Shown one piece after another: positions 1 to 63,444 of a DNA stretch of 63,444 nt. How positions within the stretch are numbered: position 1 is the stretch's first letter; each line of letters opens with the position of its first letter. Origin of the DNA: an uncultured Clostridia bacterium. GTDB taxonomy: Bacteria > Bacillota > Clostridia > Christensenellales > Pumilibacteraceae. Under the pieces are notes generated by a model that did not search any database, was not told the DNA's origin, and saw only the letters and a list, made by a program, of their open reading frames with translations. A program made the translations under genes and the position numbers. The stretch is taken from the NCBI GenBank assembly GCA_947066105.1, contig CAMSYM010000014.1, positions 1-63,444 of the forward strand, written 5' to 3'.

Positions 1-308
<308 letters not shown>

Positions 309-1580
309 ATGAAAGATTGGTTTAAGGTATTCGGATCGAGTTTCTTTTCGGATAAAAACGCCGAAAAAGCGGCGCAATACGGGTTCGCGTCCGTGGTGTT
401 GGCTATACTGTTGTCGTTTGCATTTTTCTTGTTCGGTTTTATGGCGGCGGATGTCGTGCCGTTTTCGACGCATTACGAAAATGCCGCAGGGTATAAAGAA
501 TTTGTTCGCAATGCGTTTTCGGATGACGGACTAAATATCGAAATATCGGGAAATAAAGCGCTTTGCGACAAAAAGGTAAACACCTATACCGATGAAACAG
601 ACAACGAAAAGTATTCGATCGGCGGATACGATCTTATAATAGATACGCGCGATTCGGACTTGCTTACGGAATGCTATCAAGTTGCGGTCAAAGACGGTGA
701 TGAGATCGATTATGCCGAGTATATAAAGCTTTCGAGTAAAGAAAAAGAAAAATATACCGTTAAGACGATATACACCGATAAAGAATTGGAATTGACTCCC
801 GAAAAAACCGTCGAACACGAAAGTTATTTGGATAGAATTTCGACAGAAGGCAGCGATCCGTTTAATTCCGAAGCGGCTGCGGCGTATAAAGCGCTTAAAG
901 AAAAAGATTTGTCGCAGGAAGACTATCGAAAAGAAGTATATTATCTTTACGTCGAATATTACTTTACGAATATAGAATCGGTATTGATGAGCGCCAAAGC
1001 GCCCGTTCTATGCGATTATTATTATCTCGACTATGTGTTGAACGGCAAAGAAAATTACCTTTATTTTTTCGACGATATTTGTATCGGTTCGTTCAAAACG
1101 GATAATAACATACCGTCGTCGTTCGTCGGATATTACAAAGGCTGCGCAAACGGCAAGATCACCGTCGATTCGGCGGGGAATATCATCAAAGACGTATTTT
1201 ACGGTTCGGTCGGTTATTCCGTGTCGTCTTATTTTACGAGCGCCATACAAATGGCGCCGGGATATATACTCATTCCCGTATTGATCGGTTTGATCTTGTT
1301 TTTGGTTTGCAAAGCGTCGAAAAAACGGTTCGGGCAAAGGTTTTCGGATTGCTACAAAATCGTTAATTCTTTCGTATGGATAACGGCGTTGTTGACCGGA
1401 CTTTTGACTTTCGTTTTGGCGTTTTTTGTGTTTGCACGCAAGTTGTATCTGTTTATGCCGCTTGTTTTCGCCGTTATTCTTATCGTCAGGACTGCGGTGT
1501 TCTACATTACGCGGAACATCGAGGAAAGAGACTTTTCGGAGCAGTCCGAACAGACCGACACGCAGGAGAGCGTACTATGA
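309..1580 (+). CDS. Membrane protein of unknown function, first gene of the glycan locus
   Basis: This 423-residue protein has one transmembrane helix near residues 26-47, a large polar, Lys/Glu/Tyr-rich region of about 270 residues predicted outside, and three C-terminal helices (about residues 318-335, 357-377 and 383-400) followed by an acidic tail. That layout, and its place at the head of a sugar operon, resembles the DUF1189 membrane proteins next to maltodextrin genes in Bacillus (YvdJ type). This is resemblance of architecture only; I cannot confirm family membership. The start follows GGAGG with good spacing. The stop overlaps the next start by four bases (ATGA), implying translational coupling to the GH42 gene. 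A role in sensing or supporting sugar uptake is inference. Confidence 0.75.
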   Translation: MKDWFKVFGSSFFSDKNAEKAAQYGFASVVLAILLSFAFFLFGFMAADVVPFSTHYENAAGYKEFVRNAFSDDGLNIEISGNKALCDKKVNTYTDETDNEKYSIGGYDLIIDTRDSDLLTECYQVAVKDGDEIDYAEYIKLSSKEKEKYTVKTIYTDKELELTPEKTVEHESYLDRISTEGSDPFNSEAAAAYKALKEKDLSQEDYRKEVYYLYVEYYFTNIESVLMSAKAPVLCDYYYLDYVLNGKENYLYFFDDICIGSFKTDNNIPSSFVGYYKGCANGKITVDSAGNIIKDVFYGSVGYSVSSYFTSAIQMAPGYILIPVLIGLILFLVCKASKKRFGQRFSDCYKIVNSFVWITALLTGLLTFVLAFFVFARKLYLFMPLVFAVILIVRTAVFYITRNIEERDFSEQSEQTDTQESVL

Positions 1581-3517
1581 AAAAAATATATATCGGCGCG
1601 GCGTACTATCCCGAGCTGTGGGATATAAGCGAAATAGACAAAGACATAGAGCGGTGCAAGGAACTCGGCATAAACGTGTTGCGCATCGGCGAGTTCGCTT
1701 GGTCCGCCGTCGAGCCGAACGAAGGCGAATTCGATTTCGAGCTGTTTGAAAGCGTTGTGGATAAACTGTACGAAAACGGGATTTATACCGTGATGTGCAC
1801 GCCATCGGCAACGCCGCCGCGTTGGCTTATGTACAAATATCCCGAAACGCGGATAGTAAAACCGGATCTTGTTCGCTCGGAAGTTTCGTCGCGCTGTCAT
1901 GCGTGTAAGACTTCGCCCGTCATGCGCGAAAAAAACCGCATCATCGTGACGGAGCTTGCAAAAGCGTTCGGCGATCGTAAAGGCGTTATCGGTTGGCAGA
2001 TAGACAACGAAATTTATCCGTACAACGAAGGGTGTTATTGCGACAACTGCAAAGCGGCGTTTCGATCATATCTCAAAGACAAATTCGCGGATATACAAAA
2101 GCTCAACAAAGCGTGGGGCATGGCGCGTTGGTCGCTCGATTACAACTCTTTCGACGAGATCGCGCCGCCGTATCCCGACGAGTGGCGGCACCCGTCGCTT
2201 CGCAAAGCGTGGTGGAATTTTCAATGCCGTCAAATAAAAACGTATGTGGACGAACAAGCGGATATTTTGCACAAGTACGGTTGCAAAAACGTCGGCACGG
2301 ACATGATGATCCATAATTATTTGAGTTATTACGACGTCAACGAAAAGCTCGATACGGTACAGTTCAACCATTACAATCCCGCGAGCGAGTTGGCTGACAC
2401 GGCGTTTTCCTACGACTTTTTGCGATGTGTCAAAGATAAGCCGTTCTGGGTGACCGAAACGCAGGTCGGTTGGAACGGAAGCGAGTACGCCGACAGCGGA
2501 TATCGCCCCGCCGGAAATTGCTACGTCAATACATGGTTGCCCATCGCGCGCGGCGGAGAGATGAATCTGTATTGGCTGTTCCGCGCTCAAAAAAGCGGGC
2601 ACGAGATCGGTCACGGTGCGCTGTTCAATACCGCAGGCAGAGCGTACCGCATTACCGAGGAAGTAAAACGCGCGAGCGCGGACTTAGTAAAATGCGAAAA
2701 GTTTTTGATCGAAAGCGCGGTCGAAAGCAAGATCGCATTGCACTATTCGTCCACGGCGGAAAACGATCTAAGCGTTGCGCCTATCGTGAAAGATCTCGAT
2801 TATCGCAGTACGGTCGTAAAGAATTATCACCGAGCATTCCGTCATTATAATATCGACGTAATAGACACCGCGCACGGTCTTAACGGTTACGACGTACTGC
2901 TTTCGCCGTTTTTGGCGACGGTGGACGAAAACGGGCTTAAAGAGCGCGTTACGGAGTGGGTTAAAAACGGCGGTACGTGGATAGCGGGTCCCATGACCGA
3001 CATTATGGACGAAAACGTATGCCGTTACGTAAACGCGCCGCACTCGTTTTTGGAAGAACTTGCGGGCGTGTACGTCAAGTATCAAATGCCGCTCGATAAC
3101 GACGTGTTCAAGGCAAAGTGGACGAACGGCGGCGACTGCACGGTCGGCAAATATTACGACGCTTTCGAATGTTCGGAAAGTACGAAAAGCCTTGCGCGCT
3201 ACACGGACGGCGAGTTCGCGCCGCTGTCCGTAATTGCCGAAAGAAAGCTCGGTAAAGGCAGAGTGATACTCGTCGGAAGCGTGATATCCGATACGGACAT
3301 ACTGCGGCTTGTAAACAAACGACCTATCGCCGAAGCGAGCGAAAACGTTATCTTGACCGAGCGTACGGGAAAAGAAAACGGAATTATCGCGACGGAAACG
3401 GAAAACAAAAAAGGCTACATATCGCTCGACGGAAATTATACCGATTTGATAACCGGCAGAACGCTTTCGGGAAAGATCGAAATTGAGCCGTACGAAGTTT
3501 TGGTGCTAAAAAAATGA
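1577..3517 (+). CDS. Beta-galactosidase, GH42
   Basis: This 646-residue protein is a full-length GH42 enzyme that would release terminal beta-galactosyl residues in the cytoplasm; there is no signal peptide. The N-terminal (beta/alpha)8 barrel has WQIDNE with the acid/base Glu145 and FWVTETQ with the nucleophile Glu294. Cysteines at CHAC and CYCDNC match the zinc-cluster cysteines of GH42. A trimerisation-type middle domain and a small C-terminal beta domain follow. The start at 1577 overlaps the upstream stop by four bases; an open frame runs upstream to 1376, but those residues do not fit the family. The gene overlaps the downstream GH3 by four bases. Substrates could be galactans or galacto-oligosaccharides; some GH42 enzymes are alpha-L-arabinopyranosidases. 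Confidence 0.93.
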   Translation: MKKIYIGAAYYPELWDISEIDKDIERCKELGINVLRIGEFAWSAVEPNEGEFDFELFESVVDKLYENGIYTVMCTPSATPPRWLMYKYPETRIVKPDLVRSEVSSRCHACKTSPVMREKNRIIVTELAKAFGDRKGVIGWQIDNEIYPYNEGCYCDNCKAAFRSYLKDKFADIQKLNKAWGMARWSLDYNSFDEIAPPYPDEWRHPSLRKAWWNFQCRQIKTYVDEQADILHKYGCKNVGTDMMIHNYLSYYDVNEKLDTVQFNHYNPASELADTAFSYDFLRCVKDKPFWVTETQVGWNGSEYADSGYRPAGNCYVNTWLPIARGGEMNLYWLFRAQKSGHEIGHGALFNTAGRAYRITEEVKRASADLVKCEKFLIESAVESKIALHYSSTAENDLSVAPIVKDLDYRSTVVKNYHRAFRHYNIDVIDTAHGLNGYDVLLSPFLATVDENGLKERVTEWVKNGGTWIAGPMTDIMDENVCRYVNAPHSFLEELAGVYVKYQMPLDNDVFKAKWTNGGDCTVGKYYDAFECSESTKSLARYTDGEFAPLSVIAERKLGKGRVILVGSVISDTDILRLVNKRPIAEASENVILTERTGKENGIIATETENKKGYISLDGNYTDLITGRTLSGKIEIEPYEVLVLKK

Positions 3518-5520
3518 AAATCAACGAACTTACGATAGAACAAAAGCTTCGGCTCATATGCGGCAAAGATTGCTGGAACACCTGCGACTTCGACGGAAAG
3601 ATACCGAGCGTAAAGACGACGGACGCGAGCATGGGTATACGCATGCCCGTAGATCCCGAAAAGTGGACCGACGGCGACAAGCCGTCCGTCGCGTACCCGT
3701 CCCTGCAAATGTTGTGCAATACCTGGGATACCGATATGGCAAGGACGTATGCCGAGTGCGTGGCTGACGACTGTTTGGACGCGGGCGCGGACGTCGTGTT
3801 GGGACCCGGCGTCAACATAAAGCGCGATCCGCTGTGCGGGCGCAGTTTCGAGTATCTGTCCGAAGATCCTTTTCTTGCTGGCGTAATGGCGCGCGAGTAC
3901 GTTAAAGGCATGCAGAGCGAAGGTGCGGGCGCGTGCGTCAAGCATTTTTGTTGCAACAACGCCGAACTCAACAGATTTCAACAGTCGAGCGACGTCGATG
4001 AGCGTACGTTACGCGAAATATATTACAAACCGTTCGAGATAGCGTTGCAAGCGAAGCCCGTGAGCGTGATGTCGAGCTATAACCGCATAAACGGCGTGTA
4101 CGGCTCTGAGTACAAAAAGGGTTACGACGTGTTGCGTAACGAATACGGATTCGACGGGCTTATAATGTCGGACTGGGACGCTGTGCGCGACAGAACGAGC
4201 GCGGCAAAAGCTGGCTTGGATCTCGAAATGCCGTATAGCGAAAATAATTACGAAAAGCTCGTACAAGACTATAACGACGGAAAGATAACCGAAAAGGAGA
4301 TCGACGTTTTAGCCGAGCGCGTTTTGGATGTTGTCGAACGTTGTAAGCAAATGCAGAAAGGCAAAAAGCGCAAGCATACGTTAGCCGAGCGCATAGCGTT
4401 CACTCAAACGGTCGAACGGGAAGGGATAGTGTTGTTAAAGAACAACGGCGTGCTACCGCTCGAAAAAGGTCAAAGCCTTTCGATGTGCGGTTGGTTCGCC
4501 CGTCCGTGCGCTTACAACCGCAAACGTCCCGAACTCGTGTGCGGCGGCGGTTCGGGCAAGGTCGAGCGTTTGACACCCATGTTCGATATGCTCGAAATAA
4601 TGAAAAGAGAACACGGCAGCGACATAGCGTATGAACCCGCGTTCTCCGATGACGGCGTGGACGGCGCGTTTATGAACGCGGGCAAAGCCGTGGAAAACGC
4701 CGCGGTGAGCGACGTCAATATAGTGTTCGCGGGTACGGGTGCGTATAAGGAGAGCGAGGGCGGCGACAGACCGACGATGAATAACGGTATCGCGCAGACA
4801 AGGACCATACTCGATACGGCAAGCGTCAATCCGAATACGGTGGTAGTGTTGTTCGCGGGCGCGCCTATCGACATGAGCGAGTGGATAGACAAGGTAGCGG
4901 CGGTGGTTTACGCAGGATTCCCCGGAGAAAACGGCGGCGATGCGATAGCCGACGTGCTTACGGGCAAAGTCAACCCGTGCGGCAAGCTGTCCGAAACGTT
5001 CCCCGTGCGGTACGAAGATTCGCCCGCGGCAAAAAGCCGCAACGACAGCAAGGTCACACGGTACGAAGAAGGTTTGCTCGTCGGGTACAGATACTTCGAC
5101 ACATGCGGTATATTGCCGCAGTTCCCGTTCGGACACGGGTTGAGTTATGCGAAATTCGAGTATGCCGACATCCGATCGGAATCGGACGGAAACACTCTCG
5201 ATATAACGTTCGACGTAAAAAACGCGTCGAAAATCGACGGCAAAGAAATTTCGCAAGTATACGTCAGAGCGTTGAGTTCGTATGTGACAAGACCGTACAA
5301 AGAGCTTAAAGGTTTTGCAAAAACTTTCGTAAGAGCGGGAACGACCGAACGGGTAAAAGTAACGCTCGACAAAAACGCGTTCGAATATTGGTCGACGGCA
5401 AAAGACCGTTGGGATATAGAAGACGGCGCGTACGAGATACTCGTCGGCGCGTCGGCGCAAGACATTCGGCTAAAAGCCAAAGTAAAAATGATCGGCTCGC
5501 GATTTTTTATCGGAATTTAA
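3514..5520 (+). CDS. Beta-glucosidase-type glycosidase, GH3
   Basis: This 668-residue GH3 enzyme has the standard domain order: a barrel with GPGVNIKRDPLCGRSFEYLSEDP, KHF, and MSDWDA carrying nucleophile Asp220, then the alpha/beta sandwich, then a C-terminal fibronectin-III-like domain beginning at about residue 545 (FPFGHGLSYAKFEY). No signal peptide is seen, so it is probably cytoplasmic and acts on imported oligosaccharides. Its start overlaps the GH42 stop by four bases. Beta-glucosidase is the default call; beta-xylosidase or other GH3 specificities cannot be excluded. It contrasts with the second GH3 in this window (35842-38904), whose domains are in reverse order. Confidence 0.93.
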   Translation: MKINELTIEQKLRLICGKDCWNTCDFDGKIPSVKTTDASMGIRMPVDPEKWTDGDKPSVAYPSLQMLCNTWDTDMARTYAECVADDCLDAGADVVLGPGVNIKRDPLCGRSFEYLSEDPFLAGVMAREYVKGMQSEGAGACVKHFCCNNAELNRFQQSSDVDERTLREIYYKPFEIALQAKPVSVMSSYNRINGVYGSEYKKGYDVLRNEYGFDGLIMSDWDAVRDRTSAAKAGLDLEMPYSENNYEKLVQDYNDGKITEKEIDVLAERVLDVVERCKQMQKGKKRKHTLAERIAFTQTVEREGIVLLKNNGVLPLEKGQSLSMCGWFARPCAYNRKRPELVCGGGSGKVERLTPMFDMLEIMKREHGSDIAYEPAFSDDGVDGAFMNAGKAVENAAVSDVNIVFAGTGAYKESEGGDRPTMNNGIAQTRTILDTASVNPNTVVVLFAGAPIDMSEWIDKVAAVVYAGFPGENGGDAIADVLTGKVNPCGKLSETFPVRYEDSPAAKSRNDSKVTRYEEGLLVGYRYFDTCGILPQFPFGHGLSYAKFEYADIRSESDGNTLDITFDVKNASKIDGKEISQVYVRALSSYVTRPYKELKGFAKTFVRAGTTERVKVTLDKNAFEYWSTAKDRWDIEDGAYEILVGASAQDIRLKAKVKMIGSRFFIGI

Positions 5521-5572
5521 AAACTAGATGAAACCCCTTTATTTACAAAATATTAAAACCGGGAGGTAAAAT

Positions 5573-7378
5573 ATGAAAAAAATCAGAGTAGCAATGCTCT
5601 TACTCGGCGCGGTTTTCGCGATCGGATCGACTTCGACGGCGCTATGCGCTTGCGGTCCGACCGGAAACAACGGCGGTACGGCAGAAGTCGTCTATCACTT
5701 GAATTACGGCGACGAAGCGGCAAGGACCGTCGAGATCCCCAACGGAACTGCCGCTCTCGATTGGAAAGCGCCGCGCGACGGGTTTAAGATCGAAGGCTGG
5801 TACACGGACAAAGATTGTAACAACGCTTACGATTTTTCCGCGCAGGTTACCGCAAAGCTCGATCTTTTTGCGAAGTGGACGGTTTACGAAGGCAAAGTAC
5901 CCGTAACGTTCGACTACAATTATCCGGGCTCGCGCTCGTCCTTTACGGTCAGTGTGGATAAATACGGAAAAGTCGCCGAAAGATATGCGCCTACCGCCGA
6001 AAAGGTAAACAGGCTCGGCATGAAGCTCGACGGTTGGTACAAGGATGCGGCGTGTACGCAAAAGTGGGATTTTGCCGTCGATACCGTCGAATCCGAAACG
6101 ACGCTTTACGCAGGTTACACCGCGAGTAACGCCATACCGCGCGATGCAAGCGGCAATATAATTTACGATAACGTGCAAGTCAACTTTTGGCTCGCGAATA
6201 ACGGCAAGGGTCAGGCGATTTTTTCCAAACTTGCCGACAAGTTCAACGAAGAATACGCCGGCAGGATACACGTCAATGCGACGGAAGCGTTGTTGGATCA
6301 AAACACCTATTCGGTCAGATTGCAATCCACGCCCGAAAAGAGTGTTAACGAAGGCACGTATTATTCCGTTTCGGATATATATGCTATGGCGGACATAGAC
6401 TATTCGCTCGACGACTGGTATGCGGGCGCTTTGCGTGACAGTTTGTATAAAGGCGCGTTGACCGCCGTTCCCATGCTCGCAAGCGTGCCGTATATCGTTT
6501 ACAACAAGGCGCTTATGCTAAAGTATAACGGCGACGCTCTGCCCGAAAACTACACCGAGCTTTCGACGGTATTGAAAAAGGCGTACGAAGGAGAAAAGGC
6601 GTCCAAGCCGAATTTCAAATCCATAATGACGAATACCGATTGGACATTTAAGGAAGCGCCGAGCAGCGTCGCGTTTTTGCAAAACGGCGCGGAATATTAC
6701 TCGTACAACGCCGACATCTCGATGTATGAATCTAAATGGTCGGATGCCGCCGTAAGGAGCGGTGCGTTGACGGGGCTTGAAAACATGTATAATTTGTTCG
6801 GCGCGAACGGCGACTGCCATGGCGGCACCGGCGACAAGTCGTCGTACGACGATCATACGCCCATAAACGCCGTAAAAGACGGCAACGCGCTTATGTGCGT
6901 CGTCAATTACATGTGCAGTAACGATCTGGTAAAAGGTAATTCGGCGCTCGGCGTCATGCCGCTTTCGGGATTATTCACCGATAACGACGACGCGGCGGCG
7001 GCGAGAATACCCATTCACACGTTCGGACTTGCGTTCTACAAGGCGGGCAAGGTGTCCGACGTACAGCTCGCGGCGGGCGCGGTTTTCGCCGATTATTGCA
7101 GCAGACATTCGGAGACTTTTACCGAGGAAGGTTGGTATCCGGTGCGTAAGTCCGCTGCCGACCCCGAAAAGTTTAATGAAACGTACAAAGGTATTTTGGA
7201 GAATGTCGGTGATCCGCAGAACTTTTATACTTACGACGGATATACCGGCGGCAAGCGCATCGTTAACAGTATTTGCGCGGAAAAATACATCGTTCCCATG
7301 CTCGCGGAAACAAACGTGGATTTCGCCCAAAAGTTGAACGAAATGGCTACGTCGATAAGTTTCGAAATCAATAATTAG
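5573..7378 (+). CDS. Sugar-binding lipoprotein with two InlB B-type repeats (ABC transporter)
   Basis: This 601-residue protein has a signal peptide with lipobox-like LCAC (Cys27). Two Listeria-Bacteroides (InlB B, Flg_new-type) repeats follow at about residues 42-105 and 110-185, each with the GWY.D..C...(Y/W)DF...V...LYA.(W/Y) pattern. From about residue 195 it becomes a family-1-type extracellular solute-binding protein (QVNFWLANNGKGQ..FSKLADKFNEEY). The binding lobe should deliver sugars to the permeases encoded at 10921-12884. The start follows GGGAGG. Fusing surface repeats to a transport binding protein is unusual; the repeats may lift the binding domain away from the membrane or bind wall or glycan. 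A second binding protein lies at 9457. Confidence 0.88.
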   Translation: MKKIRVAMLLLGAVFAIGSTSTALCACGPTGNNGGTAEVVYHLNYGDEAARTVEIPNGTAALDWKAPRDGFKIEGWYTDKDCNNAYDFSAQVTAKLDLFAKWTVYEGKVPVTFDYNYPGSRSSFTVSVDKYGKVAERYAPTAEKVNRLGMKLDGWYKDAACTQKWDFAVDTVESETTLYAGYTASNAIPRDASGNIIYDNVQVNFWLANNGKGQAIFSKLADKFNEEYAGRIHVNATEALLDQNTYSVRLQSTPEKSVNEGTYYSVSDIYAMADIDYSLDDWYAGALRDSLYKGALTAVPMLASVPYIVYNKALMLKYNGDALPENYTELSTVLKKAYEGEKASKPNFKSIMTNTDWTFKEAPSSVAFLQNGAEYYSYNADISMYESKWSDAAVRSGALTGLENMYNLFGANGDCHGGTGDKSSYDDHTPINAVKDGNALMCVVNYMCSNDLVKGNSALGVMPLSGLFTDNDDAAAARIPIHTFGLAFYKAGKVSDVQLAAGAVFADYCSRHSETFTEEGWYPVRKSAADPEKFNETYKGILENVGDPQNFYTYDGYTGGKRIVNSICAEKYIVPMLAETNVDFAQKLNEMATSISFEINN

Positions 7379-7389
7379 AGGAGAACACA

Positions 7390-9402
7390 ATGAAAAAATT
7401 ATTTTCTGTTACGGCAGGTATTATTTGCGCAAGCTGTCTTATGGGCGGAGTTATGCTCATGACGGGCTGCAACGACGGAACGAACGTCGAGCCGGACATG
7501 TCCGATAAGGGCAGTTGGACGGTAACGTCTCCCGACGGAAGCATAAAGTCGAAGATAGTTATGGATCATGCGGGCGAACTTTCGTATACGGTCGAAAAAG
7601 GCGAGCTTGCGGTTGTCGAAAAATCGGCGCTCGGCTTTACGATCGAGGAAGACGATTTCAGATTGCTTTCCGTAGAAGGCGTAAAGTCGCAAAGAGTGAC
7701 GGGCGAGTACGACAACATTACGGGCAAGCACAGTAAAGTGGCGTTCGATTGCAACGAAACGACGATAACGTTCAAGGGCTGGGCTTTCTATCTCGATCTG
7801 ACCATGCGCGCTTACGACGACGGTTATGCGTTTAGGTACGGCATACGCGCGGTCGACGAAAGCGAAGGCACGGTGACGGTATTGAGCGAGAATACCGAAT
7901 TCGCGCTTCCCGCCAACTCCACGCTTTGGGCTATGCCGTTTAGCGGTCTGTACGGACAAAACTTCTTTGCTTACGAAGAGCCGTATGTTAAAATGCGGTA
8001 CGACGATCTCGCGGGAAGCGATATTTCCATGCCCGTGCTGTATAAGCTCAAAGGTAGCGAAACATATTCGCTCATAACCGAATCGGGACTTATCGGCAGC
8101 GGCTTTTACGGATCGTTTTTGAGAGAGTCGGACGAAAACGCCGGCTCAGGTATTTTGCAGACCGTTCCCACGCCCGCGGGTTTTATGATCGACGACAACA
8201 AGATCGGTTATCCGTTTACTTCGCCGTGGAGAATGGGTATTACGGGCGATCTGGGTACGGTGATCGAAAGCGAGCTCGTGGAAAAGGTATACGACGATGC
8301 GGAGTATTGGAAGCCCGACGATTACGATACGCTTTCCGCCGCGGAAAAGGAGATATACGATTACGATTGGGTGGAACCCGGCGTTACGGCATGGAACTGG
8401 CTTATTTATCTCAATATATCGTCGCAACAAGATTATGCCATGCATAGGCGTTACGTCGATCTTGCGCATGAAATGGGATGGAAATATGTTATAGTGGACG
8501 GCGGCTGGAACTCGGGGCTTAACGTAGACGATTTTATCGACTTCGTCGCGGAGGCGAACGAAAAAGGCGTCAAGATAATCGTATGGTGCAATTCGTTCCC
8601 CGATTTCGGTTTCGGCAGGAAAGAGATTTTACAGCAGAAACTCGACCTGTGGAAAAGCTGGGGAGTATCTGGGATCAAGATAGATTTCTTCGACGGACAA
8701 AACTCCGAAAACCCCAAGTTCTACGGCGAAGATACGGGAACGATAAAGTGGTACGAAACCATTTATCAAGAATGCGCTAAGCGCAAAATGATAGTCAACT
8801 GTCACGGGTGCAATAAGCCTACCGGCGAAAGACGGGTGTATCCCAACGTTTTGAACAGAGAAGCGATACGCGGCAACGAAAACACGAATATCGACGCTAC
8901 CGTTCCGGTAAATCAACTGTTTACGCGCGCGATAGTGGGCCCGAGCGATTTTACTCCCGTCGTCAATCCGTTTACTACGGGCATGACGATGGCGCAAAAC
9001 ATGGCGCTTGCCGTACTGTTCGAATGCGGCACTCCTTCGATGGCGGATTTCGAAAAAACATACAGACATGAACAGGTAATAGATTTTTACAAGAACATTC
9101 CGTCACTGCGCGACGATACCAAATTCCTTTGCGGCGAGCTCGATTCCTATTATGTCGGCGCGGTGCGTTCGGGCGATAATTGGTTCGTAGGCGGCGTCAA
9201 TGCCATTCTCGACACAATGGCTACGGTGGATTTTTCCTTCCTTGACGCGGGAAAAACGTACGAAGCGGAAATTTTCGTAAACCATCCGACGGATAACAAA
9301 GTCGTTTTGAAAGTTATAAAAGACATTACGAGTACCGACAAAGAGATCATCGATATGTTCAAGAACGGCGGCTTCGCTATCCGTTTGACTCCTAAAAATT
9401 GA
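7390..9402 (+). CDS. GH97 glycosidase, lipoprotein (alpha-glucosidase/alpha-galactosidase family)
   Basis: This 670-residue protein has a signal peptide ending in lipobox MTGC (Cys27), so it should be anchored outside the cell. The N-terminal beta-super-sandwich carries the family hallmark SPDGS.KSKIVMDHAGELSY; the barrel has WVEPGVTAWNW, YVIVDGGWN and GIKIDFFDG; a C-terminal beta domain ends the protein. GH97 contains inverting members (SusB type, Glu base) and retaining members with an Asp nucleophile at the end of the fourth barrel strand. Asp432 in KIDFF fits the retaining, alpha-galactosidase-like group; this is inferred by pattern, not alignment. AGAGGAGA precedes the start. It sits between two binding lipoproteins, consistent with trimming glycans at the surface before import. 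Confidence 0.88.
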   Translation: MKKLFSVTAGIICASCLMGGVMLMTGCNDGTNVEPDMSDKGSWTVTSPDGSIKSKIVMDHAGELSYTVEKGELAVVEKSALGFTIEEDDFRLLSVEGVKSQRVTGEYDNITGKHSKVAFDCNETTITFKGWAFYLDLTMRAYDDGYAFRYGIRAVDESEGTVTVLSENTEFALPANSTLWAMPFSGLYGQNFFAYEEPYVKMRYDDLAGSDISMPVLYKLKGSETYSLITESGLIGSGFYGSFLRESDENAGSGILQTVPTPAGFMIDDNKIGYPFTSPWRMGITGDLGTVIESELVEKVYDDAEYWKPDDYDTLSAAEKEIYDYDWVEPGVTAWNWLIYLNISSQQDYAMHRRYVDLAHEMGWKYVIVDGGWNSGLNVDDFIDFVAEANEKGVKIIVWCNSFPDFGFGRKEILQQKLDLWKSWGVSGIKIDFFDGQNSENPKFYGEDTGTIKWYETIYQECAKRKMIVNCHGCNKPTGERRVYPNVLNREAIRGNENTNIDATVPVNQLFTRAIVGPSDFTPVVNPFTTGMTMAQNMALAVLFECGTPSMADFEKTYRHEQVIDFYKNIPSLRDDTKFLCGELDSYYVGAVRSGDNWFVGGVNAILDTMATVDFSFLDAGKTYEAEIFVNHPTDNKVVLKVIKDITSTDKEIIDMFKNGGFAIRLTPKN

Positions 9403-9456
9403 TCCGTTGCGGTTTGCGGATATAAAAACCGAAAAATTAAAGTGTGAGGTGACACT

Positions 9457-10902
9457 ATGAAAAAGAAAATTGCGGCAGTTTTAAGCGCGGTCATGGCTTT
9501 GACCGTCACCGCTCCGCTCGTTGCGTGCGGCGGCGGCAACGACGTGTTGAATCCGGACGGAACGTGGTGGAGCACAACGGGCGAGCTTCAAAAAGACGTC
9601 AACGGCGATATCGTGTTCGACGATGTGAGCATTCGCCTTACGACTATCGTCGGCGGCGTAGACAAAACCCCGTTCAGTCAGCTTATCGGACAGTTCAACG
9701 CCGAATACAACGGAAAAATAAATATAAAATTTTCGACGGTAGGCGAGACCGATTTCGAAAAGAACGTTACGCTCAAACTTACGCAGAATGCCAACGATGC
9801 GCCCGACATATTGATGTCGCACCAAAAATCCATAAAATCGTTTTTGGATTACCATGTGATTCAGCCGTACGATCTCGCTATGGAAGAAACGGGCGTAAAA
9901 ATAGATTTGTCGGGATTTGCGGCGGGCGTAAATCAATATTCCAAAGGCGGAACGGAATATAGCTTCGGCGTTCCCGTGGACGCCGCGAGCATGGTCGTTT
10001 ACTACAATAAAGAGATACTTGCCGAATACACCGATGAAGTGCCGCAGACACGAAGCGAGTTGATGGAAGTTTGCGCGGCGTATAAAGCCAAGGAAAACAG
10101 ATATCCGATTTCGTGGGAGACGAGCGGAGACTTCTTTGCCAAATACCTGATGCCTACCGCGGTATTGCAGAACGGCGGACACCTGTACAAAGACGATCTG
10201 TACGGCGATTGGTACGACGACACTACTCAGCGCGAGATTTACAAGAAAGCCATACAGTCGGTGCGTTCGTTTATAAATAACGGCTATGCCGCTCTCGGCG
10301 TGCACGAAATGTCCGGCGCGACCGATTTCTACCAAAGAAAAGCGTTGTTCTATGTGAGCATGCCGTGGTACCGTCCCAACATCGTCGACGCGTATTCGCA
10401 ACAAAATAAAGTGACCGTCGCGCAAGCGGAGGACATAATCGGCGGAATGAGCGTATCAGGTTGGTTTGCGATGGATAACGAAACTTCGGACACCGCCAAA
10501 AAGGTATACGGCGATTCGCACATGCTTACCATGACGAGAAAGGTGACCGACATCACGAAAAAAGCGGCGATATGCGAGTTTGTAAAGTGGTTTACGCAAC
10601 GCGGCGACGTCGGCGCGGCTTGGGCGGAAGCTGGACACGTTACTCTGTCCGATACGATAGCGAATTCGGATACATACAAAAACAACAAGTGCGTAAAAGA
10701 GTTGATAAACAATTGGTACCCGCATCTCGATGCGTTCACTACCATGGGCATCACGCCGTATTATATGGACGTATCGGATAATTTGAGCGCGCTTTTGTCC
10801 GAAGCCTTGATAGACGGAGACCCCGCAAAAGACGAAGAATTCATACGCGTAAAACAAAAGGCGCTCAATTCTCAGATCGATCTGTTGAAAGCGATGGAAT
10901 AA
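9457..10902 (+). CDS. Extracellular sugar-binding lipoprotein (ABC transporter)
   Basis: This 481-residue solute-binding protein of the family-1 sugar type has a signal peptide with lipobox LVAC (Cys24) and a mature lobe starting VSIRLTTIVGGVDKTPFSQLIGQFNAEY. It contains the typical YSFGVPVDAASMVVYYNKEIL and WYRPNIVDAY segments. It lies directly upstream of the two permease genes, 18 bases from the first, so it is probably the main binding subunit. It differs from the repeat-bearing binding protein at 5573, so one permease pair may be served by two receptors with different ligands. The start follows GTGAGGTGA. The 54-base gap before it contains only a weak ATCCG/CGGAT stem. Confidence 0.9.
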   Translation: MKKKIAAVLSAVMALTVTAPLVACGGGNDVLNPDGTWWSTTGELQKDVNGDIVFDDVSIRLTTIVGGVDKTPFSQLIGQFNAEYNGKINIKFSTVGETDFEKNVTLKLTQNANDAPDILMSHQKSIKSFLDYHVIQPYDLAMEETGVKIDLSGFAAGVNQYSKGGTEYSFGVPVDAASMVVYYNKEILAEYTDEVPQTRSELMEVCAAYKAKENRYPISWETSGDFFAKYLMPTAVLQNGGHLYKDDLYGDWYDDTTQREIYKKAIQSVRSFINNGYAALGVHEMSGATDFYQRKALFYVSMPWYRPNIVDAYSQQNKVTVAQAEDIIGGMSVSGWFAMDNETSDTAKKVYGDSHMLTMTRKVTDITKKAAICEFVKWFTQRGDVGAAWAEAGHVTLSDTIANSDTYKNNKCVKELINNWYPHLDAFTTMGITPYYMDVSDNLSALLSEALIDGDPAKDEEFIRVKQKALNSQIDLLKAME

Positions 10903-10920
10903 ATAGAGGAGAAGGGGAAA

Positions 10921-11955
10921 ATGAAAGCTTTTGAAGAAAGCGTCAGAGACGAGAATATGCTCGCGCGCCGCCGACAAAGAGTAAAAGAACAGATTTCGGC
11001 TTGGGCGTTGCTGTCGCCGTTCATAATAATTCTGGTGCTGTTTTCGGTAGTGCCGTTTGTTATGGGGTTCGTGTACGTGTTTTTGCGTTACGATCCGTAC
11101 GACGTAGGCGCGACGCAGTTCTACGGATTAAAGAATTTCGAAATGCTGTTCAACGGCGATATATCGATGTCCCAAAGCTTTTGGGAATCGTTCGGGCCGG
11201 TCACGGTGTACGCGCTTTGCACGTTCCCGATAGGCACGATAATATCGTTTGTTTTGGCGTACTTCATAAACATGCGTCCGCCCGGCTACAAATTTTTCAG
11301 AGCGTGCATATATTTGCCGAGCCTTGTATCCATTTCGATCGCAGGTATAATATTCTGTAACTTTTTCGGACCGAAAGGCTCGGGACTCATCAATTCGCTG
11401 TTCGGTACGGACATCGATTGGTTGGGCGGCAAGCCGTTTCAGGACGACTTCCTGCGCTGGGTAATAATACTTCTATTGTGTATATGGGGCGGCGTCGGCG
11501 GCAACTTCGTCATTTATGCGGGCGTATTGAACGATATACCCAAATCGTTGTACGAAGCGTGCGAAATGGACGGCGGCGGCAGGTGGCGGCAAATATTGCA
11601 CGTCACGCTTCCCTGCATGAAGTCCACGCTGTCTCTTACCATGTTCGGCACGGTGGTGGGAATGTTGAGCTTATACGGTCAGCCGTACGTATTGAACACG
11701 ATAGAGAACAAAGACATTTTGGTAAGCCCTATGATGTGGATACAAAAATATCTTATGGGCGGACTGACTTATGCAAAGCTTACGGGATTTATTTGCGCGG
11801 CGGCGTTGGTACTCGGCATAATCTCGGCGGCGCTGGGATTCATACAGCGCAAAGTCATGGCGGACAGACGTCCCGGCGCAAAATACTGTGCGGAATATGC
11901 GCGGTATGCCGAGCTTAAAGCGCAAAGCGCCGATTATAAAGGAGGCGCAGACTGA
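10921..11955 (+). CDS. Sugar ABC transporter permease, MalF/UgpA type
   Basis: This 344-residue protein has about six transmembrane helices, the first at about residues 28-50 (WALLSPFIIILVLFSVVPFV). The EAA coupling loop reads YEACEMDGGGRWRQILHVTLP, which would dock on the ATPase. The last helix is followed by a polar tail. The start is preceded by AGGAGAAGGGG. The stop and the next start share one base (TGATG). Together with the next permease it forms the heterodimeric channel for oligosaccharides delivered by the upstream binding proteins. Confidence 0.93.
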   Translation: MKAFEESVRDENMLARRRQRVKEQISAWALLSPFIIILVLFSVVPFVMGFVYVFLRYDPYDVGATQFYGLKNFEMLFNGDISMSQSFWESFGPVTVYALCTFPIGTIISFVLAYFINMRPPGYKFFRACIYLPSLVSISIAGIIFCNFFGPKGSGLINSLFGTDIDWLGGKPFQDDFLRWVIILLLCIWGGVGGNFVIYAGVLNDIPKSLYEACEMDGGGRWRQILHVTLPCMKSTLSLTMFGTVVGMLSLYGQPYVLNTIENKDILVSPMMWIQKYLMGGLTYAKLTGFICAAALVLGIISAALGFIQRKVMADRRPGAKYCAEYARYAELKAQSADYKGGAD

Positions 11956-12884
11956 TGCAAGACGCGAAAATCAAAAAGCGGCTTACGAAGTCGCAACTCA
12001 CGACGCGACGCGAAAAGATAGTTTCGTTTATCGTACTCGCGATAGCCGCGCTGATATTTGTATTTCCGCTTATTTACATGGTGGGAACGTCGTTTAAGTC
12101 CGATCTGGACCTTCAAATGCACCCCGAAAATATTTTTCCGACCCCCGGTCAGTGGACGATCAAACATTACACAGGCTTTTTCATCAATGGCGACGGACAG
12201 CTCGACAACATGCCCAAATGGATGTTCAACTCGCTGTGGAGCACCGCGCTTACTTGCGGCTTAACGGTTTTGATCGACCTTGTGGTCGCGTACGTCGTAG
12301 TGTTTCTGCGGTGGAAGGGCAAGCAGGTGTTTATGAAATCGCTGTTCGCTTGGATGGCGGCGCCGACGGTTATAGCCACCGCGCCGGGGCTTGCGCTTTT
12401 TCAAACGGTCAAAACCGCGCTCGGCGTAAATAACTTCGCGTCGACCTATGCGCTCGTATATTTTTGGCTGACGATTCCCGGTATCGTTGGTGTATTCAAC
12501 GTAATACTGATGTACAACTTTTTCAAAACGATACCGATAGACATAATAGAAAGCGCAAAAAGCGACGGCGCGAGCCACTTCAAGATATTTTTAAAGATAG
12601 TCTGTCCGCTCGCAAAATCCACGATGTTGGTAATAGTGCTGTTCACCTTTGCCGCGTCATGGAACAATCTGCAAGGTCCGCAGCTGTTGATGGCAGGCGA
12701 AGGTCAGGCGATACAGACGATCACCGTCGCGCTTGCCGAAAGCTACGGCGGAAGCTCGGCATGGGGCGCGCAGGGCGTGTCTATGGCGACGGCGTTGTTC
12801 TCGCTTATACCGGTACTTATAATATTCATATTCACTCAAAACAGAATGATCGAAGGGCTTGCGTCCACAGGAGTAAAGAGATGA
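11955..12884 (+). CDS. Sugar ABC transporter permease, MalG/UgpE type
   Basis: This 309-residue protein has six predicted transmembrane helices, the first at about residues 23-44 (IVSFIVLAIAALIFVFPLIY). The coupling loop IIESAKSDGASHFKIFLKIVCPL and the C-terminal ending IEGLASTGVKR are typical of MalG-type subunits. GGAGG in the 3' end of the upstream gene serves as its ribosome site. Its stop overlaps the ATPase start by four bases (ATGA). It pairs with the upstream MalF-type subunit in CUT1-family carbohydrate import. Confidence 0.94.
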   Translation: MQDAKIKKRLTKSQLTTRREKIVSFIVLAIAALIFVFPLIYMVGTSFKSDLDLQMHPENIFPTPGQWTIKHYTGFFINGDGQLDNMPKWMFNSLWSTALTCGLTVLIDLVVAYVVVFLRWKGKQVFMKSLFAWMAAPTVIATAPGLALFQTVKTALGVNNFASTYALVYFWLTIPGIVGVFNVILMYNFFKTIPIDIIESAKSDGASHFKIFLKIVCPLAKSTMLVIVLFTFAASWNNLQGPQLLMAGEGQAIQTITVALAESYGGSSAWGAQGVSMATALFSLIPVLIIFIFTQNRMIEGLASTGVKR

Positions 12885-14665
12885 TCACGGAAAACGAAAA
12901 CATTGTAAACGATAAAGATACTTTTTTATCTTTGCGCCATCTCGTAAAGGTATATCCCAACGGCGAAAAAGCGGTGTACGATTTTGATCTCGAAATCGCC
13001 AAAAACGAGTTTATAGTTATCGTCGGACCGTCGGGTTGCGGCAAGTCTACGACGCTTCGCATGGTCGCGGGGCTGGAAGACATAACCGACGGCGACGTTT
13101 ATCTGCAAAACGATCTGCTCAACTATAAGCCGTGCAAAGACAGGAAAATGGCGATAGTCTTTCAAAGCTACGCGCTGTATCCGCAGATGAACGTGTATCA
13201 AAACATCGCGTTCCCGCTCACCATAAACAAATATCCCGCGCCCGTTGTAAACGAAACGCTGTTATCAGTCGCGCAAGTAAAAAAACTGCTCGAAAGCATA
13301 GGCATCGAAAGGATAGCGAAAGCGATCTTTTCGCAACATTCCAAAAGAATGAAGCGGAAAACGCTTGTCGAAGAGCTTGCGGTGCTTCTCGATATCGAGC
13401 CTTGTTCGTCCAAACTGCTCGTCGGGCTGTTCAGGTCGCTCGACGCCGCGACCAAGAACGAAATAGCGGTCAAAAAAGACGTTGTTTTGTCCGAATGGCT
13501 TAAAAAGCTTGACGAAAAAGAAGCGGCGGAACGGACGAAGCTTCAAGAGAGCGGCGTAAAACTCAACGAAAAGTTTCACGTTCTCAACGACGACGGCACG
13601 GAAAAGATCGTTTCGAGAAAGCTTACGCGTTTCGAAATAAGAACGAGAGTATACGAAACGGCAGACAAGCTCGATCTTACGCCATATCTCGACAAACTGC
13701 CCAAAGAGCTTTCGGGCGGACAAATGCAGCGCGTCGCGCTCGGCAGAGCCATCATCAAAAACGTACCCGTATTTTTGATGGACGAACCGTTATCCAATCT
13801 CGACGCCAAGCTTCGTCTGACCATGCGTAGCGAGATAGTCAAACTGCATAACCGAATAAACGCCACCACCATTTACGTAACTCACGATCAAGTGGAAGCT
13901 ATGACGATGGCTACGCGCATAGTGGTAATGAGCCGCGGTTTCGTGCAACAGATAGGCACTCCCGAAGAGATATACGGCGATCCCGTAAACGTGTTCGTAG
14001 CCCGCTTTATCGGGTCCCCGTCGATGAACGTTTTCGAAATGGAATACGACAAGAGCAAAAACGCGTATACGTACGGCGGATTCGATATCCCCGCGAGCAA
14101 AAGCTTCAAGGCGAAGTACGAATCGTTTTATGCCGAAAAATGCGCCGAATTCGAGCAAATTAACGCTAATTTCGATTTGACGGCGCGCGAAAAGATATTG
14201 AAGGTTTTGTCCGTTCTCGGCGAAAACAAGGTCAAAGCGCAGACCGCGAAAAAAAGCAATCTCATTACGCGCACGGTAAATTTCTTTAAGAGCATCGCCA
14301 AGAAAAAAGAAAAGGAAAAAGAAGACGTTTGGGAAAAGGAAAGGACGGTAGCCAAAGAAAAGCTCGAACAGTTGCGTTCGCGCACGGAAAAAGGCGACAA
14401 AGTGCTTATCGGTATTCGCCCCGAACGGTTGGAGATCGAAAAGGCGGAAGCGGGCAAAAAATACGACGGGTACTATGTAGTCGAGCCGACTTTGACCGAG
14501 CTTTTGGGCGGCGAATACAGCGTGCATTTCGAGTTTTGCGGAAGAAACACCGTAGGCAAGCTCGACGCCAAATACAAGCTCAAAGCGGGCGACAAGATAG
14601 CCGTTAAATTTTCCGCCGCCGACCTGTATGTGTTCGATCCCGTTACGGGAGACGTTATCAAGTGA
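12881..14665 (+). CDS. Sugar ABC transporter ATPase, MsmX/UgpC type, with two large insertions
   Basis: This 594-residue ATPase should energise the adjacent permeases. All catalytic motifs are intact: Walker A GPSGCGKST (49-57), Q-loop Gln95, signature LSGGQ (277-281), Walker B LMDEP (Asp301-Glu302) and H-loop His335. The family is normally about 360-380 residues. Here roughly 130 extra residues lie between the Q-loop and signature, where only about 50 residues normally occur, and about 100 extra residues, including a Lys/Glu-rich coiled segment (KKKEKEKEDVWEKE), lie in the C-terminal regulatory domain before VLIGIRPERL (from 508). The frame is open upstream to 12464, but the ATG at 12881, overlapping the permease stop, gives the family N-terminus. 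The first insertion falls in the helical subdomain facing the permease, so it could alter coupling or bind a regulator; that is inference. Confidence 0.93.
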   Translation: MITENENIVNDKDTFLSLRHLVKVYPNGEKAVYDFDLEIAKNEFIVIVGPSGCGKSTTLRMVAGLEDITDGDVYLQNDLLNYKPCKDRKMAIVFQSYALYPQMNVYQNIAFPLTINKYPAPVVNETLLSVAQVKKLLESIGIERIAKAIFSQHSKRMKRKTLVEELAVLLDIEPCSSKLLVGLFRSLDAATKNEIAVKKDVVLSEWLKKLDEKEAAERTKLQESGVKLNEKFHVLNDDGTEKIVSRKLTRFEIRTRVYETADKLDLTPYLDKLPKELSGGQMQRVALGRAIIKNVPVFLMDEPLSNLDAKLRLTMRSEIVKLHNRINATTIYVTHDQVEAMTMATRIVVMSRGFVQQIGTPEEIYGDPVNVFVARFIGSPSMNVFEMEYDKSKNAYTYGGFDIPASKSFKAKYESFYAEKCAEFEQINANFDLTAREKILKVLSVLGENKVKAQTAKKSNLITRTVNFFKSIAKKKEKEKEDVWEKERTVAKEKLEQLRSRTEKGDKVLIGIRPERLEIEKAEAGKKYDGYYVVEPTLTELLGGEYSVHFEFCGRNTVGKLDAKYKLKAGDKIAVKFSAADLYVFDPVTGDVIK

Positions 14666-16677
14666 TCATGGGAAATAAACGAATTTTACCCGCATATCCG
14701 CTATTCGTAAAAGATCCGAATTTTTCGTTATGGAGCGTTACCGACGAGCTGAACGCAAGCAACGTGCGCAGTTGGTGGGGCGAAGAAAAAAAGATTTACG
14801 GATTTATCAAAACGGGCGGAAAGACGTACTGCTTTTTGGGCGACTGCGCGGATCTTGCAGGTTGCGGCGTATTGCGTGCGGAACAGACTTCGCTCGGCGT
14901 TACGGCGTTTTCTACGGACTACGAGTTTAAAGCGGGCGATATAAAGCTCAAAGTCAAGTTCGTATCGCCGTTGCCGCCCGACGACTTCGAAACGCTGTCC
15001 ATGCCCGTGTGTTATATGGAGTTCGAGATAGCGGGCGACGCGCAAGCCGAGATATCGATTTTCGTAAACCGCGCCGTATCCTTTAATACCGCACTCGAAC
15101 CGAATGCCAAAACGCGCGGCGCGGTCATGGCGCGCGACGGCTTCGAGAGCGCGTTTATCGGCAGAAAACGTCAGTTGTATCTTTCCAATAACGGTGACGA
15201 AATGGGCGCGGATTGGGGCTGGTGGTATCTTGCGGGCAAGCAAGCGTTTTACGCGGACGAGCGCGATATGGCGGCGTATCTTGCGGGCGGCTTGAAAAAC
15301 TTTACTGCGTCGGGCGACGAATGTTATATCTGCGCGTTCGACGAGTCGAAAACGGGTATTTTCGCGCTCGGATACGACGACGTTGTTGCGATAGATTATT
15401 ACGGCGATTTCCGCAAAGGATACTATTTGCAAAACCGCACGATCGTAGACGCGCTCGAAACCGTTTGGCACGGTCACAAAGAGATAGACAAGCGCCTTGC
15501 CGCTTTCGACGACGAGCTTAAAAAGCGCGCCGAGCCGTTCGGCAAGCGGTATCTCGACGTTTTGTATGCCTCTTTAAGGCAAAGCGTAGCCGCGCACAAG
15601 CTCGTTGCCGATAGTAACGGAAACGCGCTGTTTCTTTCCAAGGAATGCGGATCGAACGGCTGTATCGCCACGGTAGACGTAAGCTATCCGTCCATGCCGC
15701 TGTATCTTTTGTACAATACCGAGGCGATAAAAGGTATGATGCGCCCCATTTTCGAGTTTGCGCGAATGCCTGCGTGGGTATACGATTTCGCTCCGCACGA
15801 CGCGGGAACGTATCCGCACTGTTGCGGCAACGTATACGGGCTTAATTCGGCAAAGGAAAAATGCATTGGAACGCTTGCAAAGCCGCGAGACGGCGCGGAC
15901 ACGCATTATCCCTTTTACTTGTTACCGCCGAACGAGCGTTTATACGATCCGAAGTATCAGATGTCGGTCGAAGAATGCGCCAACATGCTCATCATGCAAT
16001 ATGCGTGTTACCGTAAAGATCATGGCATTGCGTTTTTCGCCGAAAATGCCGATCTTGCGGAAAAGTGGGTGGCGTATCTGGTCGAATACGGTTTGAGACC
16101 GGAAGAGCAGCTTTGCACGGACGATTTTGCGGGACATCTCAAAAACAATTTGAATCTTGCTATAAAAGCGACCGTCGGCATAGGGTGCTACGCCGAATTG
16201 CTGAAAGCGGCGAATAAAGGCGCGCCAAGCAAAAGCTTTCGAAATACGGCGGAACGCTTCGCAAACGAAATCGTCGCTTTTTCCGAAAAGTTTTCGCACA
16301 TGCCCATAACGTGGGACGCGGACGACAAAACTTTCTCGTTAAAGTACAATTTGGCGTTCGATAAGATATTGGATCTCGGCTTATTCCCGAGATCGCTTGC
16401 GGAAAGCGAAGTAGACTTTTATTTAAGCATAGCCGACAAATTCGGAACGCCGCTGGACAACCGCGAGCGGTATACGAAATCGGACTGGCTGATGTGGGCG
16501 GCGGCGCTTACCGACGATATCGAAAAGAAAAAGAAAATGGTTTCGTTCGTCGACGATTTTCTTAAAGAGTCGCCCGACCGCGTGCCGTTTTCCGACTGGT
16601 ATTACACCGATAGCGGAAAACACGAACAGTTTGTAGCGCGTTCCGTTCAAGGCGGGTGCTTTATATTGCTGTTATAG
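14662..16677 (+). CDS. GtaA-like protein (DUF4964/DUF5127/DUF4965/DUF1793 family)
   Basis: This 671-residue protein has no signal peptide. The N-terminus (PLFVKDPNFSLWSVTDELN..RSWWGEEKKIYGFIK) matches the DUF4964 opening of glutaminase-A-like proteins. The second half (from about residue 290: RYLDVLYASLRQSVAAHKLVADSNGNALFLSKECGSNGCIATVDVSYPS) matches the six-hairpin DUF4965/DUF1793 region. The family was named from a fungal glutaminase, but its fold is glycosidase-like, so in this operon a glycan role is plausible; that is inference. The start is GTG overlapping the ATPase stop, with GGGAG ten bases upstream; an ATG two codons later (14668) is the alternative. The protein ends with SVQGGCFILLL, a family-typical C-terminus. 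Confidence 0.82.
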   Translation: MIMGNKRILPAYPLFVKDPNFSLWSVTDELNASNVRSWWGEEKKIYGFIKTGGKTYCFLGDCADLAGCGVLRAEQTSLGVTAFSTDYEFKAGDIKLKVKFVSPLPPDDFETLSMPVCYMEFEIAGDAQAEISIFVNRAVSFNTALEPNAKTRGAVMARDGFESAFIGRKRQLYLSNNGDEMGADWGWWYLAGKQAFYADERDMAAYLAGGLKNFTASGDECYICAFDESKTGIFALGYDDVVAIDYYGDFRKGYYLQNRTIVDALETVWHGHKEIDKRLAAFDDELKKRAEPFGKRYLDVLYASLRQSVAAHKLVADSNGNALFLSKECGSNGCIATVDVSYPSMPLYLLYNTEAIKGMMRPIFEFARMPAWVYDFAPHDAGTYPHCCGNVYGLNSAKEKCIGTLAKPRDGADTHYPFYLLPPNERLYDPKYQMSVEECANMLIMQYACYRKDHGIAFFAENADLAEKWVAYLVEYGLRPEEQLCTDDFAGHLKNNLNLAIKATVGIGCYAELLKAANKGAPSKSFRNTAERFANEIVAFSEKFSHMPITWDADDKTFSLKYNLAFDKILDLGLFPRSLAESEVDFYLSIADKFGTPLDNRERYTKSDWLMWAAALTDDIEKKKKMVSFVDDFLKESPDRVPFSDWYYTDSGKHEQFVARSVQGGCFILLL

Positions 16678-16751
16678 CTTAACGGGGTCATACCCCTATC
16701 CAACAAACGGTTTTATCGCTAAAAGCGAAAATCATAAAACAGGAGGTAATC

Positions 16752-19700
16752 ATGAAAAGACCAAACAAATGGGCAATACTCATGGCGGGGCTTGCTCTTA
16801 CTTGCGGCGTTACGGTCGGTTGCGGCGACGGACACGAACACGGTTATACCGATTGGGGATCTTCTCCGACGCAGCACTGGAAAGAATGCCCGGACGACGG
16901 GGTAAAGGACGAATCCACCGTCGCCGACCACGGCGCGCCCAATGCGGACGGCAAGTGTCCCGACTGCGGATATGTGTTACATACTCACAGCTATACCGAG
17001 TGGGGTTCGTCGATGACGCACCATTGGAAAAAGTGTGCCGACGACGACGCGATGGACGCCGCAACCAAAGCCTTGCACGGCACGCCCGACAAAGACGGCA
17101 AATGCCCCGACTGCAAGTATCAGGTAGTGACGTATATAGACCAACAGTGCAAATTCGTTTTGCGCAAGGACGGAACGAACACCCCTATAAGCTCGCTCGA
17201 CGGTCTTGCTGTAACTCTTGTAAGGGGCGGGACGACGCTCGTCGAAAACACCGACTACACGCTTGAAAAAGGCGACAACAACGTACTCACCATAAAGGGC
17301 ATCACGACGGATACATATACCGTTACAATATTGACCGTGGACAGCGAATACCGTTATTCGGGCGCGCTCAAACTCGACGGCGCGGAAAAAGAGTTCGTAT
17401 TGCAATACAATTACGCAATCGCGTCTTCGCAAAGCTACTATGTGGACTTGACGCACATGAACGATGCCGACAGAATGCTCGCCATCAACGCTTCGAGCGT
17501 GGACTCATTCTGGCAGTGGAACGCCGCGGTCGCCGAAATAACGCTCAATCTTGCGGACGCGGTGCAAAACAGCAAGAGCGTAAAACTCGAATTCAATCTT
17601 AAAGCGAGCAAGACAAACAACGCGCCCAACAACGCTTTCGGTATAGCAATGACCGAAAACTACAAGGGATTGGCTTTGAGCATTTGGGACACCGCGAACG
17701 AAAAAGACGGTATCACGCTTCACAAGCTCCTCGGACAAAAACTCGGCAACGACTTGTTTAAGGCAGACGAAGCCGCAACGCTCAAATGGCTTGAAACGGC
17801 GATCTACGGCGAGCAAGGCGCTGACATTCGCGTCGTTCGCGTAAACGGAACGATAAAGTATTTCGCAAAGAAAGACGGCAAATGGAATCCGTTCATGTCG
17901 CAAGTTTGCCCTACGGACGCCAAGACCGATATCAAGTTTATGGGCGCCGGCTCCGATTTCCGTATCACGAATATCGACGTGAACGGCGAATATACGGATG
18001 AGCAAAAGCAGTATTCCGCCAACGTTACGGTGCTCGACAAGGATGACAATAAAGTAACGCTTCCGTCGGGCGCAAAGGGCGTGCTTATAGCAGGCGACAC
18101 CCGTTACGAAGCAGATCTGACGGCGGGCAACGACGGTAACTATACGATATCGGGCAACTTTACGCCGGGCTTGTATACTCTGTCTATTGTCGGCACGATC
18201 AACAACTATCTGTCGCCGGAGGTCAAGATAACGGCGGACGGCATGGATGAAGCTACCGTAAAATTCGGGGCGTTTGCTTCGCCCACCGTTTACGATCCCA
18301 ACAGAGCCGAAAACATACAGCTCGCGGACTGCGTTACGGTCGCCGACGGCAGTATCGGAGTCAACGGTATAGCAAGTTCTAACGGCTTTTGGCAGTGGGG
18401 AAACGGAAACACCGTTCCCGCGGCTACACTTAATCTTTCGGACGAGATCAAGGCTTCGAGAAACGTAAGAGTGGATTTCAAGCTCAAAGCGACGGATCCC
18501 AACAATCAGCCCAACAATGCGTTCGGTATAGCAATGACCGAATATCATCAAGGCGCGGTTTTAAGCTTCTGGGATACGACAAAAGAAGCCGACGGAATAA
18601 ATGTACGCGACCTAAAAGGTACGTGGCTCGGCGAAGACGGCTGGGGCGACGACAAGAACGCAACTTTCAAATGGCTCGAATCGGCTATTTACGGCTCGGG
18701 CGCGAACATTCGCGTCGAGCGCACGGGCAATAAGATCGTTATGACAGCCCGTAACAACGGCGAATGGGTAAAGATCCACGAAGCGGAATGCTACGAGTAC
18801 GCCGACACGATGGTCAAATTTCTCGCCATCGGTTCGAAGTACGAGATAAGCGGGATCAAAGTGCGCATACCGCAAGAAGGCGACGTTGCGGAACACGACG
18901 TGACGGCAAGCTTTAAGGACGGCGAGAATCACGGTTACAGAGTATCGATCGATCCCACCGTCGAAGAAGGCGAAACGGCAACGCTCGTTATCGAAACAGA
19001 CAATGCAAACGCCGCGTGGAGCTATTTCCCGAGCGCGATATCGGTAAACGGCACGGCGATCGATTTTACGACGGTCGCAAAGGAAAGTCTCGGCGCGAAT
19101 CGTTGCAAGTACACGCTCGAAATATCCGACATTATGGAAAATACGACCGTCGTCGTCACTGTGACAAAGGGAGCAAAGGTCGAATACAGCGCTTCCGTAA
19201 ACAGCGACGCTATGGGCTCTGTCGTTTGCGATATGGAAAACGCGGACAAAGAATACTATTGGAACGACGCTTGCACGCTCACACTGACCGCAAAGCAAGG
19301 CTATCGCTTAAAACAGATCGTCATCGGCGAAGGAGCAAGCGCGCAAACGGTTACCGAAGGGTGGACGAAGAACGGATTGGTTTACGGCTATACCTTTACC
19401 GTGACCGGCAATATAAAGGTCGTTGCGACTTTTGAGGCGACTCCGCAGGTCGATTTCTCGAATATAAAGATAAATCTCGTAGACAAGGCCGGCAATAACG
19501 TGACCGTGGAGAACGGCGCGAAGTTGATACTTATCGGCGATTACGAGTGCAAACTCGATCTTACTAAAAACAACGACGGCACATATTCCGCGACGGGCAA
19601 CGTTTATATAGGCGAATATGAGTGCGTTATCTCGGATAAACATTTCGGATACGGCGAAACCACGGTGGAAATTTCCGAAGACACGCCGTCCGTTACGTTG

Positions 19701-21446
19701 ACTTTCGGCGATATTGCCGTTGCGACGAAATATCACCACGGCGACAATAACGGAATGGGCGAGTGCGACTTTGAAACGCTTATCGAAGTCGAAGCAGATG
19801 CCGTTAAAATAAATACGGCAAACGCGAACAATAAAGTGGTAGACGCTTTCTGGTGCTGGAATTCGCCCGTGCCCGAAGCGACGCTTACCCTTTCCGAACA
19901 GGTAAAAAGCTCGACCAACGTTCAGCTCTCGTTTAATCTTAAAGCCGCGTCGCCCAATGACGGACCGAACAATGCTTTCGGTATCGTCATGGCGGCGGGA
20001 TACAAAGGCGTCAACATGAGCTTTTGGAATACTACGAACGAAGTTGACGGAGTAATATGTCGCGCTTTGAAAGGCTGTATGCTCGGCAACAACGAGTTCG
20101 GAGACGATAAGAACAATACAAACGATTGGATCGAAGTTTCGATGTACGGCACAAACGGCGTAAATATCCGCGCCATACGCAACGGCACGAGCATTACGTT
20201 CTTTGCGCAAAACGAAAGCGAATGGGTCAAGATTTTCCAAACGACTTGCGCCGCCGACGCAAAAACAGATATCAAGTTCCTTGGAATGGGTTCCGATTAC
20301 ACCGTGTCGAATATCGCGATAAGTCTGCCCGAGCAAGCGGTGGAAAAAAGCGTATCGGTGACTGCCGCGGATACGGGTACGATAGCCGTCGATAAAACCG
20401 AGTATTACGTAAACGAAGAATGCACCGTCACCGTGACCGCCGCGGAAAATCACGCGCTCAAACAGATCGTTATCGGCGAAGGCGAAAGCGCGCAAACCGT
20501 CACTTCGGGCTGGACGCAAAGCGGTCTCGTATATACCTATTCGTTCATCGTTACCGGCGATATCAAGGTGGTTGCCACGCTGGAAAAAGCTTCGGTAAAT
20601 ATCACGCTCAACATCACGGGGACCGACCTTGCGGAAGACGCCACGGTGAGCCTTAAAGCCAAAAAAGACGGTACCGAAACGACGTTCGTCAAGAGCGAGG
20701 GCATTACCGAGATCATTCCCGGCGAATACGATGTGTTCGTGTACGGCTATAAAAAGACGACGATGACCGTTCCCGCAAACGGCGGCGAGATAAACGTAAC
20801 GCTCGAAAAGACGTTTGCGTACGCTTCGGCAAACGACGCAAAAGGCGAAATTACCGTCAACGATACCGACAAGACTATCGCTATCAAAGGCAACGGTGTA
20901 GCGGACCGCATCGGACACAGAGCCATATCCGCGGATTTGGTGCTTACCGACGCGCAAAAAGCCGCTACCGAAGTCGTATTTACGTTCAACGTTAAAAATA
21001 CCAAGCAATACCGTAACGGCGACGATTGGGCGGCGAGCAGGTTCGGCGTTCAAATGGGCGGCGACGCAATCGGGTTCTTTGTATTCTTGCGCGAAGAACG
21101 GTCTGCGGACGTCGTCAAGCTGGCGACAAACTCGCTCGATCTTAACACCGATCAAGAACGCAAATGGCACGGCGACGATCCGACCATTAATTGGATCAAC
21201 GCCGCATGTTATTCCGACGACGGCTTGAACGTGAAGGTTATGCGTACGAACGGCGTGATCCATATCTATGCCCAAAACGGCGAGGATTGGGTGCAACTGG
21301 ACGTAGACGCAACTGCGGGTAACGGCGAGGCTGCGTCTTCGGGTGGCGACCTTGCTATCGCGGACGACGTGCAAAACGAAATCAAGTTGCTCGCTACGGG
21401 TGACGATTGGACGTTCTCGAACATTACCATTGCGCTCAACGCGTAA
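16752..21446 (+). CDS. Giant modular surface lipoprotein with triplicated beta-rich module
   Basis: This 1564-residue lipoprotein has a lipobox VGC (Cys24). Two H/C-rich repeats of about 50 residues follow (residues 28-125: WGSS.T.HWK.C.DD...HG.P..DGKCPDC). A unit then recurs: a small beta domain plus a module of about 165 residues opening FW.WN and containing NAFGI.M...YKG and a C-terminal D(I/M)KF..(M/I)GS. Copies are at about residues 251-411, 542-705 and 1030-1193, with a divergent fourth at about 1380-1563. Two divergent InlB-type stretches (LKQIVIGEG.SAQTV..GWT) lie at about residues 815-900 and 1200-1285. AGGAGG precedes the start. A carbohydrate-binding role is inferred from context; I recognise no catalytic motif. 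Internal repetition makes copy-number variation between strains likely. Confidence 0.88.
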   Translation: MKRPNKWAILMAGLALTCGVTVGCGDGHEHGYTDWGSSPTQHWKECPDDGVKDESTVADHGAPNADGKCPDCGYVLHTHSYTEWGSSMTHHWKKCADDDAMDAATKALHGTPDKDGKCPDCKYQVVTYIDQQCKFVLRKDGTNTPISSLDGLAVTLVRGGTTLVENTDYTLEKGDNNVLTIKGITTDTYTVTILTVDSEYRYSGALKLDGAEKEFVLQYNYAIASSQSYYVDLTHMNDADRMLAINASSVDSFWQWNAAVAEITLNLADAVQNSKSVKLEFNLKASKTNNAPNNAFGIAMTENYKGLALSIWDTANEKDGITLHKLLGQKLGNDLFKADEAATLKWLETAIYGEQGADIRVVRVNGTIKYFAKKDGKWNPFMSQVCPTDAKTDIKFMGAGSDFRITNIDVNGEYTDEQKQYSANVTVLDKDDNKVTLPSGAKGVLIAGDTRYEADLTAGNDGNYTISGNFTPGLYTLSIVGTINNYLSPEVKITADGMDEATVKFGAFASPTVYDPNRAENIQLADCVTVADGSIGVNGIASSNGFWQWGNGNTVPAATLNLSDEIKASRNVRVDFKLKATDPNNQPNNAFGIAMTEYHQGAVLSFWDTTKEADGINVRDLKGTWLGEDGWGDDKNATFKWLESAIYGSGANIRVERTGNKIVMTARNNGEWVKIHEAECYEYADTMVKFLAIGSKYEISGIKVRIPQEGDVAEHDVTASFKDGENHGYRVSIDPTVEEGETATLVIETDNANAAWSYFPSAISVNGTAIDFTTVAKESLGANRCKYTLEISDIMENTTVVVTVTKGAKVEYSASVNSDAMGSVVCDMENADKEYYWNDACTLTLTAKQGYRLKQIVIGEGASAQTVTEGWTKNGLVYGYTFTVTGNIKVVATFEATPQVDFSNIKINLVDKAGNNVTVENGAKLILIGDYECKLDLTKNNDGTYSATGNVYIGEYECVISDKHFGYGETTVEISEDTPSVTLTFGDIAVATKYHHGDNNGMGECDFETLIEVEADAVKINTANANNKVVDAFWCWNSPVPEATLTLSEQVKSSTNVQLSFNLKAASPNDGPNNAFGIVMAAGYKGVNMSFWNTTNEVDGVICRALKGCMLGNNEFGDDKNNTNDWIEVSMYGTNGVNIRAIRNGTSITFFAQNESEWVKIFQTTCAADAKTDIKFLGMGSDYTVSNIAISLPEQAVEKSVSVTAADTGTIAVDKTEYYVNEECTVTVTAAENHALKQIVIGEGESAQTVTSGWTQSGLVYTYSFIVTGDIKVVATLEKASVNITLNITGTDLAEDATVSLKAKKDGTETTFVKSEGITEIIPGEYDVFVYGYKKTTMTVPANGGEINVTLEKTFAYASANDAKGEITVNDTDKTIAIKGNGVADRIGHRAISADLVLTDAQKAATEVVFTFNVKNTKQYRNGDDWAASRFGVQMGGDAIGFFVFLREERSADVVKLATNSLDLNTDQERKWHGDDPTINWINAACYSDDGLNVKVMRTNGVIHIYAQNGEDWVQLDVDATAGNGEAASSGGDLAIADDVQNEIKLLATGDDWTFSNITIALNA

Positions 21447-21503
21447 GGCGGCGAAGCTATCGAGTAACAACGAGTAAAATCAAGCGATCGCAATTAAACG
21501 ACA

Positions 21504-21544
21504 AATCGCGAAAGGGGCGGTATTATACCGCCCCCGCCGCGATT
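21504..21544 (+). terminator. Strong hairpin terminator
   Basis: The stem GGGGCGGTAT/ATACCGCCCC closes around a single T, with an outer AATCGCG/CGCGATT stem after three unpaired bases on each side, followed by ACTTTT. It lies between the giant lipoprotein and its smaller relative, so expression of the second gene may rely on readthrough or processing. Confidence 0.85.
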
Positions 21545-21561
21545 ACTTTTATGGGTGTATC

Positions 21562-22491
21562 ATGAAAAAATTCAAAAGTATTTTGTGTATCGCGGGAGCA
21601 TTGGCGATAGGCGCGCCCGCTCTTATCGGTTGCGGCGGTAAAATCGAACCGGTCGATCCCGCTTGCCCGCATACACAGCTTCAAAAGGTGGACGGGCGCG
21701 ACGCTAACTGTCTTGAAGAAGGCAATTACACTTACTATAAGTGCGAATGCGGCGAGCTGTTCAGCGATAAAAACGGAACAAAGCCGACTACCGCGCAAGA
21801 CGTCACGATCGACAAAACGCGGCACGACATGCACTATTACGACGAAGCGGTAGCAAGCTACAACGGGTATTATTTTTGCAATACCTGCGGCAGATATTAC
21901 CAAGACGATAAAGGCGACGTACAGATCCCGTACGACGAGCTTTTGGATTCTTCGGTCACGCCCGTGGCGCTTCCCAACGGATGGACGGATCCCGCAGGCG
22001 CAAGCGCCGAAACCCGCAACTTTACCATACGTTTCTTTATGGGATGGAGCAATTCGACGAGTACCGATTATTCCGCGTTTCCCGAAGTCGGCACGGTATG
22101 GGTAAACGTAAATCTCAACAGAAAGATCACTCTGTCGGGTAGCGGGTGGTACAATTTCGGCATAGCTTACGATAAGGCGAACGGCTTGCGGTACAAAAAT
22201 TTCGAAGCCGGCGATCTTACCAAAGTAACGCCCGAGTTTACAAAACTGTTCGAAGAAAAAGGCGGCATTTGGGTACGTATCGTGCGCGACGGAACGAATT
22301 GCGCGTTCTATTTCGAAGATAAATACGGTATCCCCATTCTCATTTCTAAAAACGGCAACTTCGGCGCGGACGAAGCGCTTTACCGTTTTGCGTTCGGGCA
22401 GGCGGAAACCATCATAGGCTGGTCGCAATCGCCCGCAAACGCGGAAATTTGCTGGGGCATAGCAAATCCCCGATGCGTTTTCGGTAATTAA
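21562..22491 (+). CDS. Surface lipoprotein with H/C-rich repeats
   Basis: This 309-residue protein has a signal peptide ending LIGC (Cys24). Two zinc-ribbon-like repeats follow (residues 35-75 with YYKCECGELFSDKNG, and 85-115 with YYFCNTCGRYYQDDKG), the Firmicutes surface repeat pattern also seen in the 1235-codon frame ending at 42473. The C-terminal half (about residues 140-309) is a beta-rich domain in which GGIWVRIVRDGTNCAFYFEDK resembles the GADIRVVRVNGTIKYFAKK segment of the upstream giant lipoprotein, so it is probably a single-module relative. The ribosome site is weak (GGGTG) and a strong terminator lies just upstream, suggesting lower expression. Function unknown; surface glycan binding is inferred. 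Confidence 0.8.
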   Translation: MKKFKSILCIAGALAIGAPALIGCGGKIEPVDPACPHTQLQKVDGRDANCLEEGNYTYYKCECGELFSDKNGTKPTTAQDVTIDKTRHDMHYYDEAVASYNGYYFCNTCGRYYQDDKGDVQIPYDELLDSSVTPVALPNGWTDPAGASAETRNFTIRFFMGWSNSTSTDYSAFPEVGTVWVNVNLNRKITLSGSGWYNFGIAYDKANGLRYKNFEAGDLTKVTPEFTKLFEEKGGIWVRIVRDGTNCAFYFEDKYGIPILISKNGNFGADEALYRFAFGQAETIIGWSQSPANAEICWGIANPRCVFGN

Positions 22492-22521
22492 CATAAAAAT
22501 AATCACTATCGAAGGTAAATC

Positions 22522-25038
22522 ATGGAACAGATAGTCATAGGCAACATTCGCGTACAACTTTTAAGCGAAAATACGGTTCGCGTTGAATACGGCAAAAACG
22601 GCAAGTTTTGCGACGACGCCACGTTTTTTATTCCCGACAGATCGCAATATGAAAATACGCATATCGCGTATACCGTCGAAGATAACGTAATATGCTTTGG
22701 CGAGTACGAACTGTATATTCCCGAAAACGCAAAAAGTCTTGCGGGAGTAAGACTCGACAAAAACGGCAAAAAGGTTTATTCGTACAAAAAGCTCAAAAAC
22801 AGCGGCGAACTCCCGCCGCTCGATAAAACGCCCGACGTATTCGCGATTGGCGATACGCCGAGAATCGTCGTGCCGCAAGGCGGTTATTCGGTAGAGCGCA
22901 ATGGCGAATATACCGTAACGGAAAACGTGCAAGACGTTTATTTATTGCTGTGCGATAAAGACGCCAAAAAGCTGCGTAGGCTGTATGTCGAACTTACGGG
23001 CAGACCCGAGCTTGTACGGCTTTCTACGCTCGGCGGGTGGAACAGCAAATATTTTGCATACACCGAAGATCAAGCCAAACAGCTCATATACGATTACGAA
23101 GCGCACAAATTTCCGCTTGACGTAATGGTCATAGACACCGATTGGCGGAGCTGCGAGCACGGCTGGGGCTACGACATAAATACAAAGCTTTTTCCCGACA
23201 TGAAACGGTTTTTGGACTTTGCGCACGCTCACGGCGTGGAAGTTATGTTTAACGATCATCCGGAGCCGGTAGACGGCGCGAATGTGTTCGAGCCGCAGGA
23301 AATAGCGTATCGAGAGAAGAGCTTGCAGTCGCTCATGGAAAAAGGTTTGGATATTTGGTGGTACGATCGAAATTGGGGAACAAAGCTCGTATCGCCGTCG
23401 GACGGCGTACCGCACGAAACGCTGGGGCTGTATCTGTTCCAAGATATTACGCGGCATTATTATCAAAGGATTTGGGGAAACAAAGATGTTTACCGCCGTC
23501 CCGTAGTCATGGGCAATGCCGTGGACGTATCCACGGGCAATTATTTGACGATAAAAGACAGCGCGAGCCACCGCTATTCCGTTCAGTGGACGGGAGATAT
23601 CGGTTCGGACTTGGGAGTGATTGCGCAGGAAATAGAAAACATAATAAAATGCGGAAATAACGCCGTGCCGTATCTCAATTCGGACTGCGGCGGGCATATC
23701 GGCGATCCCGATAAACGTGAATTTGTCCGCTGGATGCAATACGGCGTACTTTCGCCCGTGTTCCGCCCGCACTGCACGAACGCGGTGGAGCGCACGCGCG
23801 AGCCGTGGATGTACGACGGGGAAACGATAGACATCGTGCGCGAGTACAATAATTTGCGGTACAGATTGTTGCCCGTGATATACAAAAGCGCATACGACGC
23901 ATACAAAACGGGCGAGCCGATTTTCAAATCGTTGGGATTCGAGTATCCCGACGATAAAACGGCGATAGCCGATTTGCGCGAATATATGCTCGGCAACGAT
24001 ATACTTATTTCTCCCATTTCGGGCGAATATCCGTTTTCGGTCGATAAAAAATGTTATACAAAGCCGGTAAAGGCGACGTACTATAACGGCAGAGAATTAC
24101 AGGGCGAGCTTATAGCTTCCGCCGAGTACGATAAACTCGATATTGTGCTGAATCACACGTCGCCCGAAAAAGGCGTTCCCGTTTACGATTTTTCGGCGCG
24201 GTTCGAGACCGTTTTGAAATTTCCCCAAGCGGTTACGCTGTATATCCGTTGCGACGACGGCGCGACTGTTCGGATAGACGGCGAAAAGGTACTCGAAGAC
24301 AAAACCCTTCACGCCGCTTGGGTTTTCGAGCTGAAACGGCTCGAACCGAATAGGGAATACAAAATCGAGATCGAATATTTTCAGGCGGGCGGTGAGGCGT
24401 GTTGCGAGCTGTTGGCTAAAAATATCGTCGAGAAAAACATCGATGTGCGAAAAACCTATTTGCCTGCGGGTAAATGGTTGGACGTTTTCGGCGGCAAAGT
24501 CGTCGGCGGCGAAAACACGGTATCGCGCGAGTACGGCTTGCGTGAAATGCCGCTGTTCGTTAGGCTCGGCGCGGTTCTGCCGCTCGCATACGAAGCGCGA
24601 AACACAAAAGAACAAAAGTGGAATAGGCTCGTATTCGACTGGTACGCGGATAAAAATTCGTGCGACGAAGGTATGCTGTACGAAGACGACGCCGAAACGA
24701 CGGCGTATAAGCTCGGCAAGTACAGAGCGACGGAGTATAAAGCGGGGTATTGCAAAGACTGTAATGCCTATGTGTTGAATATCGAACAGGCACAGGGCGA
24801 GTTCGACGGCGACAAGTGTTTCGACGAGCGCGAGATAACCGTCAAGTTGCATTTGCTCGACGGCGAACAAATCGGGCGGGTTACGGTGAACGGGGAGCAA
24901 TCGGCATTTAAGGTCGTGAAAAAAGATAATGTCGTATTTCCTTTGAACATCGGCGAATCCGCGCCCGATTCCGATGTTGCGCTCGTTACGTTTAATGCGC
25001 AGGTCAAAAAAACCTGCGAGATCAAGTTTTATTTATGA
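22522..25038 (+). CDS. Alpha-glucosidase/alpha-xylosidase family enzyme, GH31, with PA14-like insert
   Basis: This 838-residue GH31 enzyme has no signal peptide. An N-terminal beta-sandwich precedes the barrel, with DVMVIDTDW, nucleophile Asp282 in WWYDRNWG, acid/base Asp359 in WTGDIGSD, and a conserved PVFRPHCTN segment. After the barrel, about residues 515-640 (ARFETVLKFPQAVTLYIRCDDGATVRIDGEKV) look like a PA14 domain, a carbohydrate-binding insert known in some GH31 and GH3 enzymes. The C-terminal beta domains contain LPAGKWLDVFGGKVV. GAAGGT precedes the start, which lies 30 bases after the lipoprotein stop. It would hydrolyse alpha-glucosyl or alpha-xylosyl ends in the cytoplasm; exact specificity is unknown. 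Confidence 0.92.
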   Translation: MEQIVIGNIRVQLLSENTVRVEYGKNGKFCDDATFFIPDRSQYENTHIAYTVEDNVICFGEYELYIPENAKSLAGVRLDKNGKKVYSYKKLKNSGELPPLDKTPDVFAIGDTPRIVVPQGGYSVERNGEYTVTENVQDVYLLLCDKDAKKLRRLYVELTGRPELVRLSTLGGWNSKYFAYTEDQAKQLIYDYEAHKFPLDVMVIDTDWRSCEHGWGYDINTKLFPDMKRFLDFAHAHGVEVMFNDHPEPVDGANVFEPQEIAYREKSLQSLMEKGLDIWWYDRNWGTKLVSPSDGVPHETLGLYLFQDITRHYYQRIWGNKDVYRRPVVMGNAVDVSTGNYLTIKDSASHRYSVQWTGDIGSDLGVIAQEIENIIKCGNNAVPYLNSDCGGHIGDPDKREFVRWMQYGVLSPVFRPHCTNAVERTREPWMYDGETIDIVREYNNLRYRLLPVIYKSAYDAYKTGEPIFKSLGFEYPDDKTAIADLREYMLGNDILISPISGEYPFSVDKKCYTKPVKATYYNGRELQGELIASAEYDKLDIVLNHTSPEKGVPVYDFSARFETVLKFPQAVTLYIRCDDGATVRIDGEKVLEDKTLHAAWVFELKRLEPNREYKIEIEYFQAGGEACCELLAKNIVEKNIDVRKTYLPAGKWLDVFGGKVVGGENTVSREYGLREMPLFVRLGAVLPLAYEARNTKEQKWNRLVFDWYADKNSCDEGMLYEDDAETTAYKLGKYRATEYKAGYCKDCNAYVLNIEQAQGEFDGDKCFDEREITVKLHLLDGEQIGRVTVNGEQSAFKVVKKDNVVFPLNIGESAPDSDVALVTFNAQVKKTCEIKFYL

Positions 25039-25047
25039 GCGTAAGCT

Positions 25048-26811
25048 ATGCGTTGGAAAATTGCGGAAAATAAAAAAAGAATCGCAAGCGAAGATTTCGA
25101 AGGACATTCCGATCATATCGAAATGAGCGGCGAAAATGTTTCGGGCGTAATAACGTACGGCGTGAAGGATGGCGAACCGTATTATAAACGGCGGTTCGCG
25201 TTTCCGAATTTCCGTATTCAGCCCAACAATACGCACGGCACATATCAGCCGGAATGCAGTCAAAGCCCCATAGTATTCGATGCGAAAGAGCAATTCGAGC
25301 GCGTGGAGTTCGACGGCGTGCTGTCGGTGTATTCTCATGCGGGCGATTTGCGCATAGTTCGCAGATTTTATCCGTCCGTGACGATGCCCGTGTTTTACGA
25401 GCAGATAGAGATTTTCAACGGCGGAACAGAATCCGCTACACCCAAATGGGAAACGCATAAAAGGTCGGAGAATAAGCTCGCTTGCGAAGGATATATTTAC
25501 TTCGAATGCACTTGCGGAACGCCGTGCCGCAAAATTTCGGCGGGGAATAATGTCATCTTGCTGTTTTGCTATTCCGCGCGGTTTGCAAACGAAAAGATCC
25601 CTTATGAAGAAAACCCGTTTGAAAGGCGGCGTGTTCGAGTACAAGAGTTGATGACGCAGTGCGATATCACGACGGGTGACGGTGTGGTAGATACTATGTT
25701 TGCGTTTGCAAAGTTGCGCGCGGGCGAAAGTTTGTTCCGAACCGAAAAGGGTATCATACATTCACCCGGCGGTATGGCTTACTATGCGGCGATTTGGTGC
25801 AACGATCAGTGCGAATACGTCGCGCCGTGGTTTGCGTTTACGGGCGACAGAGCGCAGGCGGAGGCGATCGAAAATATTTTCAAGTGGTATTACCCGTATT
25901 TCAACGACGACTGTCTGCCGATCCCGAGCAGTATCATCTGCGGCGGCAAAGATAATTTCGGTTGCGCTGGTGACAGGGGCGACGCGGAGATGTATTTGTA
26001 CGGACTTTCGCGCGTATTATTGACGCAGGAGAAGCTTCCGAACGAAGAACAGAAACATGCGCTCGATTGGTGCGTGGAATATATCCGTAGAAATCTCACG
26101 GCGGACGGTGTGGTTTATTCGGACAGCGACGAATTGGAGAACCGTCTGTCTTCGGGGATCAACCTGAACACCTCGTCGCTCGCTTACGGCGGACTCGCAA
26201 ATTATGCGGTCTTATCGGAGCGCATGGGCGAACGAGATAGAGTCGAAAAGATCACTCGAATGAAAACGGCTTTGGGCGAGGCGGTCGAACGCTATTTCGG
26301 CGGAGACGTGAGCGGGTATCGTACCTATCGCTATCATAAGGGTTGTGACGTTATCCGTGCATGGAATTGTCTGCCCGTTTATATGGGCATAACAAACCGA
26401 GCGAAAGACACGTTAAAGAGTATAGATGAAAAATTGTGGACGAATGGGAGTTGCCGATCTACCGAGGGTGAAAGTATTCTGTGGGACAGAAGCGCGCTGT
26501 ATTACATAATGGCGTTGTTCCGCGCGGGCGAAACGGAAACGGCTTGGAAAAAGCTCAAAGAATACAGTGCGACGCGGTTGTTGGGCGAACATGTTCCGTA
26601 TGCGACGGAGGCTTATCCGGAGGGCGGAATGCGGCATCTGTCCGCCGAAAGCGGGCTTTTATGCCGAGTGTTCACCGACGGACTGTTGAATATAGCGTTC
26701 GATGAAAAGGGTTATAAGTTAAATTGCGTTTTACCGCGGGAAATCGACGAAATACATGTAAAAAATATTTATCTTAACGGAAAATCGGAGAATATAGATG
26801 TTAAACGGTAA
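25048..26811 (+). CDS. Unassigned six-hairpin-type protein in glycan locus
   Basis: This 587-residue protein has no signal peptide. The first 210 residues are beta-rich; from about residue 215 helices with motifs such as GGMAYYAAIWCNDQCEYVAPWF, AGDRGDAEMYLYGL and YHKGCDVIRAWNCLPVYMG suggest an (alpha/alpha)6 barrel like that of GH78, GH95 or amylo-1,6-glucosidases. Asp and Glu residues in these motifs are candidate catalytic groups. I cannot assign a family. It lies 9 bases after GH31 and overlaps GH78 by 14 bases, so all three are probably co-translated and act on one substrate. No clear ribosome site is seen; coupling to the GH31 stop is likely. Confidence 0.8.
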   Translation: MRWKIAENKKRIASEDFEGHSDHIEMSGENVSGVITYGVKDGEPYYKRRFAFPNFRIQPNNTHGTYQPECSQSPIVFDAKEQFERVEFDGVLSVYSHAGDLRIVRRFYPSVTMPVFYEQIEIFNGGTESATPKWETHKRSENKLACEGYIYFECTCGTPCRKISAGNNVILLFCYSARFANEKIPYEENPFERRRVRVQELMTQCDITTGDGVVDTMFAFAKLRAGESLFRTEKGIIHSPGGMAYYAAIWCNDQCEYVAPWFAFTGDRAQAEAIENIFKWYYPYFNDDCLPIPSSIICGGKDNFGCAGDRGDAEMYLYGLSRVLLTQEKLPNEEQKHALDWCVEYIRRNLTADGVVYSDSDELENRLSSGINLNTSSLAYGGLANYAVLSERMGERDRVEKITRMKTALGEAVERYFGGDVSGYRTYRYHKGCDVIRAWNCLPVYMGITNRAKDTLKSIDEKLWTNGSCRSTEGESILWDRSALYYIMALFRAGETETAWKKLKEYSATRLLGEHVPYATEAYPEGGMRHLSAESGLLCRVFTDGLLNIAFDEKGYKLNCVLPREIDEIHVKNIYLNGKSENIDVKR

Positions 26812-29218
26812 ATTTATCGGCGTAAAGGAAAATGTAAACACCTTTACCGTAGAAAAGAAATTCAATATAAAAAGCACGGAAAGAGCCGAGCTGAAAGTTA
26901 CGGCTTTGGGGCTTTATTTTGCGGAAATAAACGGCAAGCGTGTTGGCGACGCATATCTCACGCCGGGGTGGACGTCGTACAACAAAACGCTTCAAGTGCA
27001 AAGTTACGACGTGACCGAGCTTTTGAAAAGCGGCGAAAACGCGATCGCTTTTACAGTCAACGAAGGCTGGTACAAAGGCGGACTTACGTGGGAGAAAAAG
27101 CGTTGTCTGTACGGCGAGCAAACTGCGGTGTGCGCCGAGCTGTTTGTAAACGGCGCGCTCGTATTATCTACCGACGAAAGTTTTTCGGCAAAGGAAAGCC
27201 ATATACGCGAGAGCGGCATTTACGACGGCGAAACGGTCGATTACACTGCGGAGTTAAAACCTTTGACCGTATGCAAAGTGCCGTTTGACAAGTCAGTACT
27301 CGTACCGCAACAGTGCGAATACGTAAAGGATATAGAGCGGCTTGCGGTTAAAGAAGTTATAACCGCTCCGAGCGGGAGAAGGGTCTACGACTTCGGTCAA
27401 AACATGGCGGGTGTGGTCGAAGTCGTAACGCCCGAAAACTTCGACGGAACTCTTACTTTGAAATTTGCCGAAATTCTCGTAAACGGCGAGTTTTATTCGG
27501 ATAATCTTCGCGGCGCAAAGGCGACCGACGTCTTTACCGTAAAAGGCGCAAAAACGCTCCGTCCCGAATTTACTTTCCACGGCTTCCGCTATCTCACGGT
27601 CGATGGCGGCGAAATCCCGACCGAGAATATCACGGCTATCGTTCGCCATACCGACATGAAACGCACGGGTAGCATTCAAACGAGCAACGCGCGTTTTAAT
27701 AAACTCATGCAAAACATAGTGTGGGGACAACGCGGCAACTTTGTCGATATCCCCACCGACTGCCCGCAGCGCGACGAGCGACTCGGGTGGACCGGCGATA
27801 TAAACGCGTTTTGTTTTTCGGCGGCGTTTGATTACGATATTCGCGCGTTCATGAAAAAGTGGCTCAACGATCTGCGCAACGACCAAAAGTCTGACGGGAA
27901 TATCACGCACGTCGCGCCCGACATTTTGCGCGGCGAAAAGGACAGTTCCGTGTCGGCAATGTGGTGCGACGCCATAACAATGGTCCCGTGGACGCTGTAT
28001 CGAACATACGGGGATGTAAGCTTTTTGAAAGACAATTACGAAGCTATGAAAAAGTTTATTGCCGCGCGCGAAACGGTCATGACAGATGGGATAATAGACC
28101 GCGGCTTCGAATGGGGCGATTGGCTCGCGCTCGATCAGGAAAAGACGAGCTATGAAACATTTATCGGCAGAACGGATGTTTATTATATAACCAACGTGTT
28201 CCATGTAAATTCGCTCAAAATCGTATACGAAACGGCAAAGCTTTCGGGCGACGCGCAAGGCGCGAAAACATATAAAGACAAGTACGAAAAACAGCTTGAA
28301 AGGGTGCGCAAAGAATACTTTACCGCAGGCGGGCGGCTTTGCTTCGATACCGTTACCGCACAGGTGTTGGCGTTATATTTCGGCATAGCGCCCGATAAGC
28401 ACAGAAAAAAGCTTGCGGAAGCTTTGAATGAAAACGTAAAAGTCCATAACTATACGCTTTGTACGGGCTTTATAGGCACGACGTATTTGCTGTTTGCGCT
28501 CGCGGATAACGGGTATATGAACACCGCGCAAAAGGTTCTTATGAACAACGGTTATCCCGGCTGGTTGTACGAAGTCGATATGGGCGCGACGACGGTGTGG
28601 GAGCGTTGGAACAGTCTTATGCCGGACGGCACGCCCAATCCCGACGGCATGAACAGCTACAACCATTATGCATACGGCAGCGTCTTGGAGTTCGTCGTAA
28701 AGCGAATAGCGGGCATAGAGTCGATAAAAGCGGGTTATAAGAAAGTGCGGATAGCGCCGAGTCCGTGTAAAGGTCTCGCGAGCATTAAAGCGGAATACGA
28801 AAGCGTAAAAGGAAAGATAGCGGCAGGCTATTCGCAAAAGAATGGCAAAATAACGTTTTTTGCCGAGATCCCGAGCGGGATGACGGCGCAAATAGTATTG
28901 CCGAATGAAAAACCGATAACGGTAAAAAGCGGAGCGTACGAATTAGTGCGCGAGTGGGAAGAACTCGACGTGCCGCCGTTCACGCCCGACAGCATGGTAA
29001 ACGAAGTGTTCGCCAACCCCAAAGCGCAAAAAGCGTTTAATGAAGTATTCGGCGGGATATTTCGCGAAAACGGCGAACTCGACTGGATGCGCCGATTCGC
29101 CACATTGCAATTTATGGCGGAGTTCCGCGACGGCGAAGGCAAAATGAAGCTTTCCGATTTTTCCGCAATGCTTGAAAGAACAAACAAACTATTTGAGAAA
29201 TCGACGGCAAATATATGA
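26798..29218 (+). CDS. Alpha-L-rhamnosidase, GH78
   Basis: This 806-residue cytoplasmic enzyme would remove alpha-linked L-rhamnose. Two N-terminal beta domains (SAEINGKRVGDAYLTPGWTSYNKTLQ region, then GRRVYDFGQNMAGVVEV) lead into the (alpha/alpha)6 barrel with DCPQRDERLGWTGD (Asp321 onward), which carries the conserved catalytic acidic residues, and GATTVWERWNS. A C-terminal beta domain follows, then about 85 extra residues (from EELDVPPFTPDSMVNEVF) that are helical and not part of the usual family. CGGAG precedes the ATG at 26798 inside the previous gene. It points to rhamnose-containing plant glycans, rhamnogalacturonan or rhamnosides as substrates. Confidence 0.93.
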   Translation: MLNGKFIGVKENVNTFTVEKKFNIKSTERAELKVTALGLYFAEINGKRVGDAYLTPGWTSYNKTLQVQSYDVTELLKSGENAIAFTVNEGWYKGGLTWEKKRCLYGEQTAVCAELFVNGALVLSTDESFSAKESHIRESGIYDGETVDYTAELKPLTVCKVPFDKSVLVPQQCEYVKDIERLAVKEVITAPSGRRVYDFGQNMAGVVEVVTPENFDGTLTLKFAEILVNGEFYSDNLRGAKATDVFTVKGAKTLRPEFTFHGFRYLTVDGGEIPTENITAIVRHTDMKRTGSIQTSNARFNKLMQNIVWGQRGNFVDIPTDCPQRDERLGWTGDINAFCFSAAFDYDIRAFMKKWLNDLRNDQKSDGNITHVAPDILRGEKDSSVSAMWCDAITMVPWTLYRTYGDVSFLKDNYEAMKKFIAARETVMTDGIIDRGFEWGDWLALDQEKTSYETFIGRTDVYYITNVFHVNSLKIVYETAKLSGDAQGAKTYKDKYEKQLERVRKEYFTAGGRLCFDTVTAQVLALYFGIAPDKHRKKLAEALNENVKVHNYTLCTGFIGTTYLLFALADNGYMNTAQKVLMNNGYPGWLYEVDMGATTVWERWNSLMPDGTPNPDGMNSYNHYAYGSVLEFVVKRIAGIESIKAGYKKVRIAPSPCKGLASIKAEYESVKGKIAAGYSQKNGKITFFAEIPSGMTAQIVLPNEKPITVKSGAYELVREWEELDVPPFTPDSMVNEVFANPKAQKAFNEVFGGIFRENGELDWMRRFATLQFMAEFRDGEGKMKLSDFSAMLERTNKLFEKSTANI

Positions 29219-29596
29219 AAAAAGCGAGTATCTTTTTAGCCGTTATTTTTGCGTTAATCGCACCGTTTTCTTTGTCGGCGTGCAGTGATAAGGACGAGTG
29301 GGACGGCGTACGAGTTTTCGATAATTCGCTTGTGCAGACGATGCAGGTTAAAAGCGGGCTCGTCAATTCTCCCGCCGTCGTATGCGATATCGCTCTTTGC
29401 GCGTCCGTTTCGTCCGACAGCTAAAATCGGCGGCATTGTGGAGTTTCACGAACTTGAAGATATTTACAACGCCGTCCGTATTGCCAATACAAACCTTGCT
29501 TCGGTTGCGGTGATCCCGCAGAGTATAGCGATGCAAGAGAACGTACTCTATTTGCGTGACATTCTGAGCGAAGCGAAGAATCTCAACCTTATTTAA
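29215..29596 (+). pseudogene. Frameshifted remnant of a lipoprotein gene
   Basis: The first frame (29215-29424) encodes a lipoprotein signal peptide (SLSAC) and continues to VVCDIALCASVSSDS before a stop. Coding-like sequence continues without pause in the next frame (KIGGIVEFHELEDIYNAV..ANTNLASVAVIPQSI) to a stop at 29596. One base too many near 29418-29424 would explain this. Even if repaired, the product would be only about 126 residues, so the 3' part also seems lost. It overlaps the GH78 stop by four bases, as a real operon gene would. The original family is not recognised. Confidence 0.6.
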
Positions 29597-29664
29597 TAAT
29601 ATATAAATTTAATAATGTATAAGCTCTTTTGCCGCGCAATGTTGCTTAAATATAAAACCGTCAA

Positions 29665-29706
29665 GAAAAAACCCCGACATTATAATTTCTATGTCGGGGA
29701 GTTTTC
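29665..29706. terminator. Bidirectional terminator
   Basis: CCCCGACAT (29672-29680) and ATGTCGGGG (29691-29699) form a perfect 9-bp stem with a 10-base loop. An A-run lies on the left and a T-rich stretch on the right, so it can terminate both the rightward glycan locus and the leftward AAA gene. Confidence 0.9.
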
Positions 29707-29855
29707 TCTTCGCATAAACGCGAATATTATTGTAAAGTTTTCGTTTTCGATAAATTAAAACGATTTGCTTTACAATATTATATTGTGCTGGTTTTGCGGA
29801 AATATTCGCGAGATCGCAATATTTCAAAATTCGTTCGGGCAACTTGCGGTAAAGA

Positions 29856-30719
29856 TCAATCGTCGAATTCGTCTTTATGCTCGGTAAAAAAATCATAGTA
29901 TGTTCGCACGTTTTTCAGTTCGGTCCATTTTTTGACGGTCGTTTGCTCGCCGTCGAGATCGTAGATCTTAGCGAATCGCATGGACAGCAAGAACGGCGAA
30001 TGCGTAGCCATTATTATTTGGCAATTATAAAAGCGCACGGCGTTTTCTATGTATTTCATCAGTTCGAGCTGACGTTCGGGCGAAAGACTGTTTTCGGGTT
30101 CGTCCAAAAGATACAATGCGTTTTCGCGGATCTTATCCGTGAAATACAGGTATGCGCTTTCGCCGTTGGAATGTTCGCGAATATTATCCTGCAAGCGCTC
30201 GTTTATGAACCGCGATTGAGTTTTGCTTCGCGCGGCGTTCACCGTTTTAAGCCGTTCGTAATCGTCGAGCGAGCTTAATCTGAAATGCGAATATTTGGCG
30301 TCGAGATATTCGTCGGTCAATGCGTCGCGTTTAAGATCTACGCCGCTGTTGATACTGCGTACGTTTAGCATAAAGTCGAAAACGTCGTCGCTCGTTATTA
30401 TTCGGCTTTTGTCGGATACGGGTTTTTTGATATCGCAGTAGCACATATCCGTGTAGTTGCCGAAAAAACTCGATCTGTTGTACAGTGTGTCGCGGTCCAA
30501 GCGCAGTTTTTCGGCTATGACGTTGAGCGCGGTGGTCTTGCCGCAACCGTTGCCGCCGTAAAGTACGGTTATCGGCTCGAATTCAAGCTCGGTCAAGCCG
30601 CGCGTCGACAGCGTGAAAAACGGGTACATAGTGTTGTAGCACGTACGCTTTACCGCATTCAGTCTGAACGCATACTCTTCGTCGTATGTGGGGTAATAGA
30701 AGCGCGACAAATAAACCAT
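29856..30719 (-). CDS. AAA family ATPase (ABC-ATPase-like, AAA_21 type)
   Basis: This 287-residue ATPase of the RecF/OLD-like AAA group has Walker A GGNGCGKTT, a signature-like SNGESA, Walker B ALYLLDEPENSLSP and an H-loop MATHSP. No TOPRIM or other effector domain is attached. Such stand-alone ATPases occur in defence, regulatory and housekeeping settings; there is no partner gene here, so its role is unknown. The start at 30719 has no ribosome site, but the -10 box of a perfect promoter lies six bases upstream, implying a leaderless transcript. It is transcribed opposite to its neighbours. Confidence 0.88.
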   Translation of the reverse strand: MVYLSRFYYPTYDEEYAFRLNAVKRTCYNTMYPFFTLSTRGLTELEFEPITVLYGGNGCGKTTALNVIAEKLRLDRDTLYNRSSFFGNYTDMCYCDIKKPVSDKSRIITSDDVFDFMLNVRSINSGVDLKRDALTDEYLDAKYSHFRLSSLDDYERLKTVNAARSKTQSRFINERLQDNIREHSNGESAYLYFTDKIRENALYLLDEPENSLSPERQLELMKYIENAVRFYNCQIIMATHSPFLLSMRFAKIYDLDGEQTTVKKWTELKNVRTYYDFFTEHKDEFDD

Positions 30720-30754
30720 GCGTATATTATATCAAGTCATATAAGCAATGTCAA
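30720..30754 (-). promoter_or_regulatory. Consensus SigA promoter giving an apparent leaderless mRNA
   Basis: On the minus strand TTGACA (30754-30749), a 17-base spacer and TATAAT (30731-30726) are followed by six bases and then the ATG of the AAA ATPase at 30719. Transcription would start at or next to the A of the ATG. No Shine-Dalgarno sequence is present. Confidence 0.85.
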
Positions 30755-30818
30755 TAGCTGTAAGAATATTTAAATGCCGCGCAAGCCGAACAAAATAAAT
30801 ATTGCTTTCATAAGGCGC

Positions 30819-30847
30819 TTGACAGCATGCGATTATAGTGTTAAAAT
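30819..30847 (+). promoter_or_regulatory. SigA-type promoter for the MBG-like membrane protein
   Basis: TTGACA (30819-30824), a 17-base spacer and TAAAAT (30842-30847) predict a start near 30854. This lies downstream of the first possible ATG in the open frame (30774) and so supports the ATG at 30909. Confidence 0.8.
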
Positions 30848-30908
30848 ATATATGCGGGATCATGCGCGCGGCGATAGCTCGCGTACGACCGCTTTACGAG
30901 GTGACGAC

Positions 30909-32891
30909 ATGCACAAACTTAAAAGTTTACGCACGAACGGTTCGCTTGCGGCGATAGTATTGATCGCAGTAGCGACGGCGATCGCGGCGATGGTTTTATT
31001 TATGCGCGCGCCCGTATTTTCTTACGCACAAACGTCGGACGGCGTTATGCCCGTCGACGGGACGGAGATAGCCGTCGAACATCCCGAAAACCGTTTGCTC
31101 GACGAAGCTCGGAGCAAAGCGGCTAAACAGCCCGTGATGTTCGATATGCCCACGGAATGGACGTACGGCGACGCGCCGGAGATCGGTGTTCCGCGCGTAG
31201 AACACGAAAGCGATGCGGGAGAACTCGGCGGCGAGCTTAATATAACTTTAACGCTCGACTACGAGATCGTTGCGACAAATATCGCAAGACGCGAGCTTGT
31301 CAATTACGTCAATAAATACATGCCTGCCGGCGAGTATAAGGTCGTGTTTGCTACGCCCAGTTGCGCATGCACGGTCGGTTCGACGCACAGCGAGTGGTGG
31401 AACGCCGCCGAGCATTCGATCGATACGGAAATGTTTTACGAATCTGCAACGTATAGCTTCGAGTTTACGGTGCTTCCCGCGGCGATACCCGAAAAGTATA
31501 TTGCCGATGCGAACGGAAAGCTGTTGCAGTCGCGTTACGAATATGTTTACGACGGCGCGGCGCATTTTTATTCGCCCGATATCGAGCTTGAAGTACTGTC
31601 CGACGGCGAAACGGTGTACGATCGCGGCGACGATATAGAAGGCGTATATTGGTCGACCGAGAAAGCCGATAAATATTTCGGCGGATTCGAAATATTATAT
31701 AATCTTTACCGCATGCGGAACGATCACTATCATACTGCGGAGTATCTCGGCGGGGCGGAAGAGATAGTCGATTGCGCGGTGTTTGCGCCTGTCGATGCGG
31801 GAGAGTATACCGTTTACTATATGCTTGCCGCGGACAATTATCTTCCGCTCGTAGACGTGACGAGCGATATTCGGCGGGATTATGTGTTTTACGTGACGGT
31901 CGTCGGCGTTGTCGACGTGCCAAACGTACCGCCCGTCATTTATAACGGACAAAGCCAAAAAGGTTACGTGACCGACAGTCAGTTTTACACCGTCGATCCG
32001 TACAACGGCTGGACGGATGCGGGAACGTACAATATCACGTTAAGATTGCGCGATCCGTTGTGCTATATGTGGAACGGTCAAACGCTCGAAAATCGGACCG
32101 AAACGTACAAAGTGCAGTTTACGGTAGGCAAGGCGAGCAACGATTGGGTACTCGTTCCCGACGTGGTGCGCTGGGTGGAAGGCGAATACGATCCCGACGA
32201 GAACCATATCGTCGGCGAATCGCTGTTCGGATCGGTCGTGTTTGAAATAACCGACGCGGACGGTAAAGTGGTGTACGATTCCGCGAACGGCGTCAACTTG
32301 CTCGGCTCGCTCGAAGCGGGATATTACAATTTCACCGCGACCGTAGAAGGCTCGGACAATTACAACATGTTGCCGTTTTCCAAGTTTATACGCGTGCTCG
32401 AAAAACAAGGCTTGCCGTGGTGGGGAACTTTGTGTATCACGCTCGGCGCGCTGGCGTTAGTAGCCGTCGTTATACTCATTCTGTGGAAGAAGGGCGTGTT
32501 TAGACTGTTGACGGATAAGATCGTCTTGTCCATTCGCACAAAGGCGACCGTCGACGCGACGATAGCCGCAGTTCGCGCCAACAAGGTAGCCGCGGCGTCC
32601 AAAATATCCGTCGAACAGGCGGAAGCTCGCGACCGAGCGGAAGAACGCGCGCAGGCGCGTAAACAGGCGCTCGCCGAAGAAAAGCAAAAACCGTTCGATG
32701 AAAAGGTCGCGGCGCTCGAAGCTAAAGCGCAGGCGGCGGCGGACAGAGCGGAGCGTATGCGCGAAAAAGCCGAAGCCATGCAGGCGCGTATCGAATCCAT
32801 GAAAGCGCGCGCGGCAGAGACCGACGACGCGGCAAAGCCCGAAACGGGATCGACCGAAACAGCGTCTGCCGATGTTGCGGACGACAAATAA
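30909..32891 (+). CDS. Membrane-anchored MBG/Ig-like surface protein with cytosolic coiled tail
   Basis: This 660-residue protein has an N-terminal signal or anchor helix (about residues 12-34), an exposed region of about 460 residues with MBG-like beta repeats (YVYDGAAHFYSPDIEL..., VDAGEYTVYYMLAADNY..., VIYNGQSQKGY...DAGTYNITLRL), a second transmembrane helix (about 505-527: LCITLGALALVAVVILILW) and a 130-residue Ala/Glu/Arg-rich tail that should form a coiled coil inside the cell. The start follows GAGGTG and lies downstream of the promoter at 30819. The layout suggests an envelope sensor or a link between the wall and a cytosolic partner; the next gene encodes a small coiled-coil protein that could be that partner. 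Function unknown. Confidence 0.8.
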   Translation: MHKLKSLRTNGSLAAIVLIAVATAIAAMVLFMRAPVFSYAQTSDGVMPVDGTEIAVEHPENRLLDEARSKAAKQPVMFDMPTEWTYGDAPEIGVPRVEHESDAGELGGELNITLTLDYEIVATNIARRELVNYVNKYMPAGEYKVVFATPSCACTVGSTHSEWWNAAEHSIDTEMFYESATYSFEFTVLPAAIPEKYIADANGKLLQSRYEYVYDGAAHFYSPDIELEVLSDGETVYDRGDDIEGVYWSTEKADKYFGGFEILYNLYRMRNDHYHTAEYLGGAEEIVDCAVFAPVDAGEYTVYYMLAADNYLPLVDVTSDIRRDYVFYVTVVGVVDVPNVPPVIYNGQSQKGYVTDSQFYTVDPYNGWTDAGTYNITLRLRDPLCYMWNGQTLENRTETYKVQFTVGKASNDWVLVPDVVRWVEGEYDPDENHIVGESLFGSVVFEITDADGKVVYDSANGVNLLGSLEAGYYNFTATVEGSDNYNMLPFSKFIRVLEKQGLPWWGTLCITLGALALVAVVILILWKKGVFRLLTDKIVLSIRTKATVDATIAAVRANKVAAASKISVEQAEARDRAEERAQARKQALAEEKQKPFDEKVAALEAKAQAAADRAERMREKAEAMQARIESMKARAAETDDAAKPETGSTETASADVADDK

Positions 32892-32919
32892 ATAAAAGTA
32901 TAAATTAAAGGAGTCAATC

Positions 32920-33147
32920 ATGTCGCTTAAAAAAGATCTTGCAAAAGAGATCCACTATCTCGAAGAAGAAATAAAGATATTGGAGATCAAACGCTCGCGC
33001 TCGCAAGCCGCGCTCATAGAGGCGCTTATCAGCAAGCAACAGCCGGACGAATCGGAAATGCAGTTTTTCCGCACGTTCACCGCGGATATCGAAGTGAAGC
33101 GCGAACGCATGCTCGCGCTCATGGAACAGCTCGAAAAGCTCGTCTAA
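32920..33147 (+). CDS. Small coiled-coil protein
   Basis: This 75-residue protein is highly charged and almost wholly helical (LAKEIHYLEEEIKILEIKR), with heptad-like leucine spacing. AAAGGAG lies eight bases before the ATG, so it is likely translated well. It follows the coiled-tail membrane protein by 28 bases and precedes a terminator, forming a two-gene unit. No family is recognised. Confidence 0.7.
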   Translation: MSLKKDLAKEIHYLEEEIKILEIKRSRSQAALIEALISKQQPDESEMQFFRTFTADIEVKRERMLALMEQLEKLV

Positions 33148-33172
33148 GCTTTGCGGCTTTGTAACAACGGTT

Positions 33173-33213
33173 AAAAACGCGTATTTTACCGAACGGATAA
33201 AGTATGCGTTTTT
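33173..33213 (+). terminator. Rho-independent terminator
   Basis: AAAAACGC (33173-33180) pairs with GCGTTTTT (33206-33213), with an inner TA/TA and CCG/CGG extension, followed by a T-run. It ends the unit at 30909-33147. Confidence 0.75.
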
Positions 33214-33275
33214 TTGTTTTAGGCAAAAGAATATGCGTCTAAACATTTAATATATGCAATAAATGCCGTTCGGTA

Positions 33276-33305
33276 TTGACAAACTATGCGCGTATGGTCT
33301 ATCTT
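33276..33305 (+). promoter_or_regulatory. Probable SigA promoter for the LytTR two-component pair
   Basis: A perfect TTGACA (33276-33281) is followed after 18 bases by TATCTT (33300-33305). It lies about 95 bases before the response regulator ATG. No clear LytTR binding repeats are visible in between. Confidence 0.6.
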
Positions 33306-33399
33306 ATACGGGGATATTGCATCATTGTTCACGGTATGCGTTTTGAGCCGACGGTGCGCTTGCGCATAGACAAACGGGAAATACAAAAAGGAAAATGAA

Positions 33400-34116
33400 A
33401 TGACGGAAATTGCGATAGTGGAAGACGAACGCGAACACAGCGCGCGACTTAAAGAGTATTTGGATAGATATTCCGCCGAGCGCGGTTGTGCTTTGCATAC
33501 GGAAATTTTCGAGCGCGCCGACGATTTTTTGAAAAAATGCGGATCGTTCGACATTGTGTTCATGGATATCGAGTTGCCCGATACGGACGGAATGACCGCA
33601 GTCAAGCGTTTGAGAGAGAGCGATAAAAACTTGCTTGTGATTTTTGTCACCAATCTCGCGCAGTACGCGGTAAAGGGTTACGAGGTCAGCGCGTTCGATT
33701 TTATAGTAAAGCCTGTCGGCTATTACGATTTTGCAATGAAGCTGCGGCGTGCGTTCGAGTGCTTGAATAAGCGGTGCAAGCACGAGCTTTGGGTCGCGTC
33801 GCGACAGGGGAAAAAGTTGGTATCCGCCGATAAGCTCAAATACGTGGAAGTGATGAAACACGCATTGCTTTTTCATTTGGCAAACGGCGAAACCGTTACA
33901 GGCACGGGAACATTGAAATCGGTAGCGGCTAAGTTGGACGGAACGTCGTTTGCGTTATGCAATCAATGTTATTTCGTCAATCTTAAATACGTGACGGAAG
34001 TGCGCGGCGGTTCGGTATTCGTCGGCGACGACGAGTTGCAGATATCGATACCCAAAAAGAAAGAATTTTTACGTGCTTTAAACGATTGGCTTGCGACCGG
34101 CGGGGGTACCGAATGA
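33400..34116 (+). CDS. LytTR-family response regulator
   Basis: This 238-residue protein has a receiver domain (residues 1-120) with acidic pocket EDE near residues 8-10, phosphoacceptor Asp56 in VFMDIELPDTDG, and a conserved Lys in IVKPVG. The C-terminal LytTR DNA-binding domain spans about residues 135-235 (KYVEVMKHALLFHLANGETVTGTGTLKSV, CNQCYFVNLKYV). AgrA/VirR-type regulators of this class control surface, peptide or virulence functions. AAGGA precedes the start. The stop overlaps the kinase start by four bases. Its target is not evident; the adjacent GH3-lipoprotein unit is a candidate by proximity. Confidence 0.93.
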   Translation: MTEIAIVEDEREHSARLKEYLDRYSAERGCALHTEIFERADDFLKKCGSFDIVFMDIELPDTDGMTAVKRLRESDKNLLVIFVTNLAQYAVKGYEVSAFDFIVKPVGYYDFAMKLRRAFECLNKRCKHELWVASRQGKKLVSADKLKYVEVMKHALLFHLANGETVTGTGTLKSVAAKLDGTSFALCNQCYFVNLKYVTEVRGGSVFVGDDELQISIPKKKEFLRALNDWLATGGGTE

Positions 34117-35447
34117 GCGCTTTGTGGTGGTACAAGCTTTTATTCATGACCGAGCTGTTGGCAGCCGAAGCGCTTTTTACCTTCCGCTTGCAAAAGCGCG
34201 GATACTTCGCATTGCGCGCGGCGCTCGTCGTGACGATATGCTATGCCGTTGCGGCGTTGTACCCGTTGCCGACAAAGGTGTCGTATTCGGGCTGGTACGC
34301 GTCGTTGATGTTTTTGGTATTGTTCGCGACTACGTTTTGCGCATTGTTGTTTGTATATAGAATTTCGGCGGTCAAGCTGTTGTTTTGCGGAATAACGGCG
34401 TACACGGTCCAACATTTATCGTACGAATTGTTTGCGTTGCTGTCGAACGTATTTTCATTCGGCGGCATGGATATGTACGACAGCGGGATATTGGATTTTT
34501 CTACTCTTAACAGCGGAACGGTGATCGCCGCGCTCGTATACTTCGATCTGTACGTAATAGTTTACGGCGTGTCGTATTGGATAATGGGCAAAAGATTCAA
34601 CGCTTATGCCGACGTCGATCTTAATGTGGCGTTGCTGTTGTTCGTAGCGGCTATATTGCTCATAGATATAGTACTCAATGCGTTTACCGTTTACATAAAC
34701 GCGTACAGCAAGGATTACGAGCTTATAGTGTGCGTTTATAATATCCTGTGTTGCATGCTGGCGTTTTACATACAGGCGAGCATGCTCAAAGTAAAGGACA
34801 TGAAAATGGAAATGCAGTCGGTGTCGGACATGCTCCGTCAGTCGCAACGCCAGTATAAACTGCAAAAGGAAAATATCGATCTTATCAATCTCAAATGTCA
34901 CGATCTGCGGTATCAGATATCGCGGTTGACGTCGGGTAAAGCCATTGACGACGAAGAACTCGGTAAGATAAGCGACGCAATTTCAATTTACGATGCGACG
35001 GTAAAAACGGGCAACGAGGTGCTGGATATAATTCTTACGGAAAAAAGCTTGATATGTCGTGAAAAAGGCATAACGCTGACATGTATGGCGGATTGCGGCG
35101 CGTTTGAGTTTATGCGCGAAGGCGAGCTGTACGCGCTTTTCGGCAATATTGTAGATAACGCGATCGAAGCGGTGTCCAAGCTCGACGATGTGCAAAAGCG
35201 TTGCATCAGTCTTAACGTGCGCAATGCGGGCGCTATGATAAGTGTTAAAGCGGAAAATTACTATGCGGGCGAAATAAAGTTTTCCGCCGACGGATTGCCG
35301 CTTACGGACAAAAAAGACAAAGATTTTCACGGGTACGGAATGCTCAGTATACAAACGCTCGTACATAAATACGGCGGCAATATGTCGGTCGCGGCGAACG
35401 ACGGGATTTTCAGACTCAATATAATGTTCCCGTCGACCGGAAATTAA
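34113..35447 (+). CDS. GHKL-type sensor histidine kinase
   Basis: This 444-residue kinase has six or seven N-terminal transmembrane helices (about residues 5-215), a short coiled linker (KVKDMKMEMQSVSDMLRQSQRQY), the phosphoacceptor box KCHDLRYQI with His263, and a C-terminal HATPase domain with N box LFGNIVDNAIEA and G box HGYGMLSIQTLVHKYGG. This is the AgrC-like arrangement usually paired with LytTR regulators, and the multi-helix sensor suggests a peptide or membrane signal. The open frame extends to 34086, but the ATG at 34113 overlaps the regulator stop (ATGA). No peptide-precursor gene was found nearby. Confidence 0.93.
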   Translation: MSALWWYKLLFMTELLAAEALFTFRLQKRGYFALRAALVVTICYAVAALYPLPTKVSYSGWYASLMFLVLFATTFCALLFVYRISAVKLLFCGITAYTVQHLSYELFALLSNVFSFGGMDMYDSGILDFSTLNSGTVIAALVYFDLYVIVYGVSYWIMGKRFNAYADVDLNVALLLFVAAILLIDIVLNAFTVYINAYSKDYELIVCVYNILCCMLAFYIQASMLKVKDMKMEMQSVSDMLRQSQRQYKLQKENIDLINLKCHDLRYQISRLTSGKAIDDEELGKISDAISIYDATVKTGNEVLDIILTEKSLICREKGITLTCMADCGAFEFMREGELYALFGNIVDNAIEAVSKLDDVQKRCISLNVRNAGAMISVKAENYYAGEIKFSADGLPLTDKKDKDFHGYGMLSIQTLVHKYGGNMSVAANDGIFRLNIMFPSTGN

Positions 35448-35474
35448 GAATATTCATCTCGTTTTCGAGAATAT

Positions 35475-35505
35475 GCAACAGCTATTGACACTGCTGTTGC
35501 TTTTA
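35475..35505 (+). terminator. Hairpin overlapping the next promoter
   Basis: GCAACAGC (35475-35482) and GCTGTTGC (35493-35500) form a perfect 8-bp stem with a 10-base loop, followed by TTTT. It could terminate the kinase mRNA. The -35 box of the next promoter sits in the loop and right arm, so the same palindrome could also act as an operator. Confidence 0.7.
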
Positions 35506-35512
35506 TTATAAT
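35485..35512 (+). promoter_or_regulatory. Near-perfect SigA promoter for the GH3-lipoprotein unit
   Basis: TTGACA (35485-35490), a 16-base spacer and TATAAT (35507-35512) predict a start near 35519, giving a leader of about 37 bases with AAGGAGG before the ATG at 35556. Confidence 0.85.
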
Positions 35513-35555
35513 AGGGGTATAAAGACCGTCTGCGGTCGATCGCAAGGAGGTGTAA

Positions 35556-35870
35556 ATGAAGATCAAAGTACCGTACGGAGCGCTTGCGGGAGTTTGCGGA
35601 GTGTTGGCTTTTTACCTGACGGCAGCCGTCGTCGCGAGTTTCCAAGTGCTTGACAGGATCGAAGCGGAAACCAACAATCATGCAAGCTTATTCGGAAATT
35701 GGTGGCAAACTTTGTTGTTTGTCGCCGATATACTGTTTGCTTGCGGCATGATAGCGTTCATCGTTTTGGCGGTGATCGGACGCAAAAGATCGACGGCGCG
35801 TATATCCGCCGCCGTCGCGCAACAAAAGGAGGTCGCAAACGGTGAAGCTGTTATCGAAAGCGCTGAATAG
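35556..35870 (+). CDS. Small membrane protein, first gene of the second glycan unit
   Basis: This 104-residue protein has two transmembrane helices (about residues 6-28 and 50-75) separated by a short polar loop and ending in an Ala/Glu-rich tail. AAGGAGG gives a strong ribosome site. It overlaps the GH3 gene by 29 bases, so the two are coupled, and it may assist membrane placement of that enzyme; this is inference. No family is recognised. Confidence 0.75.
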   Translation: MKIKVPYGALAGVCGVLAFYLTAAVVASFQVLDRIEAETNNHASLFGNWWQTLLFVADILFACGMIAFIVLAVIGRKRSTARISAAVAQQKEVANGEAVIESAE

Positions 35871-38800
35871 ATCGGTGTGGTGCGTGCTGTCGCTGTTTTT
35901 TGCGATAGCGTTTATAATAACGCTCGTGGGCGAAGTATTTATCCGCGAAAACGAGAACAACATCAATTACGCGCTCGGCATCAACACGTACACGAGCGTG
36001 ACCGACGATACCGTTACCGATTCCGAATATTTCAAGTCGGACTATTACAAATCTGACGGAAAGACGTACGACGATAAAGCGATGCGCGAAGGGTCTATGG
36101 AAATATCGCGCACTGCCGCCGCGGACGGCGCGGTTTTGCTGTGGAACAACGGTAACGCTTTGCCGCTGGTCGACGGGGAAAGGCTAAGCTTTTTCGGCGT
36201 GTCGTGCAAACCCAAAAACTGGTTTTTCACGGGACACGGATCGGGACGCGTATCGGTCACCGTCACCGATTTTCCCGATCTCAAAGCGCAGTTCGAGTCG
36301 GAAAATAAGTTTACCGTCAATCCGACGCTGTGGAATTCATACTCCAATACGCAGGCTTACGGCATGTTCAGTCCGCATGCGGACGACAATCATTACCGCG
36401 AGTTCTCGGTCAACGAAAAGGCGTGGAGCGCGGTCAAACAGGCGGCGGGCAACAGCTTTGCCGCATACGGCGACGCCGCCGTATACTTTATTTCGCGCAC
36501 GGGCGCGGAGGACGGCGACACCTGGTATGATACGAGTATCAATACCAACGACGGCAATGTCGACGATAATTATCTCGACTTGACAGCAAACGAAAAAGCT
36601 ACGATCGAAGCGCTTGTCCAATTGAAAGACAGTGTGTTCAAAAAGGTGATACTCGTATTGAACACGGGCACGCCGTTCCAAATGAAAACGTTGTCGGAAT
36701 ACGATATAGACGCATGCCTGTGGGTCGGTATGGGCGGCAACGCGTCGTATGCCGCGGTGTACGACGTTATGAGCGGCAACGTGAATCCGTCGGGCAGGCT
36801 TGTAGACACGTATGCTTACGACGGAGATTCCGCACCGTCGTCGGTCAATACCGGCGCGTTCGAGTTTGAACAATACGGCGGATTGCCCACCGAAAACCGT
36901 AGCAGCAACGCTTATAATCACGCGTACATAGTTTATCAGGAAGGCATTTACGTCGGCTACCGCTATTACGAAACTCGGTACGAGGATACCGTCACGGGCA
37001 ACGGCAACGCCAAGGACAAGGCGGGAACGGTAAACGGCAAGGACGAGTGGAGTTATTCCGAAACGGTCAAATTTCCGTTCGGACACGGCTTGTCGTACAC
37101 GACTTTCGATTATACGGCGTTCGACGTAAAGCCGGACGGCGATAAATATGTGTGTTCCGTAACCGTTAAAAATACGGGCGCGACGGCGGGGCGACATACC
37201 GTGCAAATATATTTGCAAAAGCCGTATACAGATTACGACAAACAGAACGGCATAGAAAAGGCGGCGGTCGAGCTGGTAGGCTATGCCAAGACCGACGTTA
37301 TCGAACCCGGCGACAGCCGTACCGTTACCGTCGCCGTCGATAAATACGAATTCAAGACGTACGACGCTTACGGACAAAAGACGTATATTCTCGAAAAGGG
37401 CGACTATTATCTCGCCGTCGGTCGCGACGCGCACGACGCGCTCAACAATATATTAGCCGCCAAGGGCTTCGATGCCGCCGACGGCATGGTCGATATTTAC
37501 GGCGAACCCGTATCGGGCGATAAAGCTCGCGCGCGGTTGCAACATATCAAAGCCGACGATTTCACGAAATATTCCGTATCGCCAAACGGCGAGCGCGTTA
37601 CAAATCAATTTTCCAATGCCGATATAAATCTTTACCGCGGCACGTCCGATCAATCGGTAACGTATTTGTCGCGTAACGACTGGGCGGGAACATATCCCAA
37701 AAGCTATTACAAGATGCAGGCGCGCAACCGCATTTTGGTAAAGGATATGCAGTATTACACGAAGATAACGGCAGATCCCGATGCGGCTATGCCGATATAC
37801 GACAGAGTGACTTCGCCGACGGGCAAGCTTTCGCTCATCATGCTCAAAGACATGGAATACGATCATGAGATGTGGGGATATCTGCTCGATCAGCTCACTT
37901 GGGATGAGACGGTCGCGCTGTGCGGAATAGGAAATCACGTTATATCGGCGGCGAGCAGCGTCAATTCGCCGGAAGTGACGGCGCACGACGGACCTGCGGG
38001 TGTGAAAAACGACACGCCTGCCGAACTCGATACTTTTATGGCGTTCCCGTGCGGCGTATTGCTTGCGAGCACATTCGACGATGCGTTGGTGCAAGAAGTG
38101 GGCAACGCGTTCGGGCTGGAAATGCTGCATGCGGGCGTAGGCGAGATCTACGGTACGGGCGCGGGCATACACCGCAGTGTCTACGGCGGACGCAATTGGG
38201 AGTATTTTTCGGAAGACGGATTTATTTCCGGAAAGATATTGGCGGCGGAAGTTCGCGGTTTGCAGAGCAAGGGCGCGATAGTCAACATCAAGCATTTGGT
38301 GCTCAACGATCAGGAAATATACCGTTGCGGCGTTACTACTTGGGCTAACGAGCAAAGCATACGCGAGATATATCTGAAAGCGTTCGAAGCGGCTGTGACC
38401 GAAGGCAAAGCCAACGGCGTGATGAGTTCGCTCAACCGTATAGGCGCTACGTGGGCAGGCAAGCATAAAGGCTTGTTGACCGAAGTTTTGCGTAACGAAT
38501 GGGGCTTTGTCGGTTTGGTGGAAACGGACGCGGCAACGGGACTTTATATGCGCGAAGGCGGCGCGCGAGCCAACGCCGTGATAGCGGGCAACGATCTGTG
38601 GTTGCGCGGCACAAATAACGCGTCCGAGCTATGGGGCGATTATAAAAGCAATGCTACCGTGTGCGCCGCGCTACGCGAATCGTGCCACAGAATACTGTAT
38701 ACTGTTTTGCATTCGTCGGCTATGAACGGATTTAATAGCTCGACGCGGTTGGTATACGTTGCGCCGTGGTATTACGGCGCGCTGACCGCGGGACAGGTCG

Positions 38801-38904
38801 TTACGGGCATTTTCGCATTTTTGTGTATAGGTATGGCGGTCGCGTCATTCGTATTGCCCGTCGTACTCGGCAAAAAGAAAAACAAGGGGGAAGCGCAAGC
38901 ATGA
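35842..38904 (+). CDS. Domain-permuted GH3 glycosidase anchored by two membrane helices
   Basis: This 1020-residue protein starts at GTG with AAGGAGG nine bases upstream. A transmembrane helix (residues 12-34) comes first, then the GH3 alpha/beta-sandwich (about 85-360, GSGRVSV, LVLNTGTPFQM, GNVNPSGRLVDTY), the fibronectin-III-like domain (about 410-510, FPFGHGLSYTTFDYTAF), and only then the catalytic barrel (about 640-960, with GAGIHRSVYGGRNWEYFSEDGF, KHL and nucleophile Asp896 in GLVETDA). A second helix (about 988-1010) and a Lys-rich tail end the protein. Usual GH3 order is barrel first. Reversed-order GH3 proteins are known in some Firmicutes; the two-helix anchor is the odd part. The catalytic body should lie outside the cell. 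Confidence 0.9.
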   Translation: MKLLSKALNRSVWCVLSLFFAIAFIITLVGEVFIRENENNINYALGINTYTSVTDDTVTDSEYFKSDYYKSDGKTYDDKAMREGSMEISRTAAADGAVLLWNNGNALPLVDGERLSFFGVSCKPKNWFFTGHGSGRVSVTVTDFPDLKAQFESENKFTVNPTLWNSYSNTQAYGMFSPHADDNHYREFSVNEKAWSAVKQAAGNSFAAYGDAAVYFISRTGAEDGDTWYDTSINTNDGNVDDNYLDLTANEKATIEALVQLKDSVFKKVILVLNTGTPFQMKTLSEYDIDACLWVGMGGNASYAAVYDVMSGNVNPSGRLVDTYAYDGDSAPSSVNTGAFEFEQYGGLPTENRSSNAYNHAYIVYQEGIYVGYRYYETRYEDTVTGNGNAKDKAGTVNGKDEWSYSETVKFPFGHGLSYTTFDYTAFDVKPDGDKYVCSVTVKNTGATAGRHTVQIYLQKPYTDYDKQNGIEKAAVELVGYAKTDVIEPGDSRTVTVAVDKYEFKTYDAYGQKTYILEKGDYYLAVGRDAHDALNNILAAKGFDAADGMVDIYGEPVSGDKARARLQHIKADDFTKYSVSPNGERVTNQFSNADINLYRGTSDQSVTYLSRNDWAGTYPKSYYKMQARNRILVKDMQYYTKITADPDAAMPIYDRVTSPTGKLSLIMLKDMEYDHEMWGYLLDQLTWDETVALCGIGNHVISAASSVNSPEVTAHDGPAGVKNDTPAELDTFMAFPCGVLLASTFDDALVQEVGNAFGLEMLHAGVGEIYGTGAGIHRSVYGGRNWEYFSEDGFISGKILAAEVRGLQSKGAIVNIKHLVLNDQEIYRCGVTTWANEQSIREIYLKAFEAAVTEGKANGVMSSLNRIGATWAGKHKGLLTEVLRNEWGFVGLVETDAATGLYMREGGARANAVIAGNDLWLRGTNNASELWGDYKSNATVCAALRESCHRILYTVLHSSAMNGFNSSTRLVYVAPWYYGALTAGQVVTGIFAFLCIGMAVASFVLPVVLGKKKNKGEAQA

Positions 38905-41900
38905 AAAAGATCATAGGTAAAATTTCGGCATTGGCGATCGCGATTTCGGCGATAACGTTATTTGTTTTCGGGTGCGGTAGCACCGATAACGGCGGCGACG
39001 GTGATCATACGTGCGAGAATATGTGTCCCGTGTGCGGCTACTGTATCGACGTAGATTGCTATGCCGACGCGTGTTGGGATAAATGCGGCGACGCGCTATT
39101 GTATGACGCGGGGTTCGAGGCGATAGACTTAAAAGTCGCCAAGTCCAACGTTACCGCAACGACGGCGCTCGGTTGCGTTACGGATTTCAATAAAGCGAAC
39201 AACAGCTCGATATCGTTTAAGGTAGACGCGAGCGAGACGGCGACGGTGACGCTGATGGTCACGGTAGGAAAGACGTCGGCAAAAGACGTGTTTACCGACG
39301 TTACCGCACTTACCGTGAACGGTGAAAGGCTCGAACGCAGTACTTTTATACCGGTGTACGAGCCGGAGATCGACAGCAACAGGTTTACCGAAATATGCTT
39401 GGGGTGCGTAGAGCTTACGGCGGGCGAAAATTATTTTACGTTCGTAGCGGAAGGCGACGGCGAAAATTCGCACGATTTTAAAAAATTGACTATAATAGGC
39501 GACGGGTATTATACGTTGTTGCAAAGCTCGGGGCTTGCGCACGAATGCTCGACGGTATGCGTTACCTGCGGCGGTTGTAACGACTTTACCTGTTATAACG
39601 ACGGTTGTGCCGTTAAGTGTACGTGCGACGGCGGCGCGCCCGCCACTCTGTTCTGGGTGTGCGACGAGCGGTGCGAAACCAATCGACCCGTTAATGCCGA
39701 GCTTGACGGTATCGGCTGTACCTGGAATGCCGAAACACGCATGAAGTATATTGTCGGTGCGTCGGAAGCGGGAAAGATAACGCTCGGCGCAGTGGTGTCG
39801 AGAGATTCCAAGGCGGTCAAATTCACCGATCAATTCGTGATAACCGTCAACGGCAAAAGCGTTAAAGGCGAAGGCGTTATTCCCGTATCGGACGGCGGCG
39901 GGCGCGAATGGAACAATTACGGCTTGGTAGTGATAGGCGAGATCGAGCTTGTTGCCGGCAGGAATGAAATAGTGTTTTCGCAAACCCCGCGCAGGGACGA
40001 GACGAACTGCGCGTACAATTTCCAATCCATGGTATTGTTCGGCAACGGCGTTTACGACTGGCATATCGACGAGCCGTCGGATACGGCTGACGAGCATTTA
40101 TGCGCGGTATGCGGCGGTTGTCCCGAAGATAACTGCGAGTTCCACGACGCCGAATGCGTGTGCGTGCCGTACGATATAGGTTGGAAGCATGCCGATATTT
40201 CCGGCGCTAACAAAGCCAACGAAAAGGAGAACTGTATCGGAGTTGCGGCGTATAACAAGCTTTCGCGCATAGAGTATACGGTCGTATCGAACGGGGCGGG
40301 CAAAGCGCGGATGTCGTTTAACGTGAGCTGTTTGCCGAGCGAGCCGTACGTCAACACGATATTCCATACCGTAAAGGTAAACGGCGCGCCGATATCCACG
40401 GATGCGAAAATACCGAAGGGCGTAAAATGGACGGATTACAAAACCGTTTATATCGGCGCGGTCGATATGCAAGACGGTATCAATACCGTGATCATAGAAT
40501 ATACGACGCCGAACAGCGATAATTCGGTCAATTTCCGTTCGCTCGTTCTTGCGAGCGATACGCTCGTATTCGAGCCGTTTGCGGGTCACGAAATGACCAA
40601 GCACGATGCGGTAGCCGCAACGTGTACTGCGGACGGCAATATAGAATACTATACTTGCTCGTGTCACGGTACGGTTTTTGCGGACGCGGACGGCAAGACG
40701 GAGATAACGCTCGAAGCTACGAAGATCGTCGCAACGGGACATTCCTACGCATCGGAACTCAAAGTCAACGGCGCCAAAACCGATTACGAGCCTAACGACA
40801 CGTTCGATACGAGCGGAATGACGGTGACGCTCGATTGCGAAAACTGCGACGACGGCGATATCGTTCTTTCCGACGAGCAGTACGTGCTGAGCAAAACTAC
40901 CGCGCTCGATGTATCCGATTCGAGCATCACCGTAAGCTATAAGCACGACGGAAAGACTTACGAATATGTTTTGGCGATAAACGTAGCGCATACACACGTT
41001 TTGGGCGAGCTTGTTGCGGCGGTGGATGCAACGTGCGAAACTGCGGGGAATGCGGCATATTACGAGTGCGGCGTATGCGGTAAATATTATGCGGATGCGC
41101 AGGCGACCGACGAGATAACCGATCCCGTGATCGCGGCGCTCGGACATTCTTTGGGCGACGTTGTCGCGCGGGTAGAGCCGACTTGTATAGCGACCGGAAA
41201 TATCGAGTATTACGAGTGCGGCAGCTGTAATAAACGCTTTGTCGACGCGGAAGCCAACGATACTGCGGAAAATACGGTACTCGAAATCGACCCTGCGGCG
41301 CATAACAGGACAGCCGTTCGCAATAACTCGATGCATTATTGTTACGATTGTAAAAATGCGATCGGGTACGAATTCGGACTCGATCGATTGACTGACGTGA
41401 GCAAAGCTCCCGGTAAGGACGGGATCGGTTCTTCGTGGAATATCGAATCGAGATTCACATACAATATCATCGCCGAAAAAGCGGGCGTCGTCACGCTGTT
41501 CGTTTACTTATCGCGCGATACGAAAGAAAAAGCGTTCACGGACATTTATAAAGTTTATGTCAACGGTTCCGATCGAGCTTTTGTCGGTACGGGCGTCGTT
41601 AAGGCTTATCCGAAACGCGAGTGGGCGGTATACGATCGGATAGAAGTCGGAGATATAGAGCTTGTTCAAGGACTCAATACTATCAAATTTTCGTTTACGC
41701 CCGTAACGGAAGATAACGGCGGCGACGGCTTGGCGTACAACTTCAAAAAGATAATGCTTGTCGGCGACGGCGAATATTCTTGGGCGTTTTGCGATATTTG
41801 CGACGGATGTATCGTCGATGCTTGCGAACACGGCGGGCATGACGGTTGCGTTTGCGGAAAATTATTCTCGTTCTGCGGAATGGACGATCGCGTGCTTTAC

Positions 41901-42473
41901 GAAACGAGCGACGGCGTCGGAAAGAATTGGGCGGAGAACGAAATGAATTTGTCGGGTAAAAACGGCAGGACGGAAACGACTAAATTCTATATCCGCGCTA
42001 CCGAAAATACTACCGCGAAGCTGTATCTAAATTGTTCGGCTATATCAGGTTCGGATAGGTGGCATGTGGCGTTCAACGCAACATGGTCTGTGACGGTAAA
42101 CGGCGTAGATAAGCAGAGCGCGACCGAACATCATGACGAACAGTTCATGGCGGGCGACGGCGTATCGAGCAGATTTTTGTATTATAAGTACGAGTTTGTT
42201 TGCGAGATCGAGCTTGTTGCGGGAGTCAATGAGATAGTGTTTACTTCTACCGGCAAGGAAGCGCTCAATATGCGCGATATCGCGTTTACGAATGTTGCCG
42301 ACGCGGAATTGTCGCTTGCCGATCCGCGCGAATATGTTGCGCCGCACGCATGCGAAAATGCGTGTCCGACTTGCGGCAACTGTACCGATGCGACATGCGA
42401 CGTCGATGTTTGTAAGCCTAAATGCGAGTGCGTACCCGCGCCCGAAACGGTCATAAAACGTTTGTCGAAATAA
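38901..42473 (+). CDS. Large surface lipoprotein with five cysteine-rich modules
   Basis: This 1190-residue lipoprotein has a signal peptide with VFGC (Cys24). Five cysteine-rich modules lie at about nucleotides 39004-39090, 39538-39627, 40093-40164, 41788-41862 and 42346-42432. The complete form is C-x3-C-x2-C-x2-C-x4-C-x4-C-x3-C. They alternate with beta-sandwich modules of about 130-140 residues that share a 'VNG...Y..(I/V)..(I/V).L..G.N.I.F......NF....L.G' pattern like CBM6-type jelly rolls. Two to three H/C 'YYECG.C...(F/Y).D' repeats fall between 40590 and 41300. The ATG at 38901 overlaps the GH3 stop by four bases; the open frame to 38766 lacks a signal peptide. Glycan binding on the cell surface is inferred from context. 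Confidence 0.87.
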   Translation: MKKIIGKISALAIAISAITLFVFGCGSTDNGGDGDHTCENMCPVCGYCIDVDCYADACWDKCGDALLYDAGFEAIDLKVAKSNVTATTALGCVTDFNKANNSSISFKVDASETATVTLMVTVGKTSAKDVFTDVTALTVNGERLERSTFIPVYEPEIDSNRFTEICLGCVELTAGENYFTFVAEGDGENSHDFKKLTIIGDGYYTLLQSSGLAHECSTVCVTCGGCNDFTCYNDGCAVKCTCDGGAPATLFWVCDERCETNRPVNAELDGIGCTWNAETRMKYIVGASEAGKITLGAVVSRDSKAVKFTDQFVITVNGKSVKGEGVIPVSDGGGREWNNYGLVVIGEIELVAGRNEIVFSQTPRRDETNCAYNFQSMVLFGNGVYDWHIDEPSDTADEHLCAVCGGCPEDNCEFHDAECVCVPYDIGWKHADISGANKANEKENCIGVAAYNKLSRIEYTVVSNGAGKARMSFNVSCLPSEPYVNTIFHTVKVNGAPISTDAKIPKGVKWTDYKTVYIGAVDMQDGINTVIIEYTTPNSDNSVNFRSLVLASDTLVFEPFAGHEMTKHDAVAATCTADGNIEYYTCSCHGTVFADADGKTEITLEATKIVATGHSYASELKVNGAKTDYEPNDTFDTSGMTVTLDCENCDDGDIVLSDEQYVLSKTTALDVSDSSITVSYKHDGKTYEYVLAINVAHTHVLGELVAAVDATCETAGNAAYYECGVCGKYYADAQATDEITDPVIAALGHSLGDVVARVEPTCIATGNIEYYECGSCNKRFVDAEANDTAENTVLEIDPAAHNRTAVRNNSMHYCYDCKNAIGYEFGLDRLTDVSKAPGKDGIGSSWNIESRFTYNIIAEKAGVVTLFVYLSRDTKEKAFTDIYKVYVNGSDRAFVGTGVVKAYPKREWAVYDRIEVGDIELVQGLNTIKFSFTPVTEDNGGDGLAYNFKKIMLVGDGEYSWAFCDICDGCIVDACEHGGHDGCVCGKLFSFCGMDDRVLYETSDGVGKNWAENEMNLSGKNGRTETTKFYIRATENTTAKLYLNCSAISGSDRWHVAFNATWSVTVNGVDKQSATEHHDEQFMAGDGVSSRFLYYKYEFVCEIELVAGVNEIVFTSTGKEALNMRDIAFTNVADAELSLADPREYVAPHACENACPTCGNCTDATCDVDVCKPKCECVPAPETVIKRLSK

Positions 42474-42481
42474 CAAAAAAG

Positions 42482-42510
42482 CTCCCGCACAAAAATTTGC
42501 GGGAGTTTTT
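42482..42510 (+). terminator. Rho-independent terminator
   Basis: CTCCCGCA (42482-42489) pairs with TGCGGGAG (42498-42505) and is followed by five T. It lies a few bases after the cysteine-rich lipoprotein stop. Confidence 0.92.
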
Positions 42511-42827
42511 GCTGTCGCAATAAAGCGACGGGAGTTTGTAAAGCTTGCTTTTCGGCGTAATCAAAGCGTTGCCTTACAATAATAGTTTGTGCGGCTATGC
42601 GTTATTTATACGCCCGACGTAAAAATTTTTTTACCGAATATATCAACGAAAAAATCCCGCAACGGCAAACGTCGTGGGAATTTTTCGTTATGTAAGGTTT
42701 TCTAAGGGGTAGTGAGCTTTATCGCAATAGGCAATATGCTTTTGGTATATCCGCCTTACACTTATATGTTGCGCAAAACTTTATATATTATTCGTCGATC
42801 CGCGATCGTAATGCTTGCATTTTTCGC
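42511..42827. other. Non-coding spacer with a second hairpin
   Basis: No gene is seen. A long imperfect hairpin spans 42646-42688, pairing ACGAAAAAATCCCGCAACG with CGTCGTGGGAATTTTTCGT around a five-base loop. It has A- and T-runs on its flanks, so it could act as a second terminator in either direction. The rest is AT-rich and featureless to the eye. Confidence 0.65.
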
Positions 42828-42883
42828 TTGACAAGTGCATATAGGTAGGATATAATAAAACAAACGTTTTAAAACGATTGTTT
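42828..42883 (+). promoter_or_regulatory. Consensus promoter with palindromic TetR-type operator
   Basis: TTGACA (42828-42833), a 17-base spacer and TATAAT (42851-42856) form a perfect promoter. Immediately downstream, over the expected start site, lies a 26-base palindrome (42858-42883) with half-sites AAACAAACGTTTT and AAAACGATTGTTT, which match in 12 of 13 positions when folded. The TetR gene starts at 42901, so autorepression is likely. Confidence 0.85.
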
Positions 42884-42900
42884 TAGATAAAGGAGATATC

Positions 42901-43482
42901 ATGCCGCCCAAAGCGAAATTCACGAGAGAGCAGATAGTTGAAACGGCGTTACGGCTTGTCGAGCGCGACGGGGCGACTGCGCTTACGGCGCGCACGCTCG
43001 GCGCGGGCTTGGGAAGCTCTGCGCGACCTGTGTTCACGGTGTTCGCGAGCATGGACGAAGTTCAAGCCGCGGTCGCGCAGGCGGCGCGATCCGTGTATGC
43101 GGAGTATGTGGAAAACGGCTTGCGCGAGCGTCCTGCGTTTAAGGGCGTAGGTACGGCGTATATCAAATTTGCCGTCGAACGGACCGAGCTGTTTAAGCTG
43201 TTGTTTATGAGCGGACGAAGCGTTGCGCCCGATATAGACAGCGTTTTAAACGTCATCGACGGATGCGCGGATAAAATACGGCGGTCGATAACCGACGGAT
43301 ACGGCGTGTCGCGCGATATCGCCGACAAGCTTTACGTCCATTTATGGATATATACGCACGGGATAGCGACGCTGATAGCGACGGGCGTATGCAGGTTCAC
43401 CGATCGGGAAATATCCGATATGATTACGGAAGTATTTAAAGGCATGTATGAAAAATTGACGGCAAAGGAGAGCGATAAATGA
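42901..43482 (+). CDS. TetR-family transcriptional regulator
   Basis: This 193-residue protein has an N-terminal TetR helix-turn-helix (FTREQIVETALRLVERDGATALTARTLG then VFTVFASMDEVQAAV) and a helical ligand-binding domain with a WHG/TetR_C-like region. AAAGGAG precedes the start. The stop overlaps the ABC ATPase start by four bases. It probably represses its own operon through the palindrome at 42858-42883 and is released by a compound or membrane stress that the exporter handles. Confidence 0.92.
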   Translation: MPPKAKFTREQIVETALRLVERDGATALTARTLGAGLGSSARPVFTVFASMDEVQAAVAQAARSVYAEYVENGLRERPAFKGVGTAYIKFAVERTELFKLLFMSGRSVAPDIDSVLNVIDGCADKIRRSITDGYGVSRDIADKLYVHLWIYTHGIATLIATGVCRFTDREISDMITEVFKGMYEKLTAKESDK

Positions 43483-44159
43483 TAACGGCACGCGACGTTT
43501 ATAAATCGTACGGAGCAACGCAAGTGTTGAACGGCGTGTCAGTCGACGTTGCCGACGGCGAGTTGGCTGTCATTCTCGGCGCGTCTGGTTCGGGCAAGTC
43601 CACGCTGTTGTCGGTGCTTTCGGGATTGGAGCGCGCCGATAAAGGCAGTGTCGTTTGCGACGGGCGCGAGCTTTCGAGCTTGACCGAAAAGCAATTGACG
43701 GAGTTTAGGCGGCGCACCGTCGGATTTGTTTTTCAGCAGTATTATCTTTTGGGACATTTGAGCGTGGAAAGCAACGTGCGCTTGGGCGCGGATCTCGTCG
43801 GCAACAAGAACTTCCGCGACGAGATAGCCGCCGTCGGATTGGCGGATAAGCTCAAAGCCAAACCGTCGGAGCTTTCCGGCGGGGAACAGCAGCGCGTGTG
43901 TATCGCGCGTGCGCTTGCCAAACAGCCGCGCGTGTTGTTTTTGGACGAGCCGACGGGCGCGCTCGACGAAGCGACGGGGCGGAGCGTACTCGACTATATT
44001 TTAAAGCTCAAAGCCGAGCGCGGTTTTACAGCCGTCATGGTGACGCACAACCGCAATATAGCGGAAACCGCGGATAAAGTGATAACCGTCAACAGCGGAC
44101 TCGTTACCGACGTTACGCAGGTAGCGTTGCCGAAAAACGCTTACGAAATAGGTTGGTAG
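43479..44159 (+). CDS. ABC transporter ATPase, LolD/MacB type
   Basis: This 226-residue ATPase has Walker [11 protein letters not shown]-loop FVFQQYYLL, signature LSGGEQQRV, Walker [14 protein letters not shown] and H-loop VTHN. The length and the DEPTGALDE sequence are typical of the LolD/MacB/FtsE-like group that works with FtsX-fold permeases. The partner permease begins one base after its stop. Such Gram-positive pairs export or sense antimicrobial peptides, or drive wall remodelling; TetR control favours a drug or peptide response. Confidence 0.93.
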
Positions 44160-44160
44160 T

Positions 44161-45291
44161 ATGATAATAGGTATCAAAGACGGTATAAAACTCGTCGGCG
44201 TGATCATAGTTTGTTTTTGCGCCGTGTTCGTTTGCACGTTCTTTTTGAATTTCTATTTCGACGCGATTGCCGTATCCGGCGAAGTGTCGATCGAAATGCG
44301 TCCGCTTTACGATGCTCAGCTTGCCACTGCGCAATTGGTCTGCGCGATAGCGGGCGGATTTCTTTCGGTGATAGCTGTTGTAATGCTCGTGTTTTATATA
44401 AAGCTTTTTATCGACGGGAATGCCAAACGCTTCGGCTTGCTTAAAGCCATGGGATATTCGAGCGCGAAGATATCGCTCGCATTTTGGGTTTTCGGGCTTG
44501 CCGTATTTGCGGGCGCGCTGGCGGGTCTGTGTGTCGGCTATGCGGTAATGCCCGTGATTTACGACGCGTTGACGGTAGACGGGCTTGACATCGCCATCGG
44601 CTTTCACGCTTGGTTGCCGGTTGCGCTCGTGCTTGCGCCGACGGGATGCTTTTGCGCGTTCGCTTGCGGCTATGCGCGGTTTGCATTGCGCCGTAACGCA
44701 GTGATCATGTTGAAAGGCGGTAGCGGCGTTACGCGGGTCAAAAAGGTGTCGACGAACGCCGTGCAGTTCTTGACCGATATGCGTCGCGGCGTTTTGCGCA
44801 GTAAAAAATCAGCTGTTTTCTTTGTCGCGTTTGCGTGCTTTTGCTTTTCGGCTATGGTCCAAATGGGGTTATCCATGCGCGATCTCGGCTCGGTGACTAT
44901 GGGAGTGATCATTTTTATCATCGGCGTTGTTTTGTCCGTTGTGGCGATGATAATGGCTGTTACAACGGTCGTCAACGGGAACTTGCGCAATATAGCGCTT
45001 ATGCGTGCGTTCGGATATTCGCAAAAGGAGCGCGCCGTAGCCGTGCTTGCGGGATATATACCGTTTGCCGTTTCGGGCTTTGCCGTAGGCACCGTTTATC
45101 AGTACGCGTTGCTTAAAATCATGGTAAGCGTGATCTTTGCCGATATAGGTCAAACGCTCGAATATTCATTCGACGTGCCGATATTTTTTGTCACGCTCGC
45201 CGCATTCGTAGCGGCATATGCGACTGCCATGTTTGTATACGTTCGCAAGATAAACGCGGTTTCCGTTAGATCGGCAATGCTTCAAGATTAG
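44161..45291 (+). CDS. ABC transporter permease, FtsX-like
   Basis: This 376-residue protein has about eight transmembrane helices arranged as two FtsX-like units of three or four helices. Each contains the coupling segment typical of the fold: KRFGLLKAMGYSSAKIS in the first half and RNIALMRAFGYSQKERAVAV in the second. The extracellular domain of MacB-type proteins is absent or small. It partners the preceding ATPase. A weak ATATTTCGT/ACGAAATAT inverted repeat (45292-45334) follows without a T-run. Confidence 0.9.
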   Translation: MIIGIKDGIKLVGVIIVCFCAVFVCTFFLNFYFDAIAVSGEVSIEMRPLYDAQLATAQLVCAIAGGFLSVIAVVMLVFYIKLFIDGNAKRFGLLKAMGYSSAKISLAFWVFGLAVFAGALAGLCVGYAVMPVIYDALTVDGLDIAIGFHAWLPVALVLAPTGCFCAFACGYARFALRRNAVIMLKGGSGVTRVKKVSTNAVQFLTDMRRGVLRSKKSAVFFVAFACFCFSAMVQMGLSMRDLGSVTMGVIIFIIGVVLSVVAMIMAVTTVVNGNLRNIALMRAFGYSQKERAVAVLAGYIPFAVSGFAVGTVYQYALLKIMVSVIFADIGQTLEYSFDVPIFFVTLAAFVAAYATAMFVYVRKINAVSVRSAMLQD

Positions 45292-45347
45292 ATATTTCGT
45301 GGAAAAATTAGAAAATCATTAAAAAACGAAATATAAGAGTTTATGCG

Positions 45348-45391
45348 TTGACAATACTATGTAATACATGGTATTATGTATTCGATAGTAT
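45348..45391 (+). promoter_or_regulatory. Promoter with embedded inverted-repeat PadR-type operator
   Basis: TTGACA (45348-45353), an 18-base spacer and TATTAT (45372-45377) form the promoter. A long inverted repeat covers the spacer and -10: ATACTATGTAATACAT (45354-45369) and ATGTATTCGATAGTAT (45376-45391), 14 of 16 positions matching when folded, with six bases between. ATGT/ACAT half-sites are typical of PadR operators, which suggests autorepression. Confidence 0.82.
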
Positions 45392-45418
45392 CGACGCGGT
45401 ATGCGAAAGGAGTTTGCG

Positions 45419-45466
45419 ATGAAAAGGTATTTCGACAGCGGGGGTGCGGTATGGACTCGCAGTTAA
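45419..45466 (+). CDS. Possible 15-codon upstream ORF overlapping padR start
   Basis: AAAGGAG lies seven bases before an ATG that opens a 15-codon frame (MKRYFDSGGAVWTRS) ending at 45466, 16 bases inside the PadR gene. Its ribosome site is better than that of PadR itself, so translation of the short frame could couple to or limit PadR synthesis. It may equally be chance; the peptide has no recognisable feature. Confidence 0.35.
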   Translation: MKRYFDSGGAVWTRS

Positions 45467-45762
45467 AGAAAGGACTTTTGGAAGTGTGCGTGCTTGTGTC
45501 GCTTAAAAAGGAAGAGAGCTACGGCTACAAGATAATAAGCGATATTTCGCCGTATATCGAAGTGAGCGAAAGCACGCTGTATCCTATACTTAAAAGGTTG
45601 GAATCCACGGGGTGCTTGACTACTCGCACCAAAGAATATAACGGCAGGTTGCGCAAGTACTACATGATCACCGAAGCGGGCAAGCGCAAGATCAAGGAAT
45701 CGATGTTCGATCTTAACGAGTTGCGTCGCGTATACGAATTTATTTATCGGGAAGGGATTTAG
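45451..45762 (+). CDS. PadR-family transcriptional regulator
   Basis: This 103-residue protein begins MDSQLKKGLLEVCVLVSL, the usual start of short PadR regulators, with winged-helix motifs YGYKII, SESTLYPILKRLE and LRKYYMITEAGKRKI. The open frame extends upstream to 45376, but that lies within the promoter -10. The gene leads directly into DUF1700 and DUF4097 genes, the standard PadR-HAAS arrangement in Firmicutes. It probably represses this operon through the repeat at 45354-45391. Confidence 0.92.
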   Translation: MDSQLKKGLLEVCVLVSLKKEESYGYKIISDISPYIEVSESTLYPILKRLESTGCLTTRTKEYNGRLRKYYMITEAGKRKIKESMFDLNELRRVYEFIYREGI

Positions 45763-45764
45763 GT

Positions 45765-46463
45765 ATGACAAAGTACGAATGGGAAAAAGAGCTTAAACGG
45801 AATATCCACCGTTTGCCCGACGACGAAATAGCTCGCGTGCTCGAATATTATAACGAGCTTTTTGAAGATAATATAGAGCGCGGAAAGTCTGAGCGCGAGA
45901 TAGTGAGCGAGTTCGGCAATCCGTCCGACGTGGCGGACAAGATAATGTCCGAATACGACGGCGCGCTCAAAGACGACGAACCGTTCGAAGCGCCTGCGTT
46001 TCGCGGCGGCGACAAACCGAACGAAAAACCGAGCGTCGACGAGCGCAAAGCGGATCCCGTATTTGACGGACATTCCGACAACGTCGAGCGAAAGACGGAG
46101 ATCGTTCAAGCGAAAGGCGGCGGGACCGACAGTCGGTCATGGGCGCTTGTCGCGTTTATCTTGATAAACATTATAACGGGGTTTGCATTGTTTTTTGCGT
46201 TGGGCGCCGTATGGATAGTGCTCGGCTCGCTTGCGGTAGCGGGCGCGGCGTCGACTGCGGCGGGCGTTGCGGCGTTTGTCGTGTCGTTCGGTCCGATATT
46301 CGGCGGAGCGACGGCGGCGGGGCTTGCGCAAATAGGCGTGAGCGTCGCGGCTGTCGGTATAGGGATCATATCGGTGATCGGTGCGGTCTCGCTTATCAAG
46401 CTGTATGCCAAAGCCACTAAAAAAGCTTTTTCGTGGTTGGCAAAAGGAGTGACGCATGAATAA
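45765..46463 (+). CDS. DUF1700 (HAAS-type) membrane protein
   Basis: This 232-residue protein opens with the DUF1700/HAAS helical bundle (residues 1-65: YEWEKELKRNIHRLPDDEIARVLEYYNELFED ... FGNPSDVADKIM). An acidic linker of about 55 residues follows, then a block of Ala/Gly-rich transmembrane helices (about residues 125-215). In Firmicutes this domain is paired with PadR regulators and is thought to relay membrane state to them. It starts two bases after the PadR stop and overlaps the next gene by eight bases. Confidence 0.9.
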   Translation: MTKYEWEKELKRNIHRLPDDEIARVLEYYNELFEDNIERGKSEREIVSEFGNPSDVADKIMSEYDGALKDDEPFEAPAFRGGDKPNEKPSVDERKADPVFDGHSDNVERKTEIVQAKGGGTDSRSWALVAFILINIITGFALFFALGAVWIVLGSLAVAGAASTAAGVAAFVVSFGPIFGGATAAGLAQIGVSVAAVGIGIISVIGAVSLIKLYAKATKKAFSWLAKGVTHE

Positions 46464-47424
46464 GAAATTAAAAATAACGTTGGCGGTGGCGATCAATCTT
46501 GTAGTTATCGGCGTGCTTGTTTTCGTTATAGCAATGTCCGTTCTCGGCTGGGATTTTACCAAGCTCGACAGCACGGAGTATACTGCTAAAAATTATGCCG
46601 TCGGCGATAATGTCGAAGTCAAGCGTGTTGAGCTGAATGTAGATACGTTCCCGATCGATATAGTACGCGGCGACGCGGTAACGCTCGATTATTACGAAGC
46701 GAGCAATTCGGAAGTTACCGTCGCATGCGAAAACGGCGTGCTGAAAGTGCGCGAGAAATATAATTGGTCGCCGTTTGAAACGGGGATGTTCAATATAGGT
46801 CGGAGCAGTCGCAAGTATAAGCTGACGCTTACCGACGGGATAGACGTTGTTAACGTCAAAGGCGTCAACGGCGACTTACAGCTTGACGGCATGACGTTTG
46901 CCGAACTGAATTTCAATTCTACCAACGGCGATCTGCGGCTTGTCGATTGTACGGTGGAAACGCTTACGGTCGATTGCACCAATGCGACCGTATCGCTCAA
47001 AAACAGCGAACTCGGCACGGTGACCGTTGACGGATTGAACGCCGATGCGGAAATGATCGGTTGTACGGGCGGATCGGTAAGTATCGACAGTACCAATCTC
47101 GACGTTGCGGTAATGGGGAGCAGTTTCGGCGACGTCGCGATAGACGGCACTAACAGCGACGTGGTAGTCACCGATGCGGTGATCGATATACTTACGATAG
47201 ACGGCACCAACGGCGGGTATATACTGAAAAATATCACCGTCAACGCCTTGACGTTGCGCGCGACCAATCTCGATGCGCGTATAGAAATAGCGGGCAGGGC
47301 GACCGATTATACCGTAAACACGCACGGGCGCGATTTGCCTGCAAACAGAGTGGGCGTTACGGATAAGCTGATAGAACTGTCCGGTACTAACAACGACGTT
47401 GTATTGCTATTCTCGGAAAATTAG
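46456..47424 (+). CDS. DUF4097-type beta-helix protein with N-terminal anchor
   Basis: This 322-residue protein has an N-terminal membrane helix (about residues 8-29) and then repetitive beta structure (VNVKGVNGDLQLDGMTF, NSTNGDLRLVDCTV, DCTNATVSLKNSEL, DGLNADAEMIGCTG, DSTNLDVAVMGSSF, DGTNSDVVVTDAVI, DGTNGGYILKNITV). The spacing of about 20 residues is typical of the DUF4097 putative adhesin beta-helix. It should face outside. It completes the PadR-DUF1700-DUF4097 operon, likely an envelope-state response module. Confidence 0.88.
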   Translation: MNKKLKITLAVAINLVVIGVLVFVIAMSVLGWDFTKLDSTEYTAKNYAVGDNVEVKRVELNVDTFPIDIVRGDAVTLDYYEASNSEVTVACENGVLKVREKYNWSPFETGMFNIGRSSRKYKLTLTDGIDVVNVKGVNGDLQLDGMTFAELNFNSTNGDLRLVDCTVETLTVDCTNATVSLKNSELGTVTVDGLNADAEMIGCTGGSVSIDSTNLDVAVMGSSFGDVAIDGTNSDVVVTDAVIDILTIDGTNGGYILKNITVNALTLRATNLDARIEIAGRATDYTVNTHGRDLPANRVGVTDKLIELSGTNNDVVLLFSEN

Positions 47425-47438
47425 CATAGAGTTGATCG

Positions 47439-47490
47439 AATGACAAAAGCCGCCCCCGCAACGATCGTTGCGGGGGCGGCTTTTGTCATT
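47439..47490. terminator. Perfect 52-base palindromic terminator
   Basis: A completely self-complementary stretch is centred between 47464 and 47465. Its core is GCCGCCCCCGCAACGA and its mirror, flanked by AAAA and TTTT. It lies between the convergent DUF4097 and flotillin genes and can terminate both. Confidence 0.95.
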
Positions 47491-47517
47491 ACGTATAGAT
47501 ATGTCCGTGAAAACAAA

Positions 47518-48966
47518 TTATTTCTTTGTCTTTTTGGGCTCGGTCGCGGTCGGCGTTTTGTCCGCTTTGTCTGCGTCCGTCGTAGCGGGTGCGCCGAGAT
47601 AAGCGGGGAGTTGCATACCGTTCATTTGGAACAGTTCGTTGAGCGGGGGAACCGCGCCGAGCATGCCCGAAAGGAAGTTCGCCGTCGTCGGCTTTCCGTT
47701 CTGCATGCTGTCCCAAACGGTGACTTTGTCGATTTTGAGATTTTTGATAGCTTCGACCTGTTTCGCTACGAGATCTTCGAGCTTGTCGGCTACGAGAAGT
47801 TTGACTGCGTCGTCGCTGCTTCCGCCCGCCGCTTGTATGATCTTTCCGAAGCCTTCCGCCTGTTTGGAGAGTATTTCCAACTGACCGTTTGCTTGCGCAA
47901 CGAATTTGGCGTACGCAGCGTCCGCTTCGCCCTTGGCGCGGCGGCGTATGCGCTCGGCTTCGGCTTCCGCTTCGATCTCCGCTTTTTGCTTTTGGATCTC
48001 GGCGTTTACGAGAACGTCCGCTTCGAGCGTTGCGCGCTCGCGTTTCGCACGCTCTATTTCGGCTTGCTGTTCGGCTTTATAGGCTTCCTCGTTGGCTTTG
48101 GCTTGCGCTATGAATTCCGCGCTTTGCGCTATGCGGTTTGCTTCGGCTTGCGCTTCGCGCAGGCGGGCGTTGGACTGGCTGACGAGTACTTTGGACGTGT
48201 TTTCGCCGTCGATCGCTTCGGAGTTCGCCGCGGCGACCTGGATGCGCTCGTCCTTGTGCGCGTTCGCTTCGCCGATAGAGCCGTCGCGGTTCTTTTCCGC
48301 AACCGATTTTTTGGCGTCGTTGATGACCTTTGCCGCCGCTTCTTTACCGAGCGCTTCGATATAGCCCGACTCGTCGTTGATATCGGTGACGTTGACGTTG
48401 ATAAGCCGCAAGCCTATCTTTTTAAGCTCGCCCTCGACGTTGATGGAAACCGCTTCCAAAAACTTATCGCGGTCGGTGTTTATTTCTTCGATGTTCATCG
48501 TGGCGATGATCAGTCGGAGCTGACCGAGTATTATATCTTCCGCGAGCCGCTGTATTTCGTTGAGTGGGAGAGAGCGCAAACGCTCGGCGGCGTTTTGCAT
48601 AACGCCCGGCTCGGTCGAAATGCCGACCGTAAAGCGCGACGGCACGTCGACGCGGATGTTTTGGCGCGACAGCGCGTTTTTAAGATCGATCGAGATCGAG
48701 ATCGGCGTCAGGTCGAGAAAGCTGTACGACTGCACGAACGGCACGATGAACGCCGCGCCGCCGTGTATGCACTTTGCCGAACGCGCCGTGCCGTCGGCGG
48801 CTTTGCCGACTTTACCGTAAATTACCATTACTTTATCGGACGGGCATTTTTTGTACCGCGTCGCGAGCAAAGCTATCGCGATTATCGCGAGTATGACGAC
48901 TACGATCACAACGGCTACTATGCCGCCGATCGCACCGCCGGAGAGAGATGAGAGTGACACTTGCAT
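47518..48966 (-). CDS. floT: Flotillin-like SPFH protein
   Basis: This 482-residue protein has one N-terminal membrane helix (about residues 12-36), an SPFH domain (about 40-230, with CIHGGAAFIVPFVQSYSFLDL and RFTVGISTEPGVMQNAAERL), and a long Ala/Glu/Lys coiled-coil flotillin region (about 235-390). A C-terminal stretch of about 90 residues ends with a Lys/Thr-rich tail. AAGGAG precedes the ATG. Flotillins scaffold membrane microdomains; the partner NfeD-type gene lies just upstream on the same strand, as in Bacillus yuaF-yuaG. The symbol follows that homology. Confidence 0.92.
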   Translation of the reverse strand: MQVSLSSLSGGAIGGIVAVVIVVVILAIIAIALLATRYKKCPSDKVMVIYGKVGKAADGTARSAKCIHGGAAFIVPFVQSYSFLDLTPISISIDLKNALSRQNIRVDVPSRFTVGISTEPGVMQNAAERLRSLPLNEIQRLAEDIILGQLRLIIATMNIEEINTDRDKFLEAVSINVEGELKKIGLRLINVNVTDINDESGYIEALGKEAAAKVINDAKKSVAEKNRDGSIGEANAHKDERIQVAAANSEAIDGENTSKVLVSQSNARLREAQAEANRIAQSAEFIAQAKANEEAYKAEQQAEIERAKRERATLEADVLVNAEIQKQKAEIEAEAEAERIRRRAKGEADAAYAKFVAQANGQLEILSKQAEGFGKIIQAAGGSSDDAVKLLVADKLEDLVAKQVEAIKNLKIDKVTVWDSMQNGKPTTANFLSGMLGAVPPLNELFQMNGMQLPAYLGAPATTDADKADKTPTATEPKKTKK

Positions 48967-48999
48967 TATTTTTGCTCCTTTTGGTTTAGTTTGCGTATT

Positions 49000-49710
49000 T
49001 TATTCCGTTTCGATCGTTATTGACGGTTTTTTGTATTTTTCCACGATCAAAACGTTTGCGCCGTCGTAGCCCACGACCTTTATTTCGGACGCGGTAGGGA
49101 GAGCGGTACTGCCGTTTGTTATTGCGTCGTACTCGGCGTACCGTTCTTGAATAAGGATATTTACTTTGCCTTTGCCTGTGCGTTCGGGCGGAACGGTAAG
49201 ATATACGGTGCCTGTTTTTCCGATCGCGTTGTTGGGATCGATATTGCCGTCGCCCTGCATTTTTTCCATACCGAGCAACGCCGCCGCCATCGCGCATGCC
49301 GCCGCGAACCCGCTCGCGACCGCGATGACAACAGCCCAATACCAGTCGAGCATGTAGCACATGGTGTAGCACATCCAGCCGCCGACTGCGAAAAACGCTA
49401 TGATCGAGCGCAAGCTCAACAATCTGAGTCCGAACGCGCGTCCGCCGCCCGGTTGGACGCCGTCGGAAATATCGCCGTCGGTCGATGCGTCGACATCGAA
49501 TCCGCCGCCGTCGAGCGCGCCCGTATCGGAAATATCAACGTCCGAGATGTCGCCGCTCGGTAATTGCGCGTCGGTCAGTCCGCCGCCTACTTCCGCATCG
49601 GTCGATCCGCCTATTAGCAACATTATAAGCTGCAATACAAGCACGAACGACGCCGCGCAGGCTATGATGAATGCCGTTTGTTGCAAAGCGGACATCGAAT
49701 TCCACCACAT
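49000..49710 (-). CDS. NfeD-like membrane protein, partner of flotillin
   Basis: This 236-residue protein has a first transmembrane helix at about residues 10-32, an acidic Asp/Gly-rich loop of about 55 residues (repeated D(I/V)SD-type steps), two or three further helices (about 90-145), and a C-terminal NfeD OB-fold domain (about 160-236: GKTGTVYLTVPPERTGKGKVNI). The ATG at 49710 has AGGAGG six bases upstream; the open frame continues to 49758 but that is inside the promoter. The 33-base gap to flotillin implies an operon. The long acidic extracellular loop is larger than in Bacillus YuaF. Confidence 0.88.
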   Translation of the reverse strand: MWWNSMSALQQTAFIIACAASFVLVLQLIMLLIGGSTDAEVGGGLTDAQLPSGDISDVDISDTGALDGGGFDVDASTDGDISDGVQPGGGRAFGLRLLSLRSIIAFFAVGGWMCYTMCYMLDWYWAVVIAVASGFAAACAMAAALLGMEKMQGDGNIDPNNAIGKTGTVYLTVPPERTGKGKVNILIQERYAEYDAITNGSTALPTASEIKVVGYDGANVLIVEKYKKPSITIETE

Positions 49711-49729
49711 AGAATGCCTCCTAAAATAC

Positions 49730-49758
49730 AGTATAGCAAATCGAGTACCGTTTGTCAA
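49730..49758 (-). promoter_or_regulatory. SigA-type promoter for nfeD-flotillin
   Basis: On the minus strand TTGACA (49758-49753), 17 bases and TATACT (49735-49730) predict a start near 49723, just before the AGGAGG at 49722-49717. The leader is therefore about 13 bases, the shortest with a Shine-Dalgarno site in this window. Confidence 0.85.
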
Positions 49759-49830
49759 TACTCGAATCGATTATATACCCGCAAAATAACACATACATTA
49801 CAACAAGATTAAAATTGCATTAAATCGAAA

Positions 49831-49865
49831 TTGACAAATCCATACGAATGTCGTATAATCGTAGC
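49831..49865 (+). promoter_or_regulatory. Consensus SigA promoter giving an apparent leaderless mRNA
   Basis: TTGACA (49831-49836), a 17-base spacer and TATAAT (49854-49859) are followed by six bases and ATG at 49866. Transcription should begin at the ATG. No Shine-Dalgarno sequence occurs before this or the next in-frame ATG (49902). Confidence 0.85.
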
Positions 49866-51125
49866 ATGCAAGCAAGCGTAGCCAAAACAGTGCAAAAGCC
49901 GATGCAAAGCTTATGCAAATACGGAAAATGCCGACGCGCTCGTACTAAAAACGTTGCCTGCGTCAAACGCGCCCTGCCGATCGTTCCGTTTATTCTCGGC
50001 GCGATCGTTTGCGCGCTTGCGATCCCGATCGCGGTCATGCTTGCCGTGCGCACCGATCCCGTTATCGCCGAGCGGTGGACTCGCACCATACAAGCGGGGT
50101 GGGAGCGCGCGATAGGCACGCTTACTTCGTGGTTGCCGTTTTCCGTAATGGAGCTGTTTATCGTTGCGGGCGTGATCGCGGGCGTTTTTATTATCGTGCG
50201 ATTGTTCGTCGACCTGAGTACGGCGCGGTTCGGACGGGTGGTCACAGGCGCGCTTTCCGTGTGCGTCGGCGCGGCGTATATATTTAATATATATGTGCTG
50301 TCCATGGGTTTCGGGTATTACCGCGGCGTTATGCCGATACCGCAAAGCGGGAAAAAATACGACGAGCAACAGGCTGTTGCGGCTATCGAATATTTTCTCG
50401 ACGATTATACAACGCTCGCAAACGGATTGGAACGCGATGCCGACGGCTATGTCGTTTGCCCGTATACGTTTGCCGAGCTTGCCGAATTGATGAAAGCCGA
50501 GTACGCGCGGTTGGACGATCCGTATTTCGCCGCGTATACGCCCACGGCAAAGCCTATCGCCAACAGTTGGTTTTTATCCGACATGTTGATAACGGGCATA
50601 ACGTTTTTACCGTTCGGCGAAGCCTGCGTCAATACCGTCGCGCCGCCGACCACCGTCACGGTGACCATGGCGCACGAGCTTGCGCACGCAAAGGGCGTAC
50701 AGCGCGAAGGTGACGCCAACCTGTTGGCTTGGTATCTGCTTGTTTCGTCCGATAACGATTACTTGCGGTATTGCGGGTATTACGGCGCGTTCGACAATCT
50801 GTTGACGGCGGTATTGCTGTTCGACGACCGCGACGAATATAACAGACTGGCAAAGCTCGTCAGTCCGCGCGTTTTCGACGAGCGCACGTCCGCGCGCAAG
50901 TATTGGAACGCTCAGCCCGACGTGATAGGGAATATCGCGGAATTTTTCAATAATATTTATCTCAAACTCAACGGCGCGCTCAACGGTACAGGCAGTTACG
51001 GCGACGGAAATTTCAGCGACGTGATAATCGATACCGATCCCGACACGGGCGACGTCGTTCGCGAAGTAGTTTATTCCAAAACGCAAATGATGTTTTTCGC
51101 CCTGTACGAGCAAAAAACATCGTAA
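49866..51125 (+). CDS. DUF3810 membrane protein with HExxH motif
   Basis: This 419-residue protein has three N-terminal transmembrane helices (about residues 35-58, 88-112 and 122-145) and a long region predicted outside. HELAH at residues 270-274, followed by a conserved EGDANLLAW, is the zinc-metallopeptidase-like signature of DUF3810. Its substrate is unknown. The open frame has an earlier ATG at 49848, but that lies upstream of the -10 box, so 49866 is chosen; a Cys/Lys/Arg-rich N-terminus precedes the first helix. Its promoter is divergent from that of nfeD-flotillin, about 70 bases away. Confidence 0.88.
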   Translation: MQASVAKTVQKPMQSLCKYGKCRRARTKNVACVKRALPIVPFILGAIVCALAIPIAVMLAVRTDPVIAERWTRTIQAGWERAIGTLTSWLPFSVMELFIVAGVIAGVFIIVRLFVDLSTARFGRVVTGALSVCVGAAYIFNIYVLSMGFGYYRGVMPIPQSGKKYDEQQAVAAIEYFLDDYTTLANGLERDADGYVVCPYTFAELAELMKAEYARLDDPYFAAYTPTAKPIANSWFLSDMLITGITFLPFGEACVNTVAPPTTVTVTMAHELAHAKGVQREGDANLLAWYLLVSSDNDYLRYCGYYGAFDNLLTAVLLFDDRDEYNRLAKLVSPRVFDERTSARKYWNAQPDVIGNIAEFFNNIYLKLNGALNGTGSYGDGNFSDVIIDTDPDTGDVVREVVYSKTQMMFFALYEQKTS

Positions 51126-51699
51126 TTGATAATGCGTAATTTCGGTCGATTGATAAAACCGAATGATTAAATAAAAAACTTTACGTTCTGCGGCGGATCG
51201 CCTTGATTTCTCGACTGCGCTCGAAATGATGGGTGGTTAGTTGTAGGGTTCATTTCTAAAACGTGTTATTATTTGTCATTCCGAACAAGCGTAGCGCAGT
51301 GAAGGATCTATACCTATTTAAATAATGATGAGATTTCTCGCTACGCTCGAAATAAGGCTACGCCTTGCTACGTAGGACAAAAGAATGAGCAGTTGAGATT
51401 CTTCGGTGGGCAAAAAACGCTCAGAATAGCTTGCGTCTGCTACGTAGGACAAAAGAGTACGACTGTCATCTCGACCGAATGAATGAGAGTAGCTAAACCA
51501 CTCGTCTCATCATCTCGACCGAACGAGCGTCAGCGAGTGTAGTGGAGAGATCTAGGAGTTAGCCGTACTAATACTCAATCGACCATAATTCCTAATTCCG
51601 AATTCTCTCTCACCCCGCAAATGATGAGATCCTTCGCTTCGCTCGGAATGACAAGTAAGTACTTCCGAACTCCGCATTCCTAATTCCGAATTCACAATG
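51126..51699. repeat. Intergenic dispersed-repeat cluster
   Basis: No gene is seen in this 574-base gap. It is a patchwork of short GC-clamped units: GGCGGATCGCCTTGATTT... at 51189-51233 (recurring inverted at 63391-63444), a 19-base direct repeat TGCTACGTAGGACAAAAGA at 51366-51384 and 51438-51456, several 'TCTCG...CGAAAT' and 'CATCTCGACCGA...GGAGAGATC' units, and CCGAATTC/CCGCATTCC stretches. Many units are quasi-palindromes and could fold as hairpins. The cluster separates convergent genes. Confidence 0.85.
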
Positions 51700-51939
51700 T
51701 TACAGAAGTACTTTCGGGTCGTATTCGGGTTTTTTATAAATCGATCCGCTCGGTTTGTCGGCGATCTCGGTTTTAAAAACGTCTTGCCATTCTTGCGCGT
51801 CGAAGTCTTCGATCGTGCAGGTTATCCAATGCTTATCCGCGCCGAGATCGCGCGACAGCACTTCGACAAGATCTTTCGCGAGCTTTTCTTTTTGCGCTTG
51901 CGTTCTGCCTTCCAGCATTTTTACGGAGATGTGCGGCAT
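51700..51939 (-). CDS. 4-oxalocrotonate tautomerase family protein
   Basis: This 79-residue protein begins MPHISVKMLEGRTQAQKEKL; after Met removal Pro1 would be the catalytic base of the tautomerase superfamily. The usual small beta-alpha-beta fold is evident, but the protein is longer than the classic 62-residue 4-OT. GGGAG precedes the ATG at 51939; the frame is open to 52086, but that extension overlaps the ECF gene and is not family-like. It overlaps the ECF transporter gene by 19 bases, implying coupling. The substrate is unknown. Confidence 0.9.
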   Translation of the reverse strand: MPHISVKMLEGRTQAQKEKLAKDLVEVLSRDLGADKHWITCTIEDFDAQEWQDVFKTEIADKPSGSIYKKPEYDPKVLL

Positions 51940-52574
51940 GGTATATTCTCCCGATTTTTTATTTTTCGCTTTATCGGCGGCAACAGTTTCAGCCGCGACA
52001 AAAGCGGGATCATGGCAACGGTGACCGCAACGTTGATAAGCGCAACGACGGGCTGTAACGCGCGGAACGCCGCGAAGTATTGCCAAAAGGTGAGCGTTTC
52101 GTAATATTTATTCGAGTAGTACAGCGCGAGCGAGTTGGCAATGCACGTACATAAAAGAGTGCAGGCAAGCCCCGCCGCTATAAACTTGACCGCGTGATTT
52201 TTTATCGGAAAGTAGCGGAACACGAGCGCCGCCGTTATTCCGTACAGCAGGTTGCCGATTATAAGATAGGGGTTCATCGGACCGACGGGGATTATTATCG
52301 CGCCGAGAACGTCCGAAACAAAGCATACCGCCGCGCCGCCGAACGCGCCGAGAACGGCGGCGGCGATAAGCCAAACGGTATAGATAAGAGTTATCCTAAA
52401 ACTCGGCGTGAGCGTGAGAAACTGACCGATAAATTTCATTACGATTGCGAGAGCGGCAAAAACCGCCGTATAGGTCAGCCATTTGGTTGTGCCGAATGTG
52501 AGTTTTTGCGAGCGGACCGTACGAGCATTCGTATTTCTTTTGTCCGGAGTCGCAATTTCCTGTTGATTGTCCAT
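51921..52574 (-). CDS. ECF transporter S component (folate-type-like)
   Basis: This 217-residue protein has five or six transmembrane helices. The motif run FRITLIYTVWLIAAAVLGAFGGAAVCFVSDVLGAIIIPVGPMNPYLIIGNLLYGI resembles FolT-like substrate-binding subunits of energy-coupling-factor vitamin transporters; only 20 or fewer residues of any part should be taken as diagnostic (for example GPMNPYLIIGNLLYG). Shared ECF A and T subunits are not in this window. The ATG at 52574 is chosen; a TTG one codon earlier is an alternative, both behind AAAGGAG. A long structured leader precedes it. The cytosolic N-terminus is about 30 residues, longer than usual. Confidence 0.85.
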   Translation of the reverse strand: MDNQQEIATPDKRNTNARTVRSQKLTFGTTKWLTYTAVFAALAIVMKFIGQFLTLTPSFRITLIYTVWLIAAAVLGAFGGAAVCFVSDVLGAIIIPVGPMNPYLIIGNLLYGITAALVFRYFPIKNHAVKFIAAGLACTLLCTCIANSLALYYSNKYYETLTFWQYFAAFRALQPVVALINVAVTVAMIPLLSRLKLLPPIKRKIKNRENIPCRTSP

Positions 52575-52614
52575 CAATGTCGGGCTTCTCCTTTTTATTA
52601 CGGGACTCCGATAA

Positions 52615-52750
52615 GCTTACGCGCAAATCTTACTGTAAAATTTCGCACTAAATTCGTTGCTTGCCCTTGACGTAGCGCCGCTACGACTGCGGGCAACGCG
52701 CCTTTTTATTGCGAAATTTTCCTAAGTAATCTTTGTGCGCCGCTTACGCG
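52615..52750. repeat. Long imperfect inverted repeat between 9-base direct repeats
   Basis: GCTTACGCG occurs at 52615-52623 and 52742-52750. Between them lies an imperfect inverted repeat of about 120 bases (52621-52740) centred on CGTAGCG-C-CGCTACG at 52671-52685; other paired blocks include AAAATTTCGCA with TGCGAAATTTT. It could be a small non-autonomous mobile element or a structured 5' leader, because it lies between the predicted promoter at 52772-52800 and the ECF gene. Confidence 0.75.
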
Positions 52751-52771
52751 TCGTCCCTTACTTGTGTGTTA

Positions 52772-52800
52772 AGTATAGCATAAACGAATAAGCAAGTAAA
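52772..52800 (-). promoter_or_regulatory. Probable promoter for the ECF-tautomerase pair
   Basis: On the minus strand TTTACT (52800-52795), 17 bases and TATACT (52777-52772) predict a start near 52765. The resulting leader of about 190 bases contains the whole hairpin element. Confidence 0.6.
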
Positions 52801-52816
52801 GCAAAATAAGATACGG

Positions 52817-54352
52817 TCATGTGTTTTTTGCGTGAAATATGCGCCGTTTATTCTTTTCTGCGCGCGGCGGACGGGGTCTGTTGATGCGCGCTCCGCGCCG
52901 TTTTTTCGTAACGTTCACGTCGAATTCTATCGCGCCGAAAACGACGGCGGCGAGCGACGAGAAACAAACTCCGCCTATGCCGGCGACTATTATGGGCGCG
53001 ACGGTGCCGGGGATAAGGGCATGCACGTACGACGTGAACAGCCACGCGGGGTATGCGGCGGACAGACATACAAGCAACGGACGGAAAAACGTGAGCTTTA
53101 TGCCGGTGCGGCGTTTTATGTCTATCACGTCGAGCGTCGACGATACGATAAGGCTTACGCCGAACGCTATCATGTAAACGTCCATGTCGAACCGCGAATA
53201 AAAGCAAAAGCACACGGCGTACATCACGCCCGCGCCTATCAAATAGTTGATAAGCGATTTCTTTTCGAGATCGAGCGAATTGAGCATGGACGACGCTATG
53301 TTTTCAAACGACAGCGGTATCAACAGCCACGCCGATTTTTTAAGGAACATGCCCGCGTCGGTATTGTTGTAAATGAACGTGCCGAGCGCGCCGCCCAGCG
53401 CGAGATATGCGGGCAGGACTATCGCCGCGATTATCACCGAAAACGACAGTGCGTTTTCTATCTGACGTTGCATGCTCGGTTTGTCGCCCTTGGCATACGC
53501 TTCGGACAGGGTGGGGATCATTACGAACGCGAGCGAGCCGACGACGGTTATGGGCAGGTACAACAGCGGCAACGCCATGCCGACGCACGAGCCGAAAACG
53601 TACATGGACTGTTCGGTGTTCAAGCCGCTCGCCATGAGCAGGAACGGCACGGCGATAGCCGTCACGTAATTGTTGACGCTGGACGTTGTGCGCGACAGCG
53701 TTATGGGCAATGATGTTGTTATAAGTGGTCTTAAATGCGTTTTGGGACTTTGAAGTTTGCGTTTGCCGCAGAAATAAAATATCATGCAGGCAATAGCGGA
53801 AACCAAGCACGCCGCGCTCATGGACAATGCGACAGCCTTTATTTTGTCCTTGAACGTAAAGAACAGTACGACGCAACAAACTATGCGCGCCACCTGTTCG
53901 ATAAGCTCTACGACGCTTACCGTAGTGAACTTTTTTTCGCCCCACAGCACGCCGCGAAACGCCGAATACACGCCCGAAAACACGAGCGCGGGCAGCATGA
54001 TAAGAACGAGCGTCATCGACTGCCCGTCGGCGAACAGCGCGCCGATCGGTTTTTGCAATATCAACACCGCGGCGCAGACGGCAAGCGAAACGATCAGTTC
54101 GAATATCAGCGCGGCGGAACATACCTTGCCGCTCGTCGATCTGTCTTTCGCCGTCAGTTTGGATACGACGAGCGGTACGCCCGAAGTCAACAGCGTGAGC
54201 AATACGAAAAAGAACGACAGCGCTACGGAGTAAATGCCCATGCCGACCGCGCCTATCTCGCGCGACAGGTATATCTTGAACAGGAAGCCGAGCGTTCGTT
54301 CGGCGACCGTAAATGCCGTAAGCGTCATTACGGCTTTTGCCATTGCTTTCAT
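52817..54352 (-). CDS. Oligosaccharide/lipid-linked precursor flippase, SpoVB/MurJ-like (MOP superfamily)
   Basis: This 511-residue protein has about fourteen transmembrane helices, beginning MAKAVMTLTAFTVAERTLG and containing RTTSSVNNYVTAIAVPFLL and ALPLLYLPITVVGSLAFVMIPTLSEAYAKGD, which are hallmarks of SpoVB/polysaccharide-flippase proteins of the MOP group. It would flip lipid-linked wall or polysaccharide precursors. A basic C-terminal tail (RRGARINRPRPPRAEKNKRR) lies inside. No clear ribosome site precedes the ATG; a TAAGAT seven bases upstream could be a -10 for another leaderless transcript, but there is no good -35. Confidence 0.9.
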   Translation of the reverse strand: MKAMAKAVMTLTAFTVAERTLGFLFKIYLSREIGAVGMGIYSVALSFFFVLLTLLTSGVPLVVSKLTAKDRSTSGKVCSAALIFELIVSLAVCAAVLILQKPIGALFADGQSMTLVLIMLPALVFSGVYSAFRGVLWGEKKFTTVSVVELIEQVARIVCCVVLFFTFKDKIKAVALSMSAACLVSAIACMIFYFCGKRKLQSPKTHLRPLITTSLPITLSRTTSSVNNYVTAIAVPFLLMASGLNTEQSMYVFGSCVGMALPLLYLPITVVGSLAFVMIPTLSEAYAKGDKPSMQRQIENALSFSVIIAAIVLPAYLALGGALGTFIYNNTDAGMFLKKSAWLLIPLSFENIASSMLNSLDLEKKSLINYLIGAGVMYAVCFCFYSRFDMDVYMIAFGVSLIVSSTLDVIDIKRRTGIKLTFFRPLLVCLSAAYPAWLFTSYVHALIPGTVAPIIVAGIGGVCFSSLAAVVFGAIEFDVNVTKKRRGARINRPRPPRAEKNKRRIFHAKNT

Positions 54353-54447
54353 CGCTTTTATCTTATGAGCAAGTTCGACATAAAATGATAAAAGCCGTGG
54401 CGTAACATTAAATTACGGTTAAAAAAATTTTAATTTCGTCGCCGCTC

Positions 54448-54482
54448 TTGCTATTTCGCCGCGAGTTTGATATATTATAAAC
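54448..54482 (+). promoter_or_regulatory. Possible promoter giving a leaderless GTG-start mRNA
   Basis: TTGCTA (54448-54453), a 17-base spacer and TATATT (54471-54476) are followed by six bases and GTG at 54483. The boxes are weaker than in the other three cases, but the spacing is identical and no Shine-Dalgarno sequence is present. TATTAT at 54473-54478 is an overlapping alternative. Confidence 0.6.
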
Positions 54483-56978
54483 GTGAACGCTACGTATTTA
54501 AAACGCGCGGTCGCACGTTCGATCGTGCTTGCGTTATTGCCGCTCGCCGTGTTCGCGATGCGGTTTGCGCTCGTCGGGTGCGCGTCCGCGCCCGAAGTCG
54601 TGTTGACTGCCGAAAGCATAACGCTTACGGTCGGCGAAGCGCGCGATATTTTGCCTTACGTGCGGTTCGTTCCCGATACTGCGGCGGACAGAACGGTGAC
54701 GCTTTCTTCGGACGGGGATTGTATAGAGATAGACGGAACGACGGTGATCGCCGTTTCGCGCGGTAAAGCCGAAGTCGCCGTGAGCGCGGCGGGCGGATAT
54801 GTCGTTATGACGGTCGCTGTCGAGTACCGCGCGGCGACGGGGCTTGTATTGACGGCGGGCGAAACAGCGGTGCAAACGACCGTCGGCAAGCCTTCGGCGG
54901 TGGAGTTTTCGCTTTCGATCGACGACTTTGCCGATCCCGATGCGAGCGTCGAATGGGAAGTCGACGGCGAGCGCGTCGACGCGGACGGTCATTCTTTTAC
55001 ATATATGCCCGACGGATACGGCGAATTCGAGATTGCGGCGCATGCGCACGGCATGACCGCGCGGACAACGGTCAAGGTTTACCGTCCGTCCGCGGTGAGC
55101 GTCGCTGTGGACGGCGCGCTCGAACAGTCGGGCAATTTTTCGCCCGTTCGTTTTATCGCGACGGAGCGTATCGATACGCGCAATCCCGCGTCGGTGTACG
55201 TTTGGACGGTCAACGGCGAAGCGCGTTCGGGGTCGCCTATATTCGAGTTTGTTCCTACCTTTGCCGGCGAGTATATAATACGTTTGAACGTGAACGGCAA
55301 AACCGCAAAGATCGACGGAAAAGACGAGATAACGATAACTGCGAGCGGTGAGCGCGCGCCGATAGGCGAAGTCGCGTTCGACGATCTTGACGGAGTTTTC
55401 GTCAAATGGTCGGACGGCGAATACGTAACGCGCGTGTCTGTGATCGCGCCGGACGGTACGCGGCACAACTTCGACCGATCCGACGCGCAACACGCGTACA
55501 GATTCGGTCGCGGGGTATTCGACGCGTCCGATCTGATAGAGATATGCGCGCAAGACCCGGCGACTTATGCCGTCGTGCTCAACGCGGAAGGCGTGAGAGA
55601 ATTCGATTTCGCGCAGTATCCGCTCGCGGCGCGCGCGTATTTGGACGATAAGCCGTTTATAAGCAACACGTTCGTATCCGATGCGGACGACGGGGCGGAG
55701 CTTATTGACGAGATATTCGCTTGCGGGCTTGACGGCGTTCGTTGCTATTTGGGACGCGGCGCGGAAAACGCGGTCGACGTCATGCTCGCGCGTTGCGCGC
55801 AATACGGAATGGGTGCGAGCGTCGTGCGCGACGGGGCGGAACTGACGTTCGCTTTTGCCGATTACGTCAATGCGCCCAAGCAATACGAAACCGTGCCTAA
55901 CGTGACGCGCATGTATTCCGAATTGCCGCATATAGAATATTCCGCCGACAATAGGCGCGCGCAGTCTTACGCGCTCGCCGTCGAGCGTCTGCGCAAGAGC
56001 GTCGACGTTTGCGGTTCGGAACAGCTTTTGACGGCGGTCATGCGCGGGATCCGCCCGTTGCCGGTAGCGGGCAGTACCGCCGCAGTGCAGTATTCGGCGG
56101 CGCGCGGCAAACTGCTTGGCATAATAGGTTCGAGCTACACCGACGCGCAAAAGGTACACGCTGTTTACGATTGGTTGCAATGGGTAACGGTTTGCTCGAC
56201 CGAAAACGATCCCGATCTTGCGAGCGGTTATATCGAAAGCGTTTTGGGCAGCGCCGAGATCGGCAGGGGCGACGCGCGGCGCGCGGTGGTGACGAGCGCG
56301 GGCGCAGCAAAGCTGTTTGCGCTTATGTGCGGCATGGAAGGTATAAAAACGGCGATCGTGTCGGCGGAAACCGACGGCGGTACATATTATTACAACAAGG
56401 TAGAGATCGACGGTCTATGGTACAATGCGGATGTTTTCGGCGGTAAAGCGAGTTCGGCGGAACTGGGCATAACGCGAAAGTCGGAATTTTCCACGCACCG
56501 CGGGCTGTTCTTCACGGACGATCGCATATACGAAACGGTCGATCCGCTCGACGCGCGCGCCGCATTCGACGCAGGTTTGAGCGTTTATGTGCAAAAATAC
56601 AAGCGCGGCGGCGTATATTACGACAGATACGTAGACGGCGGCGAGTGCGACGAATATGCGCTAATAAAGGCGGCTGTGTACGACGGGTTCGAGTCGTCGC
56701 GACTCGGCAACGTGTCCGTGCCTGTCGTGGGCGGAACGGAAACATATGTGTGCAATACATTAGGCGCGGAGCTTGCGCTCGACGGCGAGCTTGACGAAAA
56801 AACGGCGCTCGCGGTGTGCGCCGCGCTTTATAAAGCCGCCGACGAGTACGCCAAGGAAGTCTACGGAAAAAGTTTTTCCGAAAGCGCGGTGCGTGTTTAC
56901 CGAATAAATAACGTAGTGCATTTGACAGCCGTTGCGCCCAATAAGGCGAGCGGCGCGGCGACTGGAGGTGAAGGTTGA
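54483..56978 (+). CDS. Ig-like surface lipoprotein with inactive transglutaminase-like domain
   Basis: This 831-residue lipoprotein has an N-terminal signal with LVGC (Cys33). A Big_2-type domain (residues 38-120: LTAESITLTVGEARDILPYV) is followed by several Ig/PKD-like domains (to about 390) and a C-terminal transglutaminase-like domain (about 535-680). Compared with the next gene, the catalytic Cys is Ser605 (TSAGAAKLFALMC versus CDGMSKAYSLMC) and the catalytic His is Tyr635 (GTYYYNKV versus GGHAWNKV); the Asp is kept (Asp650). It is therefore probably a non-catalytic binding or regulatory paralogue. The start is GTG with no ribosome site. It lies one base before its active paralogue. Confidence 0.85.
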   Translation: MNATYLKRAVARSIVLALLPLAVFAMRFALVGCASAPEVVLTAESITLTVGEARDILPYVRFVPDTAADRTVTLSSDGDCIEIDGTTVIAVSRGKAEVAVSAAGGYVVMTVAVEYRAATGLVLTAGETAVQTTVGKPSAVEFSLSIDDFADPDASVEWEVDGERVDADGHSFTYMPDGYGEFEIAAHAHGMTARTTVKVYRPSAVSVAVDGALEQSGNFSPVRFIATERIDTRNPASVYVWTVNGEARSGSPIFEFVPTFAGEYIIRLNVNGKTAKIDGKDEITITASGERAPIGEVAFDDLDGVFVKWSDGEYVTRVSVIAPDGTRHNFDRSDAQHAYRFGRGVFDASDLIEICAQDPATYAVVLNAEGVREFDFAQYPLAARAYLDDKPFISNTFVSDADDGAELIDEIFACGLDGVRCYLGRGAENAVDVMLARCAQYGMGASVVRDGAELTFAFADYVNAPKQYETVPNVTRMYSELPHIEYSADNRRAQSYALAVERLRKSVDVCGSEQLLTAVMRGIRPLPVAGSTAAVQYSAARGKLLGIIGSSYTDAQKVHAVYDWLQWVTVCSTENDPDLASGYIESVLGSAEIGRGDARRAVVTSAGAAKLFALMCGMEGIKTAIVSAETDGGTYYYNKVEIDGLWYNADVFGGKASSAELGITRKSEFSTHRGLFFTDDRIYETVDPLDARAAFDAGLSVYVQKYKRGGVYYDRYVDGGECDEYALIKAAVYDGFESSRLGNVSVPVVGGTETYVCNTLGAELALDGELDEKTALAVCAALYKAADEYAKEVYGKSFSESAVRVYRINNVVHLTAVAPNKASGAATGGEG

Positions 56979-56979
56979 T

Positions 56980-59562
56980 ATGTCGACTTTAAAGAACACG
57001 GTTAAAAGAACGGCGTCCGTAACGGTCGCGTGCATGACCGTGGCGGTAATAGCCGTCGCGCTTGTCGGCTGTTCGTTTTTCGATTTCTTGTTCGGCGGCG
57101 ATTTTATAGAGTTTACGCGCAGCAGTATCGTCATGCAGGTGGGCGAAACGTACGATCTTGCGTCCGTGATAGAAAGCGACGTAAGCTCGTACGAACTCAC
57201 GTCGACCGATGCTCGCGTCGTATCCGTCGACGGCACGACCGCGACGGCGTTAAAGGCGGGCGTGGCTTATATCGTTGCGGAGACCGATTCTTACAGCGAC
57301 AGGATAAAAGTCACGGTGACCGACGCGCAGTCGGACGGCTTGACGGTTGCGGCGAACGGCGAGCTTGTTCAAACGATGGGCGCTACGACCGAGATAGTTT
57401 TTGTTCCGTCCGCGACGGGCGGCGTTGCGGCGCTCGACGTGGTGTGGAACGTTAACGGTGAAACGGCGGAAATATTGCCGAGCGACGAAAGCTTTGTGTT
57501 TTTTCCTACTGCGGCGGGCATATACGAAATAACCGCGACGGCGGGCGAGTTTACCGCGTCGCAAACGGTGCGTTGTTACTATGCGGTCGACGCTTCGGCG
57601 GAATGCTCCGATCCCGCAAAACTGACGCAAACTTCGTCGCCGTATGAGCCCGTGGAGTTCAGCGTAAGCGTGCGACGCAACGCCGAAAATCCCGAAGATT
57701 ATATCGAATGGTACGCCGACGGCGAGCTGTTGTATGCGGGCGGCGAAACGTCGTTCGTCTATAAGCCGACGGCGGGAAGGCATACGCTCAGAGCTTACGT
57801 CAACGGCAATAGGATATACTCTGTCGACGGGTTTTTCCGCGGTTCGGTCGTGCCGTCCGCGCCGACGGTGAGATTCGATAACGTGTTCCCGCACGTGTAT
57901 ATCGAATTCGACGTAGCGGGGCATGCGCAAGTGGAGATCGATATGCCTAACGGCGTTACCGGCGTGTATCCGCAGACCGACGCAAGGTACGCGCCGCTTT
58001 TCGACGGCGGTAGATTCGACGCGGGCGAAATAATAACATTGTGTTCGGACTTGCGCAAGGAGTATACTATCCGTGTCAAATCGCTCGGCGATAACGACGT
58101 GTATACCGAAAGCGAATATTCGGAAAGTTGCGTGCTGACGCAGATCCCGTCCGCCGCGAAAAAATATTTGGATTCGCCTTGCCTTAGCGGCGATCATTAC
58201 GTTACGTCGGATATAGAATACGTCGAGCTGGTAGAGTATTACGTCAATTTCAGACAGAAAACAACGAGCGAGCCTAAGGTCGCGTTCGAGTGCTATGTAG
58301 CGTACGACATGTCGGGTACCGCGGAAGACCTGTGGAACGATTCGTTTCAGATCGCGGCGACGAGCGGTATGTACCGTAATATTTCCGTTACAGAAAGAAA
58401 CGGCGTTATGCGCACGTCGTTTACTGTCAATACTGTGAATGCGCCCACCGCGCAAGCGTGCGACGACTTTTCGTCCAAAGAGTATTCCAAGCAGTTGCAC
58501 GCCGTACTGCCGCACATAAATTACGACGTTGCGCTGTACCGCCCCGCGGGGTATGTTTTTCCTATCGACGAGCGCGAGCTTACGGCGAGCGTGACGTATA
58601 CCGACGAATTGTACTTGGCGGCGCAACGCAACGTTCGACCCGTGCCTATGGTCGGTTCGGCGGCGTACACGGTGTACGAGCAGGCGCGGAGCGTTTTGCG
58701 CAAGATCTGCACCGACGGTATGACCGACGTGCAAAAAGCGCATGCGATCTACGATTGGATCATGTGGCAGGTGACGTACGATACGCCCGCGACCTATACC
58801 GATGCGGGCGAAAGGTATTCGGCGTATTATATGGAAGGCGTGTTCGGCGACGGCGCGACGCGCATAAACGGTAAGATATACGACCCGTATGCGGTCTGCG
58901 ACGGCATGAGCAAGGCGTATTCGCTCATGTGCAATATCGAAGGCGTGCCTTGCGTGCGCGTGGTCGGTACGGCGGGCGATTCCGTCCAAGATGCCGGCGG
59001 ACACGCTTGGAACAAGGTGTTTGTAAACGGCGGTTGGTATGTTGTGGATTGTACCTGGGGCGATTCGACGGCAACGCTCGATATCGACGGCAGAAGAGCT
59101 GACTACGAATTGGGCTTACACGATCATTTGTTTTTGACGGACGCGCAGGTCGCGCATACGCATTTCGAGCCGTATATGTCGGGCGACAGCTCCATAACTT
59201 ACGCGCCCGCGACGGCGGAAAATAAGCTGGATATTTACGCGAGCATGCCTATGGGCGAAACGACGGTCGATTGCACGGTAAAAAGCAGGCAAAACCCGAC
59301 CGAACGATTGCGCGAGATATCGACGGCGTTTGCCAAATCGTATAAAACGACAAAAACTCTCGTCGTGCCCGGCGGACCGAACGGCGGACGGTACGACATA
59401 GATCGTCAAGCGTTCGAGATCAAAATAGACGGCGAGCTCGATTTGAGCGACGCCAATATCAAAGCGACGATAACGGGCGCGATAAGAAAGGTAAGACCGC
59501 TCGCGACCGTGCGCGTGTACGATTACGACGGTATCATACTCGTGTTGATGAGCGATATTTAG
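56980..59562 (+). CDS. Ig-like surface lipoprotein with transglutaminase-like domain
   Basis: This 860-residue paralogue of the preceding gene has a lipobox LVGC (Cys32), a Big_2-type domain (about residues 43-110: MQVGETYDLASVIESDV), three or four Ig-like domains and a C-terminal transglutaminase-like domain with an intact triad: Cys640 in AVCDGMS, His675 in GGHAWNKV and Asp690 in VVDCTWGD. Such extracellular domains act as cysteine peptidases or crosslinkers on wall proteins; which applies here is unknown. The ATG at 56980 follows GGAGGTGA; an open frame from 56932 overlaps the previous gene. Its 3' end overlaps the convergent esterase-like gene by 29 bases. Confidence 0.9.
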   Translation: MSTLKNTVKRTASVTVACMTVAVIAVALVGCSFFDFLFGGDFIEFTRSSIVMQVGETYDLASVIESDVSSYELTSTDARVVSVDGTTATALKAGVAYIVAETDSYSDRIKVTVTDAQSDGLTVAANGELVQTMGATTEIVFVPSATGGVAALDVVWNVNGETAEILPSDESFVFFPTAAGIYEITATAGEFTASQTVRCYYAVDASAECSDPAKLTQTSSPYEPVEFSVSVRRNAENPEDYIEWYADGELLYAGGETSFVYKPTAGRHTLRAYVNGNRIYSVDGFFRGSVVPSAPTVRFDNVFPHVYIEFDVAGHAQVEIDMPNGVTGVYPQTDARYAPLFDGGRFDAGEIITLCSDLRKEYTIRVKSLGDNDVYTESEYSESCVLTQIPSAAKKYLDSPCLSGDHYVTSDIEYVELVEYYVNFRQKTTSEPKVAFECYVAYDMSGTAEDLWNDSFQIAATSGMYRNISVTERNGVMRTSFTVNTVNAPTAQACDDFSSKEYSKQLHAVLPHINYDVALYRPAGYVFPIDERELTASVTYTDELYLAAQRNVRPVPMVGSAAYTVYEQARSVLRKICTDGMTDVQKAHAIYDWIMWQVTYDTPATYTDAGERYSAYYMEGVFGDGATRINGKIYDPYAVCDGMSKAYSLMCNIEGVPCVRVVGTAGDSVQDAGGHAWNKVFVNGGWYVVDCTWGDSTATLDIDGRRADYELGLHDHLFLTDAQVAHTHFEPYMSGDSSITYAPATAENKLDIYASMPMGETTVDCTVKSRQNPTERLREISTAFAKSYKTTKTLVVPGGPNGGRYDIDRQAFEIKIDGELDLSDANIKATITGAIRKVRPLATVRVYDYDGIILVLMSDI

Positions 59563-60283
59563 CGTTTGCAAACTCGGTAGCGAACTCGACCGCAAGCGAG
59601 TGCCGTTGCAACTCGGTAACGTCGGTTTGTTCGTCGTTGTTTATCTCCAACGAAATTTTATTTACGCCGCAACGCTGTAATGCGGCGGCTATCGATACCG
59701 CGCTCGCCGAATATAACGCGTCGGTCGCGGTTATCGTTTGTTCGCGAAAATTAGTTTTGTCGGAATATATGCGATAGCTTGCGTCGGCGAATCTCGTGCC
59801 GTTCAAAAACCGTGAAAATTCGTCGGGCGCGACAAACAGCGGCGCGCAGAATATTCCGTACGCCGTTACGCGCGGATGCGCGTGCGCCGAGTCCGCGAAG
59901 AACAGCGTTGCCGCCGCGCCCGCCGCATAGCCGAGCATTGCATATTCGGCATAGCCGAAACGTTTATCGAGATATGGGATAACCGTTTGCATCACGTATT
60001 CTCTGTATTTTTCGGCATAGCCGCCGAACGCATTGTCCGAGTATTCGGTTTTTTGCGTGCGGTACGGGAAATAATCGTCAAGCCGCGACGGCGCGGCATC
60101 TATCGCGACGAGCGCCGTGTTTTTCGTGCAGCTCCGTAATAAGTCGAATATGCCGTTTTGCGCGAACGCCGTTTGACCGTCGTGCGTTATTATCGCGCGC
60201 GTGGCTTTTTTGGGCGAATATATGCGCACCGTGCGCGCGTACGCGCCCTTTGACAAAACGACTATCTCGTGGTTTCTTTTCAT
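59534..60283 (-). CDS. Esterase-family alpha/beta-hydrolase-fold protein lacking the nucleophile Ser
   Basis: This 249-residue protein resembles the putative esterase (esterase D-like) family: IYSPKKATRAIITHDGQTAF at the start, YREYVMQTVIPYLDKRFGYAEY before the nucleophile elbow, and a FCAPLFV segment. The elbow, expected as G-x-S-x-G, reads G118-Y-A-A-G122, so the catalytic Ser is Ala120. It is probably not a hydrolase, unless another residue substitutes. No signal peptide is present, so it is cytoplasmic. The start at 60283 follows AAAGGCGG. It overlaps the transglutaminase-like gene tail-to-tail. Confidence 0.82.
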   Translation of the reverse strand: MKRNHEIVVLSKGAYARTVRIYSPKKATRAIITHDGQTAFAQNGIFDLLRSCTKNTALVAIDAAPSRLDDYFPYRTQKTEYSDNAFGGYAEKYREYVMQTVIPYLDKRFGYAEYAMLGYAAGAAATLFFADSAHAHPRVTAYGIFCAPLFVAPDEFSRFLNGTRFADASYRIYSDKTNFREQTITATDALYSASAVSIAAALQRCGVNKISLEINNDEQTDVTELQRHSLAVEFATEFANAKYRSSTRV

Positions 60284-60327
60284 TGCTTGCCGCCTTTGTT
60301 CGGTTATCGTGCTTAAGTCGCAGTCTA

Positions 60328-60356
60328 ATTATAACGCAAAAAATAATTATTGTCAA
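60328..60356 (-). promoter_or_regulatory. Consensus SigA promoter for the esterase-like gene
   Basis: On the minus strand TTGACA (60356-60351), 17 bases and TATAAT (60333-60328) predict a start near 60321 and a leader of about 38 bases. It is divergent from the cca promoter, 27 bases away. Confidence 0.88.
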
Positions 60357-60383
60357 TATTTGAAAGTTAGCATGCGAAAAGCC

Positions 60384-60418
60384 TTGATTTTACTGTTTTA
60401 TTGTGATATAATCGCCGT
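60384..60418 (+). promoter_or_regulatory. SigA-type promoter giving an apparent leaderless mRNA
   Basis: TTGATT (60384-60389), a 17-base spacer and TATAAT (60407-60412) are followed by six bases and ATG at 60419. No Shine-Dalgarno sequence is present in those six bases. Confidence 0.8.
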
Positions 60419-61774
60419 ATGAAAATACAAATAGACGAAAAATCCGCCAAGTTTATAAGCGCGCTTGGCGAAAACGTGTACGTGGTAGGCGGCTATGTAC
60501 GCAACTCTTTGTGCGGCTATAAATGCACCGACATAGACCTTGCCGGTCCGTTGCCCGCGCTTGCGCTCAATCTGCCGCCGCATACGTCCATGAACATGGT
60601 GAACCACCGCATGGGTACGGCGCAACTCGTTTGCGACGGCGTGCGGTACGAATATACGCCGTTCCGCGTCGAAGTGTACAATCCTGGCGGCGAGCATACG
60701 CCCGCGCGCGTAAGCTTTACTACCGATCTCAACGCCGACGCCGAGCGCCGCGATTTTTGTTGCAACGCCATATATTACGACGTGCGGCGCGACGAGATAA
60801 TCGACCCGCTCAACGGCGTGCGCGACGTCGAGCAAAAGATATTGCGCGGCTGTAACAAGCACGTATTCGAATCGGACGGACTGCGGCTTTTGCGACTTGT
60901 CAGGCTCGCCGCCGAACTCAACTTCAAGATAGAAGGCGAAACGGCGCGCGCGGCAAAGGCGATGTGCGCGCAGCTTTCGGATATAACCAACGAGCGCAAA
61001 CGTACCGAGCTTGACAAGATACTGCATGCGGATACCGTCAACGACGTACCCAATGCGCATTACCGCGGACTGCGGTTGTTGAAACAGCTCGATCTTTGGC
61101 GCAATCTCATACCCGAGATAGCCGACGCCGACGGAGTCGCTCAGCCCGAGAAATTCCATAAATACGACGTTATGGAACACACGTTCAGATGCGTGCTCAA
61201 CGCGCCGCCGCTCCGCAACGTCAGGCTCGCGGCGTTGATGCACGATATAGGCAAGCCGTATTGCTTTAAAAATTTCGGGAATTTCCACGGACACGAAAAA
61301 AGCTCGGCGATCATGGCGCGCGTCATTCTCAACCGTCTGCGCTATCCCAACGACGTTATCGAGCAGGTCGTTCGGCTGTGCGCGTTACATATGTACGATA
61401 TGAACGGCGAGGCGCGCGAATCCAAGATACGCGTGTTCGTCGCCAAGAATTACGATATTTTGGATAAGCTCGTCGCGCTTATTCGCGCGGACAGACTGGC
61501 TACCGGCTACGCGTCGGCGGAAGAAGTCGCCGCGCCGCACAGGTTCGAAACCGTTCGCGACAAAATGCTTGCCGACGGCACGCCGATACTCAAACGCTCG
61601 TTGCGCATTTCGGGCAAGGATCTTGCGGATATGGGATTCGAGAACGAAGCCATTTCTGCGGCGCTCGAAACGCTGTGGCACGATTGCGTGGTAGATCCGC
61701 AAAATAACACCGCCGAACGGTTGTTCAAAGCCGCCGAACGGTTGCCCAAGACCCCCGACAAACTCAAAAAATAA
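60419..61774 (+). CDS. cca: CCA tRNA nucleotidyltransferase-type protein with HD domain
   Basis: This 451-residue class II nucleotidyltransferase has VGGYVRN (23-29), the metal-binding DxD at Asp38/Asp40 in TDIDLAG, a conserved RRDFCCNAI, ESDGLRLLRLVRLAAEL, and an HD domain with His275-Asp276 in LMHDIGKP. It would add or repair the tRNA 3' CCA, with the HD domain acting as a phosphohydrolase. DIDLAG is usually DIDIAT or similar, and VGGYVRN has Asn where Asp is common, so a poly(A)-polymerase-like or other role cannot be ruled out. It appears to be expressed from a leaderless mRNA. The symbol is assigned by family. Confidence 0.88.
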   Translation: MKIQIDEKSAKFISALGENVYVVGGYVRNSLCGYKCTDIDLAGPLPALALNLPPHTSMNMVNHRMGTAQLVCDGVRYEYTPFRVEVYNPGGEHTPARVSFTTDLNADAERRDFCCNAIYYDVRRDEIIDPLNGVRDVEQKILRGCNKHVFESDGLRLLRLVRLAAELNFKIEGETARAAKAMCAQLSDITNERKRTELDKILHADTVNDVPNAHYRGLRLLKQLDLWRNLIPEIADADGVAQPEKFHKYDVMEHTFRCVLNAPPLRNVRLAALMHDIGKPYCFKNFGNFHGHEKSSAIMARVILNRLRYPNDVIEQVVRLCALHMYDMNGEARESKIRVFVAKNYDILDKLVALIRADRLATGYASAEEVAAPHRFETVRDKMLADGTPILKRSLRISGKDLADMGFENEAISAALETLWHDCVVDPQNNTAERLFKAAERLPKTPDKLKK

Positions 61775-61892
61775 CTTTTAAATAAGTTTTCTCGCCGCGC
61801 GCAACATGATAGGTTACGCGCGGAGTTTTGTTTTTTGCGCGTTTTTGTTCCGCGGTTATAATTTCGCTATTATTCGACATACTAAACCGAGT

Positions 61893-63149
61893 ATGGAAAA
61901 GTTGCGTATAAAAGGATCGTACATAATTACGGCGTTGTTTGTCGCGGTCGCGGCGGTCGCACTGCTTTTCGGCGGCGGCGTTGCGTTCGCCGACGAAGCG
62001 AGCGTCGACGACGTGACGACGCTCACCGTCGTTGCGGACGGTAAAAGCTTTACGTACAGGGACGAAAAAATAACGCCGTCCGATTTTACCGTTGCGGAAC
62101 AAATAGAACGACGCGCGATAAACGCGCCGCTCGAAAAAAAGATAGAGCTTGTAGACCGTTATCTGTCCAAGGGTGCGGACTATAAGACTGCGCTCGGCGT
62201 TTGCTTTCCGCTGTTGGTGCGCAAGGTGGACGAGATAGCGGAGTATTTGTATATCGCGCCGACCGACGCGAAAGTGTCGTATACGAACAAACAATTCTTC
62301 GTGAGCGCCGAAAAAACGGGGAGAGCGCTCGACGAAACGCGGTTGTATGCGGGGTTGTATTGTAATCTCAAATTCGCGGGCGGCGGCAAAGTGTCGGCGA
62401 GTACCGTAAAGCTAATGCCCGAAGTGACTCGCGAAATGCTCAAAAGCGAGCTTATACTGCGCGGCAGATACTGCACCGATTTTTCTGCGTCGACGGCGGC
62501 GCGCGCGCATAACGTCGCGCTTGCGCTCGGCAAGTACGACGGATTGACCATTGCGGCGGGCGAGAGCGTATCGTTCAACGCGCTTGTCGGCGAGCGCACC
62601 GAAAGCAACGGCTTTAAAAGCGCCAAGATAATAGTTGACGGCAAGTATACGGACGGCGTGGGCGGCGGCGTTTGTCAGGCGTCGACAGCGGTATACAACG
62701 CCGCGCTGTTGGCAGGGCTTGATTGCGCCGCCAACGCGCATTCCATTTGTCCGTCGTATTGTCCGCCCGGTCTGGACGCCATGATAAGCGGGTTCAGCGA
62801 TCTAGTTATCACTAATTTGACAGGTCGCGCCGCGCGGATATCGGTAAGGATATACGGCAACAAAGCGACCGTCGACGTGTACGGCGTTATGCCAGAATAT
62901 CGAATCGTACCCGAAAGCGTGGTCGTAAATACGGTCGCTTGCGAAGTGACCGAGAACGTCGATACCGAGCGTAAGTATTTCGACGATACCGCACAAAGCG
63001 GCGACCGCTTGCTCGTTTCGCCCGGCAAGGACGGCGTGACGAGCGAAACGTATTTGAACTATTATAAAAACGGAAAGCTCGTCAGGCGTTCCAAAGTGCG
63101 CACTAACTATTACAAACCCACGCCGCGCGTTATAGCGGTAGCGCCGTAA
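61893..63149 (+). CDS. VanW family protein with G5-like C-terminus
   Basis: This 418-residue exported protein has an N-terminal membrane helix or signal (about residues 8-30), a YoaR-type putative peptidoglycan-binding region (about 45-185), the VanW domain (about 205-340, with SFNALVGERTESNGFKSAK, GGGVCQASTAVYNAAL and CPSYCPPGLDAMI), and a short G5-like end (KDGVTSETYLNYYKNGKLV). VanW proteins accompany wall functions in Gram-positives; their activity is unknown. The frame opens at 61806, but the ATG at 61893 gives the signal peptide. No Shine-Dalgarno is seen. TATAAT at 61857-61862 may be its -10. Confidence 0.88.
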   Translation: MEKLRIKGSYIITALFVAVAAVALLFGGGVAFADEASVDDVTTLTVVADGKSFTYRDEKITPSDFTVAEQIERRAINAPLEKKIELVDRYLSKGADYKTALGVCFPLLVRKVDEIAEYLYIAPTDAKVSYTNKQFFVSAEKTGRALDETRLYAGLYCNLKFAGGGKVSASTVKLMPEVTREMLKSELILRGRYCTDFSASTAARAHNVALALGKYDGLTIAAGESVSFNALVGERTESNGFKSAKIIVDGKYTDGVGGGVCQASTAVYNAALLAGLDCAANAHSICPSYCPPGLDAMISGFSDLVITNLTGRAARISVRIYGNKATVDVYGVMPEYRIVPESVVVNTVACEVTENVDTERKYFDDTAQSGDRLLVSPGKDGVTSETYLNYYKNGKLVRRSKVRTNYYKPTPRVIAVAP

Positions 63150-63444
63150 ATAAATTCGGAATTGGGAATTCGGAATGCGGAATTAATGGCTATTAAGAAT
63201 TCTTAATGCGTAATGCGTAGTGGTTGACCCCTACGTGGTGAGAATTCGTAATTACGGTCGATTTAATATTAGTGCGGCTGACGCCTGGATCTCTCCGCTA
63301 CGTGCGCAAGCGCACTTCGGTCGAGATGATGGGGAGAGTGGAATGGCGTTGCTATGCTTGTTTAGAATGTGATCCACAACAAACACCCCCCCATCATTTC
63401 GAGCGGAGCGAAGCGCAGTCGAGAAATCAAGGCGATCCGCCGCA
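63150..63444. repeat. Dispersed intergenic repeats at right edge
   Basis: No gene is seen. GAATTCGGAATGCGGAATT-type tracts lie at 63156-63185. A GGATCTCTCC...GGTCGAGATGA unit lies at about 63292-63336, matching in reverse the unit near 51512-51557. The terminal 63391-63444 is the inverse copy of 51189-51233 with ten extra bases (TTCGCTCCGC) inside. The repeat continues past the window. Confidence 0.85.

Follow-up and report, generated by a model that had tools for sequence, protein, structure and literature searches.

The window analysed here, a stretch of 63,444 nucleotides, encodes an ATPase that its motifs and domain matches identify as an importer ATPase of the MsmX/MalK type, enlarged by two insertions: one of ∼120 residues in its NBD, and one that adds ∼80–100 residues in its OB/TOBE regulatory domain. 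Our best guess for the NBD insert is a regulatory or partner-binding surface; we give even odds to its being an accessory module, for regulation or for docking of a partner, on an importer ATPase encoded in an operon. The original prediction was that the insert had no described counterpart. This held for print, in that a literature search found no description of the insert in the portions of open-licence PMC papers that it covered, but not for sequences: the insert is known from 25 loci, in two lineages of ATPases.

The ATPase gene (12881..14665, + strand, 594 aa) extends beyond the interval 13160..14410 to which it had first been assigned, and its ATG overlaps the TGA of the gene for the upstream permease B. 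Its translation contains the catalytic motifs intact, as had been predicted: Walker A (GPSGCGKST, residues 49–57, 13025..13051), the Q-loop glutamine Q95 (13163..13165, also placed by alignment), the ABC signature LSGGQ (residues 277–281, 13709..13723), Walker B/DEP (residues 298–303, 13772..13789), SNLD (residues 305–308) and the H-loop histidine H335 (13883..13885), all on the + strand. These motifs, together with a match to ABC_tran (PF00005) of 96.7 bits against a cut-off of 25, are those of a CUT1 ATPase. In the regulatory domain we found FVARFIGSP (residues 372–380), GIRPE (511–515) and ELLG (540–543), instances of the CUT1 regulatory-domain motifs FVAxFIGSP, GxRPE and ExxG as given in an excerpt of PMC8603345. 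OB_MalK (PF17912) matched with 29.6 bits (cut-off 27), and TOBE_2 with 19.8 bits, slightly below its cut-off of 21. The best NCBIfam match of the whole ATPase was to UgpC (NF008653) at 391.7 bits, below the curated cut-off of 432 bits; a profile cut-off can thus miss insert-bearing members of this kind.

The anomaly was first noticed as a distance of about 183 residues between Q-loop and signature, against a usual 53; we count 182 against 52. In a survey of 46 related ORFs recognised by a motif script, many of them from the same genus and the window ORF included, the spacing was 52 in 36, and ranged from 56 to 193 in the remaining ten, the window's among them. The distance from the signature to the end of the protein was 318 in the window ATPase, compared with 218–236 in the conventional ATPases L033, L034, L035, L037 and L101, an excess of 82–100 residues that agrees with the roughly 100 originally predicted. 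A frameshift or assembly error is ruled out, since genomes G016, G017 and G030 carry the insert in a single frame; because these full-length relatives are 56–58% identical to the window ATPase, the insert is not the product of a frameshift or of chance. Absence of the insertions from all close homologues had been named as the observation that would count against the original prediction; the NBD insert is present in these three, and homologues of more than 550 residues exist.

MsmX of B. subtilis (6yir) is the best PDB match of the window ATPase. The profile alignment to it breaks at profile position 120 and restarts at position 242 with no MsmX residue omitted, and therefore the insert lies in the alpha3–alpha4 loop of the helical subdomain, the subdomain to which it had been ascribed. 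By this alignment and by pLDDT block means, the insert domain occupies residues ∼119–246 (13235..13618, + strand). The additional claim that the site contacts the permease coupling helices was too strong. An excerpt of PMC7658222 places MsmX R104 in the alpha3–alpha4 loop and E110 in alpha4, and puts MsmX residues of this set outside the TMD interface.

Structure prediction of the ATPase alone, with four sequences as input to AlphaFold, gave a poor model overall (mean pLDDT 55.1, pTM 0.38, most of the core <50) but a locally confident insert, with pLDDT block means of 70–91 over residues 121–240. These high values may reflect helices that are sound locally, and not a tertiary fold that can be relied on. 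Helices were predicted at residues 125–139, 142–153, 159–169, 174–185, 189–193 and 199–224, and strands at 118–121, 233–235 and 243–246, so that the predicted insert consists of helices, one of them long, and a beta-hairpin. The hairpin part spans residues 225–247 (13553..13621, + strand) and has a hairpin-like remnant in L200 and L202; the middle helices have a predicted helix-turn-helix look. Two insert pieces, the window's and that of L166, matched no Pfam or NCBIfam model above cut-off. Weak matches below cut-off had E values of 0.0084 and 0.0028 for the L166 insert; for the window insert there were none and one of 0.23. PDB sequence searches with insert profiles returned weak matches alone (best E 0.33 with profile A1 and 0.022 with A3), and in the PDB alignments the 6yir and 7x0q chains had no counterpart of the insert.

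Counting matches whose protein or insert was read, the full insert occurs at 25 loci, spread over 23 genomes and 8 families. Full-length insert-bearing relatives (E ≤ 1e-60) were found in 4 of 74 genomes of the family, namely the window's own (G000), G016, G017 and G030, and the insert in 3 of 20 genomes of the genus (G000, G016 and G017), both counts including incomplete genomes. Wider profile searches (E ≤ 0.001, own genome counted) yielded 9 of 396 genomes of the order with four sequences and 6 of 391 genomes of the class; with 12 sequences they yielded 14 of 391 in the class, 15 of 372 in the order, and 2 of 348 in the phylum, the last two being the window's genome and another from the same class. 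Several further matches stand outside the 25: L153, L154 and L156, where a script found no MalK-type frame; L186 (E 9e-4), which was left unread; L185/L193 (G589), a 398-aa frame where the match covers only the last 43 profile positions; and L200–L203, which have a hairpin-like stretch only. The distribution of the insert is sporadic.

The 25 loci fall into two groups. Clade A comprises eight loci (the window and those in G016, G017, G030, G277, G324, G163 and G135) and groups with conventional MsmX-type ATPases; clade B comprises 17 loci in a distant ATPase group. A tree built from 51 NBD cores after removal of the insert included 8 rows from A and 10 from B. Clade A formed a single branch (98/95) close to conventional ATPases such as L033, L034 and L101, clade B formed another (100/100), and proteins free of the insert lay between the two. 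A grouping of A with B into one clade was rejected on this tree (p-AU 0.0098, for a group named after the tree had been seen).

The inserts themselves nonetheless match each other. With flanks trimmed, hhalign aligned the A and B inserts at probability 95.9, E 5.5e-9 and score 52.6, whereas control scores peaked at 20.6 in 100 column shuffles and at 17.5 in 77 real control windows, the latter drawn from alignments of the neighbouring SBP, permease, kinase, regulator and second SBP. An earlier comparison with fewer sequences had scored 53.7, where 60 shuffles gave no more than 23.7, and the insert without its hairpin scored 24.6 (probability 30), where 100 shuffles gave no more than 15.2. Compared pairwise, A and B inserts are just 11–24% identical, and homology therefore rests on the profiles. 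On that footing the A and B inserts are homologous, occupy the same alpha3–alpha4 site and belong to one insert domain as defined by profile A3. In clade A, L184 (L191 locus, G135:C25) combines an A-type core and GH97 operon with an insert that matched the B profile (probability 91, E 1e-6) and did not match the six close clade A members (probability 0.24), whereas the L152 insert matched the six A members at probability 81 versus 37 for B. Both are long branches in the insert tree. This pattern hints either at exchange between the lineages or at two acquisitions within A; L184 is itself a possible case of domain exchange.

Upstream of the window ATPase, on the same + strand, lie genes for a GH97 glycoside hydrolase (7390..9402), a solute-binding protein (SBP_bac_1, 9457..10902) and two BPD_transp_1 permease subunits, A (10921..11955) and B (11955..12884), each with an EAA-type motif found by pattern; an SBP and two such permeases constitute the operon of a CUT1 importer. 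Gene neighbourhoods of the homologues, a check put forward with the original prediction, show permeases beside the ATPase throughout. All eight clade A loci have both permeases immediately upstream of the ATPase, and the full order GH97–SBP–PermA–PermB–ATPase is found in six (the window, L132, L133, L162, L163 and L191); in the other two the contig ends at the SBP (L131) or ∼400 bases before PermA (L164). In clade B a fused permease (∼605–635 aa, with 9–13 TM segments by a crude hydropathy count) adjoins the ATPase in all 17 insert-bearing loci and an L166-like SBP is present in 16 of them; adding two hairpin-only loci and one partial locus, whose permease frame is short (385 aa), brings these counts to 20/20 and 19/20. 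A kinase, response regulator and second SBP are present in 8 of the 20 clade B loci: L166–L170, L187, L188 and L192 have a second SBP, histidine kinase, response regulator, SBP, fused permease and ATPase together. No extra gene beside the ATPase was found to be common to the clade A and B loci. The operon position suggests a dedicated ATPase, and the window ATPase serves a GH97-linked importer, probably for oligosaccharides; GH97 enzymes act on alpha-gluco- and alpha-galacto-oligosaccharides.

Two other genes of the window may be noted. Directly after the ATPase gene, 14662–16677 encodes a glutaminase-A-like protein (GtaA_6_Hairpin, DUF5127, DUF4964), and the seven other clade A loci had no listed match to it next to the ATPase. 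Window positions 5573–7375 encode a protein of 600 aa that matches the Listeria-Bacteroides repeat (PF09479) twice and whose relative in L132 (40% identical) also matches the operon SBP at 23%.

A quick 61-row tree places L200 and L202 within clade B, yet they have the hairpin-like stretch alone, with a Q-to-signature spacing of 76. At these loci the SBPs are 64 and 61% identical to L166's, and the fused permeases 64 and 65%; L208 and L209, which belong to the same family and carry the insert, have corresponding values of 60 and 63% (SBP) and 65 and 67% (permease). The helical part was apparently lost in L200 and L202. Because they keep the same kinds of permease and SBP, coupling with the clade B kind of fused permease apparently does not require the helical part. 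The alpha3–alpha4 loop has been elaborated in other proteins as well. Short hairpin-like inserts occur there in L003 and L140, and also in L201 and L203, which are MsmX-type and PotA-type proteins, respectively. The MalK-type L024 (G018:C83) and L025 (G019:C4) have a charged coiled insert of ∼119 residues at the same loop; a common origin of these with the NBD insert is unsupported (hhalign probability 0.4 and 0.2).

The NBD insert is the fast-evolving part of the ATPase. By codon comparison of the window with G016, G017, G030 and G277, identity was 23–31% in the insert versus 83–86% in the NBD core. In a separate comparison that took in some flank, inserts of the family were 32–36% identical. 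Insert dN was 2–11 times core dN in 12 of 13 pairs, all except G461–G610; synonymous sites were near saturation in most of the 13, and insert dS was <1 in three only. In the few usable pairs the insert dN/dS was well below 1: 0.29 for G563–G701 (core 0.03), 0.21 for G563–G749 (core 0.06), and 0 for G461–G610 (dS 0.10, no amino-acid change; core also 0).

The regulatory-domain insert (residues ∼405–507, 14093..14401, + strand) is lysine-rich and partly predicted to be helical. A long regulatory region is also found in L026–L028, the nearest relatives free of the NBD insert, so that in clade A the regulatory-domain insert may have come first and the NBD insert later. Conversely, the clade B proteins L196, L197, L204 and L205 have the NBD insert without a long regulatory-domain insert. 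Strict coupling of the two inserts is rejected, each having been seen without the other. More extreme C-terminal regions were also noted. The signature-to-end distance was 512–620 in 18 of the 46 survey ORFs; L164 (G163:C194:2415-4715), a 767-aa protein with the NBD insert, has a far larger regulatory region (signature-to-end 486); and L002/L139 (G000:C1:55911-56993) and same-genus ORFs have ordinary Q-to-signature spacing and ∼300 extra C-terminal residues that by eye resemble further OB/TOBE-type repeats. The MalK paralogue group L029–L032 has a cationic amphipathic stretch near the C-terminus, which we take to resemble membrane-targeting helices.

Other readings of the NBD insert must be weighed. 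It could be a specificity element that tailors the ATPase to its cognate permease pair, barring cross-energising or replacement by other ATPases of the cell. We think this improbable: homologous inserts serve a two-chain pair in clade A and a fused permease in clade B alike, L206/L207 lack the helical part while their permeases are 64–65% identical to L166's, and the EAA motifs of the window permeases look ordinary against the consensus. According to the excerpt of PMC7658222, the loop residues of MsmX lie off the TMD interface; the same text can be read in favour of specificity, in that R104 of this loop and E110 matter for energising (the effect of the R104A/E110A double mutant is cumulative relative to the single mutants), and in that MsmX works with multiple transporters, unlike the insert-bearing ATPases, whose genes sit beside their permeases at every locus of both clades. 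The insert could also be an ornament, tolerated at a permissive surface loop and kept by drift without a function of its own. Its fast evolution (the excess of dN in the insert also fits a loosely constrained ornament), its sporadic distribution, its apparent loss in L200/L202 and the other elaborations of the loop, coiled in L024/L025 and hairpin-like in L003, L140, L201 and L203, are what such an ornament might display. We nevertheless hold it unlikely: dN/dS is well under 1 in the few pairs that can be used, the insert has persisted in two lineages and in 23 genomes from 8 families, and its prediction from four sequences was locally confident.

A very unlikely reading is that the ATPase senses the membrane or ionic strength, its lysine-rich regulatory helix, perhaps with the NBD insert, binding anionic lipid and gating the motor in the manner of the cationic HTH of OpuA, the precedent described in an excerpt of PMC10710835. 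The regulatory-domain insert does contain a candidate cationic amphipathic helix at residues 461–478 (14261..14314, + strand). The best D was 2.11 in the window, 2.11–3.02 in seven of the eight clade A proteins and 2.28–2.55 in the C-terminal tails of four paralogues, all above the 99th percentile of background single 18-mers (1.76; the 99.9th is 2.22), although comparing region maxima with single background windows flatters these scores. Of 12 segments, seven surpassed shuffles of their own sequence (p < 0.05). The candidate helix of the window has a D no better than its own-segment shuffles (p 0.61), and a helical moment with p 0.031. L152 (1.39) and four of five clade B proteins tested scored low, L002 reached 2.17 with neither insert, and the four clade B proteins named above have the NBD insert without the long regulatory-domain insert. 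We keep membrane binding by the lysine-rich stretch as a lead only.

We return to the reading of the NBD insert as an accessory regulatory or docking module, to which we give an even chance. It draws on the spacing of 182 versus 52, homologues at 56–58% identity, the 25 loci, the insert pLDDT, the A–B profile match, the dN/dS values, the operon setting, the apparent loss and the precedents below; the excess of dN in the insert, the sporadic spread, the poor whole model and the mismatch of the L184 insert with the six close A members count against it. Such a protein would have an accessory domain inserted in the alpha3–alpha4 loop and a second, charged helical insert in the OB/TOBE domain. The first would project from the signature-carrying subdomain and ride on a region of the NBD that is mobile during the ATP cycle. 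By binding there, a cytosolic partner, a ligand or the membrane surface could slow or permit closure of the NBD, a mode of control that we liken to other plug-in controls in ABC importers. This regulatory or docking interpretation is suggested by analogy, because UvrA, the ABCF Arm and the OpuA NBD host partner or control sites at such places. For the insert we found no ligand, ligand motif, partner gene or known fold. A bolder version, tentative and in our judgement doubtful, is that an undescribed plug-in domain has passed as a unit between two ATPase lineages that are far apart, into the same helical-subdomain loop, gating importers with quite different permeases on a cytosolic signal and being losable to leave a hairpin.

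Among known systems, ABCF proteins have an Arm positioned after the Q-loop; they differ from the window ATPase in being translation factors with two NBDs. The Arm is internal to the ABC domain, charged, variable and independently lost in Uup lineages, and in EttA it contacts the L1 stalk (PMC6723617, in part). UvrA is alike in having insertion domains in an ABC signature domain, its signature domain I holding those for UvrB binding and DNA binding (excerpt of PMC6486640), and differs in that it works in DNA repair, has two ATPase sites in each monomer and is not a transporter. With the MsmX/MalK/UgpC proteins (PDB 6yir, 1q12) the window ATPase shares the catalytic motifs and the OB/TOBE regulatory domain with FVAxFIGSP, GIRPE and ExxG, and differs by 130 extra residues between Q-loop and signature and ∼80–100 in the regulatory domain. 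Its gene also sits beside its permeases, in contrast to MsmX, which in the excerpt of PMC7658222 energises several transporters. Control of ABC importers takes several forms in the text of PMC10710835 that we draw on: OpuA has controls via additional sequence in the NBD, differing from our case in its cationic HTH and tandem CBS domains; the maltose transporter is inhibited by EIIAGlc bound to MalK; and the controls of MetN and ModC are C-terminal domains. A domain in the helical subdomain, between ATP site and permease, contrasts with the C-terminal controls of MetN and ModC, and the natural siblings, which lack the helical part and retain a permease of the same kind, would make it possible to compare directly how that part of the motor is controlled.
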